NCBI RefSeq assembly: GCF_001441165.1
Contig: NZ_CP013126.1
Span: forward strand, 1,579,551 to 1,643,550
Direction of reading: 5' to 3'
Length of the DNA: 64,000 nucleotides
Source: Acidipropionibacterium acidipropionici
Lineage (GTDB): Bacteria; Actinomycetota; Actinomycetes; Propionibacteriales; Propionibacteriaceae
A model generated the notes under the pieces. The model had not been told where the DNA came from, made no database searches, and saw only the letters and a program-made list of their open reading frames with translations. Shown here in pieces: positions 1 through 64,000 of this stretch. The translations under genes were made by a program, and so were the position numbers. The number at the start of each line of letters is the position of its first letter. The stretch's first letter is position 1.

Positions 1-666
1 GCCGGCGCTGACGTACTCGAAGACGTATTCGGGGCAGGGCACCGAGATCGGTGAGAGGTTCACACCGACCCGCTCGGTGAACTGCTTCTCGTAATGCTTG
101 AGGATGAACTTCGGAGGGTTGAACTCGCCGGTGATGTCAGCCTCGCGCGTCTTGAGGTTGTTCACCGCATTCTCCAGCCGAGAGATGGTCTCGCCGAGCT
201 TCTCGACCTGGGCGAGTCCTTCCTCGGTTGCCTCGACCCCGAAGTACTTGATGAGGTACTTCAGCGGGTCGGCGGAGGCATTGCGGACGACTTGGAGGGA
301 GCAGTTGTGGACGTTGAGAGCCTGGTAGTGGGCGACATTGCGATCCCTGCGGTAGTCGTGACGACTGGTGTTCTCGAAGGTGGCCAGGCTGGAGCGCGAT
401 CCCGTTCCGGACGTACCCAGACCGAACTGCCCTCCCGCGCGGATCTCCGCGGCATAGGCGGCGATCTCGTTGTGCTCGGTGACGACTGAGGAGAGCTCCT
501 TGAGGTGGGCCTGGAACACCTCACCGGAGAAATATCGCTTCATCCGGACGTGGCGCACCACCCTGACTGTGATCCAGATCGCCAGGACTGCGAGGGCGAT
601 GTACCAGAAGGTCACGGCGAGCCACAGCAACAGCGCTATGGCGAGGAGACCGAGGACGAACTGCAC
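1..666 (-). CDS. Membrane-anchored coiled-coil protein, 3' end outside window (hypothetical)
   Basis: The minus-strand frame stays open from a GTG at 666 to the window edge, giving 222 visible codons. It opens with a long hydrophobic stretch (about residues 2-36, enough for two closely spaced membrane helices or one long one). A basic patch and a soluble region follow. Around residues 150-180 there is heptad-like Glu/Leu/Lys sequence, probably a short coiled coil. The GTG at 666 is preferred over the in-frame GTG at 675 because an AAAGGTGA Shine-Dalgarno sits five bases before it. I do not recognise the family. It looks like a membrane-anchored cytoplasmic protein. The C-terminus lies outside the window, so a catalytic domain there cannot be excluded. 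Confidence 0.7.
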   Translation of the reverse strand, partial: MQFVLGLLAIALLLWLAVTFWYIALAVLAIWITVRVVRHVRMKRYFSGEVFQAHLKELSSVVTEHNEIAAYAAEIRAGGQFGLGTSGTGSRSSLATFENTSRHDYRRDRNVAHYQALNVHNCSLQVVRNASADPLKYLIKYFGVEATEEGLAQVEKLGETISRLENAVNNLKTREADITGEFNPPKFILKHYEKQFTERVGVNLSPISVPCPEYVFEYVSAG

Positions 667-735
667 GTGTGTCACCTTTCAGACAGGAGGGGACCACGGA
701 TGTGATCCGCTCAGCGTGACACCCGGTGCCGGGAA

Positions 736-781
736 ATTCGGCTCGAGAGCCGCGGCAGAAGACGGTGCCGCGGGGCCGAAT
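736..781. terminator. Two-part hairpin between the serine hydrolase and the membrane protein
   Basis: A 7 bp outer stem (ATTCGGC/GCCGAAT) encloses an 8 bp inner stem (CCGCGGCA/TGCCGCGG) with an 8-base loop. It lies downstream of the minus-strand hydrolase that ends at 898 and could end its transcript. There is no clear T-tract, so terminator function is inferred from position only. Confidence 0.4.
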
Positions 782-840
782 CAGGACCCGACGAGTGCCA
801 CGTTCAGAATGGTGACAGCGACCACTGACAGTTTCTTCAA

Positions 841-892
841 GGGAGGGAGCAACCCCTCCACGCTCTCGCAGATGCTCGCTCTCCTCGGACCG
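841..892. repeat. Degenerate ~50 bp hairpin repeat, copy 1
   Basis: A GGAGGG/CCCTCC hairpin (842-859) is followed by a CGCTCTCGCAGATGCTCGCT-like tail. The same arrangement occurs at 6298-6346, with about three quarters of positions shared. This copy lies just past the stop of the serine hydrolase. It may be a dispersed REP-like element that also works as a transcript end. Confidence 0.45.
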
Positions 893-897
893 CCGGC

Positions 898-2421
898 TCA
901 GGGGAGCACCGGCCGATGGTGGCGCACCACCAGGTCCCGGTCTGCCGGCAGGCCCGCAAGCTCAGCTCCCAAGGGCTCGATCACCAGCCGCTGCACCGGC
1001 TGTCGGGCCACCTCGGCCAGTTCGATGCGCACCTGCAGATCCGACCTCGCGCAGGGCAGCCGCCACACCAGTTGAGCCGCCGAGACGCACCACAGCGCAC
1101 GGTCGGCCAGAGGTGCGACGTCGTGGGACAGCCCTCCGGCGCGGGCCACCGCCGCTTCGAACTGGTTCCGGCGGATCTCGGCGGGCATGTCGGCGAAGAC
1201 GCTGCCCGCCAGCAGGTCTGAGACCTTCCGGTGGTCCGCACCGCCCCTCAGCATCGAGTCGATCCGGCGCGCCGCCTCAAAGGTCTGGGGCCACAGCCGG
1301 ATATGCCTGGCCGGGACGTCGCGGGCCCGCAGCACGGCGTCCAACAGGTCCGCCGCGCGGTCAGACACCGGCTGTCCCTCGGAGGTGGCGTAGGCCACCA
1401 CCCCGATCCCCGAGTCCAGCTGCCAGCGCATATTCGCCGAGAGCCCGGGCAACCCGCCCGAGTGCTGGGCGATCGGCCCGAACCGGGAGTCGTGCTCGAC
1501 GAACAGGCCCAGGCCGTAGCCGGCGGCGTCATCCCTGGGTGAGGTCCAGCGCCCGGCGATCGAGGGGATGGGGGTGTGGATGCGCTGCATCCTCGCCCTC
1601 GAGGCCCCGCTGAGCAGGCTCAGGCGGGGACGGGCGACGTCGCCCCCGCCGTGAGCATCGGCCTGGAACGGCGCCGACAGCCATGCCGACCACTGGGCGA
1701 TATCGTCGACCGTGCTGAACAGGGCCCCCACCGGGGCTGTAGCACCGGGCTCTGCGAACTCGCGCGCCACCCAGCTGATTCCTCTATCGAAGGTGCTGAA
1801 TCCCCTTGCCAGAGGGGCGCTCTGTGGGTCGTCGCCGGCACGGTAACGGGTGGAGTCCAGGCCGAGCGGTTCGAGGATCTCGTGGTTCAGGAATGTCTCG
1901 TAGCGCTCCCCGGAGACGATTTCCAGGATCATCGAGGCCACGGTGAATGCGACGTTCGAGTACTGGTAGGCCTGCCCCGGCGGCTCGGTGAAGTGGAACC
2001 CCTTGCGCAGCAGGGCGATGAACTCCGCACGGGGAAGGTCGAGGTTGTGATCCGACCAGCCGTTGTCCTCGGGAAGGCCCGAGGCATTGCTGATCAGCAT
2101 CTTGACGGTGACGACGTCTGTCGACGGCGTCTGGAAGCTCGGAATGTAGCGGTCCACCGGGGCGTCGAGATCCAGATCCCCCCGCTCCACCAGCAGGAGC
2201 ATGCACGCCACCAGGAAGCTCTTGGACATCGACGCGATCCTGAAGATGTCCCCGCGGGCCGGACGTTCGAACCCCTGGGAGGCGGCCGAGGCGAAGGCGA
2301 TCACCCCGCTGCGGTCGAACACCGCCGCCGCCCACGTCGGGGCACAGATCGACCATCCCGACACGGCCTCCTCGACGATCCGGCCGATGGCTCGCTGGTC
2401 GATCTCCTCGGCAGTTATCAC
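898..2421 (-). CDS. Serine hydrolase, beta-lactamase/class C PBP-like family
   Basis: A 507-residue protein with the three active-site signatures of the beta-lactamase-like (class C / D-Ala carboxypeptidase / EstB) superfamily: SMSK (Ser64-Lys67), YSN (Tyr154-Asn156) and HSGG (His320-Gly323). No signal peptide is visible, so a cytoplasmic hydrolase (esterase, amidase or D-aminopeptidase type) is more likely than a secreted beta-lactamase or PBP. The C-terminal ~150 residues extend past the catalytic domain and resemble no domain I can name. The GTG start at 2421 has a GGGAGG Shine-Dalgarno five bases upstream. The gene is transcribed alone. Substrate cannot be read from sequence. Confidence 0.85.
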   Translation of the reverse strand: MITAEEIDQRAIGRIVEEAVSGWSICAPTWAAAVFDRSGVIAFASAASQGFERPARGDIFRIASMSKSFLVACMLLLVERGDLDLDAPVDRYIPSFQTPSTDVVTVKMLISNASGLPEDNGWSDHNLDLPRAEFIALLRKGFHFTEPPGQAYQYSNVAFTVASMILEIVSGERYETFLNHEILEPLGLDSTRYRAGDDPQSAPLARGFSTFDRGISWVAREFAEPGATAPVGALFSTVDDIAQWSAWLSAPFQADAHGGGDVARPRLSLLSGASRARMQRIHTPIPSIAGRWTSPRDDAAGYGLGLFVEHDSRFGPIAQHSGGLPGLSANMRWQLDSGIGVVAYATSEGQPVSDRAADLLDAVLRARDVPARHIRLWPQTFEAARRIDSMLRGGADHRKVSDLLAGSVFADMPAEIRRNQFEAAVARAGGLSHDVAPLADRALWCVSAAQLVWRLPCARSDLQVRIELAEVARQPVQRLVIEPLGAELAGLPADRDLVVRHHRPVLP

Positions 2422-2647
2422 GACGGCCTCCCTCTTCCACGGCCGCTTGACGTCTGTCGCCGGTCCCGGATCCCCCGGCGCCGACCTACGTTGTGGAGAT
2501 GCCCCTCCACCGCGGCCCTGAACCTGAACTTAGCCGGGCCACAGGCGACTGACCATGCTCTGACGGGGTGGTTACGCGATTGTTTGTATCGCGTCATATG
2601 GCGGAAATGGGGCCGAAATGGGGGACGGCGCGACGCCCATACCCGAC

Positions 2648-2734
2648 CCCTGCCGGGCAATCCAGCGAGACATGGGGGGTTTCGGACAAGACCGCAACAC
2701 AGCTGCCGCTGTCGCGCTGAAATGCCCGGCAGGG
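2648..2734. repeat. ~85 bp palindromic interspersed element, copy 1
   Basis: The 20-base arms at 2648-2667 and 2715-2734 are inverted repeats (18 of 20 match; core CCCTGCCGGGCA). Between them is a conserved segment reading GAGACATGGGGGGT then CGGACAAGA. Related copies lie at 10885-10969 and, in opposite orientation, 13245-13327. This copy ends 18 bases past the stop of the osmoprotectant-binding protein gene. The rest of the 2422-2752 gap holds only the upstream region of the serine hydrolase. Confidence 0.8.
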
Positions 2735-2752
2735 TCCGAGTACCGGCAATAC

Positions 2753-3694
2753 TCAGCCGAGATCATTGGCCTTCAACCACTGCTGGGCGACGGCAGAGGC
2801 GTCCTGCTTGTCGATGACCACCTTCTCCACCAGCTTCTGGACGACCGGCGTGGTGAGTTTCGCCGAGACGGCGTCCAGGGCCTTGGTGGCCTTCGGGGAG
2901 GCCTTCGAGGAGGTCATCACCGGGACGATGTTCTGCGCCCCGAACAGGTTCTTCGGGTCGTCGAGGACGACGAACCCGTTCGCGGCGATGTTCGGATCGG
3001 TGGAGAACAGGTTCGCCACCTGCACCTGGCCGTTCTTCAGCGCCTGGACCGTCAGCGGGCCGGCCTCGTCCAACGGCTTGAACTCCTTGAAGGTGAGGCC
3101 GTACTCCCGTTTGAGGCCGCTGACCCCGTCCACCCTGGTCTTGAACTCGGGCGGCGCGCCGAGCACCATGCCGGAGGCGCTCGCCGACAGGTCGGAGATC
3201 GACTTCAGCTTCTTCTGCTCGGCGGTCTGCTTCGTCACCACCATCGAGTCCTTGTTCTCGGCGGGCGCGGGGGTGAGGGCGGTGAGGCCCTTGGGCAGCG
3301 CCTTCTTCAGGGAGGCATCGGCGGTCGCCGAGTCAGAGATGGATGCCGACTTGTCGAAGTACCGGGCGAGGTTTCCGGTGTACTCGGGGATGAGGTTGAT
3401 CTCCCCCTTCTTCAGGGCGGGGATGTAGGTCTCGCGGGAGGCGATGTTGAGCTTGGTCGAGGCCTTGACGCCCTGGTGGTTGAGAGCGCCGGCGTAGATA
3501 TCGGCGAGCAGCTCGTTCTCGGGGAAGTTCGCCGACCCCACGACGATGCCTCCGGAACCGGAGGCGGAACCCGACGCGGATCCCTCGGCCAGGGGATCCG
3601 AGGACCCGCCGCATCCGGCGATCGCCATGGTGGTGACCACCGCGAGGGCGGCGGCCAGGACTCTGCGGTGCCTCATGAGTGGTGTGCGTGACAT
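2753..3694 (-). CDS. Glycine betaine/osmoprotectant ABC transporter, substrate-binding lipoprotein
   Basis: A 313-residue lipoprotein. The signal peptide ends in lipobox IAGC with Cys28 as lipidation site, followed by a Ser/Gly-rich linker. The mature part matches the OpuAC/ProX-type periplasmic fold (start region GGIVVGSANFPENELLADIY; TYIPALKKGEINLIPEYTGN in the first lobe), which binds quaternary amines such as betaine, choline or carnitine. The ATG at 3694 has a strong AGGAGG upstream; the longer open frame ahead of it has no such support. It is the last gene of a four-gene operon, 74 bases after the downstream permease. Exact ligand is not determinable here. Confidence 0.93.
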   Translation of the reverse strand: MSRTPLMRHRRVLAAALAVVTTMAIAGCGGSSDPLAEGSASGSASGSGGIVVGSANFPENELLADIYAGALNHQGVKASTKLNIASRETYIPALKKGEINLIPEYTGNLARYFDKSASISDSATADASLKKALPKGLTALTPAPAENKDSMVVTKQTAEQKKLKSISDLSASASGMVLGAPPEFKTRVDGVSGLKREYGLTFKEFKPLDEAGPLTVQALKNGQVQVANLFSTDPNIAANGFVVLDDPKNLFGAQNIVPVMTSSKASPKATKALDAVSAKLTTPVVQKLVEKVVIDKQDASAVAQQWLKANDLG

Positions 3695-3768
3695 GTGATC
3701 GACCTCCTGGGTCGGGGACTTCGACATCATGATGGATCGGGGCCCGGCGGCGCCGACGCGCAGTCGGT

Positions 3769-4449
3769 TCATGTGCGGGTTCTCAGCCCGGGGGACAGAG
3801 TCAGGCGTTGCACCCCCGCCAGTATCAGGTCGACGGCAAGCGCCAGCAGGGCCACCAGCACGGCACCGCCGGCCATCATGCCGTAGTCGCGCGATCCCTG
3901 GCCGAGTTGAAGGAAATACCCCAACCCTCCGAGACCGACGTAGGCGGCGAGGATCGCGGTGGCGATCACCTGCAGAGCCGCCGAGCGCACCCCGCTGAAG
4001 ATGAGCGGCAGGGCGCACGGCACCTCCACCCTGCCGAGCACCTGCCCGGGCGTCATCCCCATCCCGCGGGCGGCGTCACGGGCGTCGGGCGGGACGGCGT
4101 CGATCCCCGAATAGGTGCCGGCCAGGATCGGGGGTGTCGCCAGGATCACCAGGACCACGATCGCCGGCACCTGGAAGGCGGCGTCGCCGTGCAGCCGCGG
4201 GCCGATCACCAGGACCGCGGCGAAGAGCAGACCGAGGGTGGGCACCGCCCTCATCCCGTTGACCAGGTTGACGGTGACCGCCCGCCCCCGCCCGGTGTGG
4301 CCGATCCACAGGCCCAGCGGGATGCCGATCGCCGCGGCGATCAGCAGGGCGGCCCCCGAGTAGGCAAGATGCTCGGCCAGCCGGGCCCAGACGCCGTCCG
4401 GCCCGGCCCAGTTGACCGGGTTCGCCAGCCAGTCCCACAGCAGGTTCAT
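3769..4449 (-). CDS. Osmoprotectant ABC transporter permease (second)
   Basis: A 226-residue inner-membrane permease with about six hydrophobic segments. It has the binding-protein-dependent permease (BPD_transp_1) EAA-type loop region at ARDAARGMGMTPGQVLGRVE, which contacts the ATPase. It matches the OpuCD/ProW family in length and sequence. The ATG at 4449 overlaps the stop of the preceding permease by four bases (ATGA), indicating translational coupling. The pair form the transmembrane channel for the lipoprotein downstream and the CBS-domain ATPase upstream. Confidence 0.93.
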   Translation of the reverse strand: MNLLWDWLANPVNWAGPDGVWARLAEHLAYSGAALLIAAAIGIPLGLWIGHTGRGRAVTVNLVNGMRAVPTLGLLFAAVLVIGPRLHGDAAFQVPAIVVLVILATPPILAGTYSGIDAVPPDARDAARGMGMTPGQVLGRVEVPCALPLIFSGVRSAALQVIATAILAAYVGLGGLGYFLQLGQGSRDYGMMAGGAVLVALLALAVDLILAGVQRLTLSPGLRTRT

Positions 4450-5087
4450 GACGCCCTCCCGCGGGTCCACGGGGTCACCAGGCGCGTCGCGACGACGATG
4501 ACGGCGTCGAAGGCCAGGGCCAGCGCGATGCAGGCGACCAGCCCGACGACGATCTCGGTGACGAAGGTGCGGTTGAACCCGTCGGTGAACAGGGACCCCA
4601 GCTGGGGGACGCCGATGAGCGCCGCCACCGAGACGATCGAGACGTTGCTCACCGCCGCGACCCGCATCCCCGCCGAGATCGCCGGGGTGGCCAGCGGCAG
4701 CTCGACGGTGAGGAACCGCCGCAGCGATCCGATGCCCATCGCCCGCGCAGCGCTGGTGACCTGGGGAGGCACCGAGCCCAGTGCGTCGGCGACGGTGCGC
4801 ACCATGAGCGCCAGGGTGTAGAGGCTCAGCGCCACCACGACATTGGTGGGGTCGAGGATCCCGGTGCCCAGGATCAGCGGCATGAGGATGAACAGGGCGA
4901 GGCTGGGGATGGTGAACAGCAGCCCCGCCCCGGCGACCATCGGGGTGTACAGGGCGCGGTGACGCCGTGCCAGCCATCCCAGCGGGAGGGCCACCAGGAC
5001 GCCGATCAGCAGAGGCAGGGCGGCCAGCGCGGCGTGGTGGCCGAGCAGCCCCCAGACCTGATCGGTGTGGGACAGGAACCAGCTCAC
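4446..5087 (-). CDS. Osmoprotectant ABC transporter permease (first)
   Basis: A 213-residue integral membrane protein of the OpuCB/ProW permease family. Hydrophobic helices span most of the chain, and the cytoplasmic coupling loop reads TSAARAMGIGSLRRFLTVEL. It overlaps the ATPase gene upstream and the second permease downstream by four bases each (ATGA), so the three are one translationally coupled unit. Two different permeases plus one ATPase and one lipoprotein is the usual OpuC-type arrangement for uptake of betaine-like osmolytes under osmotic stress. Substrate choice is inferred from family only. Confidence 0.93.
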   Translation of the reverse strand: MSWFLSHTDQVWGLLGHHAALAALPLLIGVLVALPLGWLARRHRALYTPMVAGAGLLFTIPSLALFILMPLILGTGILDPTNVVVALSLYTLALMVRTVADALGSVPPQVTSAARAMGIGSLRRFLTVELPLATPAISAGMRVAAVSNVSIVSVAALIGVPQLGSLFTDGFNRTFVTEIVVGLVACIALALAFDAVIVVATRLVTPWTRGRAS

Positions 5088-6241
5088 GACGGCTCGCCCC
5101 CGTCGGCCCCTGGCGCCTCCGGGCCGGCCCCGTCATCCCCGTCGTCCTCGATGAGGGCCAGCACATCCTGGGCGAGCACCGTTCCGAGCAGCCCGCCGTG
5201 CCCGTCGACGACCACCCCGCGCCGGGCCGGGGAGGACAGCGCCGCATCCAGGACGGCGCGCAGGGACCCGTCCGCGCGGGCCACCGTCCCGCCGCGATGC
5301 AGATCGGTGCGCTCCACCTGTCCGGTGACGGATTCCGGACGCACCCAGCCCAGCGGGGAGTTCTGCTCGTCGACGACGAGCAGCCACGGGCGCCGCCACG
5401 CCGGGCTCTGGGCCGCGGCTCGACGTCTGGCCTCCTCGGCCTCGGTGCCCAGGGCGACGGTGGTCTCGTCGGCGAGCGGAAGAGGCGGGGCCGGGGTGAA
5501 TCCGAGCCGCTGATATCCGCGGTCGCGGCCCAGGAAGTCGGCGACGAAGTCGTCGGCCGGATCGGCCAGCAGGCGCGACGGAGGGTCGAGCTGGGCCAGG
5601 GTGCCGCCCGGCCTCAGCACCGCCACCTCGTCACCCAGCCGGATCGCCTCATCGATGTCGTGGGTCACCAGCACGATCGTCTTGCCCAGTTCGGACTGCA
5701 GCCGCAGGAACTCGTCCTGGAGCTGAGCGCGGACCTGCGGGTCGACGGCGCTGAAGGGCTCGTCCATGAGCATCACCGGAGGATCGGCGGCCAGCGCCCG
5801 CGCCACCCCGACCCGCTGCTGCTGACCCCCCGACAGCTGTGCGGGGTAGCGGCCGGCCAGGTCGGCGTCCAGCCCCATCCGCTCCAGCAGCTCCATGGCC
5901 TCGGAACGGGCCTGACGCCGGCTACGGCCCAGCAGTCGGGGGACCGTCGCGATGTTGTCGACGACCGTGCGGTGCGGGAACAGGCCGCCGCTCTGGATGA
6001 CGTAGCCGATGCCCCGGCGCAGCTCATCGGGATTCAGGGAGGCGACGTCGCGCCCGTCGATGGCGATCGTCCCGGAGCTGGGCTCGATCATCCGGTTGAT
6101 CATTCTCAGCGACGTCGTCTTCCCGCATCCCGAGGGGCCCACCAGCACGGTGATCCGCCCGGTCGGGGCCTCCAAGGGCAGGCCGTCGACGGCACGGGTG
6201 CCGTCGGCGTAGACCTTCACGACGTCGGTGAAACTGATCAC
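5084..6241 (-). CDS. Osmoprotectant ABC transporter ATP-binding protein with CBS domains
   Basis: The cytoplasmic ATPase of the system: Walker A GPSGCGKT (residues 35-42), Q-loop, signature LSGGQ (136-140), Walker B VMLMDEP (156-162) and switch His in LVTHDIDEA. The C-terminal ~120 residues form CBS-like repeats, which in OpuA-type transporters sense ionic strength or nucleotides. I place the start at the GTG at 6241 because GGGAGG lies six bases upstream and the protein then begins like OpuCA relatives. An upstream in-frame GTG at 6277 would add 12 residues but lacks a good ribosome site. First gene of the operon; it overlaps the permease downstream. Confidence 0.92.
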   Translation of the reverse strand: MISFTDVVKVYADGTRAVDGLPLEAPTGRITVLVGPSGCGKTTSLRMINRMIEPSSGTIAIDGRDVASLNPDELRRGIGYVIQSGGLFPHRTVVDNIATVPRLLGRSRRQARSEAMELLERMGLDADLAGRYPAQLSGGQQQRVGVARALAADPPVMLMDEPFSAVDPQVRAQLQDEFLRLQSELGKTIVLVTHDIDEAIRLGDEVAVLRPGGTLAQLDPPSRLLADPADDFVADFLGRDRGYQRLGFTPAPPLPLADETTVALGTEAEEARRRAAAQSPAWRRPWLLVVDEQNSPLGWVRPESVTGQVERTDLHRGGTVARADGSLRAVLDAALSSPARRGVVVDGHGGLLGTVLAQDVLALIEDDGDDGAGPEAPGADGGEPS

Positions 6242-6297
6242 GGGCGGCCTCCCGGTCGGGGACAGGTTGATCCCCACTATTCCACGGTCTTGTCAAC

Positions 6298-6346
6298 GGA
6301 GGGGGCGACCCCTCCGCGCTCGCGCAGGCGCTCGCTGCCTCCTCGG
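6298..6346. repeat. Degenerate ~50 bp hairpin repeat, copy 2
   Basis: A perfect 7 bp stem GGAGGGG/CCCCTCC closes a GCGA tetraloop (6298-6315). It is followed by a CGCGCTCGCGCAGGCGCTCG tail resembling the copy at 841-892. It sits in the divergent gap between the osmoprotectant operon and the antiporter gene. Confidence 0.5.
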
Positions 6347-6516
6347 GCGGTCACAGGCCCGGTGGTCGGGTCGGTGTCGCGGGCCCGGCGCAGCGGTTCA
6401 GGTCTGCGTCCGCGTCCGGGTGCTGCCTGCTCGGGCGGTGACAGGCCCGGTGAGGGGGTCGGCGTCGCGGGCCCGGCGCTGCGGTTCAGGTCTGCGTCCG
6501 CGTCCGGGTGCTGCTG
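6343..6516. repeat. Tandem duplication, 88 bp period
   Basis: A unit beginning TCGGGCGGT at 6343 recurs at 6431, exactly 88 bases later, with only a handful of differences. Both contain GCGGTTCAGGTCTGCGTCCG. The duplication fills most of the 6242-6593 intergenic gap between two divergent transporter genes. No convincing promoter elements could be picked out inside it. Confidence 0.8.
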
Positions 6517-6593
6517 CCCCGGGCGAGGCGGCGTGTGGCGGCGGTGATCGGGCCTCTGCGCCGCCTGTTAGGGAGCTTTGGCAGAATGGGCCC

Positions 6594-8102
6594 GTGCCCC
6601 TCTTCGACCTTGACCTGCTGGTCGGGGCCGCTGTCGCGCTCCTGGCGGTCTTCGCCGCACGGGTCTCCTCGAGACTGGGGCTTCCCGCCCTGTTGCTCTT
6701 CCTGCTCGTCGGGATGATGCTGGGGCCACTGGGCTTCGGCATCCAGTTCTCCGACGCCGGCATGGCTCATGGCCTGGGTTTCGCGGCCCTGGTCCTCATC
6801 CTGGCCGAGGGCGGCCTGTCGACGAAGTGGTCCTCGATCAAGCCCGCCCTGGGGGTGGCCGGGCTCCTGGCCACCGTCGGGATCGGCGGCTCGATCGCGC
6901 TGATGGCGGTCTTCGCCCACTTCGCCCTCCACCTCCCCTGGACGGTCGCCGTCCTGCTGGGGGCCGTCACCGCCCCCACCGACTCCGCCGCCGTCTTCTC
7001 GGTGCTGCGGGGGGTCTCCATCCCGACCCGGCTCCGCTCGATCCTGGAGGCCGAGTCCGGCCTCAACGACGCCCCCACTGTCCTCGTCGTCATCGCCATG
7101 ACCGGTCTGGCCGCCGGTCACCAGCCGAGCGGCGGCATTCCCGGGCTGATCGGCAGCATCGTCGTCGAACTGGCCGGCGGCATCCTTCTGGGTGTCGTGA
7201 TGGGCTGGATCGCGGTGCGGATCACCCGCCGCGTCTCCCTGCCCTCCTCGGGGCTCTACGCCCTGGCGGCGCTGGCCTGGGCGGTGCTGGCTTACGGCGT
7301 CGGGGTGTGGGTCGGCGTCTCCGGTTTCGCCTCGGTCTATGTGGCCTCGGTGGTGATCGGCAACGGGCGCCTGCCCTACCGCAATGCGACCAGATCATTC
7401 GCCGAGGGGGTCGGCTGGATGGCTCAGATCGGGCTCTTCGTGATGCTCGGGCTGCTCGCCGATCTCGACCGCCTCACCTGGACCGAGGTGCTCGAGGGAG
7501 TGGTGGCCGGCCTCTTCCTCACGGTTATCGCCCGGCCCCTGTCGGTGGCGCTGTGCGCCTCCTGGTTCAAGATGCCACCACGTCACCAGGCCTTCGTGTC
7601 CTGGGCCGGGCTGCGCGGGGCGGTGCCGATCATCCTGGCCACGATCCCGTTGGCCGCCAGGATCCCGGAGGCCGGGAAACTCTTCGACATCGTCCTGGTC
7701 TTCGTGGTCGTCTTCACCTGCATCCAGGGCCCCACCCTGGCCGCCGCCGGCCGGCTGCTCGGGCTGGTCGATCCGGACGCCGCCACCGACGTCGACATCG
7801 AGGTGGCCCCGCTCGACGAGATCGACGCCGTGCTCCTGCAGGTCCACGTGCCCGTCGACTCCCACCTCATCGGGGTGACGGTGCGCGAGCTGAGGCTGCC
7901 CCGCAACGCGTTCATCTCGCTGATCATCCGCGCCGACGAGTCCTTCGTGCCGCACGCCTCGACCGCGCTGATGCGCGCCGACGAGCTGCTTCTGGTGACG
8001 CCGGAGGCCGAGCGGCGTCAGGTGGAGGAGAGGCTCACCGAGATCGGCCGCGGCGGGCGGCTGGCCCGCTGGAACGGATTGAGGGTCAAGGCCGAGGAAT
8101 GA
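6594..8102 (+). CDS. Potassium/proton antiporter, CPA1 family with C-terminal RCK_C domain
   Basis: A 502-residue protein. The first ~390 residues hold 12 or so hydrophobic helices of the Na+/H+ exchanger fold. The region ILEAESGLNDAPTVLVVIA carries the conserved acidic residues expected of CPA transporters. The last ~100 residues match a TrkA_C/RCK_C domain, as in NhaP2/CvrA-type K+/H+ antiporters, suggesting cytoplasmic regulation by nucleotide or ions. The GTG at 6594 is chosen because the protein then starts at the first helix. The ribosome site is weak (GGGAG about 18 bases upstream). It stands alone, next to an osmolyte uptake operon, fitting ion and turgor balance. Confidence 0.88.
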   Translation: MPLFDLDLLVGAAVALLAVFAARVSSRLGLPALLLFLLVGMMLGPLGFGIQFSDAGMAHGLGFAALVLILAEGGLSTKWSSIKPALGVAGLLATVGIGGSIALMAVFAHFALHLPWTVAVLLGAVTAPTDSAAVFSVLRGVSIPTRLRSILEAESGLNDAPTVLVVIAMTGLAAGHQPSGGIPGLIGSIVVELAGGILLGVVMGWIAVRITRRVSLPSSGLYALAALAWAVLAYGVGVWVGVSGFASVYVASVVIGNGRLPYRNATRSFAEGVGWMAQIGLFVMLGLLADLDRLTWTEVLEGVVAGLFLTVIARPLSVALCASWFKMPPRHQAFVSWAGLRGAVPIILATIPLAARIPEAGKLFDIVLVFVVVFTCIQGPTLAAAGRLLGLVDPDAATDVDIEVAPLDEIDAVLLQVHVPVDSHLIGVTVRELRLPRNAFISLIIRADESFVPHASTALMRADELLLVTPEAERRQVEERLTEIGRGGRLARWNGLRVKAEE

Positions 8103-8175
8103 CGCCGGTCCGGGAGCCGGCGTCCGGCCCCTGCTGGGCGGAGCGACGGTACCTCGATCAGGAACCGGAATCGGG

Positions 8176-8721
8176 TCAGGAGGCGGGGGTGGCGGACCCG
8201 CTGGGCGACGGCGTCGCCGAGGGGGAGGGCAGGCAGACCGGGCCGCTGACCGCCAGCGAGGTGGGGGCCTTGGCGTTGAACCCGCCGTAGTTCTCGCCGA
8301 CCATCACCGTCACCGAGTGGTCGACGCGGGTGGTGTCCACGCGCACCGTGGACTTCGGGAAGAAGGCCGAGACGAGCTTCACCTCGGGGGAGTCCTTCGC
8401 GACGCCGACGATCACCGTCTGCTTGACGCGCTCATCGGTGTTCCCGGTGTCGGTGACGGAGAATCCCTTGGCCGTCAGCTGGTTGGCGACCTGCTTGGCC
8501 AGACCCCTGGTGTGGCCGCCGTTGACGACGTCGAGCTCGATGGATTTCGTGGTGAGGGACTTGCCGACATTCGTGTTGACGCACGGGACGGCCTTCGGGC
8601 CGAAGGGTGCGGTGAGCGCCTTCCACCCGTACCAGAAGCCCACCACGATGATCGCCAGCAGGACGAGCAGGGTGATGGGTGTTGCTACGAGTTTCAGGTA
8701 GTGGCGGGCACTCTGGGTCAT
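8176..8721 (-). CDS. LytR C-terminal-domain protein, membrane anchored
   Basis: A 181-residue protein with one N-terminal membrane helix (about residues 14-32) followed by an extracellular LytR_C (LytR/CpsA C-terminal) domain, ending in a Pro/Ser/Thr-rich tail. LytR_C domains accompany enzymes that attach teichoic acid or arabinogalactan-type polymers to peptidoglycan, but here the catalytic LytR-CpsA-Psr domain is absent. So a cell-wall accessory role is inferred, not an enzyme. It begins 12 bases after the small conserved gene at 8734-9027 and is probably co-transcribed with it. Confidence 0.85.
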   Translation of the reverse strand: MTQSARHYLKLVATPITLLVLLAIIVVGFWYGWKALTAPFGPKAVPCVNTNVGKSLTTKSIELDVVNGGHTRGLAKQVANQLTAKGFSVTDTGNTDERVKQTVIVGVAKDSPEVKLVSAFFPKSTVRVDTTRVDHSVTVMVGENYGGFNAKAPTSLAVSGPVCLPSPSATPSPSGSATPAS

Positions 8722-8733
8722 GGCGGTCCTGGA

Positions 8734-9027
8734 TCAGTGAAGCTCTAGGACCCTGGCGTGGACGGTCTGGCGCTGCTGCAGGGCCGCGCGCAGGGCGCGG
8801 TGCAGGCCGTCCTCCAGATAGAGCTCGCCGCGCCAGGCAACGACATGGGCGAAGAGATCCCCGTAGAAGGTCGAGTCGTCCTCGAGAAGACTCCCGAGGT
8901 CGAGAGTGCTCTTGGTTGTGACGAGCTGATCGAGCCTCACCTGCACTGGCGGGATCTCGGACCACTGCTTCTGCACGTACCCGTGGTCGGGGTACGGGCG
9001 CGAGTCGCCGACGCGTTTGAAGATCAC
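8734..9027 (-). CDS. Conserved small actinobacterial protein (VapB-like/ParB-like annotation)
   Basis: A 97-residue protein of a compact actinobacterial family that starts MIFKRVGD and contains LDQLVTTKSTLDL and EDGLHRALRAALQQ. Databases often name relatives 'VapB family antitoxin'. The DGLHRA motif also recalls the ParB/sulfiredoxin nucleotide pocket. No VapC-like toxin lies beside it, so an antitoxin role is doubtful. The GTG at 9027 is the only start that preserves the conserved N-terminus. It is the first gene of a two-gene unit with the LytR_C protein, an arrangement I associate with related genomes. Function unknown. Confidence 0.82.
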   Translation of the reverse strand: MIFKRVGDSRPYPDHGYVQKQWSEIPPVQVRLDQLVTTKSTLDLGSLLEDDSTFYGDLFAHVVAWRGELYLEDGLHRALRAALQQRQTVHARVLELH

Positions 9028-9159
9028 GTGGTGATCCTACCGGTTCGCCCGTGCGCACCAAGACCCCCCGCCCAACACCCGTGTCCCGGACCCGCATACC
9101 GGGGCGCCGGGATCGTGTCGCCGGGAGACGCCGGACTTCCGGCGTGGAAGGATCTGCCC

Positions 9160-10788
9160 ATGAGCCAGACTCCCCGGGAATCCGAGCCGGTCGCCGAGGC
9201 GGTCGACGATGCGCTGATCGACGCCATCACCACGGGATACACCTTCGAGGAACCTGCACTGGATCTCGGTGCGCTGTCCACCGACGCCGGCGCGGTGCCT
9301 TCGGCCAGGGTGCGGATTCCGTTGTCGATGGTGAATCGCCACGGCCTGGTGGCCGGGGCCACCGGGACCGGTAAGACCAAGACCCTCCAGGTGATGGCCG
9401 AGCAGCTGTCGGCGGCCGGCGTCCCTGTCTTCGCGGCCGACATCAAGGGCGACCTGTCCGGGCTGGCATCCGCCGGGGAGGCGTCGGACAAGCTCGCCGC
9501 GCGGACCGCCAAACTGGGTCAGCAGTGGGCGGCGACGGGCTATCCGGTGGAGTTCTACGCCCTGGGCGGGGCCGGCCGGGGCATCCCGGTGCGCGCCACC
9601 GTCAGCTCCTTCGGCCCGGTGCTGCTATCGAAGGTGCTGAGCCTCAACGACGTCCAGGAGTCCAGCCTGGGGCTGGTGTTCCACTTCGCCGACAAGGCCG
9701 GTCTTCCGCTGCTGGACCTCAAGGACCTCCAGGCGGTGCTCAACCATCTGGGCTCCGAGGAGGGCAAGGCCGATCTCAAGGGCATCGGCGGGCTTTCCAG
9801 CGCCACCCTGGGCGTGATCATCCGCAAGATCGTCACCTTCGCGGACCAGGGCGCCGCCGAGTTCTTCGGCGAGCCCGAGTTCGACACCGCCGACCTCATG
9901 CGCACCGCCGCCGACGGCCGCGGCATCATCTCGCTGCTGGAGCTGCCCGATCTGGCCGATCGCCCGGCGCTGTTCTCCACCTTCCTCATGTGGCTGCTGG
10001 CCGATCTCTTCTCCGACCTGCCGGAGGTCGGAGACGCCGAAAGGCCCAAGCTGGTGTTCTTCTTCGACGAGGCGCACCTGCTCTTCGACGACGCCTCCAA
10101 GGCCTTCCTGGACGCCATCGCCCAGACGGTGCGGCTCATCCGGTCCAAGGGGGTCGGCGTCTTCTTCGTCACCCAGACCCCCAAGGATGTTCCCGACGAC
10201 GTCCTGGCCCAGCTCGGATCGAGGGTCCAGCACCAGCTGAGGGCCCACACCCCCAACGACGCCAAGGCCCTCAAGCAGACCGTGGCCACCTTCCCGAAGA
10301 GCTCCTACGACCTGGCCGAGGTACTGCAGTCGCTGGGGATCGGGGAGGCGATCGTCACCGTGATGGATCCCGACGGGGCACCCACCCCGGTGGCCCGGAC
10401 GAAGATCTTCGCCCCCACCTCGCTGATGGCCCCGACCCCCGATGCGCAGATCGACGCGGCGGTCAAGGGCAGCTCCCTGTACTCGAAGTACGCCGAGGCC
10501 GTCGATCGCGACTCAGCCTACGAGATGCTGGCCCGCAAACTCGCCGACGGGGCGCAGAGAGCGGCCGAGGAGAAACGGGCCGCCGAGCAGCAGGCCGCCC
10601 AGGAGCAGGCCGCCGAGCAGCAGGCGAGGCAGGCCCCGAGGGCCGAGGCACGACCGGCCGGGCGGGGACGCCAGGAGAAATCGGTCGTCGACAAGGTGCT
10701 CGGCTCCAGCGTCGTGAGGCAGTTCGCGCGCTCGGCGGGACGGGAGATCGTCCGAAGCCTCTTCGGCACCGCCCGCAGACGCAGCTGA
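9160..10788 (+). CDS. HerA-like ATPase, DUF853 family (helicase-like)
   Basis: A 542-residue cytoplasmic P-loop ATPase. Walker A is GATGTGKT (about residues 66-73), Walker B is LVFFFDEAH in the middle, followed by FFVTQTPKDVPDDVLAQLGS, typical of the HerA/FtsK-like DUF853 family. The last ~80 residues are Ala/Gln/Glu-rich, probably helical, and end in a basic segment that could bind DNA or membrane. The ATG at 9160 has GGAAGG seven bases upstream. It stands alone. HerA proper works with the nuclease NurA in DNA end resection, but no NurA is present here. The bacterial DUF853 proteins have no settled role. Confidence 0.9.
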   Translation: MSQTPRESEPVAEAVDDALIDAITTGYTFEEPALDLGALSTDAGAVPSARVRIPLSMVNRHGLVAGATGTGKTKTLQVMAEQLSAAGVPVFAADIKGDLSGLASAGEASDKLAARTAKLGQQWAATGYPVEFYALGGAGRGIPVRATVSSFGPVLLSKVLSLNDVQESSLGLVFHFADKAGLPLLDLKDLQAVLNHLGSEEGKADLKGIGGLSSATLGVIIRKIVTFADQGAAEFFGEPEFDTADLMRTAADGRGIISLLELPDLADRPALFSTFLMWLLADLFSDLPEVGDAERPKLVFFFDEAHLLFDDASKAFLDAIAQTVRLIRSKGVGVFFVTQTPKDVPDDVLAQLGSRVQHQLRAHTPNDAKALKQTVATFPKSSYDLAEVLQSLGIGEAIVTVMDPDGAPTPVARTKIFAPTSLMAPTPDAQIDAAVKGSSLYSKYAEAVDRDSAYEMLARKLADGAQRAAEEKRAAEQQAAQEQAAEQQARQAPRAEARPAGRGRQEKSVVDKVLGSSVVRQFARSAGREIVRSLFGTARRRS

Positions 10789-10884
10789 TTCCCGGTCGTT
10801 CCACCGTTCGGGTGGTCGTGGGTGCCGGGGAATCTGCTCCCATGTGGCCACGGTAGGGGTGTGTGGTCTGCGGTTGTACCCACC

Positions 10885-10969
10885 CCCTGCCGGGCATTTC
10901 AGCGAGACATGGGGGGTCTGGGACAAGATCGACACACGGCGGGCGATGTCGCGCTGGAATGCCCGGGGG
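10885..10969. repeat. ~85 bp palindromic interspersed element, copy 2
   Basis: The left arm (10885-10904) is CCCTGCCGGGCATTTCAGCG. The right arm, beginning CGCTGGAATGCCCGGG at 10952, is its imperfect complement. The interior keeps GAGACATGGGGGGTCTGGGA and ACAAGATC, matching the copy at 2648. It fills the space between the ATPase stop and the C-S lyase promoter. Confidence 0.8.
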
Positions 10970-11079
10970 CTCCCTGGTAACCGGGCGTAGCGTTGTGCCC
11001 GCCGACCGCAGAACCACGGGCCGCCGGGGACCACGAGACAGATCGACCCCCGGGACGTCGGCCCTCAGGAAGGAAGACG

Positions 11080-12255
11080 ATGACACAGTTCGATTTCGAC
11101 TCGCCCACCACCGACTGGCTCAAGGCCCGCGGCACCGCCCGCTGGCATGACGTGGCCGACGGTGTCATTCCGCTGTGGGTGGCCGAGATGGACTTCCCCG
11201 TGGCGCCGCCGGTGCAGGCCGCCATCCAGGACATCGTCACCAAGCAGGCCTACGGGTATCCGCGCGACAACGGCCTCAAGGAGGCCTGGGCGAACTGGGC
11301 CAAGAACCATCAGGGTCTGGAGGTGGACCCGGCGAAGGTCACCGTGCTGCCCGACGTGCTGACCGGGGTGCGGCTGGCCCTGCGCACCTTCTCCCCGGCC
11401 GGATCGCCGTTGGTGCTGCCCACCCCCGCCTACATGCCCTTCTGGGACGTTCCCGGGCTGATCGGCCGCAGGATCATCAGCGTTCCGATGATCACCGGCG
11501 CCGACGGGCGGTCCACATTCGACCTCGAGGGGATCGGGAGGGCCTTCGCACAGGGGGCCCGCTCGATCATCCTGTGCAGCCCCTACAACCCGCTCGGCCG
11601 GGTCTTCACCGAGACCGAGCTGCTCGGCCTGTCGGAGGTCGTCGAGGAGCACGGCGCCTTCGTGGTCGCCGATGAGATCCACGGGCCGTTGGTTCCCGCC
11701 GGGGGCGAGGCCCAGGGGCGCACCGTGCCCTACGCCTCGGTCTCTGAGAAGGCTGCCGCGCACTCGATCAACCTCATGTCCGCGTCGAAGTCCTGGAATC
11801 TCGCCGGTCTCCTGACGGCCGTGGGAACCCTCTTTACCGACGAGAACCAGAGGCTGTGGAAGAAGGAGGTCCACGAGCTGGAGACAGAGGGGGCCAGCAC
11901 CGTCGGCATGGCCGCCAACCTCGCGGCCTTCACCTCGGGCCAGCCGTGGCTCGACGAGGCCAACGAGTACATTCACGCCAATGCGGTGTGGCTGCACGAT
12001 GAGCTCGCGCGTGAGCTTCCTCAGGCCCACTTCACCGTGCCCGAGGCGACCTACCTCGGCTGGATCGACTTCCGCGACTACGGCCTTCCCGACAACGCCG
12101 GTACCTGGCTGCTGAAGAACGCCCGGATCCGCCTCAACGACGGCCCGACCTTCGGGCCCGGAGGCGAGGGCCACGCCAGAATCAACCTGGCCACTCCCCG
12201 GTACCTGCTGGTGGAGGCTCTGGGCCGGATGGCCGACGCCGTCAACTCGCGCTGA
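11080..12255 (+). CDS. PatB/MalY-type pyridoxal-phosphate C-S lyase (cystathionine beta-lyase)
   Basis: A 391-residue fold-type I PLP enzyme. The N-terminal WVAEMDFPVAPPV and the PLP lysine region SASKSWNLAG (Lys237) are diagnostic for the MalY/PatB group, which cleaves cystathionine or cysteine conjugates to a thiol, pyruvate and ammonia. VVADEIHGPLV carries the cofactor-binding Asp. Full family length. The ATG at 11080 follows AGGAAGGAAG. It stands alone. In dairy-type actinobacteria such enzymes yield volatile sulfur compounds. Whether this one serves methionine synthesis or cysteine breakdown cannot be told. Confidence 0.93.
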   Translation: MTQFDFDSPTTDWLKARGTARWHDVADGVIPLWVAEMDFPVAPPVQAAIQDIVTKQAYGYPRDNGLKEAWANWAKNHQGLEVDPAKVTVLPDVLTGVRLALRTFSPAGSPLVLPTPAYMPFWDVPGLIGRRIISVPMITGADGRSTFDLEGIGRAFAQGARSIILCSPYNPLGRVFTETELLGLSEVVEEHGAFVVADEIHGPLVPAGGEAQGRTVPYASVSEKAAAHSINLMSASKSWNLAGLLTAVGTLFTDENQRLWKKEVHELETEGASTVGMAANLAAFTSGQPWLDEANEYIHANAVWLHDELARELPQAHFTVPEATYLGWIDFRDYGLPDNAGTWLLKNARIRLNDGPTFGPGGEGHARINLATPRYLLVEALGRMADAVNSR

Positions 12256-12265
12256 GCGCGGGGGA

Positions 12266-12287
12266 ACAGGCCGGGGGCGGGGCCTGT
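12266..12287. terminator. Short hairpin after the C-S lyase gene
   Basis: ACAGGCC and GGCCTGT form a 7 bp stem with an 8-base G-rich loop, 11 bases past the stop. No T-tract follows, so this is a weak terminator candidate. Confidence 0.35.
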
Positions 12288-12333
12288 GGATAACCCCGTC
12301 CCCGACGATTCACAGGAAATGACCTGTGGACAA
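12285..12333. promoter_or_regulatory. Two DnaA-box-like 9-mers
   Basis: TGTGGATAA at 12285-12293 is the complement of the classic DnaA box. TGTGGACAA at 12325-12333 is the complement of the actinobacterial variant TTGTCCACA. They share orientation, lie 40 bp apart and sit 38-86 bases upstream of the GTG of the next gene. A CACAGG/CCTGTG inverted repeat spans 12311-12328. Confidence 0.45.
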
Positions 12334-12370
12334 CCCGAGATTCCGGCCTCCCCGCAGCGATCACTGATAT

Positions 12371-13240
12371 GTGAGAGAACCATCAGAAATCCCGTTCGCC
12401 AAGGTCACCCGACTCTCGTCCGCGTTCAACGGAAGCTCAGCCATCTGCACCGCCGTCAGGAGGGGAGACCTCATCCGCGCATTCCCGCGGGTGGTCATCC
12501 GTTCCGACGTGGTCGATGACCCGGACGCCTGGATGGTCGCGGCCCATCAGTGGCGGCCCTCCGCCATCATCACCGGAGGCGCCGCCCTGCGTGCTCTCCA
12601 CGGCCTGCCGATCGGTTTTCCGATCGTCGTCGCCGACCACCTGGACCGTGCGAGCACCGAGCGGGTCCGGTTCCTGAGGACGCGTTTCCCTCCCGAACTC
12701 CTGATTGATGAGGGCGCGGGCGCCTTCACCGTCGACGAGGTATCGGTGCTGGTCTGCGCCGCGCTCGGGGACTTCGCTCCGGTGTGTCACGCGTTGCGCG
12801 AGGGGTGGGTGACCCTCGACACCCTGCATGAGGCCGCCGCCCTGCTGCCCCCGCGATCCTGGCTCGGCATGGCCGCTCCGGAGCTCCTCCGCGACCTGCG
12901 CGACACGCCGTGGTCGGTCGCCGAGCTGCTCGTTCAGCGCCACCTCAGGAAGGCGAGAATCACGGGTTGGGTCGCCAATCCCACCCTGATCATCGCGGGG
13001 AAGGAGTACGAGCCCGATCTGCTCTTCCGACGCAGGCGCCTGATCGTCGAGGTCGTGGGGCTGGAGTTCCACTCCGGGAAGGAGGCGGTGAGGCGCGACA
13101 TCTCCAGGGCGGCCGACCTGTTGGCCGCGGGCTACCGGATCGTCTCTGTGACCGCGGATATGGTGAAGTTCGAACCCGAACGGGTCCTCGGTCTCATCGC
13201 CTCCCAGCTCGGTTGGTACGAGTTGCGGGGGAGTACCTAG
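12371..13240 (+). CDS. DUF559/AbiEi-like protein with a nuclease-fold C-terminus
   Basis: A 289-residue protein, layout typical of actinobacterial proteins called 'type IV antitoxin AbiEi domain' or 'DUF559 domain'. The N-terminal region is winged-helix-like, followed by a C-terminal PD-(D/E)XK-like core: YEPDLLF with the conserved Asp, then LIVEVVG with the Glu, then an RDISRAADLLAAGYRIVSVT helix-strand. This resembles Vsr-type endonucleases. The GTG at 12371 is the only reasonable start. No toxin partner (AbiEii) lies beside it. Function is unknown; the nuclease-like fold is inferred from motif spacing. Confidence 0.8.
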   Translation: MREPSEIPFAKVTRLSSAFNGSSAICTAVRRGDLIRAFPRVVIRSDVVDDPDAWMVAAHQWRPSAIITGGAALRALHGLPIGFPIVVADHLDRASTERVRFLRTRFPPELLIDEGAGAFTVDEVSVLVCAALGDFAPVCHALREGWVTLDTLHEAAALLPPRSWLGMAAPELLRDLRDTPWSVAELLVQRHLRKARITGWVANPTLIIAGKEYEPDLLFRRRRLIVEVVGLEFHSGKEAVRRDISRAADLLAAGYRIVSVTADMVKFEPERVLGLIASQLGWYELRGST

Positions 13241-13244
13241 GCGG

Positions 13245-13327
13245 TCCCGGGCATTTCAGCGAGACGTACAGCCTGATGTGGTGTTCTTGTCCGAGACCCC
13301 CGGTGTTGCGCTGGATTGCCCGGGTGG
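13245..13327. repeat. ~85 bp palindromic interspersed element, copy 3 (inverted)
   Basis: Begins CCCGGGCATTTCAGCG and ends with CGCTGGATTGCCCGGG. The interior TTCTTGTCCGAGACCCCC is the reverse complement of the central block of the copies at 2648 and 10885. It starts five bases past one stop and lies between two converging genes. Confidence 0.8.
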
Positions 13328-13388
13328 GCTCGGGTAACGGGGCCCGGTGACAGGTTCGGGGAACAGGTTCGTGACGACGGAGCGCACC

Positions 13389-13694
13389 TCAGACCAGGGC
13401 GGCCAGCAGGGCGTAGGCGCCGATTCCGGTGAGCATCGTGATCAGCGGGCTGCGACGCCACAGGTGGACGGCCACGGTGACCGCGATCGCCACCAGCCAG
13501 GTCCACAGCGGACCTTCGCGCCCCGGATCCACCAGTGTGTAGGCGACCAGGATGATCATGATCCCGCCGGGCATCAGCGCCGAGAGCCGCTCGACCGAGT
13601 CGTGGCCCTTCAACCGGTCGATCCCCAGCAGCGGGATGAAGCGGAGCCCGAAGGTGATCGCGGCCGCCACCGGGATCATCAGGAAGATGCTCAT
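13389..13694 (-). CDS. azlD: AzlD-type branched-chain amino acid exporter subunit
   Basis: A 101-residue protein with four predicted hydrophobic helices and the AzlD-family pattern (FGLRFIPLLGID near the start; SALMPGGIMIILVAYTL in the middle). AzlD is the small partner of AzlC; together they export branched-chain amino acids or their analogues. Its ATG overlaps the stop of azlC by four bases, so the two are translationally coupled in one transcript. Full family length. Confidence 0.9.
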   Translation of the reverse strand: MSIFLMIPVAAAITFGLRFIPLLGIDRLKGHDSVERLSALMPGGIMIILVAYTLVDPGREGPLWTWLVAIAVTVAVHLWRRSPLITMLTGIGAYALLAALV

Positions 13695-14446
13695 CGGGCC
13701 TCCCTCCGCTCATCGTCCTGGCCCTCGGCGTCGTCAGGCCCGGCATCGCGACGCTCCACCACCCACACCTCGGCCAGGCAGCACAGCGTGAAGACCGACA
13801 GCGACCAGGCCAGGAAGGGTCCCGGCAGCAGCAGCGCCGCCCCGATCCCCACCGCGGCGTAGCCCGCCACCCGCCACGCCGCCGACGACAGGAAGAAGTT
13901 GAGGGCCAGAGCGATGAACAGGCCCGTCATCGCGAAGTCCAGGCCCCTGAAGCCGGCCGGCACCAGATTGCCGATCGCGGTGCCCAGGACAGTGCCCGAC
14001 ACCCACCAGAACTGGGTGACGCTCGACAGCATGAGCACCTGGCGGGAGTTCTGCGGCCTCGTCCCGCCGGCCATCAGCGCATACATCTCATCGGTGAGCT
14101 GCCAGGCCCCCAGCACCTTCTGCCAGGGCCGGCCCAGAAGGTGGGTGGGATAGGCCAGCGGATAGAAGACGTGGCGGAAGTTCACAGCCAGGGTGGCCAG
14201 CGCCACCGACGCCAGCCCCGGAGCCGAGACGAGGAATCCGGCGAGCAGGAACTCCATCGATCCCGCATAGACCGCGGTCGCCATCACCGGGGCGAGCCAC
14301 CAGTGCAGGCCGAGGTTCACCACCAGGGCACCCAGCGCCATCCCCAGCGGCACATATCCCATCGCCACCGGCCCGGATGCGTGGACGGCCCATCGAAGGT
14401 CGTCGATCCACCCCGACCGGGTGGGTGTCGACGCGGTCTCGGGCAC
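13691..14446 (-). CDS. azlC: AzlC-type branched-chain amino acid exporter subunit
   Basis: A 251-residue membrane protein of the AzlC family. It opens PVAMGYVPLGMALGALVV and has the conserved segment VNFRHVFYPLAYP, with about seven to eight helices. The C-terminal 25 residues are charged and cytoplasmic. The open frame extends upstream to 14530, but the GTG at 14446 has AGGGAGG ten bases before it and gives the usual family length. First gene of the azlCD pair. A role in exporting valine, leucine or isoleucine is inferred from family; no Lrp-type regulator is adjacent. Confidence 0.9.
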   Translation of the reverse strand: MPETASTPTRSGWIDDLRWAVHASGPVAMGYVPLGMALGALVVNLGLHWWLAPVMATAVYAGSMEFLLAGFLVSAPGLASVALATLAVNFRHVFYPLAYPTHLLGRPWQKVLGAWQLTDEMYALMAGGTRPQNSRQVLMLSSVTQFWWVSGTVLGTAIGNLVPAGFRGLDFAMTGLFIALALNFFLSSAAWRVAGYAAVGIGAALLLPGPFLAWSLSVFTLCCLAEVWVVERRDAGPDDAEGQDDERREAR

Positions 14447-14768
14447 TTCTCGGCAACCTCCCTGGAGCGACGCCGAGCCGCCCCGGGCAGTGGGACGGCC
14501 AGGACTTCTGGAACTTGTCAACAGTGCCACCGGGCCCGGATCCGACGGCCCACGTCCACGTGGCAGACGTCGCGCGCCTCAAGGGAGGAAAGTCTGAGGG
14601 CACCTGCGGAGGCTGGCTACGATGACGTCACCGGGGGACAACCCGGTACCGCGCGGCGCGCTTGCTCGACTCGGGGCCGGTGGTCGTGCAACGGTATTGA
14701 CATATGCGGTGCGGGGGCGGCCGGAGCCCGGCGGCCGTCATCCCGGCCCCTGATGAGAGGCAGCTCGA
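14447..14768. other. Divergent intergenic region between azlC and the PRC-barrel gene
   Basis: About 320 bases. A TTGACA hexamer at 14697-14702 could be a -35 element for the rightward gene, but no convincing -10 follows at the proper distance. No gene, repeat or RNA was recognised. Confidence 0.3.
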
Positions 14769-16112
14769 ATGGACATCAGCGCCATGGACCCCCAGAGCAT
14801 TCAGCAGCTCTTCGACGCCGAGGTCGTCGGCCCTGAGGGGGAGGCGATCGGTACCGTCGAGCAGATCTTCGCCGATGACGTCACCGGCGCGCCGACCTTC
14901 GTGACGGTCAAGGACGCCAGAACCGGCGCGGAGAGCTTCCTGCCGGTCAGCGGCGCCGACTACAACGGACGTCGGGTCGAGGTGCCGTTCAGCCAGGACG
15001 TCGTCCAGGCGGCTCCCTCGGCCAACGGCGGAGAGGACCTCTCCCCGGAGCGGGAGGCCGAGGTCTACGGGTACTACGGCATCCGCGCCCCGCGCCGTTC
15101 CCGCCAGGAGGAGGCCGAGCCCGACGACAGCTGGGGCGAGGACGCCGAGTTCACTCCGGCGCAGGAGCCCAGCGGCGAGACGCAGAGCGATGAGGCCGAG
15201 GGGGACGACGGCGCATCCGACGAGCAGGACGAGGCGGCCACCGACGAACCGGGGGAGCAGGACGAGGCCGTCACCGACGAACCGGGGGATCCGGACGAGG
15301 CCGCACCGGCGGTCGTCCCCGAGGACGCCACCGCCCAGACCGTTCTGGGCCAGGACGAGCCGCAGTTCGAGCCGACCGAGGAGGCCGAGGACCCGGCCAC
15401 CGAGTTCCGGTCCGACGTCGAGATCGACGAGGAGACCGATCCGGCCGTCCCCGATGAGGCGTCGGCAGACGAGAATCCGGCCGAGGAGACCGCCGTCCTC
15501 GCCGGGGGCAGCTTCCCCGGCGCCGCGACCTCGGCGGGCCTGGTCACCGCCGGATCGGCTGCGGCAGCAGGCTCGGAGCCCGACAGATCCGATGATGCGA
15601 TCGCGACCGGTGACCCGGATGCCGTCCTCGACGCCGACGACGAGGGGCTGGCGGCCGGCACGGAGGTCGACGATGCGGCACTGTCCACCGATCGGCTCGA
15701 CGGCGAATCCCCCGAGGCCGCCCGCGAGGACGAGGCCGAGAGCCCCGACGATGAGGCCGACAGTGATGAACCTGACGAGGATGAGGCGGGCGGCGACGCC
15801 TCCGAAGCCGACGACCAGTCCGAATCTGACGACCGGTCCGCCGCTTCGGCGATCCCGGGGCTTCCGGCCGGCGCCACGCTGCGCAAATACGTCGTCACCG
15901 AGATGGTGACGGTTCAGGTGCCGGTGCGACGCGAGGTGGTCTGCTGGGTGGACGCCGAGGGCGGGGTTCACGAGCTGGAGCCCGTCGAGGCCCCCGAAGC
16001 CACGCAGAAGAAGGATCTCCATGATCCCGCCACCTGGTGGTTCGGCAGCGAGGCCGCCTCTGAGACCGGCGACGACAAGGGTCCGGAGCATGAGGAGGGG
16101 CCGGAGTCCTGA
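14769..16112 (+). CDS. PRC-barrel and DUF2382 protein with long acidic linker
   Basis: A 447-residue protein in three parts. Residues ~10-80 are a PRC-barrel domain (IGTVEQIFADDVTGAPTFVT). Residues ~110-370 form a very acidic Asp/Glu/Ala-rich, low-complexity stretch with short repeats such as DEPGEQDEA. The C-terminal ~60 residues match the start of DUF2382 (YsnF/AvaK-like; VTEMVTVQVPVRREV). PRC-barrel/DUF2382 proteins are common in actinobacteria and often stress-linked; their biochemical role is not established. The ATG at 14769 follows GAGAGG. Followed by a strong hairpin, so probably monocistronic. Composition of the linker suggests an extended, disordered, highly charged region. Confidence 0.85.
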   Translation: MDISAMDPQSIQQLFDAEVVGPEGEAIGTVEQIFADDVTGAPTFVTVKDARTGAESFLPVSGADYNGRRVEVPFSQDVVQAAPSANGGEDLSPEREAEVYGYYGIRAPRRSRQEEAEPDDSWGEDAEFTPAQEPSGETQSDEAEGDDGASDEQDEAATDEPGEQDEAVTDEPGDPDEAAPAVVPEDATAQTVLGQDEPQFEPTEEAEDPATEFRSDVEIDEETDPAVPDEASADENPAEETAVLAGGSFPGAATSAGLVTAGSAAAAGSEPDRSDDAIATGDPDAVLDADDEGLAAGTEVDDAALSTDRLDGESPEAAREDEAESPDDEADSDEPDEDEAGGDASEADDQSESDDRSAASAIPGLPAGATLRKYVVTEMVTVQVPVRREVVCWVDAEGGVHELEPVEAPEATQKKDLHDPATWWFGSEAASETGDDKGPEHEEGPES

Positions 16113-16129
16113 GTCTGGGCGAAGCTGAA

Positions 16130-16161
16130 GTGGGCGCCCCAACGCGAGGTGGGGCGCCCAC
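16130..16161. terminator. Strong hairpin between convergent genes
   Basis: GTGGGCGCCCC (16130-16140) and GGGGCGCCCAC (16151-16161) form a perfect 11 bp stem with a 10-base loop. It lies 18 bases past one stop and about 100 bases before the other, so it could end transcripts from both directions. Confidence 0.75.
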
Positions 16162-16262
16162 TGTGTGTCTCCCGTTCGTCTCCGAGCGTCCGGACGGCCG
16201 TCGCGTGCTTCAGGTTGTGAGAGCCCGGACCGGCACGGTTCCGGGCGCCGCGGATGCCAGGG

Positions 16263-16937
16263 TCAGCGGACCACCTGGTAGGTCACGGTCGCGACCCCGG
16301 CACTGGTGCTGGCGATCTTCTTGAAGCCGCCGGTGGACAGGTCGAGGCAGCGGCCGCTCACGTAGGGGCCGCGGTCGTTGATCCGCACGACGACGGACTT
16401 GCCGTTGGCCTTGTTGGTCACCTTGAGCTTGGTGCCGAACTTGTAGGTCTTGTGGGCTGCGGTCATCGCCGAGGGGTTGAACCGCTCGCCGTTGGCGGTC
16501 CGGCTGCCCTCGCCGTAGTAGGAGGCTTTGCAGGTGCCGACGGCGCCGGAGGTGCTCGCGGCCTTCTTGAGCGGGTTCACCCCGGTCGAGGCGATCTTGA
16601 CGTAGCGCGTCTGGATGTACCCGGCCTGGCCCTTGTAGTTCACCTTGACCCAGCCCTTGGCGGTGTTGGTGGTGATGACGCCGAGGGCGCGGCCCTTGCC
16701 CAGGACGACGACGTTCGCGCTGCTGGCGTTCGCCCACTTGTGGACGTTGACGTTGACGGTCGCCCAGGCCCACTTCTTGTAGACGACGGATCCGGCGGCC
16801 GGGACGGTCCTGCTCGGGGCCTGCTGGGGGGCGGCGTGCGCCTGGCCGACCGTCGCTCCGGCGAACACAAGGCCGGTGGTGGCCGCAAGGGTTGCGAGTC
16901 GGCGCAGGGAGGTGTGGGCTCCGCGAGTGCTGGTCAT
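16263..16937 (-). CDS. Secreted SH3b plus RlpA-like double-psi beta-barrel protein
   Basis: A 224-residue exported protein. The Sec signal peptide (~residues 1-35) ends near AHA-AP. An SH3b-like module (~50-125) contains WATVNVNVHKWANASSANV, WVKVNYKGQAGYI. A C-terminal RlpA-like DPBB domain (~130-224) contains ASYYGEGSRTANGERFNPSAMTAAH in interrupted form and ends VRINDRGPYVSGRCLDLS, which carries the conserved Asp. RlpA enzymes are septal lytic transglycosylases acting on denuded peptidoglycan. Resuscitation-type DPBB proteins are also common in actinobacteria. The ATG has AAGGAG upstream. Monocistronic, convergent with the PRC-barrel gene. Confidence 0.88.
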   Translation of the reverse strand: MTSTRGAHTSLRRLATLAATTGLVFAGATVGQAHAAPQQAPSRTVPAAGSVVYKKWAWATVNVNVHKWANASSANVVVLGKGRALGVITTNTAKGWVKVNYKGQAGYIQTRYVKIASTGVNPLKKAASTSGAVGTCKASYYGEGSRTANGERFNPSAMTAAHKTYKFGTKLKVTNKANGKSVVVRINDRGPYVSGRCLDLSTGGFKKIASTSAGVATVTYQVVR

Positions 16938-17000
16938 CTGAGTCTCCTTCCACTGGCGGGCCTATCGCCGACCCATCCGGGGAAGACTGTAAGGAAAAAC

Positions 17001-17013
17001 TGAGAAATTCTCA
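17001..17013. promoter_or_regulatory. 13-base perfect inverted repeat in the divergent wall-hydrolase promoter region
   Basis: TGAGAA-A-TTCTCA, 64 bases upstream of the RlpA-like gene. A related half-matching site AGAAACTCTCA lies at 17085-17095, nearer the LGFP gene. Candidate operator for one or both cell-wall genes; the cognate regulator is not known. The rest of the 309-base gap shows nothing else recognisable. Confidence 0.4.
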
Positions 17014-17246
17014 AGGTAGCATCAGCTCAGGACGCAAAATCCCTAGTCAAGATGGAGTACCACGGTTGCTCTGAGGTCAGTAGAAGAAACTCTCAGTATC
17101 GGGCCACGAGCTGTTCACCCGGAGGCAGCCTGGCCGACGTCTCCGGGTGTGACGAAACTCACGACCTGTCAGGCGATCCTCCATCTGGACAGGACGCACA
17201 TCGGTAGTGTGCGATCAACGGCCCGGATCACTTTCTGGAGCAACTC

Positions 17247-18893
17247 ATGCGCATCTCATCTCGCCTCATCGCCGCTGCCTCACTGCTGGCGCTCATCGGT
17301 TCCGCGGCGCCCGCCTGGGCCGGTGGCTCCGGGTCCACTCCCACGGCACCGCCGCCGTCCAGTGCGGCGCCCGGTTCCGGGACGCCCAGTTCCGGCACAC
17401 CGGGCTCATCGGATCCGGCGCAGTCGAGCACCCCCGTCGCCACGGCGTCGTCGGGCTCCCCGAGCTCATCAACGACGCCGTCCTCGACGCCTGCCCCGAG
17501 CTCTGCCACACCCAGCCTCGCCGCGCAGGCCGCCTATCCCGTCACCGGCGCGATCGCCGAGAAGTGGGAGACGGTGAAGGGCACCGTCGGTGACCCGACC
17601 GGGCCGATGCAGAGCGCCGCCGGCGGGTACTGGCAGCGCTTCCAGCACGGCGTCATCACCTACATCGGTGCTGCCGGGGCCCACGCCCTGACGGGCGCGG
17701 TCGAGACCAAGTGGAGCGCCCAGGCCGATCAGGTCCGATTCACATGGCTCGGCTTCGCGACTGCCGACGGGGGTGACGACGTCACCTTCCAGAAGGGCCG
17801 GATCATCCGCAATCCGGGGCGCAACGCCACCTATATGATCGGCGGATCCATCTACCGCACCTTCATCGGGGCCGGCGGTGTGCCGGTGATCGGGCTGCCC
17901 GTCACTGATGAGGAGACCGGTAAGGGGGGTGGGGTGAAGTTCGTCAGCCGGTTCGAGAAGGGCGCGGTGACGGCCGACTCGGCCGGTACCTTCGCCGTCG
18001 TCGGGCGCATCTACGACACCTGGAAGGCGGCCGGATCCGAGGCGAGCTCCTATGGCGCGCCCCGCAGCAATCAGATCAAGAACGGCGGGGTCTACGACCA
18101 GCGATTCGCCAACAGAACGAGTGTTCTCACCTATGTCAACGGCCAGGTGATCTCCGAGTCCGGTGCGGTCGGTGCCGAATACATCCGACGGGGCATGTCG
18201 AAATCGGATCTGGGCTACCCACTCGCCGCTATGAGGGCCGTCTCGGGCGGATATCAGCAGAACTTCTACAACGGCAACGTCAAGTACGCCGGTGGGATCA
18301 GAATCATCGTGAATGCGCGCCTGACATCTCACACGACGACGTCGGCGGAGACCCGGTACACCTACCGTTCGGGATGCCCGGTGGCTCCCTCGCAGCTCAC
18401 CACCAGCGAGATGAATTTCTACGGATACAACGGCAGGATCCAGCGCGGTGTGATCATCACCAGGTCGGGCATCACCACCACCCGGGTGCAGCAGGCCTTC
18501 GCCACTTCGGGGCAGAGCCCGTGGCCCATCAAGATGATGTACAACCCGGACCATTTCAAGGGCGATGATCCGACCATGCTGGCCTACGGGAACACCAGCG
18601 CTTTCAACTGCCGCAAGGTGACCGGAAGCCCGTACTCCACCAGCCCCCATTCCTACGGGACGGCGATCGATATCAACGACTTCGAGAACCCGTACCAGGA
18701 TTCCAGCGGCAAGTGGTGGCCGGTCGACAACGGGTCGAACGGCGCCGCCTACTGGCGCACTCACCGCTCCGCGGTCGCAGGCAAGGGGGTGCTCACGGGT
18801 TCCGACGTCATGACGAGGGCGCTCACCTCGAAGGGCGCGTTCTGGGGCGCCCGTTGGTCCAATCCCGACTATCAGCACTTCCAGTGGAACTGA
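17247..18893 (+). CDS. Secreted LGFP-repeat protein with M15-family D-Ala carboxypeptidase-like domain
   Basis: A 548-residue exported protein. Signal peptide ~1-25 (ends AWA), then a Pro/Ser/Thr-rich linker to ~residue 90. Several LGFP-type repeats follow (for example MSKSDLGYPLAAMRAVSGGY), thought to hold proteins at the mycolate or wall surface in relatives. The C-terminal ~170 residues are an M15C/VanY-like zinc peptidase: SPHSYGTAIDIND gives the His and Asp ligands (about 468 and 475) and QHFQW near the end the second His. Likely cleaves peptidoglycan stem peptides. First gene of a pair with the lipoprotein 13 bases downstream. Confidence 0.88.
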   Translation: MRISSRLIAAASLLALIGSAAPAWAGGSGSTPTAPPPSSAAPGSGTPSSGTPGSSDPAQSSTPVATASSGSPSSSTTPSSTPAPSSATPSLAAQAAYPVTGAIAEKWETVKGTVGDPTGPMQSAAGGYWQRFQHGVITYIGAAGAHALTGAVETKWSAQADQVRFTWLGFATADGGDDVTFQKGRIIRNPGRNATYMIGGSIYRTFIGAGGVPVIGLPVTDEETGKGGGVKFVSRFEKGAVTADSAGTFAVVGRIYDTWKAAGSEASSYGAPRSNQIKNGGVYDQRFANRTSVLTYVNGQVISESGAVGAEYIRRGMSKSDLGYPLAAMRAVSGGYQQNFYNGNVKYAGGIRIIVNARLTSHTTTSAETRYTYRSGCPVAPSQLTTSEMNFYGYNGRIQRGVIITRSGITTTRVQQAFATSGQSPWPIKMMYNPDHFKGDDPTMLAYGNTSAFNCRKVTGSPYSTSPHSYGTAIDINDFENPYQDSSGKWWPVDNGSNGAAYWRTHRSAVAGKGVLTGSDVMTRALTSKGAFWGARWSNPDYQHFQWN

Positions 18894-18906
18894 TCGGGAG
18901 GCCGTG

Positions 18907-19686
18907 ATGCCGATTCGCACTCCGATGGAGGAATCACTCCCGACACATCGTGCCGATGCTCGGTTGAGGCGATGCCACGGTGTGTTGGGACTGGTGACCT
19001 CTCTGGCCACCGGCGCCGTCGCCCTGGCCCTGTTCGCAGGATGCTCCGGGGGTCCGGCCTCCAGTCCCGGGGCCTCCGGCTCCGCCGCATCGTCGGCTGC
19101 CGGGTCCTCGGGGGCTGGGGCCTCGGGCGGTGCGGCCTCGCCGACGTCGGTGGGGACCGCCCCGGCCCCCTCGGCGGCTGCATCCACCGCCGGGGGCCTG
19201 TCGCGCAAGAACGTGCCCTCGGCCCTGGGCTCCTTCACCCCGGCCGTCGCAACCCCCGACAGCGAGGAGCACGGCGGCTTCGTGCCGAACGGGACGCCGG
19301 TGCGGGCTCTGGATCCCGAGTACGCCGCCACCGAGGCACTGCCGGCCTGCTCGTCGGCCGAGGTGAAGGTGCCGCGGGCCACCCATGGCATCGCAGCCTC
19401 CTACTCCTACGGCGGCAAGCCCGGATCCCTCATCGTGCTGGACTTCTCCACCGAGGCCGACGCGACTACGTGGTTCGCGGCCTTCACGAAACTGGTGCGG
19501 GCCTGCCCGCGAGTGGGCCTTGAACCGGTGATCACCGCGACCACCGTCACCGACCGGCGGGAGAGTGCCGGATCGGTGTGGACCGAGGCCGGCTATATCA
19601 GGGGCGCCCGGGCCACGATGGGTTCGGTGCAGTCGACCATCCAGGACCCGGCCCGGCTGCTGGCCGACGTCCGGTCGGCGCGCTGA
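18907..19686 (+). CDS. Putative lipoprotein of unknown function
   Basis: About 259 residues from the ATG at 18907 (a GTG one codon upstream is an alternative; GGGAG lies at 18896-18900). The N-terminal hydrophobic segment ends in LFAGC, a lipobox, followed by a long Ser/Gly/Ala linker to about residue 100. The soluble C-terminal part contains KPGSLIVLDFSTEADATTWF and resembles small sensor-like extracellular domains of actinobacterial lipoproteins, without a family I can name. Spacing of 13 bases from the LGFP/M15 gene suggests co-transcription and a cell-surface role with it. Confidence 0.75.
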   Translation: MPIRTPMEESLPTHRADARLRRCHGVLGLVTSLATGAVALALFAGCSGGPASSPGASGSAASSAAGSSGAGASGGAASPTSVGTAPAPSAAASTAGGLSRKNVPSALGSFTPAVATPDSEEHGGFVPNGTPVRALDPEYAATEALPACSSAEVKVPRATHGIAASYSYGGKPGSLIVLDFSTEADATTWFAAFTKLVRACPRVGLEPVITATTVTDRRESAGSVWTEAGYIRGARATMGSVQSTIQDPARLLADVRSAR

Positions 19687-19838
19687 GACTCGCCCAGCCT
19701 TGATCTATTCCTGCTGCTGATGACAATCGCGTTACAGCTACTGAGAATTGTTTCAGGAATATCTCATCCGGATGCACGAAGGGCAGCTGCCTTGCGCATC
19801 GCCGTGAGCGTCATAGTGTGATCAATGTCACGGATGCG

Positions 19839-19892
19839 ACGGGGCCCGGTCGGGTAAGACCACCGGGCCCCGTTGCCGTGACGGGGCCCGGT
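19839..19892 (+). promoter_or_regulatory. Three-armed, mutually exclusive hairpins upstream of the tautomerase gene
   Basis: Arm 1 ACGGGGCCCGGT (19839-19850) pairs perfectly with arm 2 ACCGGGCCCCGT (19862-19873), an ideal 12 bp stem. An exact copy of arm 1 recurs as arm 3 (19881-19892), which can pair with the same arm 2. Only one stem can form at a time. It lies 135 bases upstream of the next ATG and 153 past the previous stop, so it is either a terminator for the lipoprotein pair or an attenuator-like leader. The rest of the 340-base gap shows nothing recognisable. Confidence 0.5.
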
Positions 19893-20026
19893 CCGCCTGC
19901 CGAGGGCGGGCCTGCCGGTCGCCGCACAGGCCTGTCAGCCGCAGCGGCGGGTGCGATTCGCAACTCCGGAGGCGGCCGGTGGCCAGGCCCCGACCTGATC
20001 CGCGAATCGACATAGGAGAAACAATC

Positions 20027-20464
20027 ATGCCGCTGGTTCGTATTGACCTGAACAAGGGCCGCACCGATGTCGACGTGCGAGCCATTTCAGACGCCGTCCA
20101 TTTCGCCCTCGTCGACGAGTTCCACATCCCGGCGAGCGACCGGTTCCAGATCGTCACCCAGCACGATCACGGCGAGATCATCGCCGAGGACGCCGGCCTG
20201 GGCTTCCAGCGCGATCTGGAGGTCGTCATGATCAACATCCTCACTCAGGCCGGGCGCACCGAGGCCGAGAAGCAGGGCCTCTTCGCCAGGATCGCCGAGA
20301 ACCTCGGACGGGTGGGCGTCGCCCCCCAGAACGTGTTCATCGGATACGACGAGAACACCCCGAACGACTGGAGCTTCGGCTTCGGGCGCTCCCAGTACGT
20401 CACGGGTGAGCTCCAGACCCCGGCGCAGCGCCACCTCCCCGAGGTGGGAGCCGACGCGGCCTGA
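20027..20464 (+). CDS. Tautomerase superfamily protein
   Basis: A 145-residue cytoplasmic protein beginning Met-Pro, so the catalytic N-terminal proline of the tautomerase superfamily would be exposed after Met removal. The rest matches the tautomerase_2/4-OT-like group (FHIPASDRFQIVTQHD; NVFIGYDENTPNDWSFGFG), which has two beta-alpha-beta units in one chain and includes malonate-semialdehyde-decarboxylase-like members. The ATG has TAGGAG eight bases upstream. Substrate unknown. It is followed by a large hairpin and so is probably transcribed alone. Confidence 0.88.
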   Translation: MPLVRIDLNKGRTDVDVRAISDAVHFALVDEFHIPASDRFQIVTQHDHGEIIAEDAGLGFQRDLEVVMINILTQAGRTEAEKQGLFARIAENLGRVGVAPQNVFIGYDENTPNDWSFGFGRSQYVTGELQTPAQRHLPEVGADAA

Positions 20465-20532
20465 GTGGATCGCGCCCGGGGCGGACCGTAACCTCCTTCG
20501 CCCGCCGGGTGCCACGCTGTCCTAACTCCGAT

Positions 20533-20597
20533 GAGTTCTGCCACAGGATCGGAGCCGCCCGGAAATTCCATCCGGCGGCCGTCCTGTGGCAGAACTC
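20533..20597. repeat. 65 bp hairpin with perfect 16 bp arms
   Basis: GAGTTCTGCCACAGGA (20533-20548) and its exact complement TCCTGTGGCAGAACTC (20582-20597) enclose a further GCCGCC/GGCGGC pairing. It lies between the tautomerase stop and the first oxidoreductase start. It could be a terminator, an operator or a small dispersed palindrome. Confidence 0.65.
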
Positions 20598-20633
20598 GTC
20601 TGACGGCGGGCCGTGTTCTGCGAGGATGAGGCC

Positions 20634-21710
20634 ATGGTCAACGATGACGGACGGCCCGTGATCGGGTTGGTGGGAGCCGGCGGGATCAGTCGCGCGCACA
20701 TGCCCGGCCTTCTCGGCCTGGCGGGGGAGATCTGCGATTTCAGCCAGGATGGGGCCGAGGAACTGGCGTCCGAGTTCTCAGAGGGCCCGGTTCCGGTGAG
20801 AATCGCGAATTCCCTCGGCGAGCTGCTCGAACGGTGCGCCATCATCGACGTCGTCACACCCACCCCGACCCACCTCGATATCGTCCGTGCCGCCTTGGAG
20901 GCTGGGCGCGACGTCATCTGCGAGAAGCCCATGGCGCGCACCGCGGCGGGCTCCCAAGCTCTCGCCGATCTGGCCGCCGACAAGGGGCTTCACCTGTACC
21001 CGGCGCATGTCGTGCGCTACTTCCCCGAGTATCAGGTGCTCAAGGATGCCGTGGACGCCGGGCGGCTCGGGGCCCTGGCCGTGCTGCGGTTCGCGCGCTC
21101 CGGGGCCTTTCCGACGACGCCATGGTTCGCCGATGAGCAGGCCTCGGGCGGCATCATCATGGACCAGATGATCCACGACCTCGACCAGGCCCGGTGGATC
21201 GCCGGGCCGATCTCACAGGTCTCGGCGATGCGGACCCGCGGGCAGGCGGCCGGGTCTCCGGTCGAGGCCGCTCACGTCATCCTCACTCACACCAACGGCG
21301 TCATCACCCAGTGCTCGTCGGTGTGGGGGCCGCCGCACCTGGAGTTCACAACGGAGTACTCCGCGGCCGGCACCGGCGGCACCCTGGCACACTCCTCGCG
21401 CGACGAGAGGCGGTACCGCTCCGATCTGAACGGTGGCGACCTCAACAGTGCCGACCTGGCGAACCCCCGGCAGGCCGACGGGTTCCTGCCGGCCGTCGGT
21501 CCGGCGGAGGACCCGTACACCCTGGAACTGCGCGACTACGTCTCGGCGATTCAGGGCGGCCCGCAGGCCCGGGTCAGCGCGACCGACGGCGTGGAGGCGG
21601 TCAGAATCGCCGAGGCGGCGCTGGAGTCGACCGCCACGGGTCAGCCGGTGGAGCTCGGTGGCGATGCGGTCGGCCGGCCGGAGGCACAGCAGAAGGGCGC
21701 ACTGAGATGA
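20634..21710 (+). CDS. Gfo/Idh/MocA-family oxidoreductase (first of pair)
   Basis: A 358-residue NAD(P)-dependent dehydrogenase. An N-terminal Rossmann fold (IGLVGAGGISRAHMPGL), the EKP motif in ICEKPMAR, and the C-terminal alpha/beta domain with HDLDQARWI place it in the Gfo/Idh/MocA family, which oxidises hydroxyls of sugars, inositols and related polyols. The ATG at 20634 is preceded by GAGGATGAGG. Its stop overlaps the ATG of a second family member by four bases, so the two are made together. Substrate is not predictable. Confidence 0.9.
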   Translation: MVNDDGRPVIGLVGAGGISRAHMPGLLGLAGEICDFSQDGAEELASEFSEGPVPVRIANSLGELLERCAIIDVVTPTPTHLDIVRAALEAGRDVICEKPMARTAAGSQALADLAADKGLHLYPAHVVRYFPEYQVLKDAVDAGRLGALAVLRFARSGAFPTTPWFADEQASGGIIMDQMIHDLDQARWIAGPISQVSAMRTRGQAAGSPVEAAHVILTHTNGVITQCSSVWGPPHLEFTTEYSAAGTGGTLAHSSRDERRYRSDLNGGDLNSADLANPRQADGFLPAVGPAEDPYTLELRDYVSAIQGGPQARVSATDGVEAVRIAEAALESTATGQPVELGGDAVGRPEAQQKGALR

Positions 21711-22717
21711 AGATCGGGATCATGTCCTTCGCCCATGTCCACGCCGCCGGCTATGCCCGACTGCTGGCGGGAATCCCCGGCGTGGAGGTTGTCGCCGCGG
21801 ACCCGGGCGACCACCCCGACGGCGAGGTGCGAGGCGCAATGCTGGCCGCCGAGCTCGGCGTCTACTACCTCGACGACTACGAGGACCTGTTCACCTGGGA
21901 GCCGGACGCCGTGATCATCACCAGCGAGAACGCCCGGCACCGCGCCGACGTGGAGAGGGCCGCCGCAGCGGGGGCGCACATCCTGTGCGAGAAGCCGCTG
22001 GCGACCAGCTGGGCCGACGGCCTGGCGATCCGCGACGCCTTGGCTCGGGCCGGCGTCACCGCGATGATCGCCCATCCGGTCCGGTTCTCCTCCGACTTCG
22101 CCCGCCTCCGGGCCCAGTACCGCGCCGGGGCGCTCGGCGAGGTCGTGGCGGTGCGAGCGGCCAACAATGGAAAGATGCCCACCGAGCGCAGCTGGTTCAC
22201 CGAACCGCAGCTGGCCGGGGGAGGGGCGCTGGCCGACCACGTCGTCCACATCGCCGATCTGGTCGACGCGCTGACGGGCGCGACGCCGGTCCGGGTCACC
22301 GCGACGAGCAACCGACTGCTGTATCCCGACCGGGACGCCGAGTCTGCGGCGGTGATCCTGGTCGAGTACTCCGACGGGATGATCGCCGCCCTGGACTCCT
22401 CGTGGAGCGTCCCGCAGCAGGCCCCGGCCTGGGGCGGGCTGCAGATGTCGGTGCTGGGGACGGGTGGGACCGTCGACGTCGACTTCTTCGGATCGGCGGC
22501 GCGCGGCGTCACATCATCGGGTCAGGCCGTCGAGGCCCGCTACGGGGCGGATCTGGACGCCGCGATGCTGAACTGCTTCCTGGAGGCGGTGCGCACCGGG
22601 GCTCAGCCCCAGCCCGACGTGGAGACCGGTCTGCGGGGCCTGTCGATCGTGCTGGCGGCCCAGGAGTCGGCGCAGACCGGCAGGACGGTTGACGTCGCCG
22701 AGCTCCTGGAGCGCTGA
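21707..22717 (+). CDS. Gfo/Idh/MocA-family oxidoreductase (second of pair)
   Basis: A 336-residue dehydrogenase related to, but clearly different from, its upstream neighbour. Its N-terminus reads MKIGIMSFAHVHAAGYARLL rather than the classic glycine-rich loop. It keeps the EKP motif in LCEKPLATS and GGALADHVVHIADLV in the second domain. The MSFAHVHA start is typical of a subgroup found in sugar catabolic loci. The ATGA overlap with the first dehydrogenase indicates coupled translation. Paired family members often work on successive or opposite steps (oxidation and re-reduction). That is inference here. Confidence 0.9.
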   Translation: MKIGIMSFAHVHAAGYARLLAGIPGVEVVAADPGDHPDGEVRGAMLAAELGVYYLDDYEDLFTWEPDAVIITSENARHRADVERAAAAGAHILCEKPLATSWADGLAIRDALARAGVTAMIAHPVRFSSDFARLRAQYRAGALGEVVAVRAANNGKMPTERSWFTEPQLAGGGALADHVVHIADLVDALTGATPVRVTATSNRLLYPDRDAESAAVILVEYSDGMIAALDSSWSVPQQAPAWGGLQMSVLGTGGTVDVDFFGSAARGVTSSGQAVEARYGADLDAAMLNCFLEAVRTGAQPQPDVETGLRGLSIVLAAQESAQTGRTVDVAELLER

Positions 22718-22783
22718 GCGTGCTCGCACTATCTCGTCGTGTGATCGTGGGCCGGGAGTCGCGCGGGGTGCCATGCTTGGAGG

Positions 22784-23644
22784 ATGCCCGTCTCAACGCG
22801 TGAACTCCTCGATCTGCTCGACCTGGAATGGATTGACGACAATCTCTTCCGGGGCGCTCAGCCGAAGACGACGTGGCAGCGAACCTTCGGCGGCCAGGTG
22901 CTCGCGCAGTCGCTGGTGGCCGGGTCGCGCACCGTCGGGGAGGGGCGACGCATCCACTCCCTGCACGCGTCCTTCCTGCGTCCGGGAAGCAATGAGACGC
23001 CGATCATCTACGACGTCGAGCCGACCCGCGATGGGCGCACTTTCAGCACGAGGCTGGTGAAGGCGCGCCAGCACGGCGAGGTGATCTTCACCGCCAACCA
23101 GTCGTACAAGAGCGCCGAGGACGGCCTGGACCACTGGGATCCGGCGCCTCACGACCTTCCCCATCCCGAATCCTGCCCGCCGATGGCGCAGGTGCTCAGA
23201 CAAGTAGCCGGTGACGCCGCGCGAGCGATCTGGCAGGCCGAGGCACTGGACGTGCGCTACATCCTCGAGCCCGTGGCCGGCGATGTGCACAATCACGCGA
23301 CCCATATGAGGCTGTGGGTGCGCACGATCGGGACGCTGCCGGCCGATCCGGTGGTGCACCAGGCGATCCTGGCCTACCTGTCCGATATCAGCCTGCTGGC
23401 GGCGTCGACCCTTCCCCACATCAAGGAAATGGCGTCCGGCAAGGCACTTCAGGCGGCGTCGGTGGATCACGGGATGTGGTTCCACCGGCCGGCCCGGGCT
23501 GATGAATGGCTGCTCTACGATCAGGTGTCTCCGAGCGCCTCGGATGCTCTGGGGTTCTCGATGGGGCGCCTGATGCAGGGCGGGAAGCTGGTGGCCTCCT
23601 GCTCCCAGGAGGGTCTGGTGAGGTTGGTGGATCCCGAGGAGTGA
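22784..23644 (+). CDS. tesB: Acyl-CoA thioesterase II, TesB family
   Basis: A 286-residue double-hotdog thioesterase that hydrolyses acyl-CoA to free acid and CoA. The N-terminal LFRGAQPKTTWQRTFGGQVL and HSLHASFLRPG, and the C-terminal DHGMWFHRPARADEWLLYDQ, are TesB-family hallmarks. Length is normal. The start is unusual in that GGAGG abuts the ATG at 22784 with no spacer; no better in-frame start exists nearby. It lies 66 bases after the dehydrogenase pair and may be transcribed on its own. Confidence 0.92.
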   Translation: MPVSTRELLDLLDLEWIDDNLFRGAQPKTTWQRTFGGQVLAQSLVAGSRTVGEGRRIHSLHASFLRPGSNETPIIYDVEPTRDGRTFSTRLVKARQHGEVIFTANQSYKSAEDGLDHWDPAPHDLPHPESCPPMAQVLRQVAGDAARAIWQAEALDVRYILEPVAGDVHNHATHMRLWVRTIGTLPADPVVHQAILAYLSDISLLAASTLPHIKEMASGKALQAASVDHGMWFHRPARADEWLLYDQVSPSASDALGFSMGRLMQGGKLVASCSQEGLVRLVDPEE

Positions 23645-23765
23645 CGCTGTGGCGCTGAAGCACGAGCTGGCCAAGGATCTTCTGCCTCTGTAGGCGCTGC
23701 CCCTGTGCTGAGCAGGGCGACGTCGCCGTTGGGGACGCCTCGGGCGGTCATGTTCTGGGCCTGTC

Positions 23766-23864
23766 GGCAAGGCTCCGCAATTGTGGTGCGCATCGTGACG
23801 CCGCGATGCGAAATCGCAAGGGTTCGGGAACGTTCATGGCCCGCCACGATTGCAGAGTCTTGCC
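23766..23864. repeat. 99 bp palindromic element, copy A
   Basis: The 21-base arms at 23766-23786 (GGCAAGGCTCCGCAATTGTG plus G) and 23844-23864 are imperfect inverted repeats. A second element of exactly the same length with related arms occurs at 49105-49203. This copy is inside the 436-base gap between the convergent thioesterase and kinase genes. No coding sequence was recognised in that gap. Confidence 0.75.
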
Positions 23865-23981
23865 AAGGCGCCTTGGACACACCCGCTCAAGACAACGCCA
23901 TGGGGCGACTCGCCCCGTGCGCAGAGAATCAATCAGCGACAAGGAGTCGGACACGAGATGCGCGTGCGAACTTCCCGACAG

Positions 23982-24019
23982 TGTGATCTTGTGGGGCGAG
24001 TTCACCCCACAAGATCACA
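23982..24019. terminator. Strong hairpin downstream of the DhaK-like gene
   Basis: TGTGATCTTGTGGGG (23982-23996) and CCCCACAAGATCACA (24005-24019) form a perfect 15 bp stem with an 8-base loop, about 60 bases past the kinase stop. It probably ends the polyol-cluster transcript. Confidence 0.65.
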
Positions 24020-24080
24020 GTGTCGTCGGCCTCGTGAGCACATGCTGGCGGGGTCGACGCCTCGTTGTCCGAACGGCCCC

Positions 24081-25799
24081 TCAGCCCTTCCTCAGCGCCT
24101 CCGCCGCGGCGGCCATGAGCCCCCCGAAGGAGGTCGCACCGGGATCCGGGTGGCCGAGGGAGTCGGAGCCGTGGGTCTTGGCCCGTCCCTTCCTCGCCAC
24201 CAGGTCGGCGGTGAGATTCGCCCCGGTCGCGGCCGCCGCGGCACCGGCGGCCCAGGCGTCGGGCAGCTTCTCTCCGGAGGCGATCGCCTTGCCCAGCGCC
24301 TCGGCGAACGGCCCGGCGGCGTCGACGATGGTCTTGTCGCCCGGCTGTGCGCCACCGGTGGCCGCGAAGCTCCGGGCCCCGGCGGCGACGGCCGTGGCCA
24401 GCTGTTCATCGGTCGCGGCGTCGGCGTCCGACAGTGCGGATCCGATCGTCGCGAGGGCCGAGCCCCACAGCCCTCCCGAGGCCCCGCCGCTCTCGTCGGA
24501 CCAGGCCTGACCGGCTCGGGTGAGCAGGGTCGCGATGCCCGCCCCGGCGTCGACCGATTCGCGTGCGCTGGCCAACGCCCCGGTCGAGCCCAGCAGGACG
24601 GCACGGCCGTGGTCGCCGTCTCCGGCCACCGAGTCGAGCTTCCCCCAGGCGACCTCGTTGTCACGGGCGGTCGCGGCAAGAGCCTCCAGGACGCCGACGA
24701 CGCAGGAGGCCTGGGCTGCGGACTCCGGCGACCCGGCCGGGATCTGGGTGGCGGCGTCCTGGGCGACGTCGCGGTGCCCCTCGGCGGGGGGGACGGAACC
24801 CAGCTTGTACCCGGGTGTGTCGGCCGGGGCCGTCCACAGCTTCTCGAGCTCCTCGTCGAGGAACTTCACCGTCACCGACGCCCCGGCCATGTCCAGCGAT
24901 GTGCCGTGCTCGCCGACCAAGGGTTGGACGATGGTGAATCCGCGGCTCTCGAGGATCTGGGAGACGGTGTTGTACAGGACGAAGAGCTCCTCGTAGGTCG
25001 TCGCTCCCAGGCCGTTGACGAGCACCGTGACGCGGCCCTCGTAGCCGTCCTTGCCGCGTTCCGGCTCCTCCTCGAGGATCGCCTCGATGAGGTCCCTGGC
25101 GATCTCGGCGGCCGGCTTCATCGGATGGGTGGACAGCCCAGGTTCGCCGTGGATGCCCAGCCCCAGGGCGTAAGTGCCCTCCTCGACCGTGAACAGCGGC
25201 TCGGCGGCGCCGGGCAGGGTGCAGCCGGAGAACGCCACCCCCAGCGATCGGGTCCGGTCGTTGGCCCGCTTCGAGACCGCCTCGGCCTGGTCCAGGCTCA
25301 TCCCGGAGGCGACGGCGGCTCCCGCCACTTTCACCACGCAGATGTCCCCGGCGATGCCGCGCCGGTCGTCGGCCTTGTCGGGGGTGTTGGAGGCGATGTC
25401 GTCGGAGGTGGTGACGATCCGGACGTCGTGGCCCTCCTTGCCCAGCAGCTCGGCGGCGGCGCCGAACTGGACGAGGTCGCCGGCGTAGTTGCCGATCACG
25501 ACGAGGGTGCCTCCGCCATTGTCGGCGGCTCGCACCACGGACTCGACCTTCGAGGAGGAGGGGGAGGCGAAGATGTTTCCTCACACGGCTCCGTGGGCCA
25601 TCCCCGGGCCGACCCATCCGCTGAAGATCGGGAAGTGGCCGGAGCCGCCGCCGATGACGAGGCTGACCTCGCCCCTCGGACTGGCGGTGGAGCGGACGAC
25701 GCCGCCCCTGACCTCCTGGATGTACTGACGGTTCGCCGCGACCATGCCGTGCACGGTCTCGTCGGCGAAGGTGAGTGAATCATTGACCAGATACGTCAT
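24081..25799 (-). pseudogene. DhaK-DhaL two-domain ketose kinase, interrupted by an in-frame TGA
   Basis: The frame runs from ATG 25799 (AGGAGCAG upstream) to 24081 as a 573-codon dihydroxyacetone-kinase-like gene, broken once by TGA at 25583-25581 (codon 73). The first piece has GGGSGHFPIFSGWVGPG; the frame then resumes with GNIFASPSS. The DhaK part has the substrate-binding His motif GLGIHGEPG and the DhaL part the Mg-ATP motif AGDGDHG. Relatives include L-/D-erythrulose kinases (LerK/DerK) and dihydroxyacetone kinases. Everything except codon 73 looks intact. A recent nonsense mutation, a sequencing error, or recoding are all possible. An internal GTG at 25538 would give a protein lacking essential N-terminal parts. 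Confidence 0.8.
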
Positions 25800-25882
25800 C
25801 GTACTGCTCCTGGTTCATGAGTCTGGTGGGTGGGCGGAGGCGTCCCGGCAGCCCCGGGGCGTCGATGGCGGGTTGCTACGGT

Positions 25883-26926
25883 TCAGGGCTCGACGGTCAC
25901 CTTGATCGCTCGGCCCCCACCCACCACGTCGAAGACGCCGAGCGCGTCGGCGAGGGGGATGTGGTCGGTGATGAGGTCTGCCACCGGCAGCTGCCCCGAG
26001 GCGATGTACTCCATCGCCCTGCGGTGCTGGGCGGGTGCCGAGGCGTTCGCTCCGTGGATGTGGAGCTGCCGGTAATGGATGAGGTTGGAGTCGCAGGTGA
26101 TGGTGGGGGAGGTCTTCGGCAGTCCCCCGAAGAAGCAGATCCGGCCGTTGCGGGCCGCCATCGTCAGGGCCTCCTCCTGATTGGCCCCGGCCGGTGTGGC
26201 GGTGATGACGAAGTCGGCGCCGCGTCCGCGGGTCAGCTTCATCACCTCGTCGACAGGATCGGTGGTCGAGGAGTCGACGGTGGCGTCCGGCTGGACGAGC
26301 CCGGCGGCCAGCGCGAGGCGTCCGGGACGGTGATTGATCATGACGACCTGCCCGGCGCCGTAGACGCCGCGGGCGATGCGGGTGTGCATGCAGGCGATCG
26401 GCCCGGCGCCGTAGACCACGACGACGTCACCCTCCTGGATGCCCAACTGCTCCTGGCCGTTGAGGGCGCAGGCCAGTGGTTCGGCGGCGCTCGCCTCGGC
26501 GAACCCCACCCCGTCGGGGATCCGGTTGAGACCGTCGGCAGCCAGGACGGCGGCGGGCACCGTCATGTACTCGGCGAAACCGCCGTCGTACCAGAACCCC
26601 ATGAGCTTCTGGTTCTGGCAGATCGACGGCCACCCCTTGCGGCACTCGTGGCAGTTTCCGCACGGCACCGCCGCGATCGACTGCACCCGCTCGCCGACCC
26701 GCCAACCCGCGACGTTCCGCCCGACCTCCACGATCTGCCCGGCGATCTCGTGTCCCATCGTGGTGACCGGGGTGATCGCCGGGTGCCCGTTGCGGAAGGT
26801 CTTGAGGTCGGTGCCGCAGGCCGAACAATTTCTCACCGCGATGACGATCTCGTCATCACCGCAGATCGGCTCGGGGACGTCCTCGAGGCGGACGTCGCCC
26901 GGAGCGTGGAAGCGCAGCGCCTTCAT
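25883..26926 (-). CDS. Zinc-dependent alcohol/polyol dehydrogenase (cluster member 1)
   Basis: A 347-residue medium-chain dehydrogenase. Catalytic zinc ligands appear in NCSACGTDLKTF and TMGHEIAG; structural zinc cysteines in CGNCHECRKGWPSIC; cofactor loop VVVYGAGPIAC. It belongs to the sorbitol/threonine-dehydrogenase-like branch, oxidising a secondary alcohol of a polyol to a ketone. The ATG at 26926 is 12 bases after the deoC stop, with a weak ribosome site, so it probably depends on translation from deoC. The next gene downstream is the broken ketose kinase, suggesting the order polyol to ketose to ketose phosphate. Confidence 0.9.
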   Translation of the reverse strand: MKALRFHAPGDVRLEDVPEPICGDDEIVIAVRNCSACGTDLKTFRNGHPAITPVTTMGHEIAGQIVEVGRNVAGWRVGERVQSIAAVPCGNCHECRKGWPSICQNQKLMGFWYDGGFAEYMTVPAAVLAADGLNRIPDGVGFAEASAAEPLACALNGQEQLGIQEGDVVVVYGAGPIACMHTRIARGVYGAGQVVMINHRPGRLALAAGLVQPDATVDSSTTDPVDEVMKLTRGRGADFVITATPAGANQEEALTMAARNGRICFFGGLPKTSPTITCDSNLIHYRQLHIHGANASAPAQHRRAMEYIASGQLPVADLITDHIPLADALGVFDVVGGGRAIKVTVEP

Positions 26927-26938
26927 GATCGGCTCGTA

Positions 26939-27601
26939 CTACTCCGGCAGCCCGGCCAGAATGGCCTTCGACGCGGAGACGCCGAGCCGGCTGGCTCCGG
27001 CGGCGATCATCGCCAGGGCGGTCTCGGCGTCGCGAATACCGCCGGAGGCCTTGACGCCGAGGCGGTCGCCCACTGTCCGGCGCATCAACTCGACGGCGTG
27101 GACGCTCGCGCCGCCGGCCGGGTGGAATCCCGTGGATGTCTTGACGAAGTCGGCCCCGGCCCGCTCTGCGGCCCGGCACACCTCGACGATCTGCTCGTCG
27201 GAGAGCACGGCGGATTCGATGATCACCTTGAGCACCGCCTCGGGGGCGGCGGCGCGCACCGCGGCGATCTCGGCCTCGGTGCGGTCGAATCGCCCGGTCA
27301 ACGCGAAGGACAGGTTGATGACCATGTCGATCTCGTCGGCGCCGTTGCGGACGGCGGTCTCTGCCTCAGCGGCCTTCACCGAGGCGTCATGGGCCCCCGA
27401 CGGGAATCCGCAGACGACGGCGACCTTCAGGGTGGAAGGGTGCTCCAACGGCAGCTGGCTGGGGGAGACGCACACCGAATAGGTGCCCATCTCGACGGCC
27501 TCGGCGACGACGGCGGCGACAACCTCCGGGGTGGCCTCCGGCTTGAGCAGGGTGTGGTCGATGATGGCGGCGACCTGGGAACGGGTGGGATTCTCTGACA
27601 T
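26939..27601 (-). CDS. deoC: Deoxyribose-phosphate aldolase
   Basis: A 220-residue class I aldolase. Key motifs are [10 protein letters not shown] at the N-terminus, VKTSTGF with the Schiff-base lysine, and GVKASGGIR with the proton-relay lysine. DeoC cleaves 2-deoxyribose-5-phosphate to glyceraldehyde-3-phosphate and acetaldehyde. Relatives act on other short sugar phosphates. The ATG at 27601 has AAAGG upstream; the open frame before it is not used. It follows the SorC regulator by 50 bases. No nucleoside phosphorylase or phosphopentomutase is present, so nucleoside salvage is not the obvious context. A role in the surrounding polyol route is likely. Confidence 0.92.
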
Positions 27602-27651
27602 TGTCACTGACCTTTCAAAGATGGTTGGAAGTTGCGGGGGACGGACGCTGA

Positions 27652-28590
27652 TCAGGTCTCGATGAGCACCGAGGCGGTCTCCTCGTCGGTGATGAGGACG
27701 TCGCACATGCCGTGCCCGGCCACCGAGCGTGCCGCCTCGGCCTTGCTCGAACCGGCGGCCACCGCGATCGACAGCCGGGCCGCCCGGATGTCGTCGAGAT
27801 CCAGGCCGACGGTCCGGGAGTCCAGGTCGGAGTCGACCGGCACCCCGTCCGCGTTGAGGAATCGACCGAGGACGTCGCCGACACAGCCCCGGGCGACCAT
27901 CGCGTCGATGGCCTCGGCGGTGAGGAATCCCGAGGTCACCAGGACCGAGTCGCGGGCCGCCGGCCCCACGGAGAAGACCAGAGCGTCGGCTGACCGTGCC
28001 AGCCCGAGCACATCCTCGAGGACGGGCTCGGCGCGAAGCGCCGCCGCCAGGGACGCCGACTCGACGATCGCCGGGGCCGGAAGGAAGACCGGCACGCCGC
28101 GGGCGCGATGCGCCAGCATCCCGACCACTCCGGACACCGATCCCGGCCCGGGACGGCTCAGCCCGCCGTTGGCCTGGACGACCGTCGGACGGCCTGCCCA
28201 GTCGGAGGCGATCTGGTCGGCGACGTCGCCCATCGTCCGGCCCCAGGACACCGCCACAGTGCGAAGCTTCTTCCCGCGGTCGGCGAGGTAGTCCCCGCAG
28301 GCCTGCGCGACCAGTCTCCTGGTCGCCTGCTCGGAGGCGCCCGCGGGCACGACGACGGCGTCATCCAGATCGAAGGCCGCGGCCAGGCACTTCTCCATGG
28401 AGTGGAGCCGCGCCTGCGGATGGACGATCTCGATGCGGACGATGCCCCGGGTCTTCGCCCGGACCAGCATCCGTGCCACCTGCCATCGCGACAGGTGGAG
28501 CCGCGATGCCACCTCCTGCTGGTTGAGGCCCTGCTCGAAGTGGAGCTGGGCGACCCTCAGCAGGAGGTGGTCATCGGTCGGATCGCTCAC
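27652..28590 (-). CDS. SorC-family transcriptional regulator
   Basis: A 312-residue regulator. The N-terminal helix-turn-helix ([20 protein letters not shown]) is followed by a SorC sugar-phosphate-binding domain ([28 protein letters not shown]). SorC proteins, including B. subtilis DeoR, respond to phosphorylated sugars such as deoxyribose-5-phosphate. The GTG at 28590 overlaps the stop of the upstream dehydrogenase by four bases (GTGA). The regulator is inside the operon it presumably controls, suggesting autoregulation. Confidence 0.9.
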
Positions 28591-29636
28591 AGCGTCCCGT
28601 TCGGGAGGAACAGCACCTTGGAGGAGAAGACGGTGCGCTCGGCCATCGCCTTGATGAGCTCGGGCACCTTCTCGACGGGCTCCTCGTGGGTGATCATGAA
28701 CTCCCACTTGAGGTTCCCGGCGGCCATGTGATGCAGGGTGGTCGTCCACTCGGCTCCCGGGAAGGGCGCGGAGAAGGAGTTCCAGGAGCCCTGGACGTCG
28801 ATCTCCAGACGCATCATGCGGTCCCAGTTCGCCTTGGAGATGGTGACCGGGGCGTTCGGAATGCCGATGAACACGGCCGAGCCGTGCCTGGCGGTGATGC
28901 CGACCGCGATGTCCTCGACGGCGGGCACGCCCGAGGTCTCCACGACGCAGTTGAAGCCGGTTCCGGTGAGCTCGTCGAGCTCGGGACCGGTGCTGACGGC
29001 GGCGTCGGCCCCGGCCTCCAGGGCCAGCTTCTTCTTCTCGTCGGAGACGTCGACGGCCACCACCTCGGCGGCCCCCATGATCTTCGCCCACTGGACGGCG
29101 AACAGGCCGATCGGTCCGCCGCCGCCCATCACGGCGACCCGCTGGCCGGCGCGCAGCTTCGTGCGCCAGATGGCGTGCAGGGCGATGGCGGAGGGGTCCA
29201 CCATCGCGGCGGCCCGCGGATCCAGGCCCTCGGGCGCCTTCAGCAGCAGGTCGGCCGGCCCTGCGACATACTCGGCGTAGGCGCCATCGCGACGGGAACC
29301 GTAGTAGTCGTAGTCCTCGCAGAGGCTGAACTCCCCCTGGACGCAGGGCGGGCACTTGAAGCAGGGCAGCATCGGTGGCACGGTGACCAGATCGCCGGGC
29401 TTCACCGACGTCACCCCCTCACCGACCTCCTCCACCCAGGCGGAGAACTCGTGGCCGCAGATGAGCGGCAGCTTGTGCGGGCCCTTGAGGAACATGCGGG
29501 CCAGGTCCGACCCGCAGACGCCGCAGGCGGCCACCTTGAGAAGCGCCTCACCGGGGCCGGCCACCGGCTTGGGGACCTCCTCGATGCGGATGTCTCCCAC
29601 CGCGTGCATCACGGCCGCTGTCATCGTCTCAGTCAT
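28587..29636 (-). CDS. Zinc-dependent dehydrogenase, GatD-like (cluster member 2)
   Basis: A 349-residue medium-chain zinc dehydrogenase. Zinc ligands lie in ACGVCGSDLARMF and CGHEFSAWVEE; structural cysteines in CFKCPPCVQGEFSLC; nucleotide loop VAVMGGGGPIGL. It is closest in style to galactitol-1-phosphate 5-dehydrogenase-like proteins, so a polyol phosphate is a plausible substrate. That fits a route in which the FGGY kinase acts first. The ATG at 29636 follows AAGGAG. It is separated from the kinase gene by a hairpin and overlaps the regulator gene downstream. Confidence 0.9.
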   Translation of the reverse strand: MTETMTAAVMHAVGDIRIEEVPKPVAGPGEALLKVAACGVCGSDLARMFLKGPHKLPLICGHEFSAWVEEVGEGVTSVKPGDLVTVPPMLPCFKCPPCVQGEFSLCEDYDYYGSRRDGAYAEYVAGPADLLLKAPEGLDPRAAAMVDPSAIALHAIWRTKLRAGQRVAVMGGGGPIGLFAVQWAKIMGAAEVVAVDVSDEKKKLALEAGADAAVSTGPELDELTGTGFNCVVETSGVPAVEDIAVGITARHGSAVFIGIPNAPVTISKANWDRMMRLEIDVQGSWNSFSAPFPGAEWTTTLHHMAAGNLKWEFMITHEEPVEKVPELIKAMAERTVFSSKVLFLPNGTL

Positions 29637-29668
29637 TGTCGACTCCTTCTGTCTTGAGGATTGTGGAC

Positions 29669-29700
29669 CCCGGGTGCGGACGCCGTTGTCCGCACCCGGG
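29669..29700. terminator. Hairpin between the FGGY kinase and dehydrogenase genes
   Basis: CCCGGGTGCGGAC (29669-29681) and GTCCGCACCCGGG (29688-29700) form a perfect 13 bp stem with a 6-base loop. Inside the cluster it could reduce expression of the downstream genes relative to the kinase. No T-tract is visible. Confidence 0.6.
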
Positions 29701-29742
29701 ATGTCATTCGAGTTGTCAGGTCGGGGTCCTGGGCGCGGGATG

Positions 29743-31290
29743 TCACTGCCCGTTGAGGTGGCGGGTCATCTTGTCCATCAGGCCCTGCATCACCGGATAG
29801 GTGTCCAGATAGGCCTGATAGTTGTACTGGTAGGCCTGATGGGCCTCGGCATTCGGTTCGATGACGTCGACGGTGTGCACCATCGCCCTGGCGGCGTCCG
29901 GCAGGTCCGTGAAGATTCCGGCGCCCACTCCGGCGAGCATCGCCGAGCCGAGCAGCGGGCCTTCGGTGACGTCGGTGAACACCATCGGCAGGTTCGAGAC
30001 GTCGGCGTGCATCTGCATCCACAGCCGGGACTTCGCCGGTCCTCCCGAGACCACGACCTCCTTGGGCGGGAAGCCGTGGGCGCGCATGTTCTGGAAGATG
30101 TTCTCGGTGCCGAAGCAGATCCCCTCGAGGATCGCCCGGAACATGTGTCCCTCCGTGTGCGCCAGGGACAGGCCCCAGAAGACGCCGCGCGAACGGGAGT
30201 CCGAGTACGGGGTCCGGTTGCCCTGGAAGTGGTCCAGAAGGATGAGGCCGTCGGAGCCGATGGGCACCTCGGCGGCCTCCTCGTTGAGGATGTCGTAGGG
30301 GTCGCAGCCGCGTTCGGCGGCCAGCCGCTGGGCTCTGGGGGCCAGGTTGTTCTTGAACCAGGCGACGATCGATCCGGTGGAGATCTGGCCGCCCTCGACG
30401 GTGTACTCGCCCGGAATCACCGAGTCGGTGTAGGAGCCCCAGATGCCGCGGCCGTACAGCGGGGTGGGGGACTGGCCGATCATCACATGGCTGGAGCCGG
30501 TGATGAGCGCCATCTTGCCGGGCTCGACGACGCCCAGGCCGATCGCTCCGGCGTAGGCGTCGATGCCGCCCTCGGCGACAGGCGTGCCGGCGACCAGGCC
30601 GAGTTCGGAGGCGACGGCCGGGGTGAGACCGCCGATCACCTCGCCGAGCGGGGCCATTCTGGAGGGCACCTTGTCGAGGAGGTCGGCGATGCCGGCCTTC
30701 TCGTAGAGGCTGGTGGGCCAGCCGCCGGTGTCGCCGTCGTAGAAGTACTTGCCGGCGGCGTGGTTGATGGACATCGACCACTCGCCGGTCAGCCGGTGGA
30801 CGAGCCAGTCGGTGCAGTCGCAGACGACGGCGGCCTTGTTCCAGACCTCGGGCTCATGGCGCTTGATCCACAGCGCCTTCGGGACGCCCCACTCGGCCGA
30901 GACGGGGCCCAGACCGGAGTACTTGAGGGCCGGGTCGCCGGTCGCGGCGATGGTGTCGGCTTCCTCGGAGGAGCGCACGTCCATCCACAGCAGGGCGGGA
31001 CGCAGGTGGTGGCCGTCGGCATCCAGGGCCAGGACTGTGGCTGCCGTGGCGTCCAGGGAGACGCCGGCGACCTCGGCCGGTGCCACGCCGGACTTCGCCA
31101 TGGCGCCTCGAACGGCCTGGACCACGCAAGACCACCAGTCGTCGGGGTTCTGCTCGGCGCGTCCGGGGCGGGGGAAGTTCGTCTCCCATTCCGTAGTCGC
31201 AGTGCCCATGATGTGGCCGCCGGTGTCGAACACGCCGGCTCGGGCGCCCCCGGTGCCCATGTCAATCCCCAGAAGATATGGTCCGCTCAC
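29743..31290 (-). CDS. FGGY-family carbohydrate kinase
   Basis: A 515-residue sugar or polyol kinase. The N-terminal phosphate-binding loop is LLGIDMGTGGARAGVFD. The catalytic Asp is in EGGIDAYAGAIGLG, and the adenosine-binding segment is VVSGGPAKSRLWMQMHADV. FGGY kinases phosphorylate ribulose, xylulose, glycerol, erythritol and similar compounds; this one lies between ribulokinase-like and unassigned groups. The GTG at 31290 is chosen for its AAGGAG Shine-Dalgarno and because the conserved loop starts right after it. First gene of the minus-strand polyol cluster. Its substrate decides the pathway and is unknown. Confidence 0.9.
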   Translation of the reverse strand: MSGPYLLGIDMGTGGARAGVFDTGGHIMGTATTEWETNFPRPGRAEQNPDDWWSCVVQAVRGAMAKSGVAPAEVAGVSLDATAATVLALDADGHHLRPALLWMDVRSSEEADTIAATGDPALKYSGLGPVSAEWGVPKALWIKRHEPEVWNKAAVVCDCTDWLVHRLTGEWSMSINHAAGKYFYDGDTGGWPTSLYEKAGIADLLDKVPSRMAPLGEVIGGLTPAVASELGLVAGTPVAEGGIDAYAGAIGLGVVEPGKMALITGSSHVMIGQSPTPLYGRGIWGSYTDSVIPGEYTVEGGQISTGSIVAWFKNNLAPRAQRLAAERGCDPYDILNEEAAEVPIGSDGLILLDHFQGNRTPYSDSRSRGVFWGLSLAHTEGHMFRAILEGICFGTENIFQNMRAHGFPPKEVVVSGGPAKSRLWMQMHADVSNLPMVFTDVTEGPLLGSAMLAGVGAGIFTDLPDAARAMVHTVDVIEPNAEAHQAYQYNYQAYLDTYPVMQGLMDKMTRHLNGQ

Positions 31291-31423
31291 GTCGACTGCT
31301 CCTTGGTCTCCACTGCATCGTGGACGATCTCGAACTGCTCTGTCGGTACGGTCGACATCCTCGCCGACCGCTGGATCCACGGTGGCAGCGGAGGACGCCG
31401 TGCTCAACGGAGCGGCGCACTTC

Positions 31424-31435
31424 GCGCAATTGCGC
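31424..31435. promoter_or_regulatory. 12 bp perfect palindrome upstream of the FGGY kinase
   Basis: GCGCAATTGCGC, 134 bases ahead of the kinase GTG, in the 239-base gap after the LacI gene. It is the only perfect palindrome noticed in that gap and is a possible SorC operator. Confidence 0.3.
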
Positions 31436-31529
31436 AGGTGGGGGCGACAAAGTCGCTTGGGGTCGATGCAGAGCCGGGACCCCGGCATCCTCTTGGTGCC
31501 GTGGTTCGGCCGGGAGGCGACGGCCAGGA

Positions 31530-32540
31530 TCAATGGAGCGACGACTCGCGCACGATGAGGTTGGGCTCAAGGACGATACGAACCGGCTTGTCGTCCGGCT
31601 GGGTTGAGCGGTTCTCCAGGAGTTTGGCGGCCCACTGTCCCAGCTGATCGATCGGTTGGCCGATGAGGGTGACCTTGGGAGTCACCATCCGCGTCCAGTG
31701 CTCGTCATCCACGCCGACGAAGCTGATCCGCTGCGGCATGGACCACCCAATAGCCTGGAGACAGGTGAAGGCTGCCGACGTCATAGGGCCGTTGGTCGCG
31801 AAGAGACCGTCGATGTGCGAGGCCCCGCCCAGAGCGGCGGCCAGCTCCTGCTCGGCGGTCTCGGCCGTGAGGTCCAGGCGCAGGACATGATCGGGACCGA
31901 CCGGAAGATCATGGGCCTCGAACACTGATCTGAAGCCGGCGTCACGATCGACTGTCGAGCTGACAGTCTTCGGGCCAGTGAGGATGAACGGCGTCCTGAC
32001 GCTCCGGCCGAGCATGTGTTCAGCGGCCAGCCTTCCGGCCATGACGTTGTCGACTGTGACGATGTCGCCTGAGAACGACTTGATCCGCCGGTCGAACAGG
32101 ACGACCGGAATCCCCGCGGCTGTCAGTCTTCGCACACTGGTGCGGGTGGCCGACGTCGCGGCCAGAACCACTCCGGAGACCTGCTGGGCGATCACCGCGT
32201 CGATGTAGTGACGCTCCCGCTCGAAATTCTCGTGGGAGTTGCACATCACCACCGAGTGCCCTTTGGCCGCGGCCACGGTCTCGAACTCCTGGAGGACAGC
32301 GGTGAAGAACGGGTTGCGGGCGTCGGGCACGATCATCGCCCACATGTCTGACTGGGCCCTGCGAAGTGCCCGGCCCGCCAGATTGGGCACGTAGTGCATA
32401 TCGGCGATCGCCCTGCGGACCCGTTCGGCGAGGTCAGGATCCACCTTGTCGTTTCCATTGAGGACCCGTGAAACGGTGGCGGTCGACACCTCGGCGATAC
32501 GCGCCACATCAGCGATCGTCGGCCGGGACTGGGACGTCAT
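31530..32540 (-). CDS. LacI-family transcriptional regulator
   Basis: A 336-residue repressor. The N-terminal LacI helix-turn-helix and hinge (TIADVARIAEVSTATVSRVL) precede a periplasmic-binding-protein-like sensor domain. The family normally binds a free sugar and a palindrome with a central CG. It is the last gene of the glycoside operon: its ATG at 32540 lies two bases after the GH116 stop. A matching operator-like site (TGTAAGCGATTACT) is found in front of the first gene of the operon. Local repressor of that operon is the natural reading. Confidence 0.92.
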   Translation of the reverse strand: MTSQSRPTIADVARIAEVSTATVSRVLNGNDKVDPDLAERVRRAIADMHYVPNLAGRALRRAQSDMWAMIVPDARNPFFTAVLQEFETVAAAKGHSVVMCNSHENFERERHYIDAVIAQQVSGVVLAATSATRTSVRRLTAAGIPVVLFDRRIKSFSGDIVTVDNVMAGRLAAEHMLGRSVRTPFILTGPKTVSSTVDRDAGFRSVFEAHDLPVGPDHVLRLDLTAETAEQELAAALGGASHIDGLFATNGPMTSAAFTCLQAIGWSMPQRISFVGVDDEHWTRMVTPKVTLIGQPIDQLGQWAAKLLENRSTQPDDKPVRIVLEPNLIVRESSLH

Positions 32541-32542
32541 GG

Positions 32543-35134
32543 CTAGCGGTCCTCTCCTCGGATGACAGCGACGGTCTCTCCCGCTGGCACGTTTCGGGCA
32601 GTCCCGCAGGAATCCCGCTCCCACATCACCTGCCGGATCGGCAGCACTCCATGATGACACGTCACACGCGCAGTGCTCTCGTCACAGGTGCACACGCCCC
32701 AACCGGTACCGGTGAGCACCGGCCAGGATCCCGGCCTCGTCAATCGAAGCGATCCCGAGATCGCATCCCAACGGGGTGCCCCGCCGAGTTCCAGAACGCT
32801 CCACCCAGCCATGGAGCGCACGTAGTGATCGCCGCATTCGATCTCGTTGTACGGATTGCGGATCCGTCCGTCGTGGCGGCGCCATATCGCATCCAGAATC
32901 CTGTGCCCGTCCTTCTCCAGGCCCTCGGCCAGGCACAGTGCGGCAACCTCGTACTCGCAACCCGTCCACACCTCGTCGCAGTACCGGGTCGCACGGGCCG
33001 GTCGGCCTCCGCGGGGCCAGGAACACATGACGAGCCCTTGCTCTCCGCGGACCGCATAGGCCCGCTGGCTGTGGCGCGTCTCGTCGGCAGGGTTCAGATT
33101 GTGTGCGACGACTGCCTGCAGGGCCGACCGTACGTGCTCTGCCGGAAGCAGATGGCCGAGGTCCAGCAGATGCGCCCACCACTGGCCGATGAGCTGGTCG
33201 GCCAGGCATCCGTCCCCGAATTCATCGTCATCCCCATGCGTCTCATCGGCCGCCTGGACGTAGTAACCGCCGCGGAACAGCGCGGTGTCATATGCCGCCG
33301 ACGACAGGACGAATCGTTCCCGCCAGCCCATGGCCCGGTCCGTGGCACCGAGTATGAGCGCCATCTCCTCGGACGCGCGCAGTGCCGCCAGCCACAGCGA
33401 CCCCATGAACATGTTCGCGCCGTACAGTGAGATGTCGTGCGTGGACGGCTGCTCCCCGGTCAGAAGTCCCGAACACTCTGGATCCCATCGTGCCGCGACA
33501 TGATCCATCAACCGGCACAGATTGTTCCAGCGGTCCCTGAGCCACCCTGCGCCCACCGCTCCCCGCCGCACCTCGCGGTAGGTCTTGAGCACCGCTCCGA
33601 GCATTCCGTCGAGTGCCGGGTGATCGGGACCCCCGATCTCCACGTCCCAGAGCTGCTCCAGCCAGACCGGTGCGATGACCCGGTGAGGCAGGGATCCATC
33701 AGGGGCCTGCATGACCTCGAACTCCGTATCCCTCATCGACGCCTCCAGAGAGGGCCACAGCGCTGACGCGGCCTGCGCGTAATTCCAGACGTGGGTGCAG
33801 TTGAGCGGACAGGAATAGCCGACATCACCGGTCCACATGGCCGTGGAGGCGCCGAGCACGCCCTCGAAGCCGAAGAAGCGTCCCTCATGGTCCCGGAAGC
33901 AGGTGGGCGTGCGCGGCACCACGGCCTGGGCGGCAAGATGCTCCTTGAGCACGGCCGAACCCGGCATGGACTCAACAGCGTCCGTCCAGTCGGTGGTCCG
34001 CTTCCACCACAGATCCCACATCCGCGTGACGGCGTCGGCGACGTGCCGGGCATCGGGCCAGGCTTTCGTGTAGTGGCAGCCCAGCCAGAATCGGGTGGCG
34101 CCGTACTCGGGCCGGTCGGGGCCGAAGTCCGGCCAGGTGACGTAGCGGTTCGGGAAGCTCCAGCAGACAGCGAAGCGCACCGTGGCTGAGGCGTCCTTGG
34201 AACCGGCGGGGCCCAGGGCGACCTTGCGGCTCAGCGCTCCCAGCCAGGTCTGGCCGGCCGGGCTCGGACCGGGCCAGGAGCCGCCGGCACCTGGCGCCTC
34301 GGAAGGCAGTCCCGGCAGAGCCGCGACGGGTCCTGGATGCTCCCAGCCGGGTAGCCGGTCGAGGAAATGAAACAGCTCTGACGGCTCTTGGAACTGTGAG
34401 AGGGCATCCGCCTGCCCCTCGCACAGCAAAGCCATCTGACCGGCTGAATCGTGGCGCCGGTCGCACCCATGGCTGTCCATCACCAGCCGGGTCCAGCCGG
34501 GCTCCCGCTCGAGAGTGTTCGTGTTGGAGCCGTAGCCGGGTGCGCGCACGCCGTGCGGTGTCGCAGACGGGTCAAGGCCGACGCCGTTGTGCAGGGACCC
34601 CGCGAGCCAGCACTGGGCCGCACAGTCAGCGGTGTTGGTGAGCCGGAACTCGAACAGGGCGCACGGCACGCCACTGATCTCGGTGTCGGTCGGCACCATC
34701 GGATTCCACGCTGTGAGGTCGATATCCACGCCGAGACCGCAGTCCTGGTGGAGCCGCGCCACAGGGTAGATGCCCGACATCGCCGACGACGCGACCCCTC
34801 CGTGCTGCGACAGGAGGTCCTCCTGCCACTGGGGTACGAGGTCGTCGGTCACAAGGGGTGCTCGTCCTCCTGGGACGTCACGTCTGGCAGGAGGGGACGG
34901 TCGTGCCTGCTGGAGCAGGACTGTTCGGCTCATTGTCGGTTCGCCGCGCTGGACTCGCAGGGCGAAGAAGCTGCCGGGGAGATCTCCCTGGTGATTGCCG
35001 GTGTGGTGGATCTGCCACTGGCGGAGCCCGCCGTCCGAACCGATCGACAGACAACCGGTGTCGATACCTCCCAGCGGCATCGCAACGGCAGGGTGAGTGT
35101 CCCCCGGGTGAGCTGCCGGGAAGGCGGTGCTCAC
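32543..35134 (-). CDS. GH116-family glycoside hydrolase (DUF608/GBA2-like)
   Basis: An 863-residue protein. The N-terminal half is GBA2_N-like beta-sandwich (AMPLGGIDTGCLSIGSDGGL). The C-terminal half is an (alpha/alpha)6 DUF608 catalytic domain with TGEQPSTHDISLYGANMFMG, GCLADQLIGQWWA and YAVRGEQGL. GH116 enzymes are retaining beta-glucosidases, beta-xylosidases or related exo-enzymes. No signal peptide is present, so it should act in the cytoplasm on an imported oligosaccharide. The GTG at 35134 overlaps the upstream permease stop by four bases (GTGA). I did not map the catalytic acids by alignment. Anomer and sugar specificity are open. Confidence 0.85.
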   Translation of the reverse strand: MSTAFPAAHPGDTHPAVAMPLGGIDTGCLSIGSDGGLRQWQIHHTGNHQGDLPGSFFALRVQRGEPTMSRTVLLQQARPSPPARRDVPGGRAPLVTDDLVPQWQEDLLSQHGGVASSAMSGIYPVARLHQDCGLGVDIDLTAWNPMVPTDTEISGVPCALFEFRLTNTADCAAQCWLAGSLHNGVGLDPSATPHGVRAPGYGSNTNTLEREPGWTRLVMDSHGCDRRHDSAGQMALLCEGQADALSQFQEPSELFHFLDRLPGWEHPGPVAALPGLPSEAPGAGGSWPGPSPAGQTWLGALSRKVALGPAGSKDASATVRFAVCWSFPNRYVTWPDFGPDRPEYGATRFWLGCHYTKAWPDARHVADAVTRMWDLWWKRTTDWTDAVESMPGSAVLKEHLAAQAVVPRTPTCFRDHEGRFFGFEGVLGASTAMWTGDVGYSCPLNCTHVWNYAQAASALWPSLEASMRDTEFEVMQAPDGSLPHRVIAPVWLEQLWDVEIGGPDHPALDGMLGAVLKTYREVRRGAVGAGWLRDRWNNLCRLMDHVAARWDPECSGLLTGEQPSTHDISLYGANMFMGSLWLAALRASEEMALILGATDRAMGWRERFVLSSAAYDTALFRGGYYVQAADETHGDDDEFGDGCLADQLIGQWWAHLLDLGHLLPAEHVRSALQAVVAHNLNPADETRHSQRAYAVRGEQGLVMCSWPRGGRPARATRYCDEVWTGCEYEVAALCLAEGLEKDGHRILDAIWRRHDGRIRNPYNEIECGDHYVRSMAGWSVLELGGAPRWDAISGSLRLTRPGSWPVLTGTGWGVCTCDESTARVTCHHGVLPIRQVMWERDSCGTARNVPAGETVAVIRGEDR

Positions 35135-36024
35135 TTCAGCCCGGCCATCTTGATGTTGCCGATGATCTGCTTCTGGAAGACCAGGAACATGATGATGACC
35201 GGAGCGGCGGCCATCGCCGAGCCGGCCATCAGGATACCGAGCTCGCTGGTGCGTTCGGATCGGAACGTCGCCAGATACTGCTGGAGGACGAACTTTTCAG
35301 GGGTCGCCATCACCATGATGGGCCAGACGTAAGAATTCCAGTACGAGAGGAATGCGGTGATGCCCATCACGACGAAGGGCGCCTTGGACAGCGGCAGGAA
35401 CAGCCGCATGAAAATCCTTCCGGCACCGCAGCCGTCGAGTTCGGCCGCCTCCTCCAGTGAGCGCGGAATATTCAGATAGAACTGCCTGATGAAGAAGATG
35501 CTGGCGGCGCTCGCAGCTCCGGGGATCACCAGCACTGCCAATGTGTCGAGCATGTGAAGCTTCGTGACAACGATGAAGGATGTCAGAAGAATCGTCATTC
35601 CGGGAATGAACATCGTCGTGATGACGGTAACCCAAAGTGTCTTCTTGAATGGGAACTCAAGCCGTGCGAATGCGTAGGCCGCCATAGAGTTCACGGTCAG
35701 GCTAAGGGCGGTGAAAAGGACTGCGCCCGAGAGAGTCCATCCGAGAGTTCTAAGAAATGCGGAATCGGAGAGGATGCGGACATAGTTCTCCCAGTGCCAG
35801 ACCTCCGGGAAGAACTGGAAGGGTGTTTCCAGGACCTCTGTCTTCGCCTTGAATCCAGCGATGATCATCCAGGCGAGAGGGAACAACGCCAGGAAGATGA
35901 AGATCAGTCCGACGGCTCCCTTGAGGAGGCCGCCGACCCACCAGCGCCGGGTGCGGGCTCGCCTGTGAGGCTCGATCATGGGTATCAGGTCCTTCATCTG
36001 CTGGGCAGGGGTGTGCGAGTGCAT
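35131..36024 (-). CDS. Sugar ABC transporter permease, MalG-like
   Basis: A 297-residue permease with six predicted helices. The cytoplasmic coupling loop LEEAAELDGCGAGRIFMRLF is the EAA motif contacting the ATPase. It belongs to the CUT1 (MalG) family that imports oligosaccharides and glycosides. One base separates its start from the MalF-like gene, and it overlaps the GH116 gene by four bases. No ATPase gene is in the operon; actinobacterial CUT1 systems often share an MsiK-type ATPase encoded elsewhere. Confidence 0.92.
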   Translation of the reverse strand: MHSHTPAQQMKDLIPMIEPHRRARTRRWWVGGLLKGAVGLIFIFLALFPLAWMIIAGFKAKTEVLETPFQFFPEVWHWENYVRILSDSAFLRTLGWTLSGAVLFTALSLTVNSMAAYAFARLEFPFKKTLWVTVITTMFIPGMTILLTSFIVVTKLHMLDTLAVLVIPGAASAASIFFIRQFYLNIPRSLEEAAELDGCGAGRIFMRLFLPLSKAPFVVMGITAFLSYWNSYVWPIMVMATPEKFVLQQYLATFRSERTSELGILMAGSAMAAAPVIIMFLVFQKQIIGNIKMAGLK

Positions 36025-36025
36025 G

Positions 36026-36979
36026 TCAGTCCACCGACTTCTCGGAGTTGACCACCCGGAAGATGCCCGCCGAGATGGCTCCCAGCACCACGAACAGGAG
36101 CAGGGCGGCCGCTATCGAGTATCCGGCTGTGGGATCACCGCGGAAGTGGCTGAAGATGAACAGGTTGGGCAGCATCGTTGAGTCCAGTGGGCCGCCGTTG
36201 GTCATCACCAGGGGCAGCTCGTACTGCTGCAGGGCTGCCACGAAGTCCGTCACGAGCAGGTAGAGGAGAATATTCTTCATCTGTGGGATCGTGATGTAGA
36301 GAGTCTTCTTCCACCAGTTCGCGCCCTCCATGGAGGCAGCCTCGTAGAACTCCTCCGGTATGTCGATCATCGCTGACACCATGATGAGGGATGTCAGCCC
36401 CATCCCCAGCCATATGGCCGGGATGGCGATTGCCTTCAGGGCATACTTCGGATCGCCGAGCCACGGGATCGAGTCAAGGCCGAACAGGCCGATCGCCCAG
36501 TTCAGGAGCCCACCGGAATAGTCGTAGATGATGGTGAAGATGATCGAGGTGATGACCGTTGAGATGATGGTCGGAAGATAGATGCTGATCTTCAGCAGGG
36601 TTGAGAATCGCTTGCCGACGCTGACCACCAGGCAGGAGAAAAGAAACGCCAGGACCAGCATGATCGGCACGGTCATCAGCACAAACTTCAATCCACGGAC
36701 GATGGCGTTGATGAACAACGGATCCGTGATGACATTGGTGAAGTTCTGTAGTCCGACGAAGGTCGGAGCCTTGTAGAACGACCAGTCCTGGAATGCCAGG
36801 TAGACGGCGTAGATCGCGGGCCAGATGACGAAGATGCCGAGAAGGATCACAGCCGGTGCCAGCATCAGATAGGCGAACCCGGCGTACCGGTTCGTGTACC
36901 GCCGGTGGCGGGCCGGGTCCTCGGCCAGAGGTCCCGGGCCCGCCTCCGCCAGCTGCGCGGACGCAGTGGTTGTGGCCAT
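36026..36979 (-). CDS. Sugar ABC transporter permease, MalF-like
   Basis: About 317 residues with six helices and the EAA loop PEEFYEAASMEGANWWKKTL. It forms the heterodimeric channel with the MalG-like protein. I favour the ATG at 36979, preceded by GAGAAG. The in-frame GTG at 36988 overlaps the binding-protein stop as GTGA and is an equally coupled alternative. An N-terminal cytoplasmic tail of about 35 residues precedes the first helix, as is usual for MalF-type subunits. Confidence 0.9.
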   Translation of the reverse strand: MATTTASAQLAEAGPGPLAEDPARHRRYTNRYAGFAYLMLAPAVILLGIFVIWPAIYAVYLAFQDWSFYKAPTFVGLQNFTNVITDPLFINAIVRGLKFVLMTVPIMLVLAFLFSCLVVSVGKRFSTLLKISIYLPTIISTVITSIIFTIIYDYSGGLLNWAIGLFGLDSIPWLGDPKYALKAIAIPAIWLGMGLTSLIMVSAMIDIPEEFYEAASMEGANWWKKTLYITIPQMKNILLYLLVTDFVAALQQYELPLVMTNGGPLDSTMLPNLFIFSHFRGDPTAGYSIAAALLLFVVLGAISAGIFRVVNSEKSVD

Positions 36980-36984
36980 GGAGA

Positions 36985-38352
36985 TCACTTCTCAGGGGCC
37001 TTGTCGGCCAGTTTGTCGCGCTTGATGACCTTGTCGATGGTTGCACCGGCCGTCTCTACCGCGCCGTCGAAGGACTTGGCACCCTTCATGACCGATTCCA
37101 TCGCAGTGCCGACGGCGAGCGAGATGTCCCACGAGTATGTGGGCTCCGGGATGGCCTTCGGGGCGATCTCGTTGGTGACGGTCTTCGACCAGGGTGCTTT
37201 CGCAGCACCATCGGTGGCGGCCACCGCGTCCTGCACGGTCTTGCGCACCGGAACCTTCGTGTACTGCGTCACCTCGAAGAAGTCGACCACCCGGCTGGTG
37301 TCACCTGCGATCGCCCAGGTGAGGAAGTCGCCGGCGGCTTCGGCCTTCTTCGTCTTGGCGTCGACGACCCACTTGAAGTTGCCCAGGGTGGTGGCGGTGC
37401 GGTCGATCGAGGAGGACGCGGAGGGGAACGGCCCGACGCCGGTTTTCGTGAGCATCTCCTTGTAGTCGGAGCCGATCTCCGACATCATCCAGGAACCGGA
37501 CACCTTGAAGGCCACCTTTCCCTGGCCGAAGTCCTGTGCGACGAGGTAGGTGGCGAGGGCCTGCTTGGGCATGTAGCCGCCGTCCCACAGTTTCTTGTAG
37601 GACGTCATCAGGTTCCGGTATCCGGCATCGGAGATGCTGGGTCTGGTCCAGTCGTCGGTCAATGCAGTGTGCCCTGAGAAGTTGTACTGCTGGCCGACTG
37701 TGGACCACGCGAAGGTGTCAGCGTCCTGAGCCGGTGCGATGCAGTACTGGCCCTTCTTGAGGGTCGGCTTGATCTTGGCGCACATCTGGACGAGCTCGTC
37801 CCAGGTCCCGGGGCCCTTCTCGGGATCGAGCCCGGCGGCCTTGAGCATGTCTTTGTTCCAGAAGAGAACGCACTGCGCCTCCACGAGCAGGGGATATGCG
37901 TAGTAGGTGCTGCCGATCCGGGACACCGGCTGGGCCAGCGGGAGGATCTCCTTGAGCTTGTCGTCGGGGACGATCCCGTTGAGCTTGTGGAGTTCCTCAT
38001 TGCGCACCGCATCCTCGATGAACCCGGAATGGGTGTAGATGTCGGGCGCCGTGCCGGCTGCCTGTGCAGCCTTCATCTTCTGGTCCCAGGCGTCGGCGGG
38101 CACCTCGGTGTCGTGGACCTGCACCTTGGACTGCGCGGCGTTGTACTTCTTGACGATGTTCGCGTACCAGGTGTTCTCGACCGGGGTGAAGGTCCGGTGC
38201 CAGAACTCGATGGTGGTGGCACCGGCCTTGCCGGCGGCTGCCTGCGAGGATGTCTGGCCGGGGGTTCCGGAACCGCAGGCGCTCAGGAGCCCGGTGGCTG
38301 CGGTCCCGAGACTGAGGCCGAGAAGCCCGCGACGGCTGATATTCGTGGACAT
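36985..38352 (-). CDS. Sugar ABC transporter substrate-binding lipoprotein
   Basis: A 455-residue extracellular solute-binding protein of the CUT1 type. It begins with a twin-arginine-like signal (NISRRGLLGLSLG) and a lipobox LLSAC, followed by the binding-protein fold (TIEFWHRTFTPVENTWYANI). It would capture the oligosaccharide and deliver it to the MalF/MalG pair encoded downstream, which its stop codon abuts. About 190 bases separate it from the GH172 gene, enough for a second promoter. Ligand unknown; the two hydrolases in the operon suggest a furanoside or glucoside oligomer. Confidence 0.92.
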   Translation of the reverse strand: MSTNISRRGLLGLSLGTAATGLLSACGSGTPGQTSSQAAAGKAGATTIEFWHRTFTPVENTWYANIVKKYNAAQSKVQVHDTEVPADAWDQKMKAAQAAGTAPDIYTHSGFIEDAVRNEELHKLNGIVPDDKLKEILPLAQPVSRIGSTYYAYPLLVEAQCVLFWNKDMLKAAGLDPEKGPGTWDELVQMCAKIKPTLKKGQYCIAPAQDADTFAWSTVGQQYNFSGHTALTDDWTRPSISDAGYRNLMTSYKKLWDGGYMPKQALATYLVAQDFGQGKVAFKVSGSWMMSEIGSDYKEMLTKTGVGPFPSASSSIDRTATTLGNFKWVVDAKTKKAEAAGDFLTWAIAGDTSRVVDFFEVTQYTKVPVRKTVQDAVAATDGAAKAPWSKTVTNEIAPKAIPEPTYSWDISLAVGTAMESVMKGAKSFDGAVETAGATIDKVIKRDKLADKAPEK

Positions 38353-38381
38353 GTGAACTCTCCTTTGAGTGGCCCCACGGG

Positions 38382-38470
38382 CGTGGGGGAAGGCTGGGTT
38401 GATCGACTGGTCCGTCGGCGGTGACGGGTGCGGGATCTGTTCGGTGGGGGAGGCTGGGTTGATCGGTGGT
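38382..38470. repeat. Short direct repeat, 60-base period, between GH172 and the binding-protein gene
   Basis: GGCTGGGTTGATCG occurs at 38392-38405 and again at 38452-38465, each preceded by GTGGGGGA-like sequence and followed by GGTCC within a few bases. Could be a duplication or paired protein-binding sites. The remainder of this 190-base spacer is unremarkable. Confidence 0.4.
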
Positions 38471-38542
38471 CCTGGTTCGACCAGGTCATGGTCAAGGGGC
38501 GTGCTTCAGAACGTCATGGCGGTCGTGGCGAGTATTGAAGTC

Positions 38543-39625
38543 TCACGAGATTCTCGGGAGCCGATCGTCCACCGGTGCCAAGGTGATGACGTCGTCAGTG
38601 CGGTCGGAGTACCAGTAGGCGATGCTGGACAAGGCATCGGATCGGTGGTTGTCGTGACCGTGTTCGATCGTCATCCGGATCGACCGGGTGAAGGTGATCG
38701 GATCTTCGATGTGGAACCGGTAGGTGGATATCTGACCGGACCAGTTCGGTCCGCCCGGCAGCGTCAGCCCGTGGTAGAGGGACTCGTACTCCTGTGTTGG
38801 GCACCACGCGGTGTTGAAGTAGTCCTCGGTTCCGGTGCCGTGGATGCGAGGGGGCCACGGCTCGCCGTCGACGAAGATCATGTCGTCGCCCTCGCCGTAC
38901 CAGTTCCACTGCGAGGTGTGGCGGGTGTTGGTGATGTTCAGGACGCATCCGACGTAGTGACCGCGGCCGGTGGCGTCGAGAATGACGTAGTTGTCCCCGC
39001 CGGTGGTGTTCTTGCCGCCGAACAGGAACTCCTCGTTGCTGTGCCCGGCCGGATCGGGCAGTGTCGAGGTGGGAGTGGCATGGTTCCAGCAGGAGTGGAA
39101 GCGGCCCAGGCCGTCCTCCAGCGAGTCGAACTCCTCGTAGTCGATGTAGTAGTAGAAGCGGACCTCCATCTCATCGCATTCGTTGACGATCTCGAACCGG
39201 GCGCCGTCGGCGAAGGGCATCGGGAACCAGCAGTTGAAGGCCTTGCCGTCCTCGGGACTCATCTGCAGAGGAAGCGAGCTGAAGTTCTTGGTCCGGGCGT
39301 GGCCGATGCCGAAGAAGTCGCCGAGCGGGACGTTGACGCTGGGGTGGTCCGAGCCGTCCCAGTAGGCGCGCAGGACGAGTTTGCGCAGGAAGTCGTTGTC
39401 GGTGGAGTCGGCGGACGGCGGCACCTCAGGTGCGCACGTGATCCACACATGATTGACCGAACCTGCGCCATTGATGTCAGCGAGGCTGGCGCTCTGCCCG
39501 GCGCGAAGGGGCAGCCAGTCGGCATTGCCCCCGCTTCTGTCGTAGGAGGAGACGCGTGATCTGCGGGTGTCGCGCAGTCTTGCCAGATCGCGCAGGCTTG
39601 AGCCGTGTGGTCCATATCCACTCAT
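38543..39625 (-). CDS. GH172-family glycosidase (DUF2961)
   Basis: A 360-residue protein covering a full DUF2961 domain, now glycoside hydrolase family GH172. Characterised members cleave fructofuranosides (difructose anhydride I) or D-arabinofuranosides, including D-arabinan in mycobacterial cell walls. Recognisable segments are GAGSVNHVWIT, PLGDFFGIGH, and GTGTEDYFNTAW with the conserved acidic residue. No signal peptide, so intracellular. The ATG overlaps the stop of the PfkB kinase gene by four bases. Its neighbours (a PfkB kinase and an arabinose-5-phosphate isomerase-like protein) point to a D-arabinofuranoside more than a fructoside, but that is inference. Confidence 0.9.
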   Translation of the reverse strand: MSGYGPHGSSLRDLARLRDTRRSRVSSYDRSGGNADWLPLRAGQSASLADINGAGSVNHVWITCAPEVPPSADSTDNDFLRKLVLRAYWDGSDHPSVNVPLGDFFGIGHARTKNFSSLPLQMSPEDGKAFNCWFPMPFADGARFEIVNECDEMEVRFYYYIDYEEFDSLEDGLGRFHSCWNHATPTSTLPDPAGHSNEEFLFGGKNTTGGDNYVILDATGRGHYVGCVLNITNTRHTSQWNWYGEGDDMIFVDGEPWPPRIHGTGTEDYFNTAWCPTQEYESLYHGLTLPGGPNWSGQISTYRFHIEDPITFTRSIRMTIEHGHDNHRSDALSSIAYWYSDRTDDVITLAPVDDRLPRIS

Positions 39626-40617
39626 GAGGAGGTCCTTGCTGTGGTGAGGAGAGGTGTGGGTCCCTGACCGGCCTTGGCCAGGAAGTCGTCGGTCTCTGCG
39701 GTGGTCGGTGAGGCATTGCCTCCCCTTCGGGTGACGGTGATGGCGGCTGCGGCGCTTGCTCGGCCAATGGCGCGGGGCAGCGCCGAGCCCATGGACAGCA
39801 GAGCGGCCAGGTGACCGCAGAAGGTGTCCCCGGCACCCACGGTGTCCACAGCCGTGACGTGGTGCGCCCCGACGCGCGTGATCGGGGACATCGGGGCACA
39901 GATGAGGGAGCCGCGGTCACCGATGGTGACAATGACCGTCAGACCGTGGTCGTCGGCCAGGTTCTGGGCCAGTTCGGCGACCTGACCGTCGTCTGCGGGG
40001 CGTCGGCCGGCCCATTGGGCGAGTTCCACCTCGTTCGGGACGATGACGTCACACAGGTCTAGGAGCTCGTCGGGCAGAGGGCTGAACGGGGCAGGGTTGA
40101 GGATGACGAGGGTACCGGCCTCGTGCGCGATACGGGCAGCTTCCAGGACAGCAGGCATCGGAAGCTCGAGCTGAAGAAGCATGACGCCTGCTGAGGTGAT
40201 GGCACAGCGATGCTCCCGGATGTCGTCGGGAGTCAGTGAGCTGTTGGAGCGCGGGACGACGACGATCGCATTCTGCCCGTCACGAGCGACGGTCGGATGA
40301 CCGACCCCGGTCCCGGTCTTCTCATCGCGGATGACGCCGCTGCAGTCGATGCCCTCGGCCCCCAGCGCCGCCAGGAACTCGTCGCCGAAGGAATCGGTGC
40401 CCAGGCGGCCGAGCATCGACGTCGGAGCGCCTGCCCGTGCCGCCGCCAAGGCCTGGTTGAATCCCTTGCCGCCGGGGGCCTGCACGAAGTCGTAGCCGAT
40501 GAGGGTCTCGCCCGGCCGGGGCTGGCGCTCGGCGTAGGCGATGAGATCCATCATGAAGGACCCGACGACGCACAGGCCGGCCCTGGAGACTTCCGGGACC
40601 GTGAACGGGTCAGGCAT
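39622..40617 (-). CDS. PfkB-family carbohydrate kinase, ribokinase-like
   Basis: A 331-residue kinase. The N-terminal signature GYDFVQAPGGKGFNQALAAA, the C-terminal catalytic motif DTVGAGDTFCG and NPAPFSPLPDELL are typical of ribokinases. It would phosphorylate a free pentose or ketose at the terminal hydroxyl. Ribokinases are known to accept D-arabinose, giving D-arabinose-5-phosphate. The ATG at 40617 overlaps the upstream isomerase by eight bases and its own stop overlaps the GH172 start by four, so the three proteins are made together. Confidence 0.92.
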   Translation of the reverse strand: MPDPFTVPEVSRAGLCVVGSFMMDLIAYAERQPRPGETLIGYDFVQAPGGKGFNQALAAARAGAPTSMLGRLGTDSFGDEFLAALGAEGIDCSGVIRDEKTGTGVGHPTVARDGQNAIVVVPRSNSSLTPDDIREHRCAITSAGVMLLQLELPMPAVLEAARIAHEAGTLVILNPAPFSPLPDELLDLCDVIVPNEVELAQWAGRRPADDGQVAELAQNLADDHGLTVIVTIGDRGSLICAPMSPITRVGAHHVTAVDTVGAGDTFCGHLAALLSMGSALPRAIGRASAAAAITVTRRGGNASPTTAETDDFLAKAGQGPTPLLTTARTSS

Positions 40618-41248
40618 GACCGAGACCCCTCTCGGCCAGCACCCGCCGGCCGAGGGCGCCGCCCGGGTGACGCAGGCCGAAGTCCTCCTCCGTGAAATCG
40701 AGCAGGCCTTGGAGAGCGACGGCCAACGCATCGCCCAGGACGAGCGTGGTCACCCCGGAACTGGTGGGGGCGAGGTTGAGCGGATCGGACTCGCGGTCCA
40801 CGGAGATGTCGAGATTGGCGCACCCGAGCCGGGCGAGGGGAGAGGCCGGGTCACCCGTCATGGTGATCACCGGCATGCCGATCAGGCGCATCATCCCGGC
40901 AACCTTGACGACTTCCTCGGTGGCGCCGGAGTAGGAGATGAGAATGCCGGCGTCCTCCCCGGTGCACATGCCGAAATCGCCGTGCAGAGCCTCGGCCGCA
41001 TGGAGGAAGAAGGTGGGGATCCCCATACTCGCCATCGATGCCGCGATCTTGGTGCCGATGTGGCCCGACTTCCCCAATCCGCAGACGGCGAGACGACCGG
41101 TGATGCCCGCGATGGCAGCGACCGCGTCTCGCAGGGGCCGTTCGTTGCGTTCCCACAGGCCCTCCAGCGCCCGGGATTCCAGCTCCACTGAAGTGCGGCT
41201 GGCCTCAAGGGCGCCCGGAAGGCGTTGCAGGTCTGGACGTGTCAGCAT
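40610..41248 (-). CDS. SIS-domain sugar isomerase, KpsF/GutQ-like (D-arabinose-5-phosphate isomerase type), no CBS domains
   Basis: A 212-residue protein consisting of a single SIS domain. It matches the KpsF/KdsD/GutQ family through most of its length: CGLGKSGHIGTKIAASMAS, HAAEALHGDFGM, SGATEEVV, ESDPLNLAPTSS and FGLRHPGGALGRRVL. That family interconverts D-arabinose-5-phosphate and D-ribulose-5-phosphate. The usual C-terminal CBS pair is missing, as in some single-domain isomerases. I start at the ATG at 41248 because GAGGAGA lies four bases ahead; another ATG at 41260 has no ribosome site. First gene of the glycoside operon, behind a LacI-type operator. Confidence 0.9.
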   Translation of the reverse strand: MLTRPDLQRLPGALEASRTSVELESRALEGLWERNERPLRDAVAAIAGITGRLAVCGLGKSGHIGTKIAASMASMGIPTFFLHAAEALHGDFGMCTGEDAGILISYSGATEEVVKVAGMMRLIGMPVITMTGDPASPLARLGCANLDISVDRESDPLNLAPTSSGVTTLVLGDALAVALQGLLDFTEEDFGLRHPGGALGRRVLAERGLGHA

Positions 41249-41273
41249 GACTCTCCTCATCGGTGAGCAAGTC

Positions 41274-41289
41274 GTGTAAGCGATTACTC
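41274..41289. promoter_or_regulatory. LacI-type operator candidate upstream of the glycoside operon
   Basis: TGTAAGCGATTACT (41275-41288) is a near-palindrome with the central CG expected for LacI-family sites (ideal TGTAAGCGCTTACA). It lies 27 bases before the first start codon of the operon that ends with a LacI gene. Confidence 0.6.
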
Positions 41290-41506
41290 AAGAGACTGTA
41301 GACGCGGTCGAGCTGAGAGTCAACAGTCTGCCTGAAGCTCTTTGAACCACCTTGAAAGTCCGTTGTGGTGAGGCTGAAGTGGTTCTCGATCGTGAGAAGT
41401 CGTTTGCTGATCCGGTGTGGAGGAGGGACTCATCAGGGCAGCGGTGCGAACACGCGGGTCCTGTCTGAATTGCCGCGGAGCCGCCCCGGCCTGAGACGAT
41501 GACGGG

Positions 41507-41758
41507 ATGAAGGTCACGGTCGACATCGGCAAGTCGGGCTCGCGGACGCGCCTGGGCGATTTCCACCACGACGTCGGTTTCCCTCACGACGTCGAGAGCC
41601 AGGGGATCGAGCCCTCGGTCACCGTGCCCGACGACACGGACCGCGTCGTCGGGAGTGTGAGAGCCAAGCAGAACGACTGCGCCCGGAGAATGTCTGGTTC
41701 GCCTTTCAAGGACGAGGTTGGATACCCCCATTTCCACCCTGCGAAGACCCCCACCTGA
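41507..41758 (+). pseudogene. Possible 5' remnant of a BadF/BcrA-type or GlcNAc-type kinase
   Basis: An 83-codon frame that begins MKVTVDIGKSGSRTRLGDF, which resembles the phosphate-binding start of BadF/BadG/BcrA-family sugar kinases. The resemblance is lost after about 20 residues, and the frame ends near a strong hairpin at 41741. It would be far shorter than the ~300-residue family. A decayed gene copy is the best reading, but a chance frame is possible. The rest of the 41249-41830 gap holds the LacI operator and the terminator. Confidence 0.3.
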
Positions 41759-41776
41759 CCAGGTGGGGGTCTTCGC
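41741..41776. terminator. Strong bidirectional hairpin
   Basis: GCGAAGACCCCCACCT (41741-41756) and its perfect complement (41761-41776) form a 16 bp stem with a GACC loop. It lies between the kinase remnant and the SDR gene stop and could end transcripts from both sides. Confidence 0.8.
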
Positions 41777-41830
41777 TGTACGGGCCGGTTTCACGGCTGC
41801 GCACCCTACGGATGGTCGCAGCGGTCGTGC

Positions 41831-42592
41831 TCAGGCCTGTTCGGTCGGTCGGATGACGATCTCGTTGACGGCGACGTGGCGCGGGTTGGTGATGATGTAG
41901 CCGATGGCTGCAGCGACGTCTTCTGGCTGGAGTGGCTGGATCTGGCCGAACACGGCTGCGAAGTCCTCGGCCGCGCGGTCCCGGTGGTCGAACAGCTCGG
42001 TGTCCACACGGCCTGGTTCGATCACCGATACCCGCAGATGCTGGCCGGCGTACTCCTGGCGCAGTGCCTCGCTCAGGGCGGTCACGCCGAACTTGGTGGC
42101 GTTGTACCCGGCCGTGGGCGCTGCTGCGAAGCGGCCCGCGACCGAGGAGATGTTGACCAGGTCGGAGACCTGACGCGGACCATCCTCGGCAGCGGCAAGC
42201 AGGTGCGGCAGGGCAGGCTTGGTGACGTTGAGCAGTCCACGCAGATTGATGTCGACCATGCGGTCCCAGTCGTCGAGGGTGAGTTCGCCGGTGGGGCCGT
42301 TGAGCATGAGGCCAGCGGCGTTCACCACCGCGTCGAGCCGGCCCAATTCTGCGACTGCCTGTTCGACCGTGGCCCGGGCCGCAGCGCGATCAACCAGGTC
42401 CGCGGTGACAGTCAGCACCGTGGTGCCCGATGTCCGCAGTTCGTCGGCGAGTTCCTCCAACCGGTCAGCCCGTCGGGCGACGATTGCCACCGACGCGCCC
42501 GAAGCGGCAAGACGGCGGGCAGTGGCGCGGCCGATTCCGCTGGAGGCCCCTGTCACAAGGGCTACAGAGCCCTTGAGTGCGTGGTCAGTCAT
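41831..42592 (-). CDS. Short-chain dehydrogenase/reductase (SDR)
   Basis: A 253-residue classical SDR. The cofactor loop is TGASSGIGRATARRL; VVNAAG follows; the catalytic Ser is in ISSVAGRF and the Tyr/Lys in YNATKFG. It prefers NADP(H) by the basic residues after the second strand (ARRADR). The ATG at 42592 is followed closely by divergent regulator sequence. Such SDRs paired with a divergent MmyB-type XRE regulator are common in actinobacteria, usually of unknown substrate; here the regulator is broken by an IS element. Confidence 0.92.
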   Translation of the reverse strand: MTDHALKGSVALVTGASSGIGRATARRLAASGASVAIVARRADRLEELADELRTSGTTVLTVTADLVDRAAARATVEQAVAELGRLDAVVNAAGLMLNGPTGELTLDDWDRMVDINLRGLLNVTKPALPHLLAAAEDGPRQVSDLVNISSVAGRFAAAPTAGYNATKFGVTALSEALRQEYAGQHLRVSVIEPGRVDTELFDHRDRAAEDFAAVFGQIQPLQPEDVAAAIGYIITNPRHVAVNEIVIRPTEQA

Positions 42593-42747
42593 GAGGATGT
42601 CCTTCTGGTTGTGGTCCGTCCTGGAGTGCTTCCAGTCAAGGACAGGTGGGCCGCTGGGGGAATGGGATGGATGGCAGCGGGCCACCTGGTACTGCCGCTA
42701 CCAGCCAGCAGGTGATCCCGGGCCTGATCAGGCAGCACAATGGGGCT

Positions 42748-42969
42748 ATGGCGGACCTGGGCGGCTTGCGTGAGTTCTTGATGTCGCGGCGACGGGCCAT
42801 CGATCCATGGGAGTCCGGCCTGCCACGCTCTGCGGTGCCTCGACGCGCTCCCGGGCTGCGCCGCGAGGAGGTCGCTGTGCTCGCGGGCGTCAGTGTGGAC
42901 TACTACACCCGATTGGAGCAGGGCCGCGTCGGGCATGTCTCAGATCAGGTGCTCGAGGTCAAGTCCCTG
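42748..42969 (+). pseudogene. XRE-family (MmyB-like) regulator, truncated at the IS256-type element
   Basis: Starts at ATG 42748 and encodes the helix-turn-helix part of an MmyB-like regulator: RRAPGLRREEVAVLAGVSVD then YYTRLEQGRVGHVSDQVLE, about 70 residues. At about 42960 the match stops and the sequence enters the IS element. The ligand-binding C-terminal ~200 residues are absent here and are not found on the far side of the element. The frame reads on into IS sequence and ends at 43080. It is divergent from the SDR it probably regulated. Confidence 0.8.
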
Positions 42970-44391
42970 GTAGTGGTGTATCCGTTTCGTGATCTTTCGA
43001 TACGGGGTCAGGCTGTCAGTTCGGGTGGGATGGGGTCTGCTCCTTCCAGGCGGGTCTGGTCTTCGCTGACGGGGGTCTGAGGGATCCGTGAGCGTTCCAG
43101 GACCTCCAGGCCCAGGTAGCGCCGGCCCTCGGCCCACTCATCGGTCTGCTCGGCCAGCACGGCCCCGACGAGCCGGATGACGGCCTCCCTGTTGGGGAAG
43201 ATCCCCACGGCATCGGTACGCCTCCGGATCTCCTTGTTCAGCCGCTCCTGGGGATTGTTCGACCAGATCTGGCGCCACACGTCGACCGGGAAACTCGTGA
43301 ACGCCAACAGGTCGGCCCGCGCGGCGTCCAGGTGGGCATGGACCTGGGGAAGCTTGGCCTCCACATAGTCCAGCAGCCGGTCGAACTGGGCATCCACGGC
43401 GGCCGCGGAGGGCTGGTCGTAGACCGAGTGGAGCATGGCCTTGACCGCCGGCCACAGGCTCTTGGGGCACACGCTCATCAGATTGGCCGCGTAGTGGGTC
43501 CGGCACCGCTGCCAGGCCGCCCCGGGCAGGTTCGCCGCGATCGCCTCCCTCAGCCCGGCATGGGCATCCGAGGTGACCAGCCGCACCCCGGACAGGCCCC
43601 GGGCCACCAGATCGGCGAAGAACGTGTTCCAGGCCGGCCCGGTCTCAGCGGTGGCGACCTGGAGGCCCAGGACCTCCCGGTGGCCGTCCGCGTTGACCCC
43701 GGTGGCAGTCAGCACGACCGCGTTGATGACCCGTCCGGCTTCCCGGACCTTCATCGTCAGGGCGTCGGCGGCCACGAACGTGAACGGGCCCGCCTCGCCC
43801 AGCGGTCGGTGGCGGAAGGCCTCGACCTGGGCGTCGAGGTCGGCGGCCATCCGCGAGACCTGGGACTTCGACAGGGAGTCGATACCCAGCTGCTTGACGA
43901 GCTTGTCCATCCGGCGGGTGGAGACCCCGGCCAGGTAGGCGTCGGCGACCACGGTGATCATCGCCGACTCGGCGCGCTTGCGCCGCTCCAGCAGCCACTC
44001 TGGGAAGTAGCTGCCCTGGCGGAGCTTGGGGATCGCCACATCCACGGTGCCGACCCGGGTGTCCAGGTCGCGGTGACGGTAGCCGTTGCGCTGGACGAGG
44101 CGGTCGGGATCGGGGCGGCCGTACTCCGCGCCGGCGACCTGGTCGGCATCGGCCGACAGCAGCATGTTGATCATCGTGGCCAGCAGTGAGCGCAGCAGGT
44201 CCGGGGAGGCCTGGCCCAGGGCTTGGTCCAGGACCCGCGTCGGGTCGACAATATGGGCAGCGGTCATCGTGGTTGTTCCTTTCGAGTGAGAAGTAGAGAG
44301 CTTTCTCGAAGGATCACACGGTGACCGCGCTGCCGTCCACCACGAAGTCGCGGAGGCCGACGGGTTGGTCACCAGCGGGTTACACCACCAT
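42970..44391. mobile_element. IS256-family insertion sequence
   Basis: About 1.42 kb containing one transposase gene. The ends carry imperfect inverted repeats: TAGTGGTGTATCC at the left (from ~42971) and the complement of TGGTGGTGTAACC at the right (~44369-44390), with 16 of 22 positions matching. The flanks show no clear 8-9 bp target duplication. Ends are estimated to within a few bases. Confidence 0.8.
43008..44267 (-). CDS. IS256-family transposase (mutator type)
   Basis: A 419-residue DDE transposase. The catalytic triad is visible as VAADALTMKVRE (first Asp), LVTSDAHAGL (second Asp) and NNPQERLNKEIRRRT (Glu). The C(2)H-like region CRTHYAANL is typical of the mutator family. The frame is intact and full length, so the element may be active. 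ATG at 44267; an upstream extension to 44372 lacks family similarity. The gene occupies nearly the whole element. Confidence 0.95.
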   Translation of the reverse strand: MTAAHIVDPTRVLDQALGQASPDLLRSLLATMINMLLSADADQVAGAEYGRPDPDRLVQRNGYRHRDLDTRVGTVDVAIPKLRQGSYFPEWLLERRKRAESAMITVVADAYLAGVSTRRMDKLVKQLGIDSLSKSQVSRMAADLDAQVEAFRHRPLGEAGPFTFVAADALTMKVREAGRVINAVVLTATGVNADGHREVLGLQVATAETGPAWNTFFADLVARGLSGVRLVTSDAHAGLREAIAANLPGAAWQRCRTHYAANLMSVCPKSLWPAVKAMLHSVYDQPSAAAVDAQFDRLLDYVEAKLPQVHAHLDAARADLLAFTSFPVDVWRQIWSNNPQERLNKEIRRRTDAVGIFPNREAVIRLVGAVLAEQTDEWAEGRRYLGLEVLERSRIPQTPVSEDQTRLEGADPIPPELTA

Positions 44392-44429
44392 AAGGGGCAC
44401 TACTGCGGCCGCCGTGGCTTTCGGGGTGG

Positions 44430-45863
44430 TCACCGTCCTGCCTCCTCGGTGATGGCGTCGGTGAGGATCTGGATGCCTCGGGTGGCCTGTTCGGCTGTGA
44501 TGACGCAGGGCGGGACGACGTGGATCCGGTTGTCGTGGGCATCGACCAGCAGGCCGTTGTCCTTGCAGGCCGCGGTGATCCGGGCCAGACGCTCGGCGCC
44601 GATGGGCTCACGGGTGGCCTTGTCGGCGACCATCTCGACCGCCCAGAACACCCCCAGGCCCCGCACCTCGCCGACCAGCGGATTGGCGGCGAGCTTCTCC
44701 AGGCCCGGGCCGATCACCTCCCGGCCCACCCGGGCGGCGTTGTCGACGATGCCCTCGTCCTCCATCGCGTTCATCGTGGCCACAGCAGCCGCCATCGCCA
44801 ACGGATGACCCGAATACGTCAACCCGCCGGGAAACACCCGCTCATCGAAAGCCGCCGCGACCTGGGGGCAGATGATCACCCCGCCGGCCGGCACATACCC
44901 CGAGTTGACCCCCTTGGCGAAGGACACCAGATCCGGGGTCACCGCCTGGGACTGGAACGCGAACCAGGAACCGGTGCGTCCGAACCCGGCCATCACCTCA
45001 TCGGCGATCATCACGATGCCGTACCGGTCGCAGATCGCCCGCACCCCGGCCAGATAACCCGGCGGCGGCACGAGGACACCGGCGGTGCCCGGCACCGACT
45101 CCAGCAGGATTCCCGCGATCGTGGCGGGCCCCTCGGCCAGGATGGTGGCCTCCAGATGCTCCAGGGCCCGCTCGCACTCCTGGGCCGGGGACTCGGCCCA
45201 GAAGCGGGACCGGTACAGGTAAGGGCCGAAGACGTGAACATGGCCGCAGGCGTACTCGTTGGGGACCCGCCGCCAGTCACCGGAGGCCACGATCGCGGCC
45301 CCCGTGTTGCCGTGGTAGGAGCGGTAGCGGGAGATGATCTTGTCCCGGCCGGTGTAGAGGCGGGCCAGCCGGATGGCGTTCTCGTTGGCGTCGGCGCCGG
45401 CGTTGGTGAAGAACACCTTGGCGAAACCCGGCCCGGCATGATCCAGGATCTTGCCGGCGGCGATCGCCCGCTGATTATTCGACGTCGACGGGGCGATCGT
45501 GGTCAGCTGCTCGGCCTGGGCGCGGATCGCTTCAACGACCCTGGGATGCTGATAGCCGATATTGACGTTGACGAGCTGGCTGGTGAAATCCAGCCACCTC
45601 TCCCCGGCATGATTCCACAACTCGGCCCCCGACCCGCCGGCCACACTGAACGACGGCAGGTAGGCCTGAGCACTCCAGGAATGGAACACCTTCGCATGAT
45701 CGACCGCGATGATCGCCTCATCCAGACCCGCACCCTCCAGACCCGCGAAACCGGACTCCGCGATATCAGGGACAGCGGTCGAGCTGGGGTTCTCGGAGTC
45801 GGCCTGCGATTGTGCATCCGGGCCTGACGGGATGCGTGCATCGATTTCGGCAGTGGTGGACAT
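44430..45863 (-). CDS. Class III pyridoxal-phosphate aminotransferase
   Basis: A 477-residue fold-type I, class III aminotransferase. FTNAGADANENAIRLAR binds the PLP phosphate, ADEVMAGFGRTG supplies the cofactor Asp, and SFAKGVNSGYVPAGG contains the PLP lysine. The N-terminal ~45 residues are extra and low in similarity. Substrates of this group include taurine, beta-alanine, GABA and amines. The ATG at 45863 has GGAAGAG six bases ahead, better than the upstream in-frame ATG at 45911. It is divergent from an SDR and MocR regulator and shares a promoter-region motif with them, so the three genes form one functional unit. Confidence 0.93.
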   Translation of the reverse strand: MSTTAEIDARIPSGPDAQSQADSENPSSTAVPDIAESGFAGLEGAGLDEAIIAVDHAKVFHSWSAQAYLPSFSVAGGSGAELWNHAGERWLDFTSQLVNVNIGYQHPRVVEAIRAQAEQLTTIAPSTSNNQRAIAAGKILDHAGPGFAKVFFTNAGADANENAIRLARLYTGRDKIISRYRSYHGNTGAAIVASGDWRRVPNEYACGHVHVFGPYLYRSRFWAESPAQECERALEHLEATILAEGPATIAGILLESVPGTAGVLVPPPGYLAGVRAICDRYGIVMIADEVMAGFGRTGSWFAFQSQAVTPDLVSFAKGVNSGYVPAGGVIICPQVAAAFDERVFPGGLTYSGHPLAMAAAVATMNAMEDEGIVDNAARVGREVIGPGLEKLAANPLVGEVRGLGVFWAVEMVADKATREPIGAERLARITAACKDNGLLVDAHDNRIHVVPPCVITAEQATRGIQILTDAITEEAGR

Positions 45864-45935
45864 CAGTAACTCTTCCAGCGAAGACCGCGGTGAATATTGC
45901 TCCATGAGCAACCTCTACTTCTGATACTGTGGGGT

Positions 45936-45962
45936 TTGAATATTTCCGCCCTGTTACCCGGC
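45936..45962 (-). promoter_or_regulatory. Control element L, in front of the aminotransferase gene
   Basis: Read toward the aminotransferase (minus strand) this is CCGGGTAACAGGG-N2-GAAATATTCAA. The same pattern occurs as element R before the divergent SDR gene, at nearly the same distance from its start (about 73 versus 66 bases). Likely binding site of the neighbouring MocR-type regulator, or a shared promoter. Confidence 0.6.
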
Positions 45963-46080
45963 AGGTACGTTCTCGTGACGGGATGAGTCCGCTGGTTCAC
46001 CGAAGAACTGACCGGAAAGTGAGACGCGTCACATCTGGATGGGTATTGCGCATCTCGATGCACGGCATCGGCCGGCATCT

Positions 46081-46120
46081 TGGGGCGGCTCGCGGCGCTC
46101 GGGCTTCGCGAGCCGCCCCA
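46081..46120. terminator. 14 bp-stem hairpin between the two divergent control elements
   Basis: TGGGGCGGCTCGCG and CGCGAGCCGCCCCA pair perfectly across a 12-base loop. It is in a divergent intergenic region, where a normal terminator is not expected. It may insulate the two promoters or be a small repeat. Confidence 0.5.
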
Positions 46121-46142
46121 CTGGTTACATCGATGGTTCCGC

Positions 46143-46168
46143 CCGGAAACACGGGAGAAATATTCAAG
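46143..46168 (+). promoter_or_regulatory. Control element R, in front of the SDR gene
   Basis: CCGGAAACACGGGA then GAAATATTCAA, the counterpart of element L at 45936-45962 in inverted orientation. Similarity continues for some 15 bases toward the gene (CNACNGTANCA). Confidence 0.6.
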
Positions 46169-46232
46169 GGCGACCGTAACCATGAGGAGCGCGTCGGGGA
46201 CCTTCTCGGCGCGGATGAGAGAGGTTGAACCG

Positions 46233-47006
46233 ATGGCAGCAGACGCGACCAGCAGCGAGGGCAGTGCCCGGCGAGTACTCGTGACGGGGGCCTCGTCGGG
46301 GATCGGTGCCGCCACGGTTCGTCATCTTCGAAGCCTCGGCATGGAGGTCGTTGCGGCCGCCAGACGCAAGGAGCGTCTGGAGGATCTGGCGGCCGAGACG
46401 GGCTGCGAGGCGTATCCGATCGACATCACCTCGGACACCGAGGTCGCGGCTCTGGCAAGCCATCTCGAGGCAACCGGGGGGCTGGACGCGGTGGTGAACA
46501 ATGCCGGCGGAGCGCTCGGGCTCGACCCGGTCGCCAGCGCCGACGTCGACGGCTGGCGGAGGATGTACGAGCTGAACGTGCTGGGCACGTTGAGGATCGT
46601 CAAGGCGGTGCTGCCCCTATTGCGCGCCTCCGGGGCCGGTGACGTCGTCATCGTCACCTCGACCGCGGCCCACGCGCCGTACGAGGGAGGAGCGGGGTAC
46701 ACCGGTGTGAAGCATGCTGAACGGATGCTGGCGACGACGTTGAGGTGGGAGATTGTGGGCGAGCCGATCAGGGTGATTGAGATCTCGCCGGGAAACGTCG
46801 CGACCGAGGAGTTCTCCTTGGTGCGTTTCGACGGGGATGAGGAGCGGGCGAAGAAGGTGTATGAGGGATACCAGCCGCTGCTCGCTTCTGATATCGCCGA
46901 CGTCATCGGATATGCCCTCACGCGGCCTGAGTATGTGAATCTTGATCTGGTGATCGTGAGGCCTCGTGCTCAGGCGAGTAACACGAAGATCGCCAAGAAT
47001 GTCTGA
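46233..47006 (+). CDS. Short-chain dehydrogenase/reductase (SDR)
   Basis: A 257-residue SDR of the NADP-dependent YdfG-like group. It has TGASSGIGAATVRHL, basic residues RRKER after the second strand, VVNNAGG, the catalytic Ser in VTSTAAH, and the Tyr/Lys in YTGVKHAE. It oxidises or reduces small hydroxy acids or amino alcohols in known relatives. The ATG at 46233 has GAGAGG eight bases upstream; an ATG at 46215 is possible. It is 38 bases ahead of the MocR gene and divergent from the aminotransferase, suggesting they act on a common amino compound. Confidence 0.92.
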   Translation: MAADATSSEGSARRVLVTGASSGIGAATVRHLRSLGMEVVAAARRKERLEDLAAETGCEAYPIDITSDTEVAALASHLEATGGLDAVVNNAGGALGLDPVASADVDGWRRMYELNVLGTLRIVKAVLPLLRASGAGDVVIVTSTAAHAPYEGGAGYTGVKHAERMLATTLRWEIVGEPIRVIEISPGNVATEEFSLVRFDGDEERAKKVYEGYQPLLASDIADVIGYALTRPEYVNLDLVIVRPRAQASNTKIAKNV

Positions 47007-47044
47007 TTGACGGCATCGGGAGAGAATGCGTCGGGGGCCGAGCC

Positions 47045-48424
47045 ATGGCTCAGATTGGTGTCGAGGATATTGTCGCAGCGATGGAGGGGCATTCGCCGCC
47101 ACAGATCGCCGCGGGGGTCGCGCGCCTCGTCTATCAGGGCAACATCAGCGCTGGGGACCGGATGCCGGTCATCAAGGAGGTTGCCCAGAATCTGGGGGTG
47201 AGCGCCGGAACGGTCGCCGTGGCGTGGAAGATCCTCGGCGATCTGGGCCTGGTCGAATCGCGTGGACGCTCGGGCACGCTCGTGCTGCCGCGGCCGAACA
47301 GCTGGCTACCGCCCAGATACCGTCCTGACACGGACTCGTCGGCGCAGGTGATGCTCAACCTGGCGGAGGGTACCCCGGATCCGGATCTTCTGCCCGATGT
47401 GACCCGGGGTCTGATTCTGGGGACGCAGGACCACCGGACGATGAGCGTGGACTCCTACTTCGATCCGCCCGTCAACCCGGTGCTGCGCGACCTTCTGGAG
47501 GCGAGCTGGCCCTACCACGCCCAGCGCATCACTGTGTTCGACGGCGCTGGCGACGCGCTCTTCCGCTCCCTGGAGGAGACGGTCCGGTTCGGGGATCGGG
47601 TGGCGGTCGAAGATCCCGGCTATCCGCCGCTGTTCGATATGGCGGATGTCATGGGCCTGGTGCCGGTGCCCCTGGAGATGGACTCCTGCGGGGTGACGTG
47701 CGAGTCGCTGCTCCGGGCGCTCAAGGCGGGTGCCAAGGTGATCTGCCTGCAGCCGCGCGCCCAGAACCCGACGGGTGTGTCCATGACCCCGACCAGGGTT
47801 CGGGGGCTCGCCCAGGTGCTGAGGCGGTTCGACCGGGCGAGGCGGCCGCTGATCATCGAGGACGACCACTCCGGCCTCGTGACGCAGGCGAGGATGGTGA
47901 GCCTCGGGGCGTACCTGCCCGATGACGTCCTGCGGATCCAATCCTTCTCGAAGGCCTACGGCCCCGACTTTCGGATGGCGGCTCTCAGCGGTCCGGCGTC
48001 GCTGATCGACTCGATGGTGGCCCGTCGGCTCCTCGGCCCGGGCTGGACGAGCCACCTGCTTCAGCGGCTGCTCGCACAGCTCATGACAGATCTCGAGGTG
48101 CAGCGGCAGCGTCGGGCGGCGGTCATCGAGTATCGGCGTCGGGCTGCCGCGCTGGCCTCCGAACTCGCGCTGCGCGAGGTCGTCGCCCATCCCGGGGACG
48201 GGCTGACGATGTGGATACCGGTACTCAATGAGGCGTCGGCCGCCGGCCACCTCCTGGCCGCCGGAATACGCGTGTCGGTCGGTCAGCAGTTCTCGGTCGC
48301 CAGGCGCGAAGTGGTCACCGGCGAGCCGGGGCCCGGACACATCCGTGTCAGCATCGGCGCTCTTCCGGCCACGGACCTCAGCGGGGTCGCGGAGTTGCTC
48401 GCAGCGGCCGCGCTGCTGGGGTGA
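47045..48424 (+). CDS. MocR-type GntR regulator with aminotransferase-like domain
   Basis: A 459-residue MocR/PdxR-family regulator. The N-terminal GntR winged helix (~residues 15-85: MPVIKEVAQNLGVSAGTVAV) is joined to a class I aminotransferase-like domain. That domain has ARAQNPTGVS-type residues and the PLP lysine in SFSKAYGPDFRMA (about Lys303). MocR proteins bind PLP or an amino acid-PLP adduct and regulate adjacent aminotransferase or amine genes. It follows the SDR closely, and two copies of a shared motif in the divergent region are its likely targets. Confidence 0.92.
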   Translation: MAQIGVEDIVAAMEGHSPPQIAAGVARLVYQGNISAGDRMPVIKEVAQNLGVSAGTVAVAWKILGDLGLVESRGRSGTLVLPRPNSWLPPRYRPDTDSSAQVMLNLAEGTPDPDLLPDVTRGLILGTQDHRTMSVDSYFDPPVNPVLRDLLEASWPYHAQRITVFDGAGDALFRSLEETVRFGDRVAVEDPGYPPLFDMADVMGLVPVPLEMDSCGVTCESLLRALKAGAKVICLQPRAQNPTGVSMTPTRVRGLAQVLRRFDRARRPLIIEDDHSGLVTQARMVSLGAYLPDDVLRIQSFSKAYGPDFRMAALSGPASLIDSMVARRLLGPGWTSHLLQRLLAQLMTDLEVQRQRRAAVIEYRRRAAALASELALREVVAHPGDGLTMWIPVLNEASAAGHLLAAGIRVSVGQQFSVARREVVTGEPGPGHIRVSIGALPATDLSGVAELLAAAALLG

Positions 48425-48557
48425 CGAGATACGGCTCTCGCGCTACTCGTCGGTTGGCCGGGACGATTCTTGAGCCGAGTCAACCTCAGGTGGTCTGAAC
48501 CGGATCGTCGAGTCTGGAGGGGAACTTCGGGAGGTCCGGGCTGGGTCGAGGATTCCG

Positions 48558-48977
48558 TCACCTGTTGGTGGAGTGAAGTCCCATCTCTGCGTTGACGCGT
48601 TCCCGCATGCGAAGGTGTCGTCGGTAGGTTGCCTCATCAATGATGTCATCCGCACTTCCTGCCAGCCAGGGCGAAGCGAGTAGGAGAGCGAGCGTTGTGA
48701 TGACAACGCCAATGTATTGGTGACCTCGCGAGGTGTGGATGAACATCGAGACAGTGCTCGCGGTCCCCGTCGGGGCGGTGATGATCATCGCAACGGCCAA
48801 GACGATTCCGGTGAACCCTGTGAGGCGGACGAGAACACTCGCGAGCAGCACGAGGGCGCCACGAGGGTAGGACGTCATGAGCCCGACACAGTAGGCGATC
48901 TGTCGCAGGATTCGCCACACGAATCGGGCAATACCCTCCAGAATCCTGAGCAGGTAGACGAGCATGAGATATGGCAT
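48558..48977 (-). CDS. Small membrane protein of unknown function
   Basis: A 139-residue protein with three or four hydrophobic helices (about residues 4-22, 28-62, 85-105) and a charged C-terminal tail of ~30 residues. No family recognised. The frame has a clear GGGGAC stretch before the ATG at 48977; a start at the internal ATG 48965 is possible. Codon use is less GC-biased than that of its neighbours, which may mean a recently acquired gene. It stands alone between two gene groups. Confidence 0.55.
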   Translation of the reverse strand: MPYLMLVYLLRILEGIARFVWRILRQIAYCVGLMTSYPRGALVLLASVLVRLTGFTGIVLAVAMIITAPTGTASTVSMFIHTSRGHQYIGVVITTLALLLASPWLAGSADDIIDEATYRRHLRMRERVNAEMGLHSTNR

Positions 48978-49104
48978 CAGCGACGTCCCCGATCTGACTC
49001 CATCACGCTACAGGCGGGTACCGACACAAACTCGAGTCTCCTCCGGTGCCCTGGAGGGCGCCGTCATCGGCCGGGGTCTCGGATGGTCATGGTCCAGCGC
49101 AGTT

Positions 49105-49203
49105 GGTAGAACCCTGCAATTGTGGACGGCGTTGAAGGGTCGCAATCCGTAGGCAAGGGGAATTGCGCGGGGGATCGGGCCGCCACAATTGCAGAGCCTT
49201 GCC
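49105..49203. repeat. 99 bp palindromic element, copy B
   Basis: The left arm (49105-49125) contains CCTGCAATTGTGG. The right arm (49183-49203) is CCACAATTGCAGAGCCTTGC plus C. Same length and related arms as copy A at 23766-23864, though the central ~55 bases differ. It sits in the 468-base gap 48978-49445, in which no gene was found. Confidence 0.75.
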
Positions 49204-49445
49204 GAAGGGCCCGCATCAGGCCTCCCCGAAGTAAGCCACGGGTGCGACACCACTCCAAGCCGGTCAGCCGAATGAGCACTTATCCGTAGGCTGTCGGGGC
49301 TCCCCAGACCACCCCCGCGCGGCGCGGCGCGGAGAGTGCGCTCAGCTCCTCGCGACTGCGCCACCAGGTAGACGACGGTCGGCACGCAGAAGAGGACGAA
49401 CTCCGCCATCGCCTCGGTCTATGGGGCCGGCTCCGGACCAGTGCA

Positions 49446-50204
49446 CTACTCGTGCAGCTTCTCCTTGAGGTCCGGCGGCAGCAGCAGCCCCCGGCAGATC
49501 AGCTTGTGGGCCACCACCACGGTCACCGCCTGTCCGGCCAGGATCCCCATCAGCACCAGCAGCTGAGCGGCGCCTGCCTGAACCGCGGACCCGCCGCCCA
49601 GCAGCACGCCGACGAAGGCGCCGGGCAGTGTCACCAGGCCGACGGTCCGGGTGCTGTCGACGCTTGGGATCACCGCCTCGGCGACGCTGTCCTGGGTCAC
49701 CATGCGAATGGCGTCGGCGCGCGGCAGGCCCAGCGACAGGGCCGCCTCGAAGGTGCCGATGTCCTCGCGTAGCGCGGGGAACAGACGCCGCCCGGCCAGG
49801 GTGTGGCCGTTCATCATGTTGCCGATGATGATCCCGGCGATCGGGATGAGTGCCGCGGCATTGAACGGCGACGCCCCGGAGCAGAACACGATCACCAGCA
49901 CCGGCACGATCCCCGAGGCCACCGCGACCGCCGTCCACGGCCAGGCCCTGCCCACCCCGGTGCGCCCGGCAGTCGTCCCCACGGCCACCGCGAACATCAG
50001 CAGGGCGAATCCGACGGCCGCCCACAGATGCTGCAGCGCGTAGACGAGGATCAGGGAGACCACGGCCAGCTGGATCATGGCACGCACCGAGGCGACGGCC
50101 GAGGCCCGCCCGATCCCGAGCCTCCCGACGCGGGAGATCACCATCGTCAGCGCCACAAGCGCCAGGAAGGCGACGAGGAACTGCCAGCTCGGGTTGATGG
50201 TCAT
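49446..50204 (-). CDS. FetB-like ABC exporter permease (UPF0014), partnerless
   Basis: A 252-residue membrane protein with about seven helices, of the FetB/YbbM (UPF0014) family: SVRAMIQLAVVSLIL, IAGIIIGNMMNGHTLAG, VTLPGAFVGVLLGGGSAVQA. In E. coli FetB pairs with the ATPase FetA and lowers iron toxicity under oxidative stress. No FetA-type ATPase is adjacent. The ATG at 50204 overlaps the stop of the PAP2 phosphatase gene by four bases, so the two are co-translated. The pairing of an UPF0014 permease with a lipid phosphatase is unusual. Confidence 0.9.
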   Translation of the reverse strand: MTINPSWQFLVAFLALVALTMVISRVGRLGIGRASAVASVRAMIQLAVVSLILVYALQHLWAAVGFALLMFAVAVGTTAGRTGVGRAWPWTAVAVASGIVPVLVIVFCSGASPFNAAALIPIAGIIIGNMMNGHTLAGRRLFPALREDIGTFEAALSLGLPRADAIRMVTQDSVAEAVIPSVDSTRTVGLVTLPGAFVGVLLGGGSAVQAGAAQLLVLMGILAGQAVTVVVAHKLICRGLLLPPDLKEKLHE

Positions 50205-51022
50205 GAGATCTCTCCAGGCCCGGATCGGAGCTCGTCCTCGTCCTGGCCGGCACGGCGGTCCGGACGCGCATGGCTCACCAGGGTGGTGGCCCGGACCATC
50301 AGGTATCCGGCCGCCGCGCCGTAGACGATACCGGCGGCGACATCGCTGGGGTAGTGCACTCCCAGGTACAGCCGTGACGCCGCCACCCCCGCCGCGAGTA
50401 CGCACCCCACCGCCCCGATCCACACCCGCCACCCGCGCCGGGTGCACATCACGACCACGACGACGAGCGCCGTCGTGAATGTCGCATGGCCACTGGGAAA
50501 ACTGGGATCCTGCTCCGGGCCGCCCACATGGTGGCGCAGCAGCGTCCAGGCCGGCCGGTGGCGTCCCACCAGCAGCTTCACCAGGTAGCTCGTGCCCCAG
50601 GTCAGCGCCAGCGCGATCCCCGCGCACAGCCCGTCGATCAGGTGTCGACACCGCCAGGCCACCCCTGCGGCGAGCAGCACCACCACCGCGATCGCCCGGG
50701 GCGATTCGAAGGCCCAGCTCAGCGCCCACGCGACGCCGTCGAGGGCCGGAGTGTGATGGGCGTCGATCCAGATCAGGATCCCCATCTCGGCGGTGGAGCT
50801 GCGCACCGCGAAACCGGTCGCGATCACCGCCGCCACCAGCGTGAGGCAGACCACCGGGGCCGGTCGCAGCACGCTCCAGCCCAGCCGGTCAAGCCCTCCA
50901 CGGCGATCGAGCTGGTCGGCGCGTCCAGGATTGCGGGGGGCCGGGGTGCTCCCGGGTGCGGAGGCGGGACTGCTCCCCGACGCGGTGGGTCCGGATTCCT
51001 GGACGGGGAGTTCGTCGTGCAT
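50201..51022 (-). CDS. PAP2-family membrane phosphatase (possible undecaprenyl-diphosphatase)
   Basis: A 273-residue membrane protein. A Pro/Ser-rich cytoplasmic N-terminus (~45 residues) is followed by helices and the three PAP2 motifs: KLLVGRHRP, PSGH and SRLYLGVHYPSDV. The catalytic His residues are present. Bacterial PAP2 enzymes such as PgpB, YbjG and BcrC dephosphorylate undecaprenyl diphosphate or phosphatidylglycerol phosphate. Its divergent neighbour is UppP, which makes an undecaprenyl-diphosphate role attractive. A direct-repeat motif shared with uppP and the DedA gene lies 25-42 bases upstream of its start. The FetB-like gene downstream overlaps it. Confidence 0.9.
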   Translation of the reverse strand: MHDELPVQESGPTASGSSPASAPGSTPAPRNPGRADQLDRRGGLDRLGWSVLRPAPVVCLTLVAAVIATGFAVRSSTAEMGILIWIDAHHTPALDGVAWALSWAFESPRAIAVVVLLAAGVAWRCRHLIDGLCAGIALALTWGTSYLVKLLVGRHRPAWTLLRHHVGGPEQDPSFPSGHATFTTALVVVVVMCTRRGWRVWIGAVGCVLAAGVAASRLYLGVHYPSDVAAGIVYGAAAGYLMVRATTLVSHARPDRRAGQDEDELRSGPGEIS

Positions 51023-51046
51023 CCCTCGAGCATGCCGTCCTCATCA

Positions 51047-51064
51047 CTCAGAAACCTCTCAGAA
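51047..51064. promoter_or_regulatory. Direct-repeat site 1 (CTCAGAA-N4-CTCAGAA), PAP2 promoter region
   Basis: Two identical heptamers spaced 11 bases start to start, the pattern bound by OmpR-family response regulators. With site 2 it also forms a perfect 14-base inverted repeat (51046-51059 with 51106-51119). Confidence 0.65.
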
Positions 51065-51100
51065 GCGCGTCCCGGGATCCGGCACGGCCCCCGACCCGGT

Positions 51101-51118
51101 CTCTTAGAGGTTTCTGAG
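51101..51118. promoter_or_regulatory. Direct-repeat site 2 (CTCAGAA-N4-CTAAGAG, minus strand), uppP promoter region
   Basis: On the minus strand reads CTCAGAAACCTCTAAGAG, the same arrangement as site 1. Lies 51-68 bases before the uppP start. Confidence 0.65.
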
Positions 51119-51168
51119 TTCCCGGCGGGCAGTCTCAACCTGCACACGTCATGACAGGAGGAGCACCG

Positions 51169-52038
51169 GTGAACTGGTGGCAGGCCGTCGTTCTCGGCAT
51201 CGTCGAGGGCATCACAGAATTTCTCCCGGTCTCGAGCACCGGGCACCTGCGGATCGTGGAGCACCTCATGGGCTTCCAGACGCAGGGGGCCGGGATGACT
51301 GCCTTCACCGCGATCATCCAGGTGGGCGCCATCATCGCCGCCATCATCTTCTTCTGGCGAGACATCGTCCGCATCGTCGTCGCCTGGGTCTCCGGCGTCT
51401 TCCACTCCGATGCCCGCACGAACCCCGACTACATCCTCGGCTGGGGAGTCATCATCGGCTCGATCCCGGTCGCGGTCGTCGGCCTGGCCTTCAAGAGCGC
51501 CATCGAGGGGCCGTTGGCATCCATCTGGGTGGTCGCCGGGGCGCTGGTGCTCTGGAGCCTGGTGATGCTGCTGGCCGACCGGCGCAAGAATCTCCAGCGC
51601 TCCATGCACGACGTCACCCTCGTCGACGCCGTCGTGATCGGCCTCTTCCAGGCCCTCTCCCCGCTCTTCCCCGGCGTCTCCCGCTCCGGCGCGACGATCT
51701 CGGCCGGCCTGTTCCGCGGCTTCAACCGGCCAGACGCCACCCGGCTGTCCTTCTTCATGGGGATCCCCGCCCTGGTGGCGGCCGGTGCCTACGAGGCCCT
51801 CGGTTCGGCGAGTGACATCACCGCCTCCAGTCGCATCCTGCTGTCCGGCGGGTCCGGCGTCATCGGCTGGGGCCCGACGGTGATCGCTACGATCGTGTCA
51901 CTGGTGGTGGCCTACTTCTCGATCGCCTGGCTGCTGAAGTTCGTCTCCTCGAACAAGTTCACCGGATTCATCTGGTACCGGGTGATCGTCGGGGCGCTGC
52001 TGCTGGTGCTGGCGGCCACCGGAATGATGTCCGTCTGA
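51169..52038 (+). CDS. uppP: Undecaprenyl-diphosphatase UppP (BacA)
   Basis: A 289-residue membrane enzyme that converts undecaprenyl diphosphate to undecaprenyl phosphate, recycling the lipid carrier and conferring bacitracin tolerance. EGITEFLPVSSTGH near the N-terminus carries the catalytic glutamates and Ser; PGVSRSGATIS carries the second conserved motif. Eight helices. The GTG at 51169 has AGGAGG seven bases upstream and gives the VNWWQAVVLGIVEG start common in the family, so the ATG at 51151 is rejected. It is followed after 129 bases by a response-regulator gene. Confidence 0.95.
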   Translation: MNWWQAVVLGIVEGITEFLPVSSTGHLRIVEHLMGFQTQGAGMTAFTAIIQVGAIIAAIIFFWRDIVRIVVAWVSGVFHSDARTNPDYILGWGVIIGSIPVAVVGLAFKSAIEGPLASIWVVAGALVLWSLVMLLADRRKNLQRSMHDVTLVDAVVIGLFQALSPLFPGVSRSGATISAGLFRGFNRPDATRLSFFMGIPALVAAGAYEALGSASDITASSRILLSGGSGVIGWGPTVIATIVSLVVAYFSIAWLLKFVSSNKFTGFIWYRVIVGALLLVLAATGMMSV

Positions 52039-52080
52039 GGCGGAGCATCGGAGGGCAGCGATCGTGACGACCGGCCATTT

Positions 52081-52148
52081 GGAACGACCCGACCGGAACG
52101 ACCGGCCCGACCGGAACGACCGGCCCGACCGAAACGACCGGCCCGACA
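52081..52148. repeat. 18 bp tandem repeat array before the response-regulator gene
   Basis: Three units of GGAACGACCGGCCCGACC (52095-52112, 52113-52130, and 52131-52148 with two differences) plus a shortened unit at 52081-52094. The response-regulator Shine-Dalgarno follows six bases later. Confidence 0.85.
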
Positions 52149-52167
52149 GAACCGGGAGGGCCGGGCG

Positions 52168-52830
52168 ATGACGTCGGGACGCCCACGTCTGCTGCTCATC
52201 GAGGACGACCCGAACCTGTCGGCCATCATGGCCTCCTACCTGCGCGGATACGAGGTGATCGTCGCCGCCGATGGCGGCTCCGGTCTGACGTCGGCACTGG
52301 AGAGCCCGGTCGACGTCATGGTGGTCGACCGGATGCTTCCCGTCATGGAGGGCACCGAGGTGGTGCGACGGCTCCGCCGGGCCCGGGTGAAGACCCCCAT
52401 CCTCATGCTCACCGCCCTGGGAACCGTCGCCGACAAGGTCGAGGGCCTCGATTCGGGGGCCAACGACTATCTCGTCAAGCCCTTCGACTTCGACGAGCTG
52501 GAGGCTCGCCTGCGCGCCCTGCTGCGCAGCTACGACGATGACGCCGGGGGCCTGGAGATCGGCGACTGGGACTTCCGCCCGGCCGACCGCATCATCAACT
52601 CCCCCTACATCGGCCCCATCGTCCTGACCCCCAGAGAATCAGACCTGCTGGAACTGCTGGCCCGCCACCCGGACCGCACCTACAGCCGCGACGACATCCT
52701 GGCTGCGGTGTTCTCGCCGACAGACAGCCCCGGAACCGTCGACACCTACGTCCATTACCTGCGGCAGAAGACCGAGCAGACGGTGATCCTCACCATTCGC
52801 CGCAAGGGCTACCGGCTGGGGACGCTGTGA
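52168..52830 (+). CDS. OmpR/PhoB-family response regulator
   Basis: A 220-residue regulator. The receiver domain (1-120) has acidic pocket EDD at 12-14, phosphoacceptor Asp54 (VMVVDRMLP) and Lys in YLVKPF. A C-terminal winged helix (SDLLELLARHPDRTYSRDDI; DTYVHYLRQKTE) is the OmpR type that binds direct repeats with 10-11 base spacing. The ATG at 52168 follows GGGAGGG. Its stop overlaps the kinase start (GTGA). Sites of that kind occur before the PAP2, uppP and DedA genes that flank this system, making them its probable targets. Confidence 0.95.
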   Translation: MTSGRPRLLLIEDDPNLSAIMASYLRGYEVIVAADGGSGLTSALESPVDVMVVDRMLPVMEGTEVVRRLRRARVKTPILMLTALGTVADKVEGLDSGANDYLVKPFDFDELEARLRALLRSYDDDAGGLEIGDWDFRPADRIINSPYIGPIVLTPRESDLLELLARHPDRTYSRDDILAAVFSPTDSPGTVDTYVHYLRQKTEQTVILTIRRKGYRLGTL

Positions 52831-53849
52831 GCGCGCCGAAGAGCCCCGACGAGCTGCGGGTGCGCCGGACCTCGACGCGGATGACCCGCCAGATCGGCCT
52901 GGCGACCGTCGCGGTGTCCCTGCTGTTCGTCGCGGCGGTCGTCGTCATGGTGATCCTGCAGTCGCGCCCCGCCGAGCTCAACGAGCCCGCCCGGCCCGGC
53001 GAGGTGAGGATCCATCTCAGCGCGGCCAAGACCGTCGGCCTGTCGATCGGCGTCGCGGTCGCGGCCGTCGTCTACGCGCTGGTGATCGGCCGGGTGGTGT
53101 CGCGGCGGGCGGTGCGCCCCCTGGCGGACGCCCTGGAGCTCCAGCGCCGATTCGTCGCCGACGCCTCCCACGAGCTGCGGACGCCGTTGACCGTCCTGGA
53201 CGCCCGGGTCCAGATGCTGCAGCGCGAGCTGGCCGAGGGCCAGCCGGCCGGGGAGACGGCGTCGGCCCTGCGCCAGGACACTGGGCGGCTCATCGGCATC
53301 GTCAACGACCTCCTGGCGGTCTCCGGCGACGATTCGGGGGAGGGGGCCCGCGGGCCGGGCCCGGTCGCCGACGCCTCACAGATCGTGACGTCCAGCGCCG
53401 AGTCGATGCGGGTGCTCGCCGAGCAGCGGGGGGTGTCCCTGGTGATCGACGTGGAGCCGGACCTGGAGGTGCGGATGCCGCCGGCCGGGCTGGGGCGCTG
53501 CGTCACCGCGCTGGTCGACAATGCGATCAATCACGGCTCGGGTGATCACAGTTCAGGCGATCACGGTTCGGCGCGCGGACGGGTGGAGGTCCAGCTGGCC
53601 CGCGACGACGGCCGGGCGGTGATGACCGTGTCCGACGACGGGCCCGGCATCCGCGGCGTCGCCCCCGACCGGGTCTTCGACCGGTTCGCCCACACCGAGC
53701 CCGTTGACCAGCCGGGCGCCCGTCAGAGCCTCGGCATCGGCCTGGCACTGGTCCAGGAGCTCGCGACGCGCAGTGGAGGTGGCGTCAAGGTGGCCTCCAC
53801 CGGCCCCGACGGCACGGTGATGGAGCTCACGGTGCCACTGGCTCAGTGA
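52827..53849 (+). CDS. Sensor histidine kinase, intramembrane-sensing type
   Basis: A 340-residue kinase with two membrane helices (~23-44 and ~69-88) separated by only about 24 residues. That is too short for a ligand domain and typical of intramembrane-sensing kinases (BceS/LiaS-like). DHp phosphoacceptor His115 lies in VADASHELRTP. The ATP-binding domain has N-box LVDNAINHGS, G1 DDGPGIRG and G2 GIGLALVQEL. There is no HAMP domain. The GTG start overlaps the regulator. The last 23 bases overlap the convergent glycosyltransferase gene. Confidence 0.93.
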   Translation: MSAPKSPDELRVRRTSTRMTRQIGLATVAVSLLFVAAVVVMVILQSRPAELNEPARPGEVRIHLSAAKTVGLSIGVAVAAVVYALVIGRVVSRRAVRPLADALELQRRFVADASHELRTPLTVLDARVQMLQRELAEGQPAGETASALRQDTGRLIGIVNDLLAVSGDDSGEGARGPGPVADASQIVTSSAESMRVLAEQRGVSLVIDVEPDLEVRMPPAGLGRCVTALVDNAINHGSGDHSSGDHGSARGRVEVQLARDDGRAVMTVSDDGPGIRGVAPDRVFDRFAHTEPVDQPGARQSLGIGLALVQELATRSGGGVKVASTGPDGTVMELTVPLAQ

Positions 53850-54972
53850 CCCGGCACAGCCGCTGGTAGCAGCCCTCGAAGGCGTCGAGGGTGCGGTCCA
53901 GGCCGTGGTCCTCGACGATCCGCAGGCTCCGGGCCCCCATCTCGGCCCGCAGCGGGGCGTCGCGCAGCAGGGTGGCGAGATATCCGGCCAGGGCTTCCCG
54001 GTCGCCGGGTGGGTAGAGATATCCGTTGACGCCGTGGCGCACCAGATGAGGCAGCGCCATGGCGTCGGCGGCGACCACCGGAAGCCCGCAGGCCATCGCC
54101 TCCAGTGTCACCAGGGACTGCAGCTCGGCGGTGCTCGGCATGCACAGCAGGTCGGCGCGGCGGTAGGCGTCCAGGAGTGCGTCGTCGTCGATGCGGCCGC
54201 GGAAGACGACCCGGTCCGGCCCCAGCCCCAGCTTCCGGGCGAGTGCCTTCCATCCCGGGCCGGCGCAGCCTTCCCCGACGATCTCCAGGCGGCCGGGCAC
54301 CTCGGCGGGCAGCAGGGCGATGGCCTCCAGGGCGTCCTCCACATGCTTCTCGGGATCCAATCGGCCGACGAAGAGCACGGTCGGCACACCGCCCGTGGCC
54401 GGTTCCCGGTGGAATCGCCGGGTGTCGACGCCGTTGGAGACCGCGAGGACGTCCAAGCCGGTATGGGTGTGCAGCAGGTCGGCGGCCCGCGGCGTCGGGG
54501 AGGTGACGATCCCGGCGCGGCTGTAGGCGCTGGTCAGGTTGCGCCAGATGATCGCCGAGGCCAGCCGCCGCAGCCCGGTGGGGACGGGCAGGCGGTCCAG
54601 GACGTTGGCCGGCATGAGGTGGTTGGTGGCCACCGCGCCGATGCCGCGGGCCGCGGCGGCGTCCATCAGGGCCCGTCCGAGCAGGTATCCGCTCTGGACG
54701 TGCAGCACATCGGGTTCGACGTCGTCGATGAGTCGGCGGGCAACCCGCCGCAGGCCGCGGGGGCTGCTGAGCGGGAAGTCCGGGCAGCCCGGGTAGCGCA
54801 GCGAGCGGATCCGGTGGATGACGACGCCCTGCTCGCCGGTGAGTGTGCCGGGCTCCCCGGTGGTCGAGGGGCAGGCGACGTGCACCGTGTGGCCGCGGGC
54901 CAGACGCCGGGTGGCCTGCGCGGCGCCGTTGATGGTGGGCGGATAGGTGTCCGCGCCGATGAGGATTCTCAT
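53827..54972 (-). CDS. GT4-family glycosyltransferase
   Basis: A 381-residue cytoplasmic or membrane-associated GT-B glycosyltransferase (GT4). It has an N-terminal acceptor domain (ILIGADTYPPTINGAAQATR) and a C-terminal donor domain with VLFVGRLDPEKHVEDALEAI and STAELQSLVTLEAMACGLPV, whose glutamate contacts the nucleotide sugar. The segment after NGAAQATR appears several residues shorter than is usual in this group, where the loop normally reads through to a GH-motif. This may be a real deletion. The ATG overlaps the upstream fusion gene by four bases. It is the last gene of a three-gene operon starting with the DedA gene. Confidence 0.88.
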   Translation of the reverse strand: MRILIGADTYPPTINGAAQATRRLARGHTVHVACPSTTGEPGTLTGEQGVVIHRIRSLRYPGCPDFPLSSPRGLRRVARRLIDDVEPDVLHVQSGYLLGRALMDAAAARGIGAVATNHLMPANVLDRLPVPTGLRRLASAIIWRNLTSAYSRAGIVTSPTPRAADLLHTHTGLDVLAVSNGVDTRRFHREPATGGVPTVLFVGRLDPEKHVEDALEAIALLPAEVPGRLEIVGEGCAGPGWKALARKLGLGPDRVVFRGRIDDDALLDAYRRADLLCMPSTAELQSLVTLEAMACGLPVVAADAMALPHLVRHGVNGYLYPPGDREALAGYLATLLRDAPLRAEMGARSLRIVEDHGLDRTLDAFEGCYQRLCRVTEPVAP

Positions 54973-57260
54973 GCGGGGCTTTCGGTGATGAGGGTCGGAC
55001 GCAGTCGGGGGTTGCCCGCGGCCAGGCGGTAGACGTCGAGGACGGATCGCGCGAATCGGTCGCGGCCGAAGAGTCGACGGGCCTCGACGGCGGCGGCCGA
55101 GGCGTCCAGCACCGGGGCGGGGTCGACGGCCAGCCCGATGAGGCGCCGGGTGAGGCCGTTGGGCCCGAAGGCCGGGATGCCGGCCCGGTCGACCCCCTCG
55201 GTGAGTGCCGGGTCGCACCAGATGACGCCGCGCAGCGCGGTGACGGATTCAGCCACCGTCATCGGCTGGTTGTCCCAGCCCAGCGAACTGAGGACGCTGC
55301 AGTGGCTGCGAGCGAGCCATCGCGGGATGTCGTCGTGGGGCACCCGTCCATGGAGGTGGATCCCGGGGCGGTCGTCGACCAGCCGGGCCGCGGCGCAGAA
55401 CTGCGGGCCGGTGCCGAGCAGGTCGATGCGCAGCAGACCGGGGCCGACGACGTCGAGGGCCTCGATGGCCGCGGCCAGGAAGGGCAGGACGCGCTTCTCG
55501 GGGGCGAACCGGCCGGTCCACAGCACCCTCAACGGGCCGTCGATCGTGGTGACCGGCCGGGCGTCCGGGGCCTCGGCGACGGTGTTGGGCACGACGTCGA
55601 CGCGGGTCAGCCCGGCGTCGCGCAGGTGTTCGGCCTGGTGGGCCGAGGGGGAGATGACGCGGTCGGCGTGCTGGGCGACGGTCAGGGTCATGTTGCGCAG
55701 GGCTGAGTCGCCGGACAGCCGGGCCAGCTGAGCGGTGGTGCCGGCGTAGCCCGTGACCAGGCGGTGGAAGCGGGGCACGACGAGCCGCAGCAGCGGCTGC
55801 GCGGCGGCCGGGGCCTGCCAGAAGAAGGTGTGCACCGTCTCGGCGGCGGGAATGCCAAGCTCGTGGGCGACGTCGATGGCCGCGGCGGCGATCCCGAACT
55901 CGGAGTGGACGTGGACGGCGTCGATGCGGTGGGCGATGAAAGCGTTGCGCAGCGCGGCGCGCAGGCGCGCGGTGTTGCGTGCGACGGGTAGGCCGAGACC
56001 GGGGAGGGTGAGGGCGACGGGCACCGGGAACGCGGTGATGCCCGGGTGGCGTCCCAGGGCGGCCAGGGCCGGGCTGGCGGGGCAGGCGATCAGGACGTCG
56101 GCGGACGCGGCGAGGGCCCGGGCCTGCTCGCCGAAAGCGCTCTCGGCGCCGCCGAGGGTGGCCATCGTGTAGTCGCTCACCAGGGCGATGCGGGGTCTGT
56201 GGGCGGAGTGGGGATGCGTCGGGTCGTCGTCGGGTGCCGAGTCGGACAGGGCGGTGCGGTAGGCCGCCGGGTGGGTTGCCGGGCCCGGGGTGGGCGGCGT
56301 CGGCTGCTTGTGGGAGCGGGCCCGCGACAGTGCGGCGACGCCGGCGGCCGCGAGCAGCCCGCAGACGGCCATGGCCGCGATGGACAGGGCGGTCTCGGAG
56401 CGGCCCTCGCCGAGGACCGTGAGCCCCAGGGTCGCCGCGACGATCGGGTCGATCGTGGTGAGTGCGGCCACCACGATCTCGGCGTGGCCCAGGGCGTAGG
56501 CCTGCTGGACGATGACGCCGCCGACCAGGCAGGCGGCCAGGGCGCCGGCGGCCGTGGTGATGACCGACGTCGAGGTCAGGGCGTCGCCGGCGGAGAGCAG
56601 GCTGAATCCCAGCCGGACAAGGGTGGCCGTCAATCCGTAGAAGACGGCCCCCGACGCTCCCAGGGCCAGGCATCGCAGCCCGGCGGGTGCGAGCCGGTGG
56701 GTGGCTGTCAGGGTGGCTCCGACAAGGCAGGATATCGCGGCGCCGGCGAGGACCGGGGTGACGCCGGGGATGGCCGCCGGGGTGGTGGTCGTGGTGGTCG
56801 AGAAGACCGTGAAGCCGATGAGGCCGGCCAGGGTCAGTGCCACTGAGGCCCAGGTGGCTCCGGTCCGGCGGCTGCCGGAGTGGCCCCGGCGGCGACCGGC
56901 GCCGGAGGGGGCGAGCAGCACCGACCAGACGACGGCCATCACACCGAGGGGCTGGATCACCGTCACGGGAGCCAGGCGCAGGGCGGCCAGGTTGAGCAGG
57001 GTGGCGACGACGACGGCGAGCATGCCGGCCAGCCATGCGGGGCGGCGGATCATGGCGGCGAGTTGGCGTCGCGTCATCGTCGTGGCGTGGGACTGGCTGG
57101 TCGGTGTAGCGGCCGGGCGGCCCGAGTCCTGGTGCGTTGAGGCTGAACGTGTCGAGTCTGACTGTGTCGACGCCGTGGCGGAGCGGTGCTGCAGGACGGA
57201 GCCGCCGGCCAGCCCGAAGGATCCCAGGCCGGCCAGCGCGATCGCCGGTGCGAGTGCCAT
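54969..57260 (-). CDS. Fusion of a DMT (EamA-like) transporter with a GT4 glycosyltransferase
   Basis: A 763-residue two-part protein. Residues ~1-310 are a drug/metabolite-transporter-like membrane domain with about nine or ten helices. A Ser/Thr-rich insertion lies at ~25-60, and it includes LAPVTVIQPLGVMAVVWSVLL and ALTTIDPIVAATLGL. After a Pro-rich linker (~313-353) a full GT4 glycosyltransferase begins at ~355 (RIALVSDYTMATLGGAESAF) and ends with VLWTGRFAPEKRVLPFL and WDNQPMTVAESVTALRGV. The ATG at 57260 is two bases after the DedA stop. A transporter joined to a glycosyltransferase in one chain suggests coupled synthesis and membrane transfer of a glycolipid. The substrate is unknown. 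Confidence 0.85.
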   Translation of the reverse strand: MALAPAIALAGLGSFGLAGGSVLQHRSATASTQSDSTRSASTHQDSGRPAATPTSQSHATTMTRRQLAAMIRRPAWLAGMLAVVVATLLNLAALRLAPVTVIQPLGVMAVVWSVLLAPSGAGRRRGHSGSRRTGATWASVALTLAGLIGFTVFSTTTTTTPAAIPGVTPVLAGAAISCLVGATLTATHRLAPAGLRCLALGASGAVFYGLTATLVRLGFSLLSAGDALTSTSVITTAAGALAACLVGGVIVQQAYALGHAEIVVAALTTIDPIVAATLGLTVLGEGRSETALSIAAMAVCGLLAAAGVAALSRARSHKQPTPPTPGPATHPAAYRTALSDSAPDDDPTHPHSAHRPRIALVSDYTMATLGGAESAFGEQARALAASADVLIACPASPALAALGRHPGITAFPVPVALTLPGLGLPVARNTARLRAALRNAFIAHRIDAVHVHSEFGIAAAAIDVAHELGIPAAETVHTFFWQAPAAAQPLLRLVVPRFHRLVTGYAGTTAQLARLSGDSALRNMTLTVAQHADRVISPSAHQAEHLRDAGLTRVDVVPNTVAEAPDARPVTTIDGPLRVLWTGRFAPEKRVLPFLAAAIEALDVVGPGLLRIDLLGTGPQFCAAARLVDDRPGIHLHGRVPHDDIPRWLARSHCSVLSSLGWDNQPMTVAESVTALRGVIWCDPALTEGVDRAGIPAFGPNGLTRRLIGLAVDPAPVLDASAAAVEARRLFGRDRFARSVLDVYRLAAGNPRLRPTLITESPA

Positions 57261-57262
57261 GG

Positions 57263-57895
57263 TCAGCTGCTCGCGGGGGTGCGGCGCCGGCGCAGGGCGG
57301 TCAGGGCGATGGGGAGCAGGGAGAGGATGACGACGCCAATCATCACGACGTCGATGTGGCCGGTGACAAGGGGAATCGAGGCGAAGAGGATGCCCACGAG
57401 CACCATGGAGACGGCCCAGACGGCGCCGCCGACCGGGTTCCACAGGAGGAAGCGGCGGTAGGGCATGTCGGCCATGCCGGCGGCCAGGGGGACGTAGGTG
57501 CGCACCACGGGGACGAACCGGCCCATCACAAGGGAGAAGCCGCCATAGCGGGTGAAGAAGTCCTCGGCGCGTGCCAGGTACTCGGGTTTCAGGACGCGGG
57601 CACCGGGCTTGAACAGGCGGCGTCCGAATCGTCGGCCGAGCCAGAAGCCCACCTGGTCGCCGGCGAAGGCCGCGATCACCGCGACCGCGGCGATCTGCCA
57701 TGCGGGGAAGCCGAGCTGCGGGGCGAGGATGCCGGCCGTCACGAGCAGGGAGTCGCCCGGAAGGAAGGGGAACAGCACCCCGGACTCGATGAAGATCACC
57801 ACGGCGACCCCGGCCAGCAGCCAGGGGCCGAAGGAGTGGAGCAGGGAGGCCGCGTCGAACAGGTGGACCTGCAGGAGGATCGGGAGGTCAACCAT
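57263..57895 (-). CDS. DedA-family membrane protein
   Basis: A 210-residue protein with the DedA fold: a conserved acidic residue in FIESGVLFPFLPGD, a re-entrant region, and the essential arginines in GRFVPVVRTYVPLAAG. DedA proteins are now linked to undecaprenyl-phosphate flipping (UptA) and other phospholipid scrambling. A third copy of the PAP2/uppP direct-repeat motif lies 76-93 bases upstream. First gene of the operon with the DMT-GT fusion and the GT4 enzyme, so lipid-carrier supply and sugar transfer are co-expressed. Confidence 0.93.
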   Translation of the reverse strand: MVDLPILLQVHLFDAASLLHSFGPWLLAGVAVVIFIESGVLFPFLPGDSLLVTAGILAPQLGFPAWQIAAVAVIAAFAGDQVGFWLGRRFGRRLFKPGARVLKPEYLARAEDFFTRYGGFSLVMGRFVPVVRTYVPLAAGMADMPYRRFLLWNPVGGAVWAVSMVLVGILFASIPLVTGHIDVVMIGVVILSLLPIALTALRRRRTPASS

Positions 57896-57970
57896 GGTGG
57901 GCCTCCGCCGTCACCGTGGCCTGCCCGATCAGTTCGTCGATATGCACACCACGAGGGTGACGCGGGGAAA

Positions 57971-57988
57971 CTCAGGAACCTCTAAGAA
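57971..57988. promoter_or_regulatory. Direct-repeat site 3 (CTCAGGA-N4-CTAAGAA), DedA promoter region
   Basis: Matches sites 1 and 2 near uppP at nearly every position, including the ACCT spacer and 11-base period. The only other candidate of this kind noticed in the window. Confidence 0.65.
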
Positions 57989-58049
57989 CGGGGCGGAGCG
58001 GTGATCGCCCTCGCGGAAGCGTTCTTTCCGGCATGAGGTGGCGGCCGTT

Positions 58050-58829
58050 CTAGGCCGGGCTCGCACCGCCCAGATGCCCCAGATTCACACTGATCCGGTC
58101 GGCCACCTCGATGAGCTGTTCGGTGAGGTCGTCCCGGTCGAGGGTCTTGAGCATGGACCGGCGACCCGAGACCGACACCGCCGCGCACACCGAACCGCTG
58201 TGGTCGCGGATAGGGGTGGCCAGGCAGAAGCGTCCCAGCGCGAACTCCTGGTCCTCGACGGCGAAGCCCCTTGCCGTGACCTCCTGCAGTTCGTCGGTCA
58301 ATGCCGCATGGGTCGAGATGGTGTGGGCGGTGTAGACGGTCAGATCGGGCCCCAAGAGCTCCACCCGTTCCTCGGGGGTCGTGTCGAGCAGCAGGCACTT
58401 TCCCAGGCCCGACGCGTGCAGCGGAATCGAAGCCCCCGTCATCGACTGGTTCTTGGGGGAGAGGTCGCCCTCGAAGTGGCAGAGGTAGACGCAGCTCGCA
58501 CCCTGACGGATGCCCAGGTTCGCACTGAGTCGGGTCGACTGCGCCAGGGACTGGCACATCATCCTGCCCTCGCGGAACACCGGGTCGTGGTTGAGCTCCT
58601 GAGTGGCCAGCTGCAGCAGCTTCGTCCCCAGGACATAGTCGCGCTCGGTGATCTTGCCGACATACCCCAGTTCCTGCAGCGTCGCCAGCAGACGGGTCGT
58701 CGTCGAGACCCCGAAGCCGGCGGCCTCGGCGATCTCCGATGCCCGCATGCTCGCCGCCGATGAGCTCGCCACGACGTCGAGGATCGTCGCCGCGCGCGCG
58801 ATGCTCTGGTGCAGCTGCTGGTCAGCCAT
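58050..58829 (-). CDS. IclR-family transcriptional regulator
   Basis: A 259-residue regulator. A winged-helix N-terminus (MRASEIAEAAGFGVSTTTRL) precedes the IclR effector domain with LHASGLGKCLLLDTTPEE and GFAVEDQEFALGRFCLA. IclR proteins repress or activate catabolic operons in response to a pathway metabolite. The ATG at 58829 follows GAGGAG. It lies 75 bases downstream of the FAD oxidoreductase on the same strand and is probably in its transcript. The divergent transporter and secreted protein on the other side of the promoter region are likely co-regulated. Confidence 0.92.
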   Translation of the reverse strand: MADQQLHQSIARAATILDVVASSSAASMRASEIAEAAGFGVSTTTRLLATLQELGYVGKITERDYVLGTKLLQLATQELNHDPVFREGRMMCQSLAQSTRLSANLGIRQGASCVYLCHFEGDLSPKNQSMTGASIPLHASGLGKCLLLDTTPEERVELLGPDLTVYTAHTISTHAALTDELQEVTARGFAVEDQEFALGRFCLATPIRDHSGSVCAAVSVSGRRSMLKTLDRDDLTEQLIEVADRISVNLGHLGGASPA

Positions 58830-58904
58830 CGATGCTCCTCGCGATCGCAGTGGACGACGACGTCGCGCCGCGGCGGGAGGGATCCTCGTCACCGCGGCTC
58901 GAGG

Positions 58905-61220
58905 TCATCGTATCCACGGCGATGCGGCTCGACCGCTGGGCGTCGCGTACGCCTTGATCGCACTCACGCTCACATATGGCGCACCATTGGTGGCAGTGAC
59001 CACCAGACGCAGTCGGTCGATCTGCACCGGGCTCACATCGCACACCACGTGGCGGTGGCGATTCTCGGTGACCTCGGCGAGCGTCGTCCAACCGTCCTGC
59101 GACCCGGGCCGATGGCCCTCGATCCGGAAGTCGGCCGCCAGCGTCGGCACCACGAGATATGGCGTCCGGTGGTGGTGGAGGTTGATGAGGTCGGCGTCGA
59201 CGTCGTCATTGAGGACGATTCGTGCGGACGCCACCGTGCGCGGCTCGGGCAGGTCGAGTTCCAGCCACTCGTCGACCGCGACCTTCCCCTCGGCCGTCGC
59301 CGGAGTGGGTTCCTCGAGCTTCGAGGCCCACATGTGCGGCCCTCCCCACGGGCGCTGGTAGGCATCGAGTACCCGCTCGGCCTGGTAGGCGCCGGTCCCG
59401 GGCGAGACCGTGAGAACCGGAACATGACCGCGCTCGGTCCGGGCGATCCAGGTCGTCAGCAGTTCGTCGGGCTCGTCCGGGATGCGCGGGTCGAAGCCCT
59501 TGTCATGCGGCCCCTTGTGGCGCAGCATCATCAGCCCGTAGGGGTAGGTGCCAGTCAGATGCAGCGCCACCGCGGGGTTGTGACGCACGATGATGACGCC
59601 GTTGCATGCGGCCGCGGGCCGCCAGTCGAATTCGACCGGAAGCCATTGCTCGGGCCCGGCCCCGATGCGCAGTGTGCGAGTGGCGACGCGATCCACGGGG
59701 ACGTAATTCTGGGGCTTGCCAGTGCTCCACAGCTCGACGGTCAGCTCGGTGGCCTCCTCGGCGTCCACCAGGAATGAGATCTCGTCGAGCCGCGGGTCGA
59801 CCGGCACCACGACCGCGACGTCGTCGGCCAGTCTCATCCGCTCGGATCCGTCCGGTGTCTCGACGCGGGCCTGGGTGCTCGACGCCGCCACCGCCGCGTC
59901 CTTCAGCAGATTCTCCCGGTCATCGACTTCCACCCCCAGGACGGACCCGTCCTCGCGCATCAGGACCTGCTGCAGCTCGCCGGGGTGCTCTCCGAAGTGC
60001 CGCGCATCGACGTTCTCCCGCCCCATCAGCACCGCCGCTGTCCCGATGGCCTGCCCCTCGGTCGCGCAGGTCGCCATCACCCGTGCCGATCCCTCGGCGA
60101 TGTGGGTGGCGGAGATATCGCGCCCGGCCAGGAGCAGGTTGCCGATGTCGCGCGAGTACAGACTGCGGAAGGGGATCTGATACGGGCCGGGAGAGTAGCG
60201 CTGACGTGCGCCGGGATCGGCCGCGTACATGCCCTCCACCGGGTGAAGGTCGATCGACCAGCCGCCGAATGCGACGGCGTCGTCGAAGGAGCGCTGGTTC
60301 ATGAGGTCGGACTGGGTGAGTACATGATCGCCCACGAATCGCCGGTACTCGCGGCGTCCCGGGATGGAGCCGACCCACTCCAGAGTCAGGTTCTCGGCGT
60401 CGAACTGTCCGGAGTTCTTGATGTAGTCCCAGATCCCGAAGATCACGCCCAGCAGCTCGTCGCGAATACGGTCGGAGTCCTTGACGATGTCGAGATGGCC
60501 GCCCCATTCGATCCACCAGTAGTCGCAGCCGTTGTCGCCGGTGCGGATGATCCGGTTGGCGGGAATCGGCGTCGTGGTGATGTCTCGTGCGATGTTCGGG
60601 GCCACGAACCTCTGCGGGGAACCCGCATCCTTGGTGTAGAAGAACATCGACGAGCCGAGGAACTCCCCATCGGGTGTCTGCGGAGCCCATTCCTCCCCAA
60701 ACTGGTCGCGGCCCTCGCGTCCCGTCATGTACTCGGCCCCGGCCAGGGCTCCGACCAGGCCGTCGCCGGTGCAGTCGGCGAAGACCGGGGCGGTGAACGT
60801 GGTCCACGTCTCGGTCTGCATGTTCCATCCCGACACCGATGAGATCCGGGTGCCGTTCTCGCCGCTCGTGACGTCGTGGACGTCGGTGTTGAGGTGCAGG
60901 TGGATGTTCGGTTCGGCGTGGACGGCGTCGAGCACCACCTGATCCCAGTAGATGGCACTCCCCTCCGGATTGCGGTACTGGTTCTCCAGGAACAGCTCGC
61001 CCATGATCCCGGTCTCCCGGGAGAAGCGCTGGGTGCCGTGTGCGGTCGCCCCGACCACCCAGACCCTGACCTCGCTGGAGGAGTTGCCGCCCAGTACCGG
61101 CCGGTTGGTGACCAGACTCACGCGCGCTCCCAGCCGCGCGGCCGCGATCGCTGCACAGCTGCCGGCCAGCCCGCCGCCGACCACGACCAGATCCGCCTGC
61201 TCCGTTACCTCTGCGACCAC
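58905..61220 (-). CDS. FAD-dependent oxidoreductase with C-terminal beta-rich domain
   Basis: A 771-residue protein. The N-terminal half is a PF12831-type FAD-dependent oxidoreductase: dinucleotide loop VVVGGGLAGSCAAIAAARLG, RPVLGGNSSSEVRVW, and GRDISATHIAEGSARVMATC near the end of the flavin domain. The C-terminal ~250 residues are beta-rich and discoidin-like, possibly carbohydrate-binding. Such proteins accompany polysaccharide or glycoside loci and may oxidise a sugar. No signal peptide. The GTG at 61220 has GGGAGG five bases upstream. Divergent from the MHS transporter, with an IclR regulator downstream. Confidence 0.85.
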   Translation of the reverse strand: MVAEVTEQADLVVVGGGLAGSCAAIAAARLGARVSLVTNRPVLGGNSSSEVRVWVVGATAHGTQRFSRETGIMGELFLENQYRNPEGSAIYWDQVVLDAVHAEPNIHLHLNTDVHDVTSGENGTRISSVSGWNMQTETWTTFTAPVFADCTGDGLVGALAGAEYMTGREGRDQFGEEWAPQTPDGEFLGSSMFFYTKDAGSPQRFVAPNIARDITTTPIPANRIIRTGDNGCDYWWIEWGGHLDIVKDSDRIRDELLGVIFGIWDYIKNSGQFDAENLTLEWVGSIPGRREYRRFVGDHVLTQSDLMNQRSFDDAVAFGGWSIDLHPVEGMYAADPGARQRYSPGPYQIPFRSLYSRDIGNLLLAGRDISATHIAEGSARVMATCATEGQAIGTAAVLMGRENVDARHFGEHPGELQQVLMREDGSVLGVEVDDRENLLKDAAVAASSTQARVETPDGSERMRLADDVAVVVPVDPRLDEISFLVDAEEATELTVELWSTGKPQNYVPVDRVATRTLRIGAGPEQWLPVEFDWRPAAACNGVIIVRHNPAVALHLTGTYPYGLMMLRHKGPHDKGFDPRIPDEPDELLTTWIARTERGHVPVLTVSPGTGAYQAERVLDAYQRPWGGPHMWASKLEEPTPATAEGKVAVDEWLELDLPEPRTVASARIVLNDDVDADLINLHHHRTPYLVVPTLAADFRIEGHRPGSQDGWTTLAEVTENRHRHVVCDVSPVQIDRLRLVVTATNGAPYVSVSAIKAYATPSGRAASPWIR

Positions 61221-61409
61221 GATTCCTCCCTGAAGTCCTGACATCCCCGTCGGGTCCTTGACATCTCTGTCAGATACCAAGAGACTAGCGCACATCGAAT
61301 GAATAGTTGCAACAGACGCAACCACACGTGCGAACTATGCAATACTTCGAGGCGTGGCCGGGCCGAGGGAGGCATCGAGAGGGCCACAAAGAGCAGGGAG
61401 GCTCTGACG

Positions 61410-62786
61410 ATGAACCAAGACATGGCGACCGCCGACGCGCAACGGTCGGTCCAGGAGATCGAGAACGACGCCCAACGACGCCAGGCGTTGAAGAAGGTGC
61501 TGCCCGCGGCCGGCATCGGCCACTTCGTCGAATGGTTCGACTTCGGGCTCTACGGCACCCTCGCCACCGTCATCAGCGCAACCTTCTTCAACAGTGACAA
61601 TCCGCAGTCGGCGCTACTGTCCACATTCGCCGTATTCGCCGTCGGGTTCATCATGAGGCCCATCGGCGGCATGTTCTGGGGATCGCGCGGCGACCGCCAT
61701 GGACGCAAGAACGTCCTGGCCACAGTCGTCATCCTCACCTCGGTGTCCACCTTCCTCATCGGCGTCCTGCCGACCTACTCCCAGATCGGGGTGTGGGCCT
61801 CGGTCCTTCTGGTGCTGGTGAGGCTGCTGCAAGGATTCGCGGCCGGTGGCGAGAGCTCGGGGGCGACCTCCCTCCTGCTTGAGTACGCCCCCTCGAAGCA
61901 TCGCGGCTTCGTCACCAGTTTCATCGACGTCTTCGGATTCCTGGCATTCCTGGCCGGTGCCGCTCTCGGCCTGCTGCTCACCTTGACGATGGGCGAGGAC
62001 ACCCTGAACTCCTGGGGCTGGCGCATCCCGTTCTGGGTGGCACTGCCGCTGGGTCTGATCGGCGTCTACCTGCGGATGAAGCTCGAGGACACTCCGGAGT
62101 TCCGCGCCGCCCAGGAGGGCGGCGAGGTGACCGACTCTCCGCTGCGAGACTCCTTCAAGGTGGCGTGGAAGGCACTGCTGTTCTGCGTCGGGTTCGTCGT
62201 GGTCAAGGCCGTGGGGCACTGGCTGTTGCAGACCTTCATGCCCTCGTATCTGAAGACCGATCTCAAGTACAACCAGACGCAGAGTTTCGAGGTGACGGTG
62301 ATCGGCTTCCTCGTCATCGTGGTCCTCGTGCCGTTCTTCGGCTGGCTGAGCGACACAGTGGGGCGCAAGCCGTTGATGATCGGCGGCTGCATCGGCTTCG
62401 TCGTGCTGAGCTATCCGACGCTGATGCTGATGGGCAGTGGCCACTTCTGGGCCGCCGTTGCGGCGATGGCCATTCTGGGAGCCTTCATGGCCGCCATCGA
62501 CGGGGCGATCAACGCCGCCATGCCGGAGCTCTTCCCGACCAACATCCGCTACGGGTCGATGTCCATCTCCTACAACGTCGCGGTCTCGGTCTTCGGCGGA
62601 GTGACGCCCTACGTGGCCACCGGGCTCATCGCCTGGACCGGCAACAACTACTCGCCGGCCTTCTTCATCGGTGCGGCGGCGCTCATCAGCATGATCACCA
62701 TCTTCCTGGCCCCGGAGACCGCGCACCGCAACCTCGTCGCCCGGGCCGGAGACCAGACGCAACTCACGACAGCTCACAACCACTGA
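61410..62786 (+). CDS. MHS-family major facilitator transporter
   Basis: A 458-residue, 12-helix transporter of the metabolite:H+ symporter (MHS) group, as in ProP, KgtP and citrate transporters. GIGHFVEWFDFGLYG at the N-terminus and RPIGGMFWGSRGDRHGRK at loop 2-3 are diagnostic. It imports a small organic acid, amino acid or betaine with protons. The ATG at 61410 follows GGGAGG. Divergent from the FAD oxidoreductase and 18 bases ahead of a secreted protein gene, so it may take up the product released outside the cell. Confidence 0.92.
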   Translation: MNQDMATADAQRSVQEIENDAQRRQALKKVLPAAGIGHFVEWFDFGLYGTLATVISATFFNSDNPQSALLSTFAVFAVGFIMRPIGGMFWGSRGDRHGRKNVLATVVILTSVSTFLIGVLPTYSQIGVWASVLLVLVRLLQGFAAGGESSGATSLLLEYAPSKHRGFVTSFIDVFGFLAFLAGAALGLLLTLTMGEDTLNSWGWRIPFWVALPLGLIGVYLRMKLEDTPEFRAAQEGGEVTDSPLRDSFKVAWKALLFCVGFVVVKAVGHWLLQTFMPSYLKTDLKYNQTQSFEVTVIGFLVIVVLVPFFGWLSDTVGRKPLMIGGCIGFVVLSYPTLMLMGSGHFWAAVAAMAILGAFMAAIDGAINAAMPELFPTNIRYGSMSISYNVAVSVFGGVTPYVATGLIAWTGNNYSPAFFIGAAALISMITIFLAPETAHRNLVARAGDQTQLTTAHNH

Positions 62787-62804
62787 CCGGCGAGGGGGCC
62801 GACC

Positions 62805-64000
62805 ATGGGCACCAGTATTCAACGACGAGATTTGCTTACACTCTCGGCCGCAACGGCGGGGGCTGTGGGTCTGGACACGGCGTTCCCGTCGACGGCCCGG
62901 GCATCGAGCCCGAGCTCGGGCGTCATCCAGCTCACCGACCATGACACGACGCTGCGCTGGGGCCACGACGCCCAGGGCTGGAGACTGACCGAGGTCTCCA
63001 CGAACAGGGGTCACGCGAGAAGGAGTGCGGCCTCACCGTCGGGGCTGCACAGTCTCTGGTACGTGCCCGAAGGCGACGCCCCGGCGGCCGACACGATCCG
63101 ACGGGTGTCCGCCGGACGGCGCCTAAGCTTCAGACCCACTCGAGCTGAACACTCGGGCCGCTCGATCAGACTCAGCGCGTCGACGGAGGCCGGATCAGTG
63201 ACGTCCACGTGGTGGTTGTCGGGCGGCCAGGTGCTGGTGCAGGTGAGTGTCACGGCGTCCCGGGCGGGCTGGTTCGGACTGCCCTCGCCGTCCCTGGTGA
63301 CCGTCGCGGACCGTGACCTCGCCTGGGGGGTCGTACCCGGCTACTGGGCGTCGTCGAGGACAGAGAAGAACGACGAGCTCACATACAACTACCAGTTCGG
63401 GGCTCCCACCGTGCCTCTTGTGACGAACGAGGTCACGACCACGAGCCTGGTGTCGATTCTCCAGAGTCGTCGCGACGGACTGAGCGTGGCCGCCTTGGCC
63501 GAGCCACGCCTTGCCCGCGATCCCTGGGAGTCTGACGCCACCACCCTGTCGACCTGGCACGTCGGAGCCTCCTTGAGAGCCCTGTCAGGCCCGTTGTCGC
63601 CGACTCTCGTGTACCCGGTTCCGGGCCAGGAGGGCTCGCACCTGGATGCCGGCCAGACGGTCACCGCCAGCTACCGCTACATCGTCGCCCCGGGGTCGTG
63701 GGAGCAGATCGCGGCCACGACGATGACCGACCCGTACGGCGTCCACCGCTACCTGCAGCTCGCCCGCGCCGAGGACTCCCTGTCCCACCGGATTCACCGG
63801 ATGCACGACTTCATCGTCCTTCCCGTCTCGAAGTGGCACACCTGGGAGTTCCAGGGCAAGACCCTCGGCGCCGAGAGCGGCAAGCCGTCCGACGTCGGGG
63901 CGATGTGGATGATGGCGAAACTCACCGACGACCCGATCATCATCAACGATCGGCTGCCGTACGTCCGCAACTACAAGCTGGCCCAGCAGGATTCGACATC
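62805..64000 (+). CDS. Tat-exported protein, probable carbohydrate-active enzyme, 3' end outside window
   Basis: The frame is open from ATG 62805 to the window edge (398 codons visible). It begins QRRDLLTLSAATAGAVGL, a twin-arginine signal, cleaved near ARA-SS. The visible mature part is beta-rich with many tryptophans (WWLSGGQVLVQVSV; WGVVPGYWASS), then HTWEFQGKTLG, and resembles the N-terminal sandwich of large glycosidases or lyases. I do not recognise the exact family. GCGAGGGGG lies ten bases upstream of the ATG. Eighteen bases after the MHS transporter, so probably one transcript: an extracellular enzyme plus uptake of its product. Confidence 0.75.
   Translation, partial: MGTSIQRRDLLTLSAATAGAVGLDTAFPSTARASSPSSGVIQLTDHDTTLRWGHDAQGWRLTEVSTNRGHARRSAASPSGLHSLWYVPEGDAPAADTIRRVSAGRRLSFRPTRAEHSGRSIRLSASTEAGSVTSTWWLSGGQVLVQVSVTASRAGWFGLPSPSLVTVADRDLAWGVVPGYWASSRTEKNDELTYNYQFGAPTVPLVTNEVTTTSLVSILQSRRDGLSVAALAEPRLARDPWESDATTLSTWHVGASLRALSGPLSPTLVYPVPGQEGSHLDAGQTVTASYRYIVAPGSWEQIAATTMTDPYGVHRYLQLARAEDSLSHRIHRMHDFIVLPVSKWHTWEFQGKTLGAESGKPSDVGAMWMMAKLTDDPIIINDRLPYVRNYKLAQQDST

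Follow-up and report, generated by a model that had tools for sequence, protein, structure and literature searches.

Three operons of Acidipropionibacterium acidipropionici, built around an OmpR-type two-component system, are well supported as the regulon of their own local regulator, which is predicted to bind a direct repeat in front of each of them. The window, by which we mean the whole analysed stretch of 64,000 nucleotides (contig NZ_CP013126.1, positions 1,579,551 to 1,643,550), holds all three repeats. From the sequences compared, it is probable that this regulon is self-contained, horizontally mobile and conserved among actinobacteria. An earlier sequence-only reading of the window had proposed a regulon of the local regulator, and this agrees with what was found: the sites are confined to the neighbourhood, they are absent from the genus members that lack the regulator, and they are conserved beside orthologs of the regulator. 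The observation holds and reaches beyond that reading, in that it concerns what appears to be a conserved and transferable actinobacterial regulon.

Sites and genes of the window

The genes and the candidate regulator sites are listed in the order of their position.

49446-50204, minus strand: FetB/UPF0014-like ABC permease (PF03649, 176.5 bits)
50201-51022, minus strand: PAP2-family membrane phosphatase, 273 aa (PF01569, 82.4 bits)
51047-51064, minus strand: candidate regulator site of the PAP2-fetB genes; gene sense TTCTGAGAGGTTTCTGAG, that is TTCTGAG-AGGT-TTCTGAG; the plus strand reads CTCAGAAACCTCTCAGAA
51101-51118, plus strand: candidate regulator site of the uppP-regulator-kinase genes; gene sense CTCTTAGAGGTTTCTGAG, that is CTCTTAG-AGGT-TTCTGAG; the minus strand reads CTCAGAAACCTCTAAGAG
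51151-52038, alternative start 51169, plus strand: uppP, undecaprenyl-diphosphate phosphatase (PF02673, 273 bits)
52168-52830, plus strand: OmpR-type response regulator, 220 aa (Response_reg PF00072, 85.8 bits; Trans_reg_C PF00486, 59.8 bits)
52827-53849, plus strand: sensor histidine kinase, 340 aa (HisKA and HATPase_c)
53827-54972, minus strand: GT4-type glycosyltransferase, 381 aa (PF00534, 118 bits)
54969-57260, minus strand: fusion of a membrane protein and a GT4-type glycosyltransferase, 763 aa (PF13439, 64.6 bits)
57263-57895, minus strand: DedA (VTT-domain) membrane protein, 210 aa (PF09335, 85.8 bits)
57971-57988, minus strand: candidate regulator site of the DedA operon; gene sense TTCTTAGAGGTTCCTGAG, that is TTCTTAG-AGGT-TCCTGAG; the plus strand reads CTCAGGAACCTCTAAGAA

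The three 18-base sites had been claimed to lie before PAP2, uppP and DedA. Their coordinates and letters were both exact, and they precede the PAP2-fetB, the uppP-regulator-kinase and the DedA-glycosyltransferase genes, spanning less than 7 kb. The orientation relative to the own gene is identical at all three, with the CTCAG reading on the strand opposite the gene. A -10-like box is seen 11 nt past the repeat at the uppP site (CAGTCT, 51130-51135) and at the DedA site (CACCCT, 57959-57954). At the PAP2-fetB site, whose first half-site is 40 nt from the ATG, the closest such box is CATGCT at 51034-51029, 12 nt past the repeat as compared to the usual 11.

Across the whole genome of 3,651,382 bases, CTMAGRRACCTCTMAGRR has three perfect matches, exactly these sites; there is no place with one or two mismatches and 22 with three, and the backwards control gave 73 places at three or fewer. 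Counted at three or fewer mismatches in the window only, there were 3 matches, the shuffle mean being 1.16 and 13 of 100 shuffles reaching at least three; this count is unremarkable, yet all three sites are perfect. The AGGT spacer common to the three sites is a local feature, as the spacer is variable in relatives. When the spacer was left free, at least one further perfect match (C1:3522834) was found among the matches listed, and it lacks a YANNNT where one would be expected. The uppP, regulator and kinase genes are co-directional and no additional site was found between them in the window, which implies that the regulator is probably autoregulated.

The UppP protein passed the cut-off of NF001392 (348 bits, cut-off 308) and has the motifs EGITEF and PGVSRSGAT in its translation. 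Its gene is the second copy in the genome, 75% identical to the copy at C1:1374179, and at that other uppP locus no site was found at the score threshold. The translated PAP2 protein shows KLLVGRHRP, PSGH and SRLYLGVHYPSD; it met no NCBIfam cut-off, with the SepP, PgpB and PRK11837 models far under theirs. The FetB-like permease gene shares 4 bases with the end of the PAP2 gene, and its product scored 95 bits with the TIGR00245 FetB model, under the cut-off of 410. In DedA the stretch GRFVPVVRT provides two arginines 6 residues apart, and a passage of PMC10127716 describes the arginines R130 and R136 of YghB as essential for DedA flipping. With the UptA models the protein reached 50-59 bits, under cut-offs of 250-300, and it resembles the undecaprenyl-phosphate flippase type (COG0586), flipping itself being predicted. 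The membrane/GT4 fusion matches the NIPA/DMT type PF05653 weakly and over a short stretch (29.4 bits). Its gene directly follows DedA and probably shares an operon with it, and the 381-aa GT4 gene, whose product met no NCBIfam cut-off among the matches listed, is the probable last gene of this operon.

The regulator had been called OmpR-type, and a receiver domain and Trans_reg_C were both found. The kinase has two predicted membrane helices and between them a short acidic loop containing ELNE; the extracytoplasmic part, put earlier at about 24 residues, is about 24-28 by hydropathy. The targets had also been linked to the recycling of undecaprenyl phosphate, which UppP, PAP2 and a DedA with two arginines fit. 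According to passages of PMC12826051, undecaprenyl diphosphate is dephosphorylated outside by proteins of the UppP and PAP2 families, and it is DedA proteins that bring undecaprenyl phosphate back.

Distribution in the genus

Of five genomes of the genus, just two, G000 (3) and G002 (2), contain the 17-base form of the repeat, and the regulator ortholog is found in the same two, the G002 copy being 72% identical. The best regulator matches of the other three have E-values of 2.5e-29 to 3.8e-31; these three members are without the window-type regulator, and the repeat is absent from them. PAP2 matches are confined to G000 and G002, and so is a close DedA, the best matches in the other three genomes being 35-37% identical. 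There are two uppP copies (75% identical) in G000 and a single copy in each of G001, G003 and G004; in G002, a genome 86% complete, no uppP was found. This distribution makes the uppP, PAP2, DedA, regulator and sites of the window look like an accessory package. G002 has one site before a PAP2-DedA pair, as compared to the separate sites for PAP2 and DedA in the window, which suggests that regulon membership has been kept despite the changed gene order. The second repeat in G002 lies downstream of a CorC-like frame, without a clear target.

Relatives of the regulator and their neighbourhoods

A scan with the window regulator gave 80 loci of relatives, of which eight that are not actinobacterial (L107, L108, L110-L115) were left out after the first scan and count. 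L050 was kept; it is labelled Stenotrophomonas, and its regulator groups with Microbacterium. The tree of 86 regulator sequences was split by hand into clade A (56 rows, the window included) and clade B (30 rows), where B is two branches of the midpoint-rooted tree joined together, with PAP2 present at the B loci L085 and L099. Clade A includes duplicates or near-duplicates (L036/L122 with identical regulator sequence, L042/L100, L102/L124 and L059/L067). It is the window type, found near DedA, DUF347 and PAP2 genes, and many B rows are near ApbE, FMN-binding, ferric-reductase-like and VIT genes. The source genome also carries a B-type locus, around C1:1468922, with those B-type neighbour genes. 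The core of the recognition helix is almost invariant through both clades.

Neighbourhoods were counted at 37 of 55 clade-A loci (at least 15 kb, the window left out), at 14 of 30 B loci and in 39 of 40 control stretches, which we chose from some of the same genomes and of which one contig was too short. Beside clade-A regulators DedA was found at 25 of 37 loci (controls 1 of 39), DUF347 likewise at 25 of 37 (1 of 39), PAP2 at 16 (2 of 39) and GT39 at 8 (1 of 39). The uppP gene was near the regulator at 0 of the 37; outside this set it is seen in the window, at L046, at L106 (B) and on plasmid pP27867_1. With a minimum length of 10 kb, one or more of PAP2, DedA, DUF347 and UppP are present at 39 of 45 A loci, as compared to 2 of 16 B loci. 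DedA, DUF347 and PAP2 are the core of the module, and uppP is an occasional member. The list of three targets is hereby extended with DUF347 and glycosyltransferase genes as conserved targets, which could not be seen from the window by itself. Since switch, control gene and targets are kept together in the relatives, they very likely form one dedicated regulated module.

The repeat and its promoter setting

In related actinobacteria the direct repeat reads TTCTKAG-N4-TTCTKAG in gene sense and precedes DUF347, PAP2, DedA and regulator genes. At 17 of 28 distinct strict repeats (86 sources) NANNNT stands exactly 11 nt past the repeat, while any other offset from 3 to 24 has it at three of the 28 at most; the stricter YANNNT is found 11 nt past the repeat at 10 of the 28. 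A repeat in the -35 position is the geometry of PhoB/PmrA-type activation. The sites thus appear to be placed like activator sites, as the repeat takes the place of a -35 element; the regulator is predicted to bind there.

A promoter-style score was adjusted by eye to the 28 strict sites, of which the one at window position 24080 is probably chance. In the 56 clade-A sources 55 of 87 matches fall at the 5' ends of target genes, which make up 3.5% of the sequence. The backwards pattern has 5 of its 32 matches there, and six column permutations have 0 of 60. This result is partly circular, as the score was set on sites from most of the same loci. A fairer comparison is provided by the 42 clade-A sources that have no strict site, with 21 matches in target windows and 18 outside, and another by the plasmid loci described below. 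By gene start, as estimated from alignments and with some paralogs in the regulator class (e.g. in L055), matches were found for DUF347 at 24 of 38, PAP2 9 of 15, DedA 7 of 31, the regulator 10 of 54, UppP 1 of 2 and the kinase 0 of 20. By this score many orthologous loci are thus without a site, which counts against the regulon. Sites are present in ten named genera, in some by a single near-threshold site.

The first, unselective count over the 80 loci was modest, with 23 matches to CTMAG-N6-CTMAG and 12 backwards. A 17-base core pattern gave 52 matches in 24 of 34 genomes of relatives and 103 in the backwards control; being below its control, such a core-only scan of whole genomes is uninformative. 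DUF347 occurs in 63 of 246 genomes of the class, and the site was also considered as a general feature of DUF347. This was rejected, as it precedes DUF347 in only 2 of 30 class-wide loci examined, which implies that the site goes with the window-type regulator and not with DUF347 as such. One of these two loci includes window-type versions of DedA (76%) and of the regulator (54%).

Plasmid loci

Eight of twelve plasmid records were examined with the score unchanged since it was fixed, and with a gene table that leaves out some small genes. At the plasmid loci 12 of 14 score matches lie at most 180 nt upstream of a gene on the same strand, which is always a module gene, as compared to 0 of 7 backwards. 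The genes under these 12 sites are PAP2, DUF347, GT39, GT2-GtrA, DedA, ferric-reductase-like and regulator genes, and seven of the sites are 34-40 nt upstream of the module gene. Three of the eight loci (L202, L204 and L205) have no site before any module gene. Plasmid pP27867_1 of Cryobacterium arcticum carries five units: PAP2-regulator-kinase, DedA, DUF347-UppP, a GT2-GtrA protein and a GT39 mannosyltransferase-like protein. Each is preceded by a site, and there are no other matches in the 18.6-kb stretch. A Cd-family P-type ATPase gene and two ArsR genes adjoin the module. By BLASTP, neither of the two glycosyltransferases of the window matched the GT2-GtrA protein of the plasmid significantly.

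Proposed mechanism and known systems

It is likely that the kinase, by way of its short acidic extracytoplasmic loop, phosphorylates the OmpR-type regulator, which would then bind the 11-bp-period direct repeats TTCTKAG-N4-TTCTKAG at the -35 place. It would activate the PAP2-fetB, the uppP-regulator-kinase and the DedA-membrane/GT4-GT4 operons, and activation of the second would amount to positive autoregulation. Judging from their families, UppP and PAP2 would give more dephosphorylation of undecaprenyl diphosphate at the outer face, DedA would bring undecaprenyl phosphate back to the inner face, and the products of the module may support glycosylation or modification of the envelope under stress.

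PmrAB has a direct repeat of similar period before envelope genes, an ExxE loop and a carrier-linked sugar modification. The window system resembles it in the repeat period, the ExxE loop and the theme of carrier-linked modification, but it is found in Gram-positive hosts and its repeat has different letters; the regulator scored 114.7 bits with the NCBIfam PmrA model NF007928, under the cut-off of 330. The kinases of BceRS and LiaRS have two helices, a very short loop and envelope targets, and LiaR is NarL-type; for the BceS type a loop of less than about 25 residues and a partner BceAB transporter are expected. The window kinase likewise has two predicted helices and a short loop of about 24-28 residues, with envelope targets, whereas its regulator is OmpR-type, and no BceAB-type transporter or LiaF was seen among the annotated genes around it.

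In the passages of PMC4074579 and PMC2689224 on ColRS of Pseudomonas putida, ColS senses Fe3+ and Zn via ExxE, and ColR activates the PAP2 gene PP0900 and the GtrA-family operon PP0035. The likeness lies in an OmpR-family two-component system with an ExxE kinase and a PAP2 gene in the regulon. ColRS differs in its T-tract consensus, which as quoted in PMC2689224 is not the window repeat, and in its 96-residue periplasmic loop and lipid A targets (PMC2689224, PMC4074579); no UppP, DedA or DUF347 is named among the targets in these passages. SigM of Bacillus subtilis is alike in that genes for UndP recycling (bcrC, uptA) are controlled together in the passage of PMC11081497, but it is an ECF sigma factor with a large regulon, and the window has a two-component system with a local one. 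Lead-raised operons described in a part of PMC4531530 combine UppP and DUF347, as on pP27867_1, though neither a regulator nor a site is named in that part. By analogy, the module is read as a mobile, self-regulated actinobacterial counterpart, in its working, of ColRS/PmrAB for carrier recycling and envelope modification.

Signal and alternative explanations

As the signal we tentatively favour metal ions, or else a different cationic challenge to the envelope; the acidic and often ExxE-bearing loop would be the sensor. Of 43 distinct clade-A loops 19 carry ExxE, as compared to a mean of 6.1 after shuffling, and of 13 clade-B loops 7 carry it (shuffled mean 1.2), the sequences being related to one another and two incomplete loops (L036 and L056) being counted as without it; the loops of some lineages lack it. 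Metal transporters of any kind, mostly FetB and VIT, are beside 9 of 37 clade-A loci and in 3 of 39 controls (p=0.06), and together with metal regulators the numbers are 10 of 37 and 3 of 39 (p=0.03). FetB is seen at 5 of 37 (1 of 39) and VIT at 4 of 37 (0 of 39). Beside clade A there is no enrichment of P-type ATPase (1 of 37, controls 1 of 39), CDF, ArsR or CsoR genes, which weakens a reading as a broad metal island. A loop sensing cations would let the system work like ColRS/PmrAB, although this is only suggested.

Metal or cationic challenge is ranked slightly ahead of the signal proposed in the sequence-only reading, a shortage of the lipid carrier. In this model the kinase would respond to a carrier that is scarce or trapped, or to bacitracin-like drugs, and would switch on recycling in a SigM-like manner. 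This is a possible but less likely signal. UppP, PAP2 and DedA belong to one pathway, the loop is short as in intramembrane-sensing kinases, and there is a precedent in SigM, which according to the passage of PMC11081497 governs bcrC and uptA and reacts to lowered UndP. However, uppP is lacking from all 37 clade-A loci of at least 15 kb, no BceAB-type transporter is found in the annotated neighbourhoods, and the DUF347, ferric-reductase-like and iron-exporter-like neighbour genes are left unexplained.

A regulon for resistance to metal excess, in which C55-PP phosphatases release phosphate outside so that metals precipitate, and DUF347 or FetB export metal, is somewhat unlikely. The Frankia metal paper (PMC4531530) proposes metal export plus precipitation, and in the part of it concerned three operons with UppP and DUF347 go up under lead stress, the organism being unstated there. 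The Cd-family ATPase and ArsR genes next to the pP27867_1 module, the commoner FetB and VIT beside clade A and the ExxE loops point in the same direction, but the transporter enrichment is weak and absent for P-type ATPases, and DedA and the glycosyltransferases would have no explanation.

As regards the binding protein, the sites could be bound mainly by another regulator, such as the B-type paralog at C1:1468922 of the same genome, since the repeat is found at clade-B loci too and the recognition helix is almost the same. We consider this improbable, as the B locus of this genome has a single near-threshold match, inside a coding region, and neither the window-type regulator nor the repeat is present in the other genus members. 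That three short repeats are alike by chance, which the 13 of 100 window shuffles would seem to allow, can be dismissed with near certainty, as perfect matches occur only here in the genome, the spacing to the -10-like box is conserved and the plasmid loci, which came later, agree.

Meaning

Cations or metals as the signal would fit a Gram-positive counterpart of PmrAB/ColRS with Arn/Gtr-like envelope modification, in which a transferable switch responds by way of a dedicated set of extra lipid-carrier enzymes (UppP, PAP2 and DedA), DUF347 and glycosyltransferases that re-decorate the envelope; we offer this as a speculative reading. If true, it would be a clear example of how regulation specialises a DedA paralog. 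Bacteria carry several DedA proteins and UndPP phosphatases, and a 2023 study suggests, in a passage on multiple DedA proteins, that specialisation by environment or by regulation may be why (PMC10127716). Phosphatases and a DedA wired to one transferable switch with a readable DNA signature would make this idea directly testable. We found no description of this actinobacterial system among the open-access papers searched. DUF347, a widespread family of unknown function, gains a regulatory partner. The carrier-linked glycosyltransferases of such a counterpart would be a GT2-GtrA synthase and a GT39 protein on pP27867_1, and the membrane/GT4 fusion together with the GT4 protein in the window.

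Paralogous locus and additional repeats

The genome also holds a second regulator-kinase pair, outside the window, which is paralogous and of the B type, i.e. its regulator does not belong with the window-type OmpR regulators.

C1:1461000-1479000 (L208), paralogous B-type regulator-kinase pair

A VIT gene lies upstream of the pair, and the ApbE, FMN-binding and ferric-reductase-like genes are found on its opposite side. The same arrangement is shared by several actinobacterial plasmids. The locus appears to be a mobile system with a link to iron or redox processes.

Two other repeats were observed on the same contig.

C1:3522834 (L211), further copy of the direct repeat with a different spacer, CTCAGGAGGTCCTCAGAG, among the matches listed
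Window 52088-52147, 3.3 tandem copies of the 18-base unit CCCGACCGGAACGACCGG, lying between uppP and the regulator gene

A -10-like box was looked for at the repeat at C1:3522834, and none was found.

Relatives' loci and the fusion gene

The contig titled Stenotrophomonas maltophilia (L050, JACEFY010000006.1) is probably a contaminating contig; its regulator falls among those of Microbacterium in the regulator tree. On contig 13 of the genus-mate G002 (L036, L209), the kinase match and the DedA match are divided over two reading frames, perhaps through errors in assembling a genome from a metagenome.

The joining of two regions in one window gene is an unusual fusion.

Window 54969-57260, minus strand, multi-helix membrane region and GT4-type glycosyltransferase domain in a single open frame

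Its membrane region gave a weak NIPA/DMT match.
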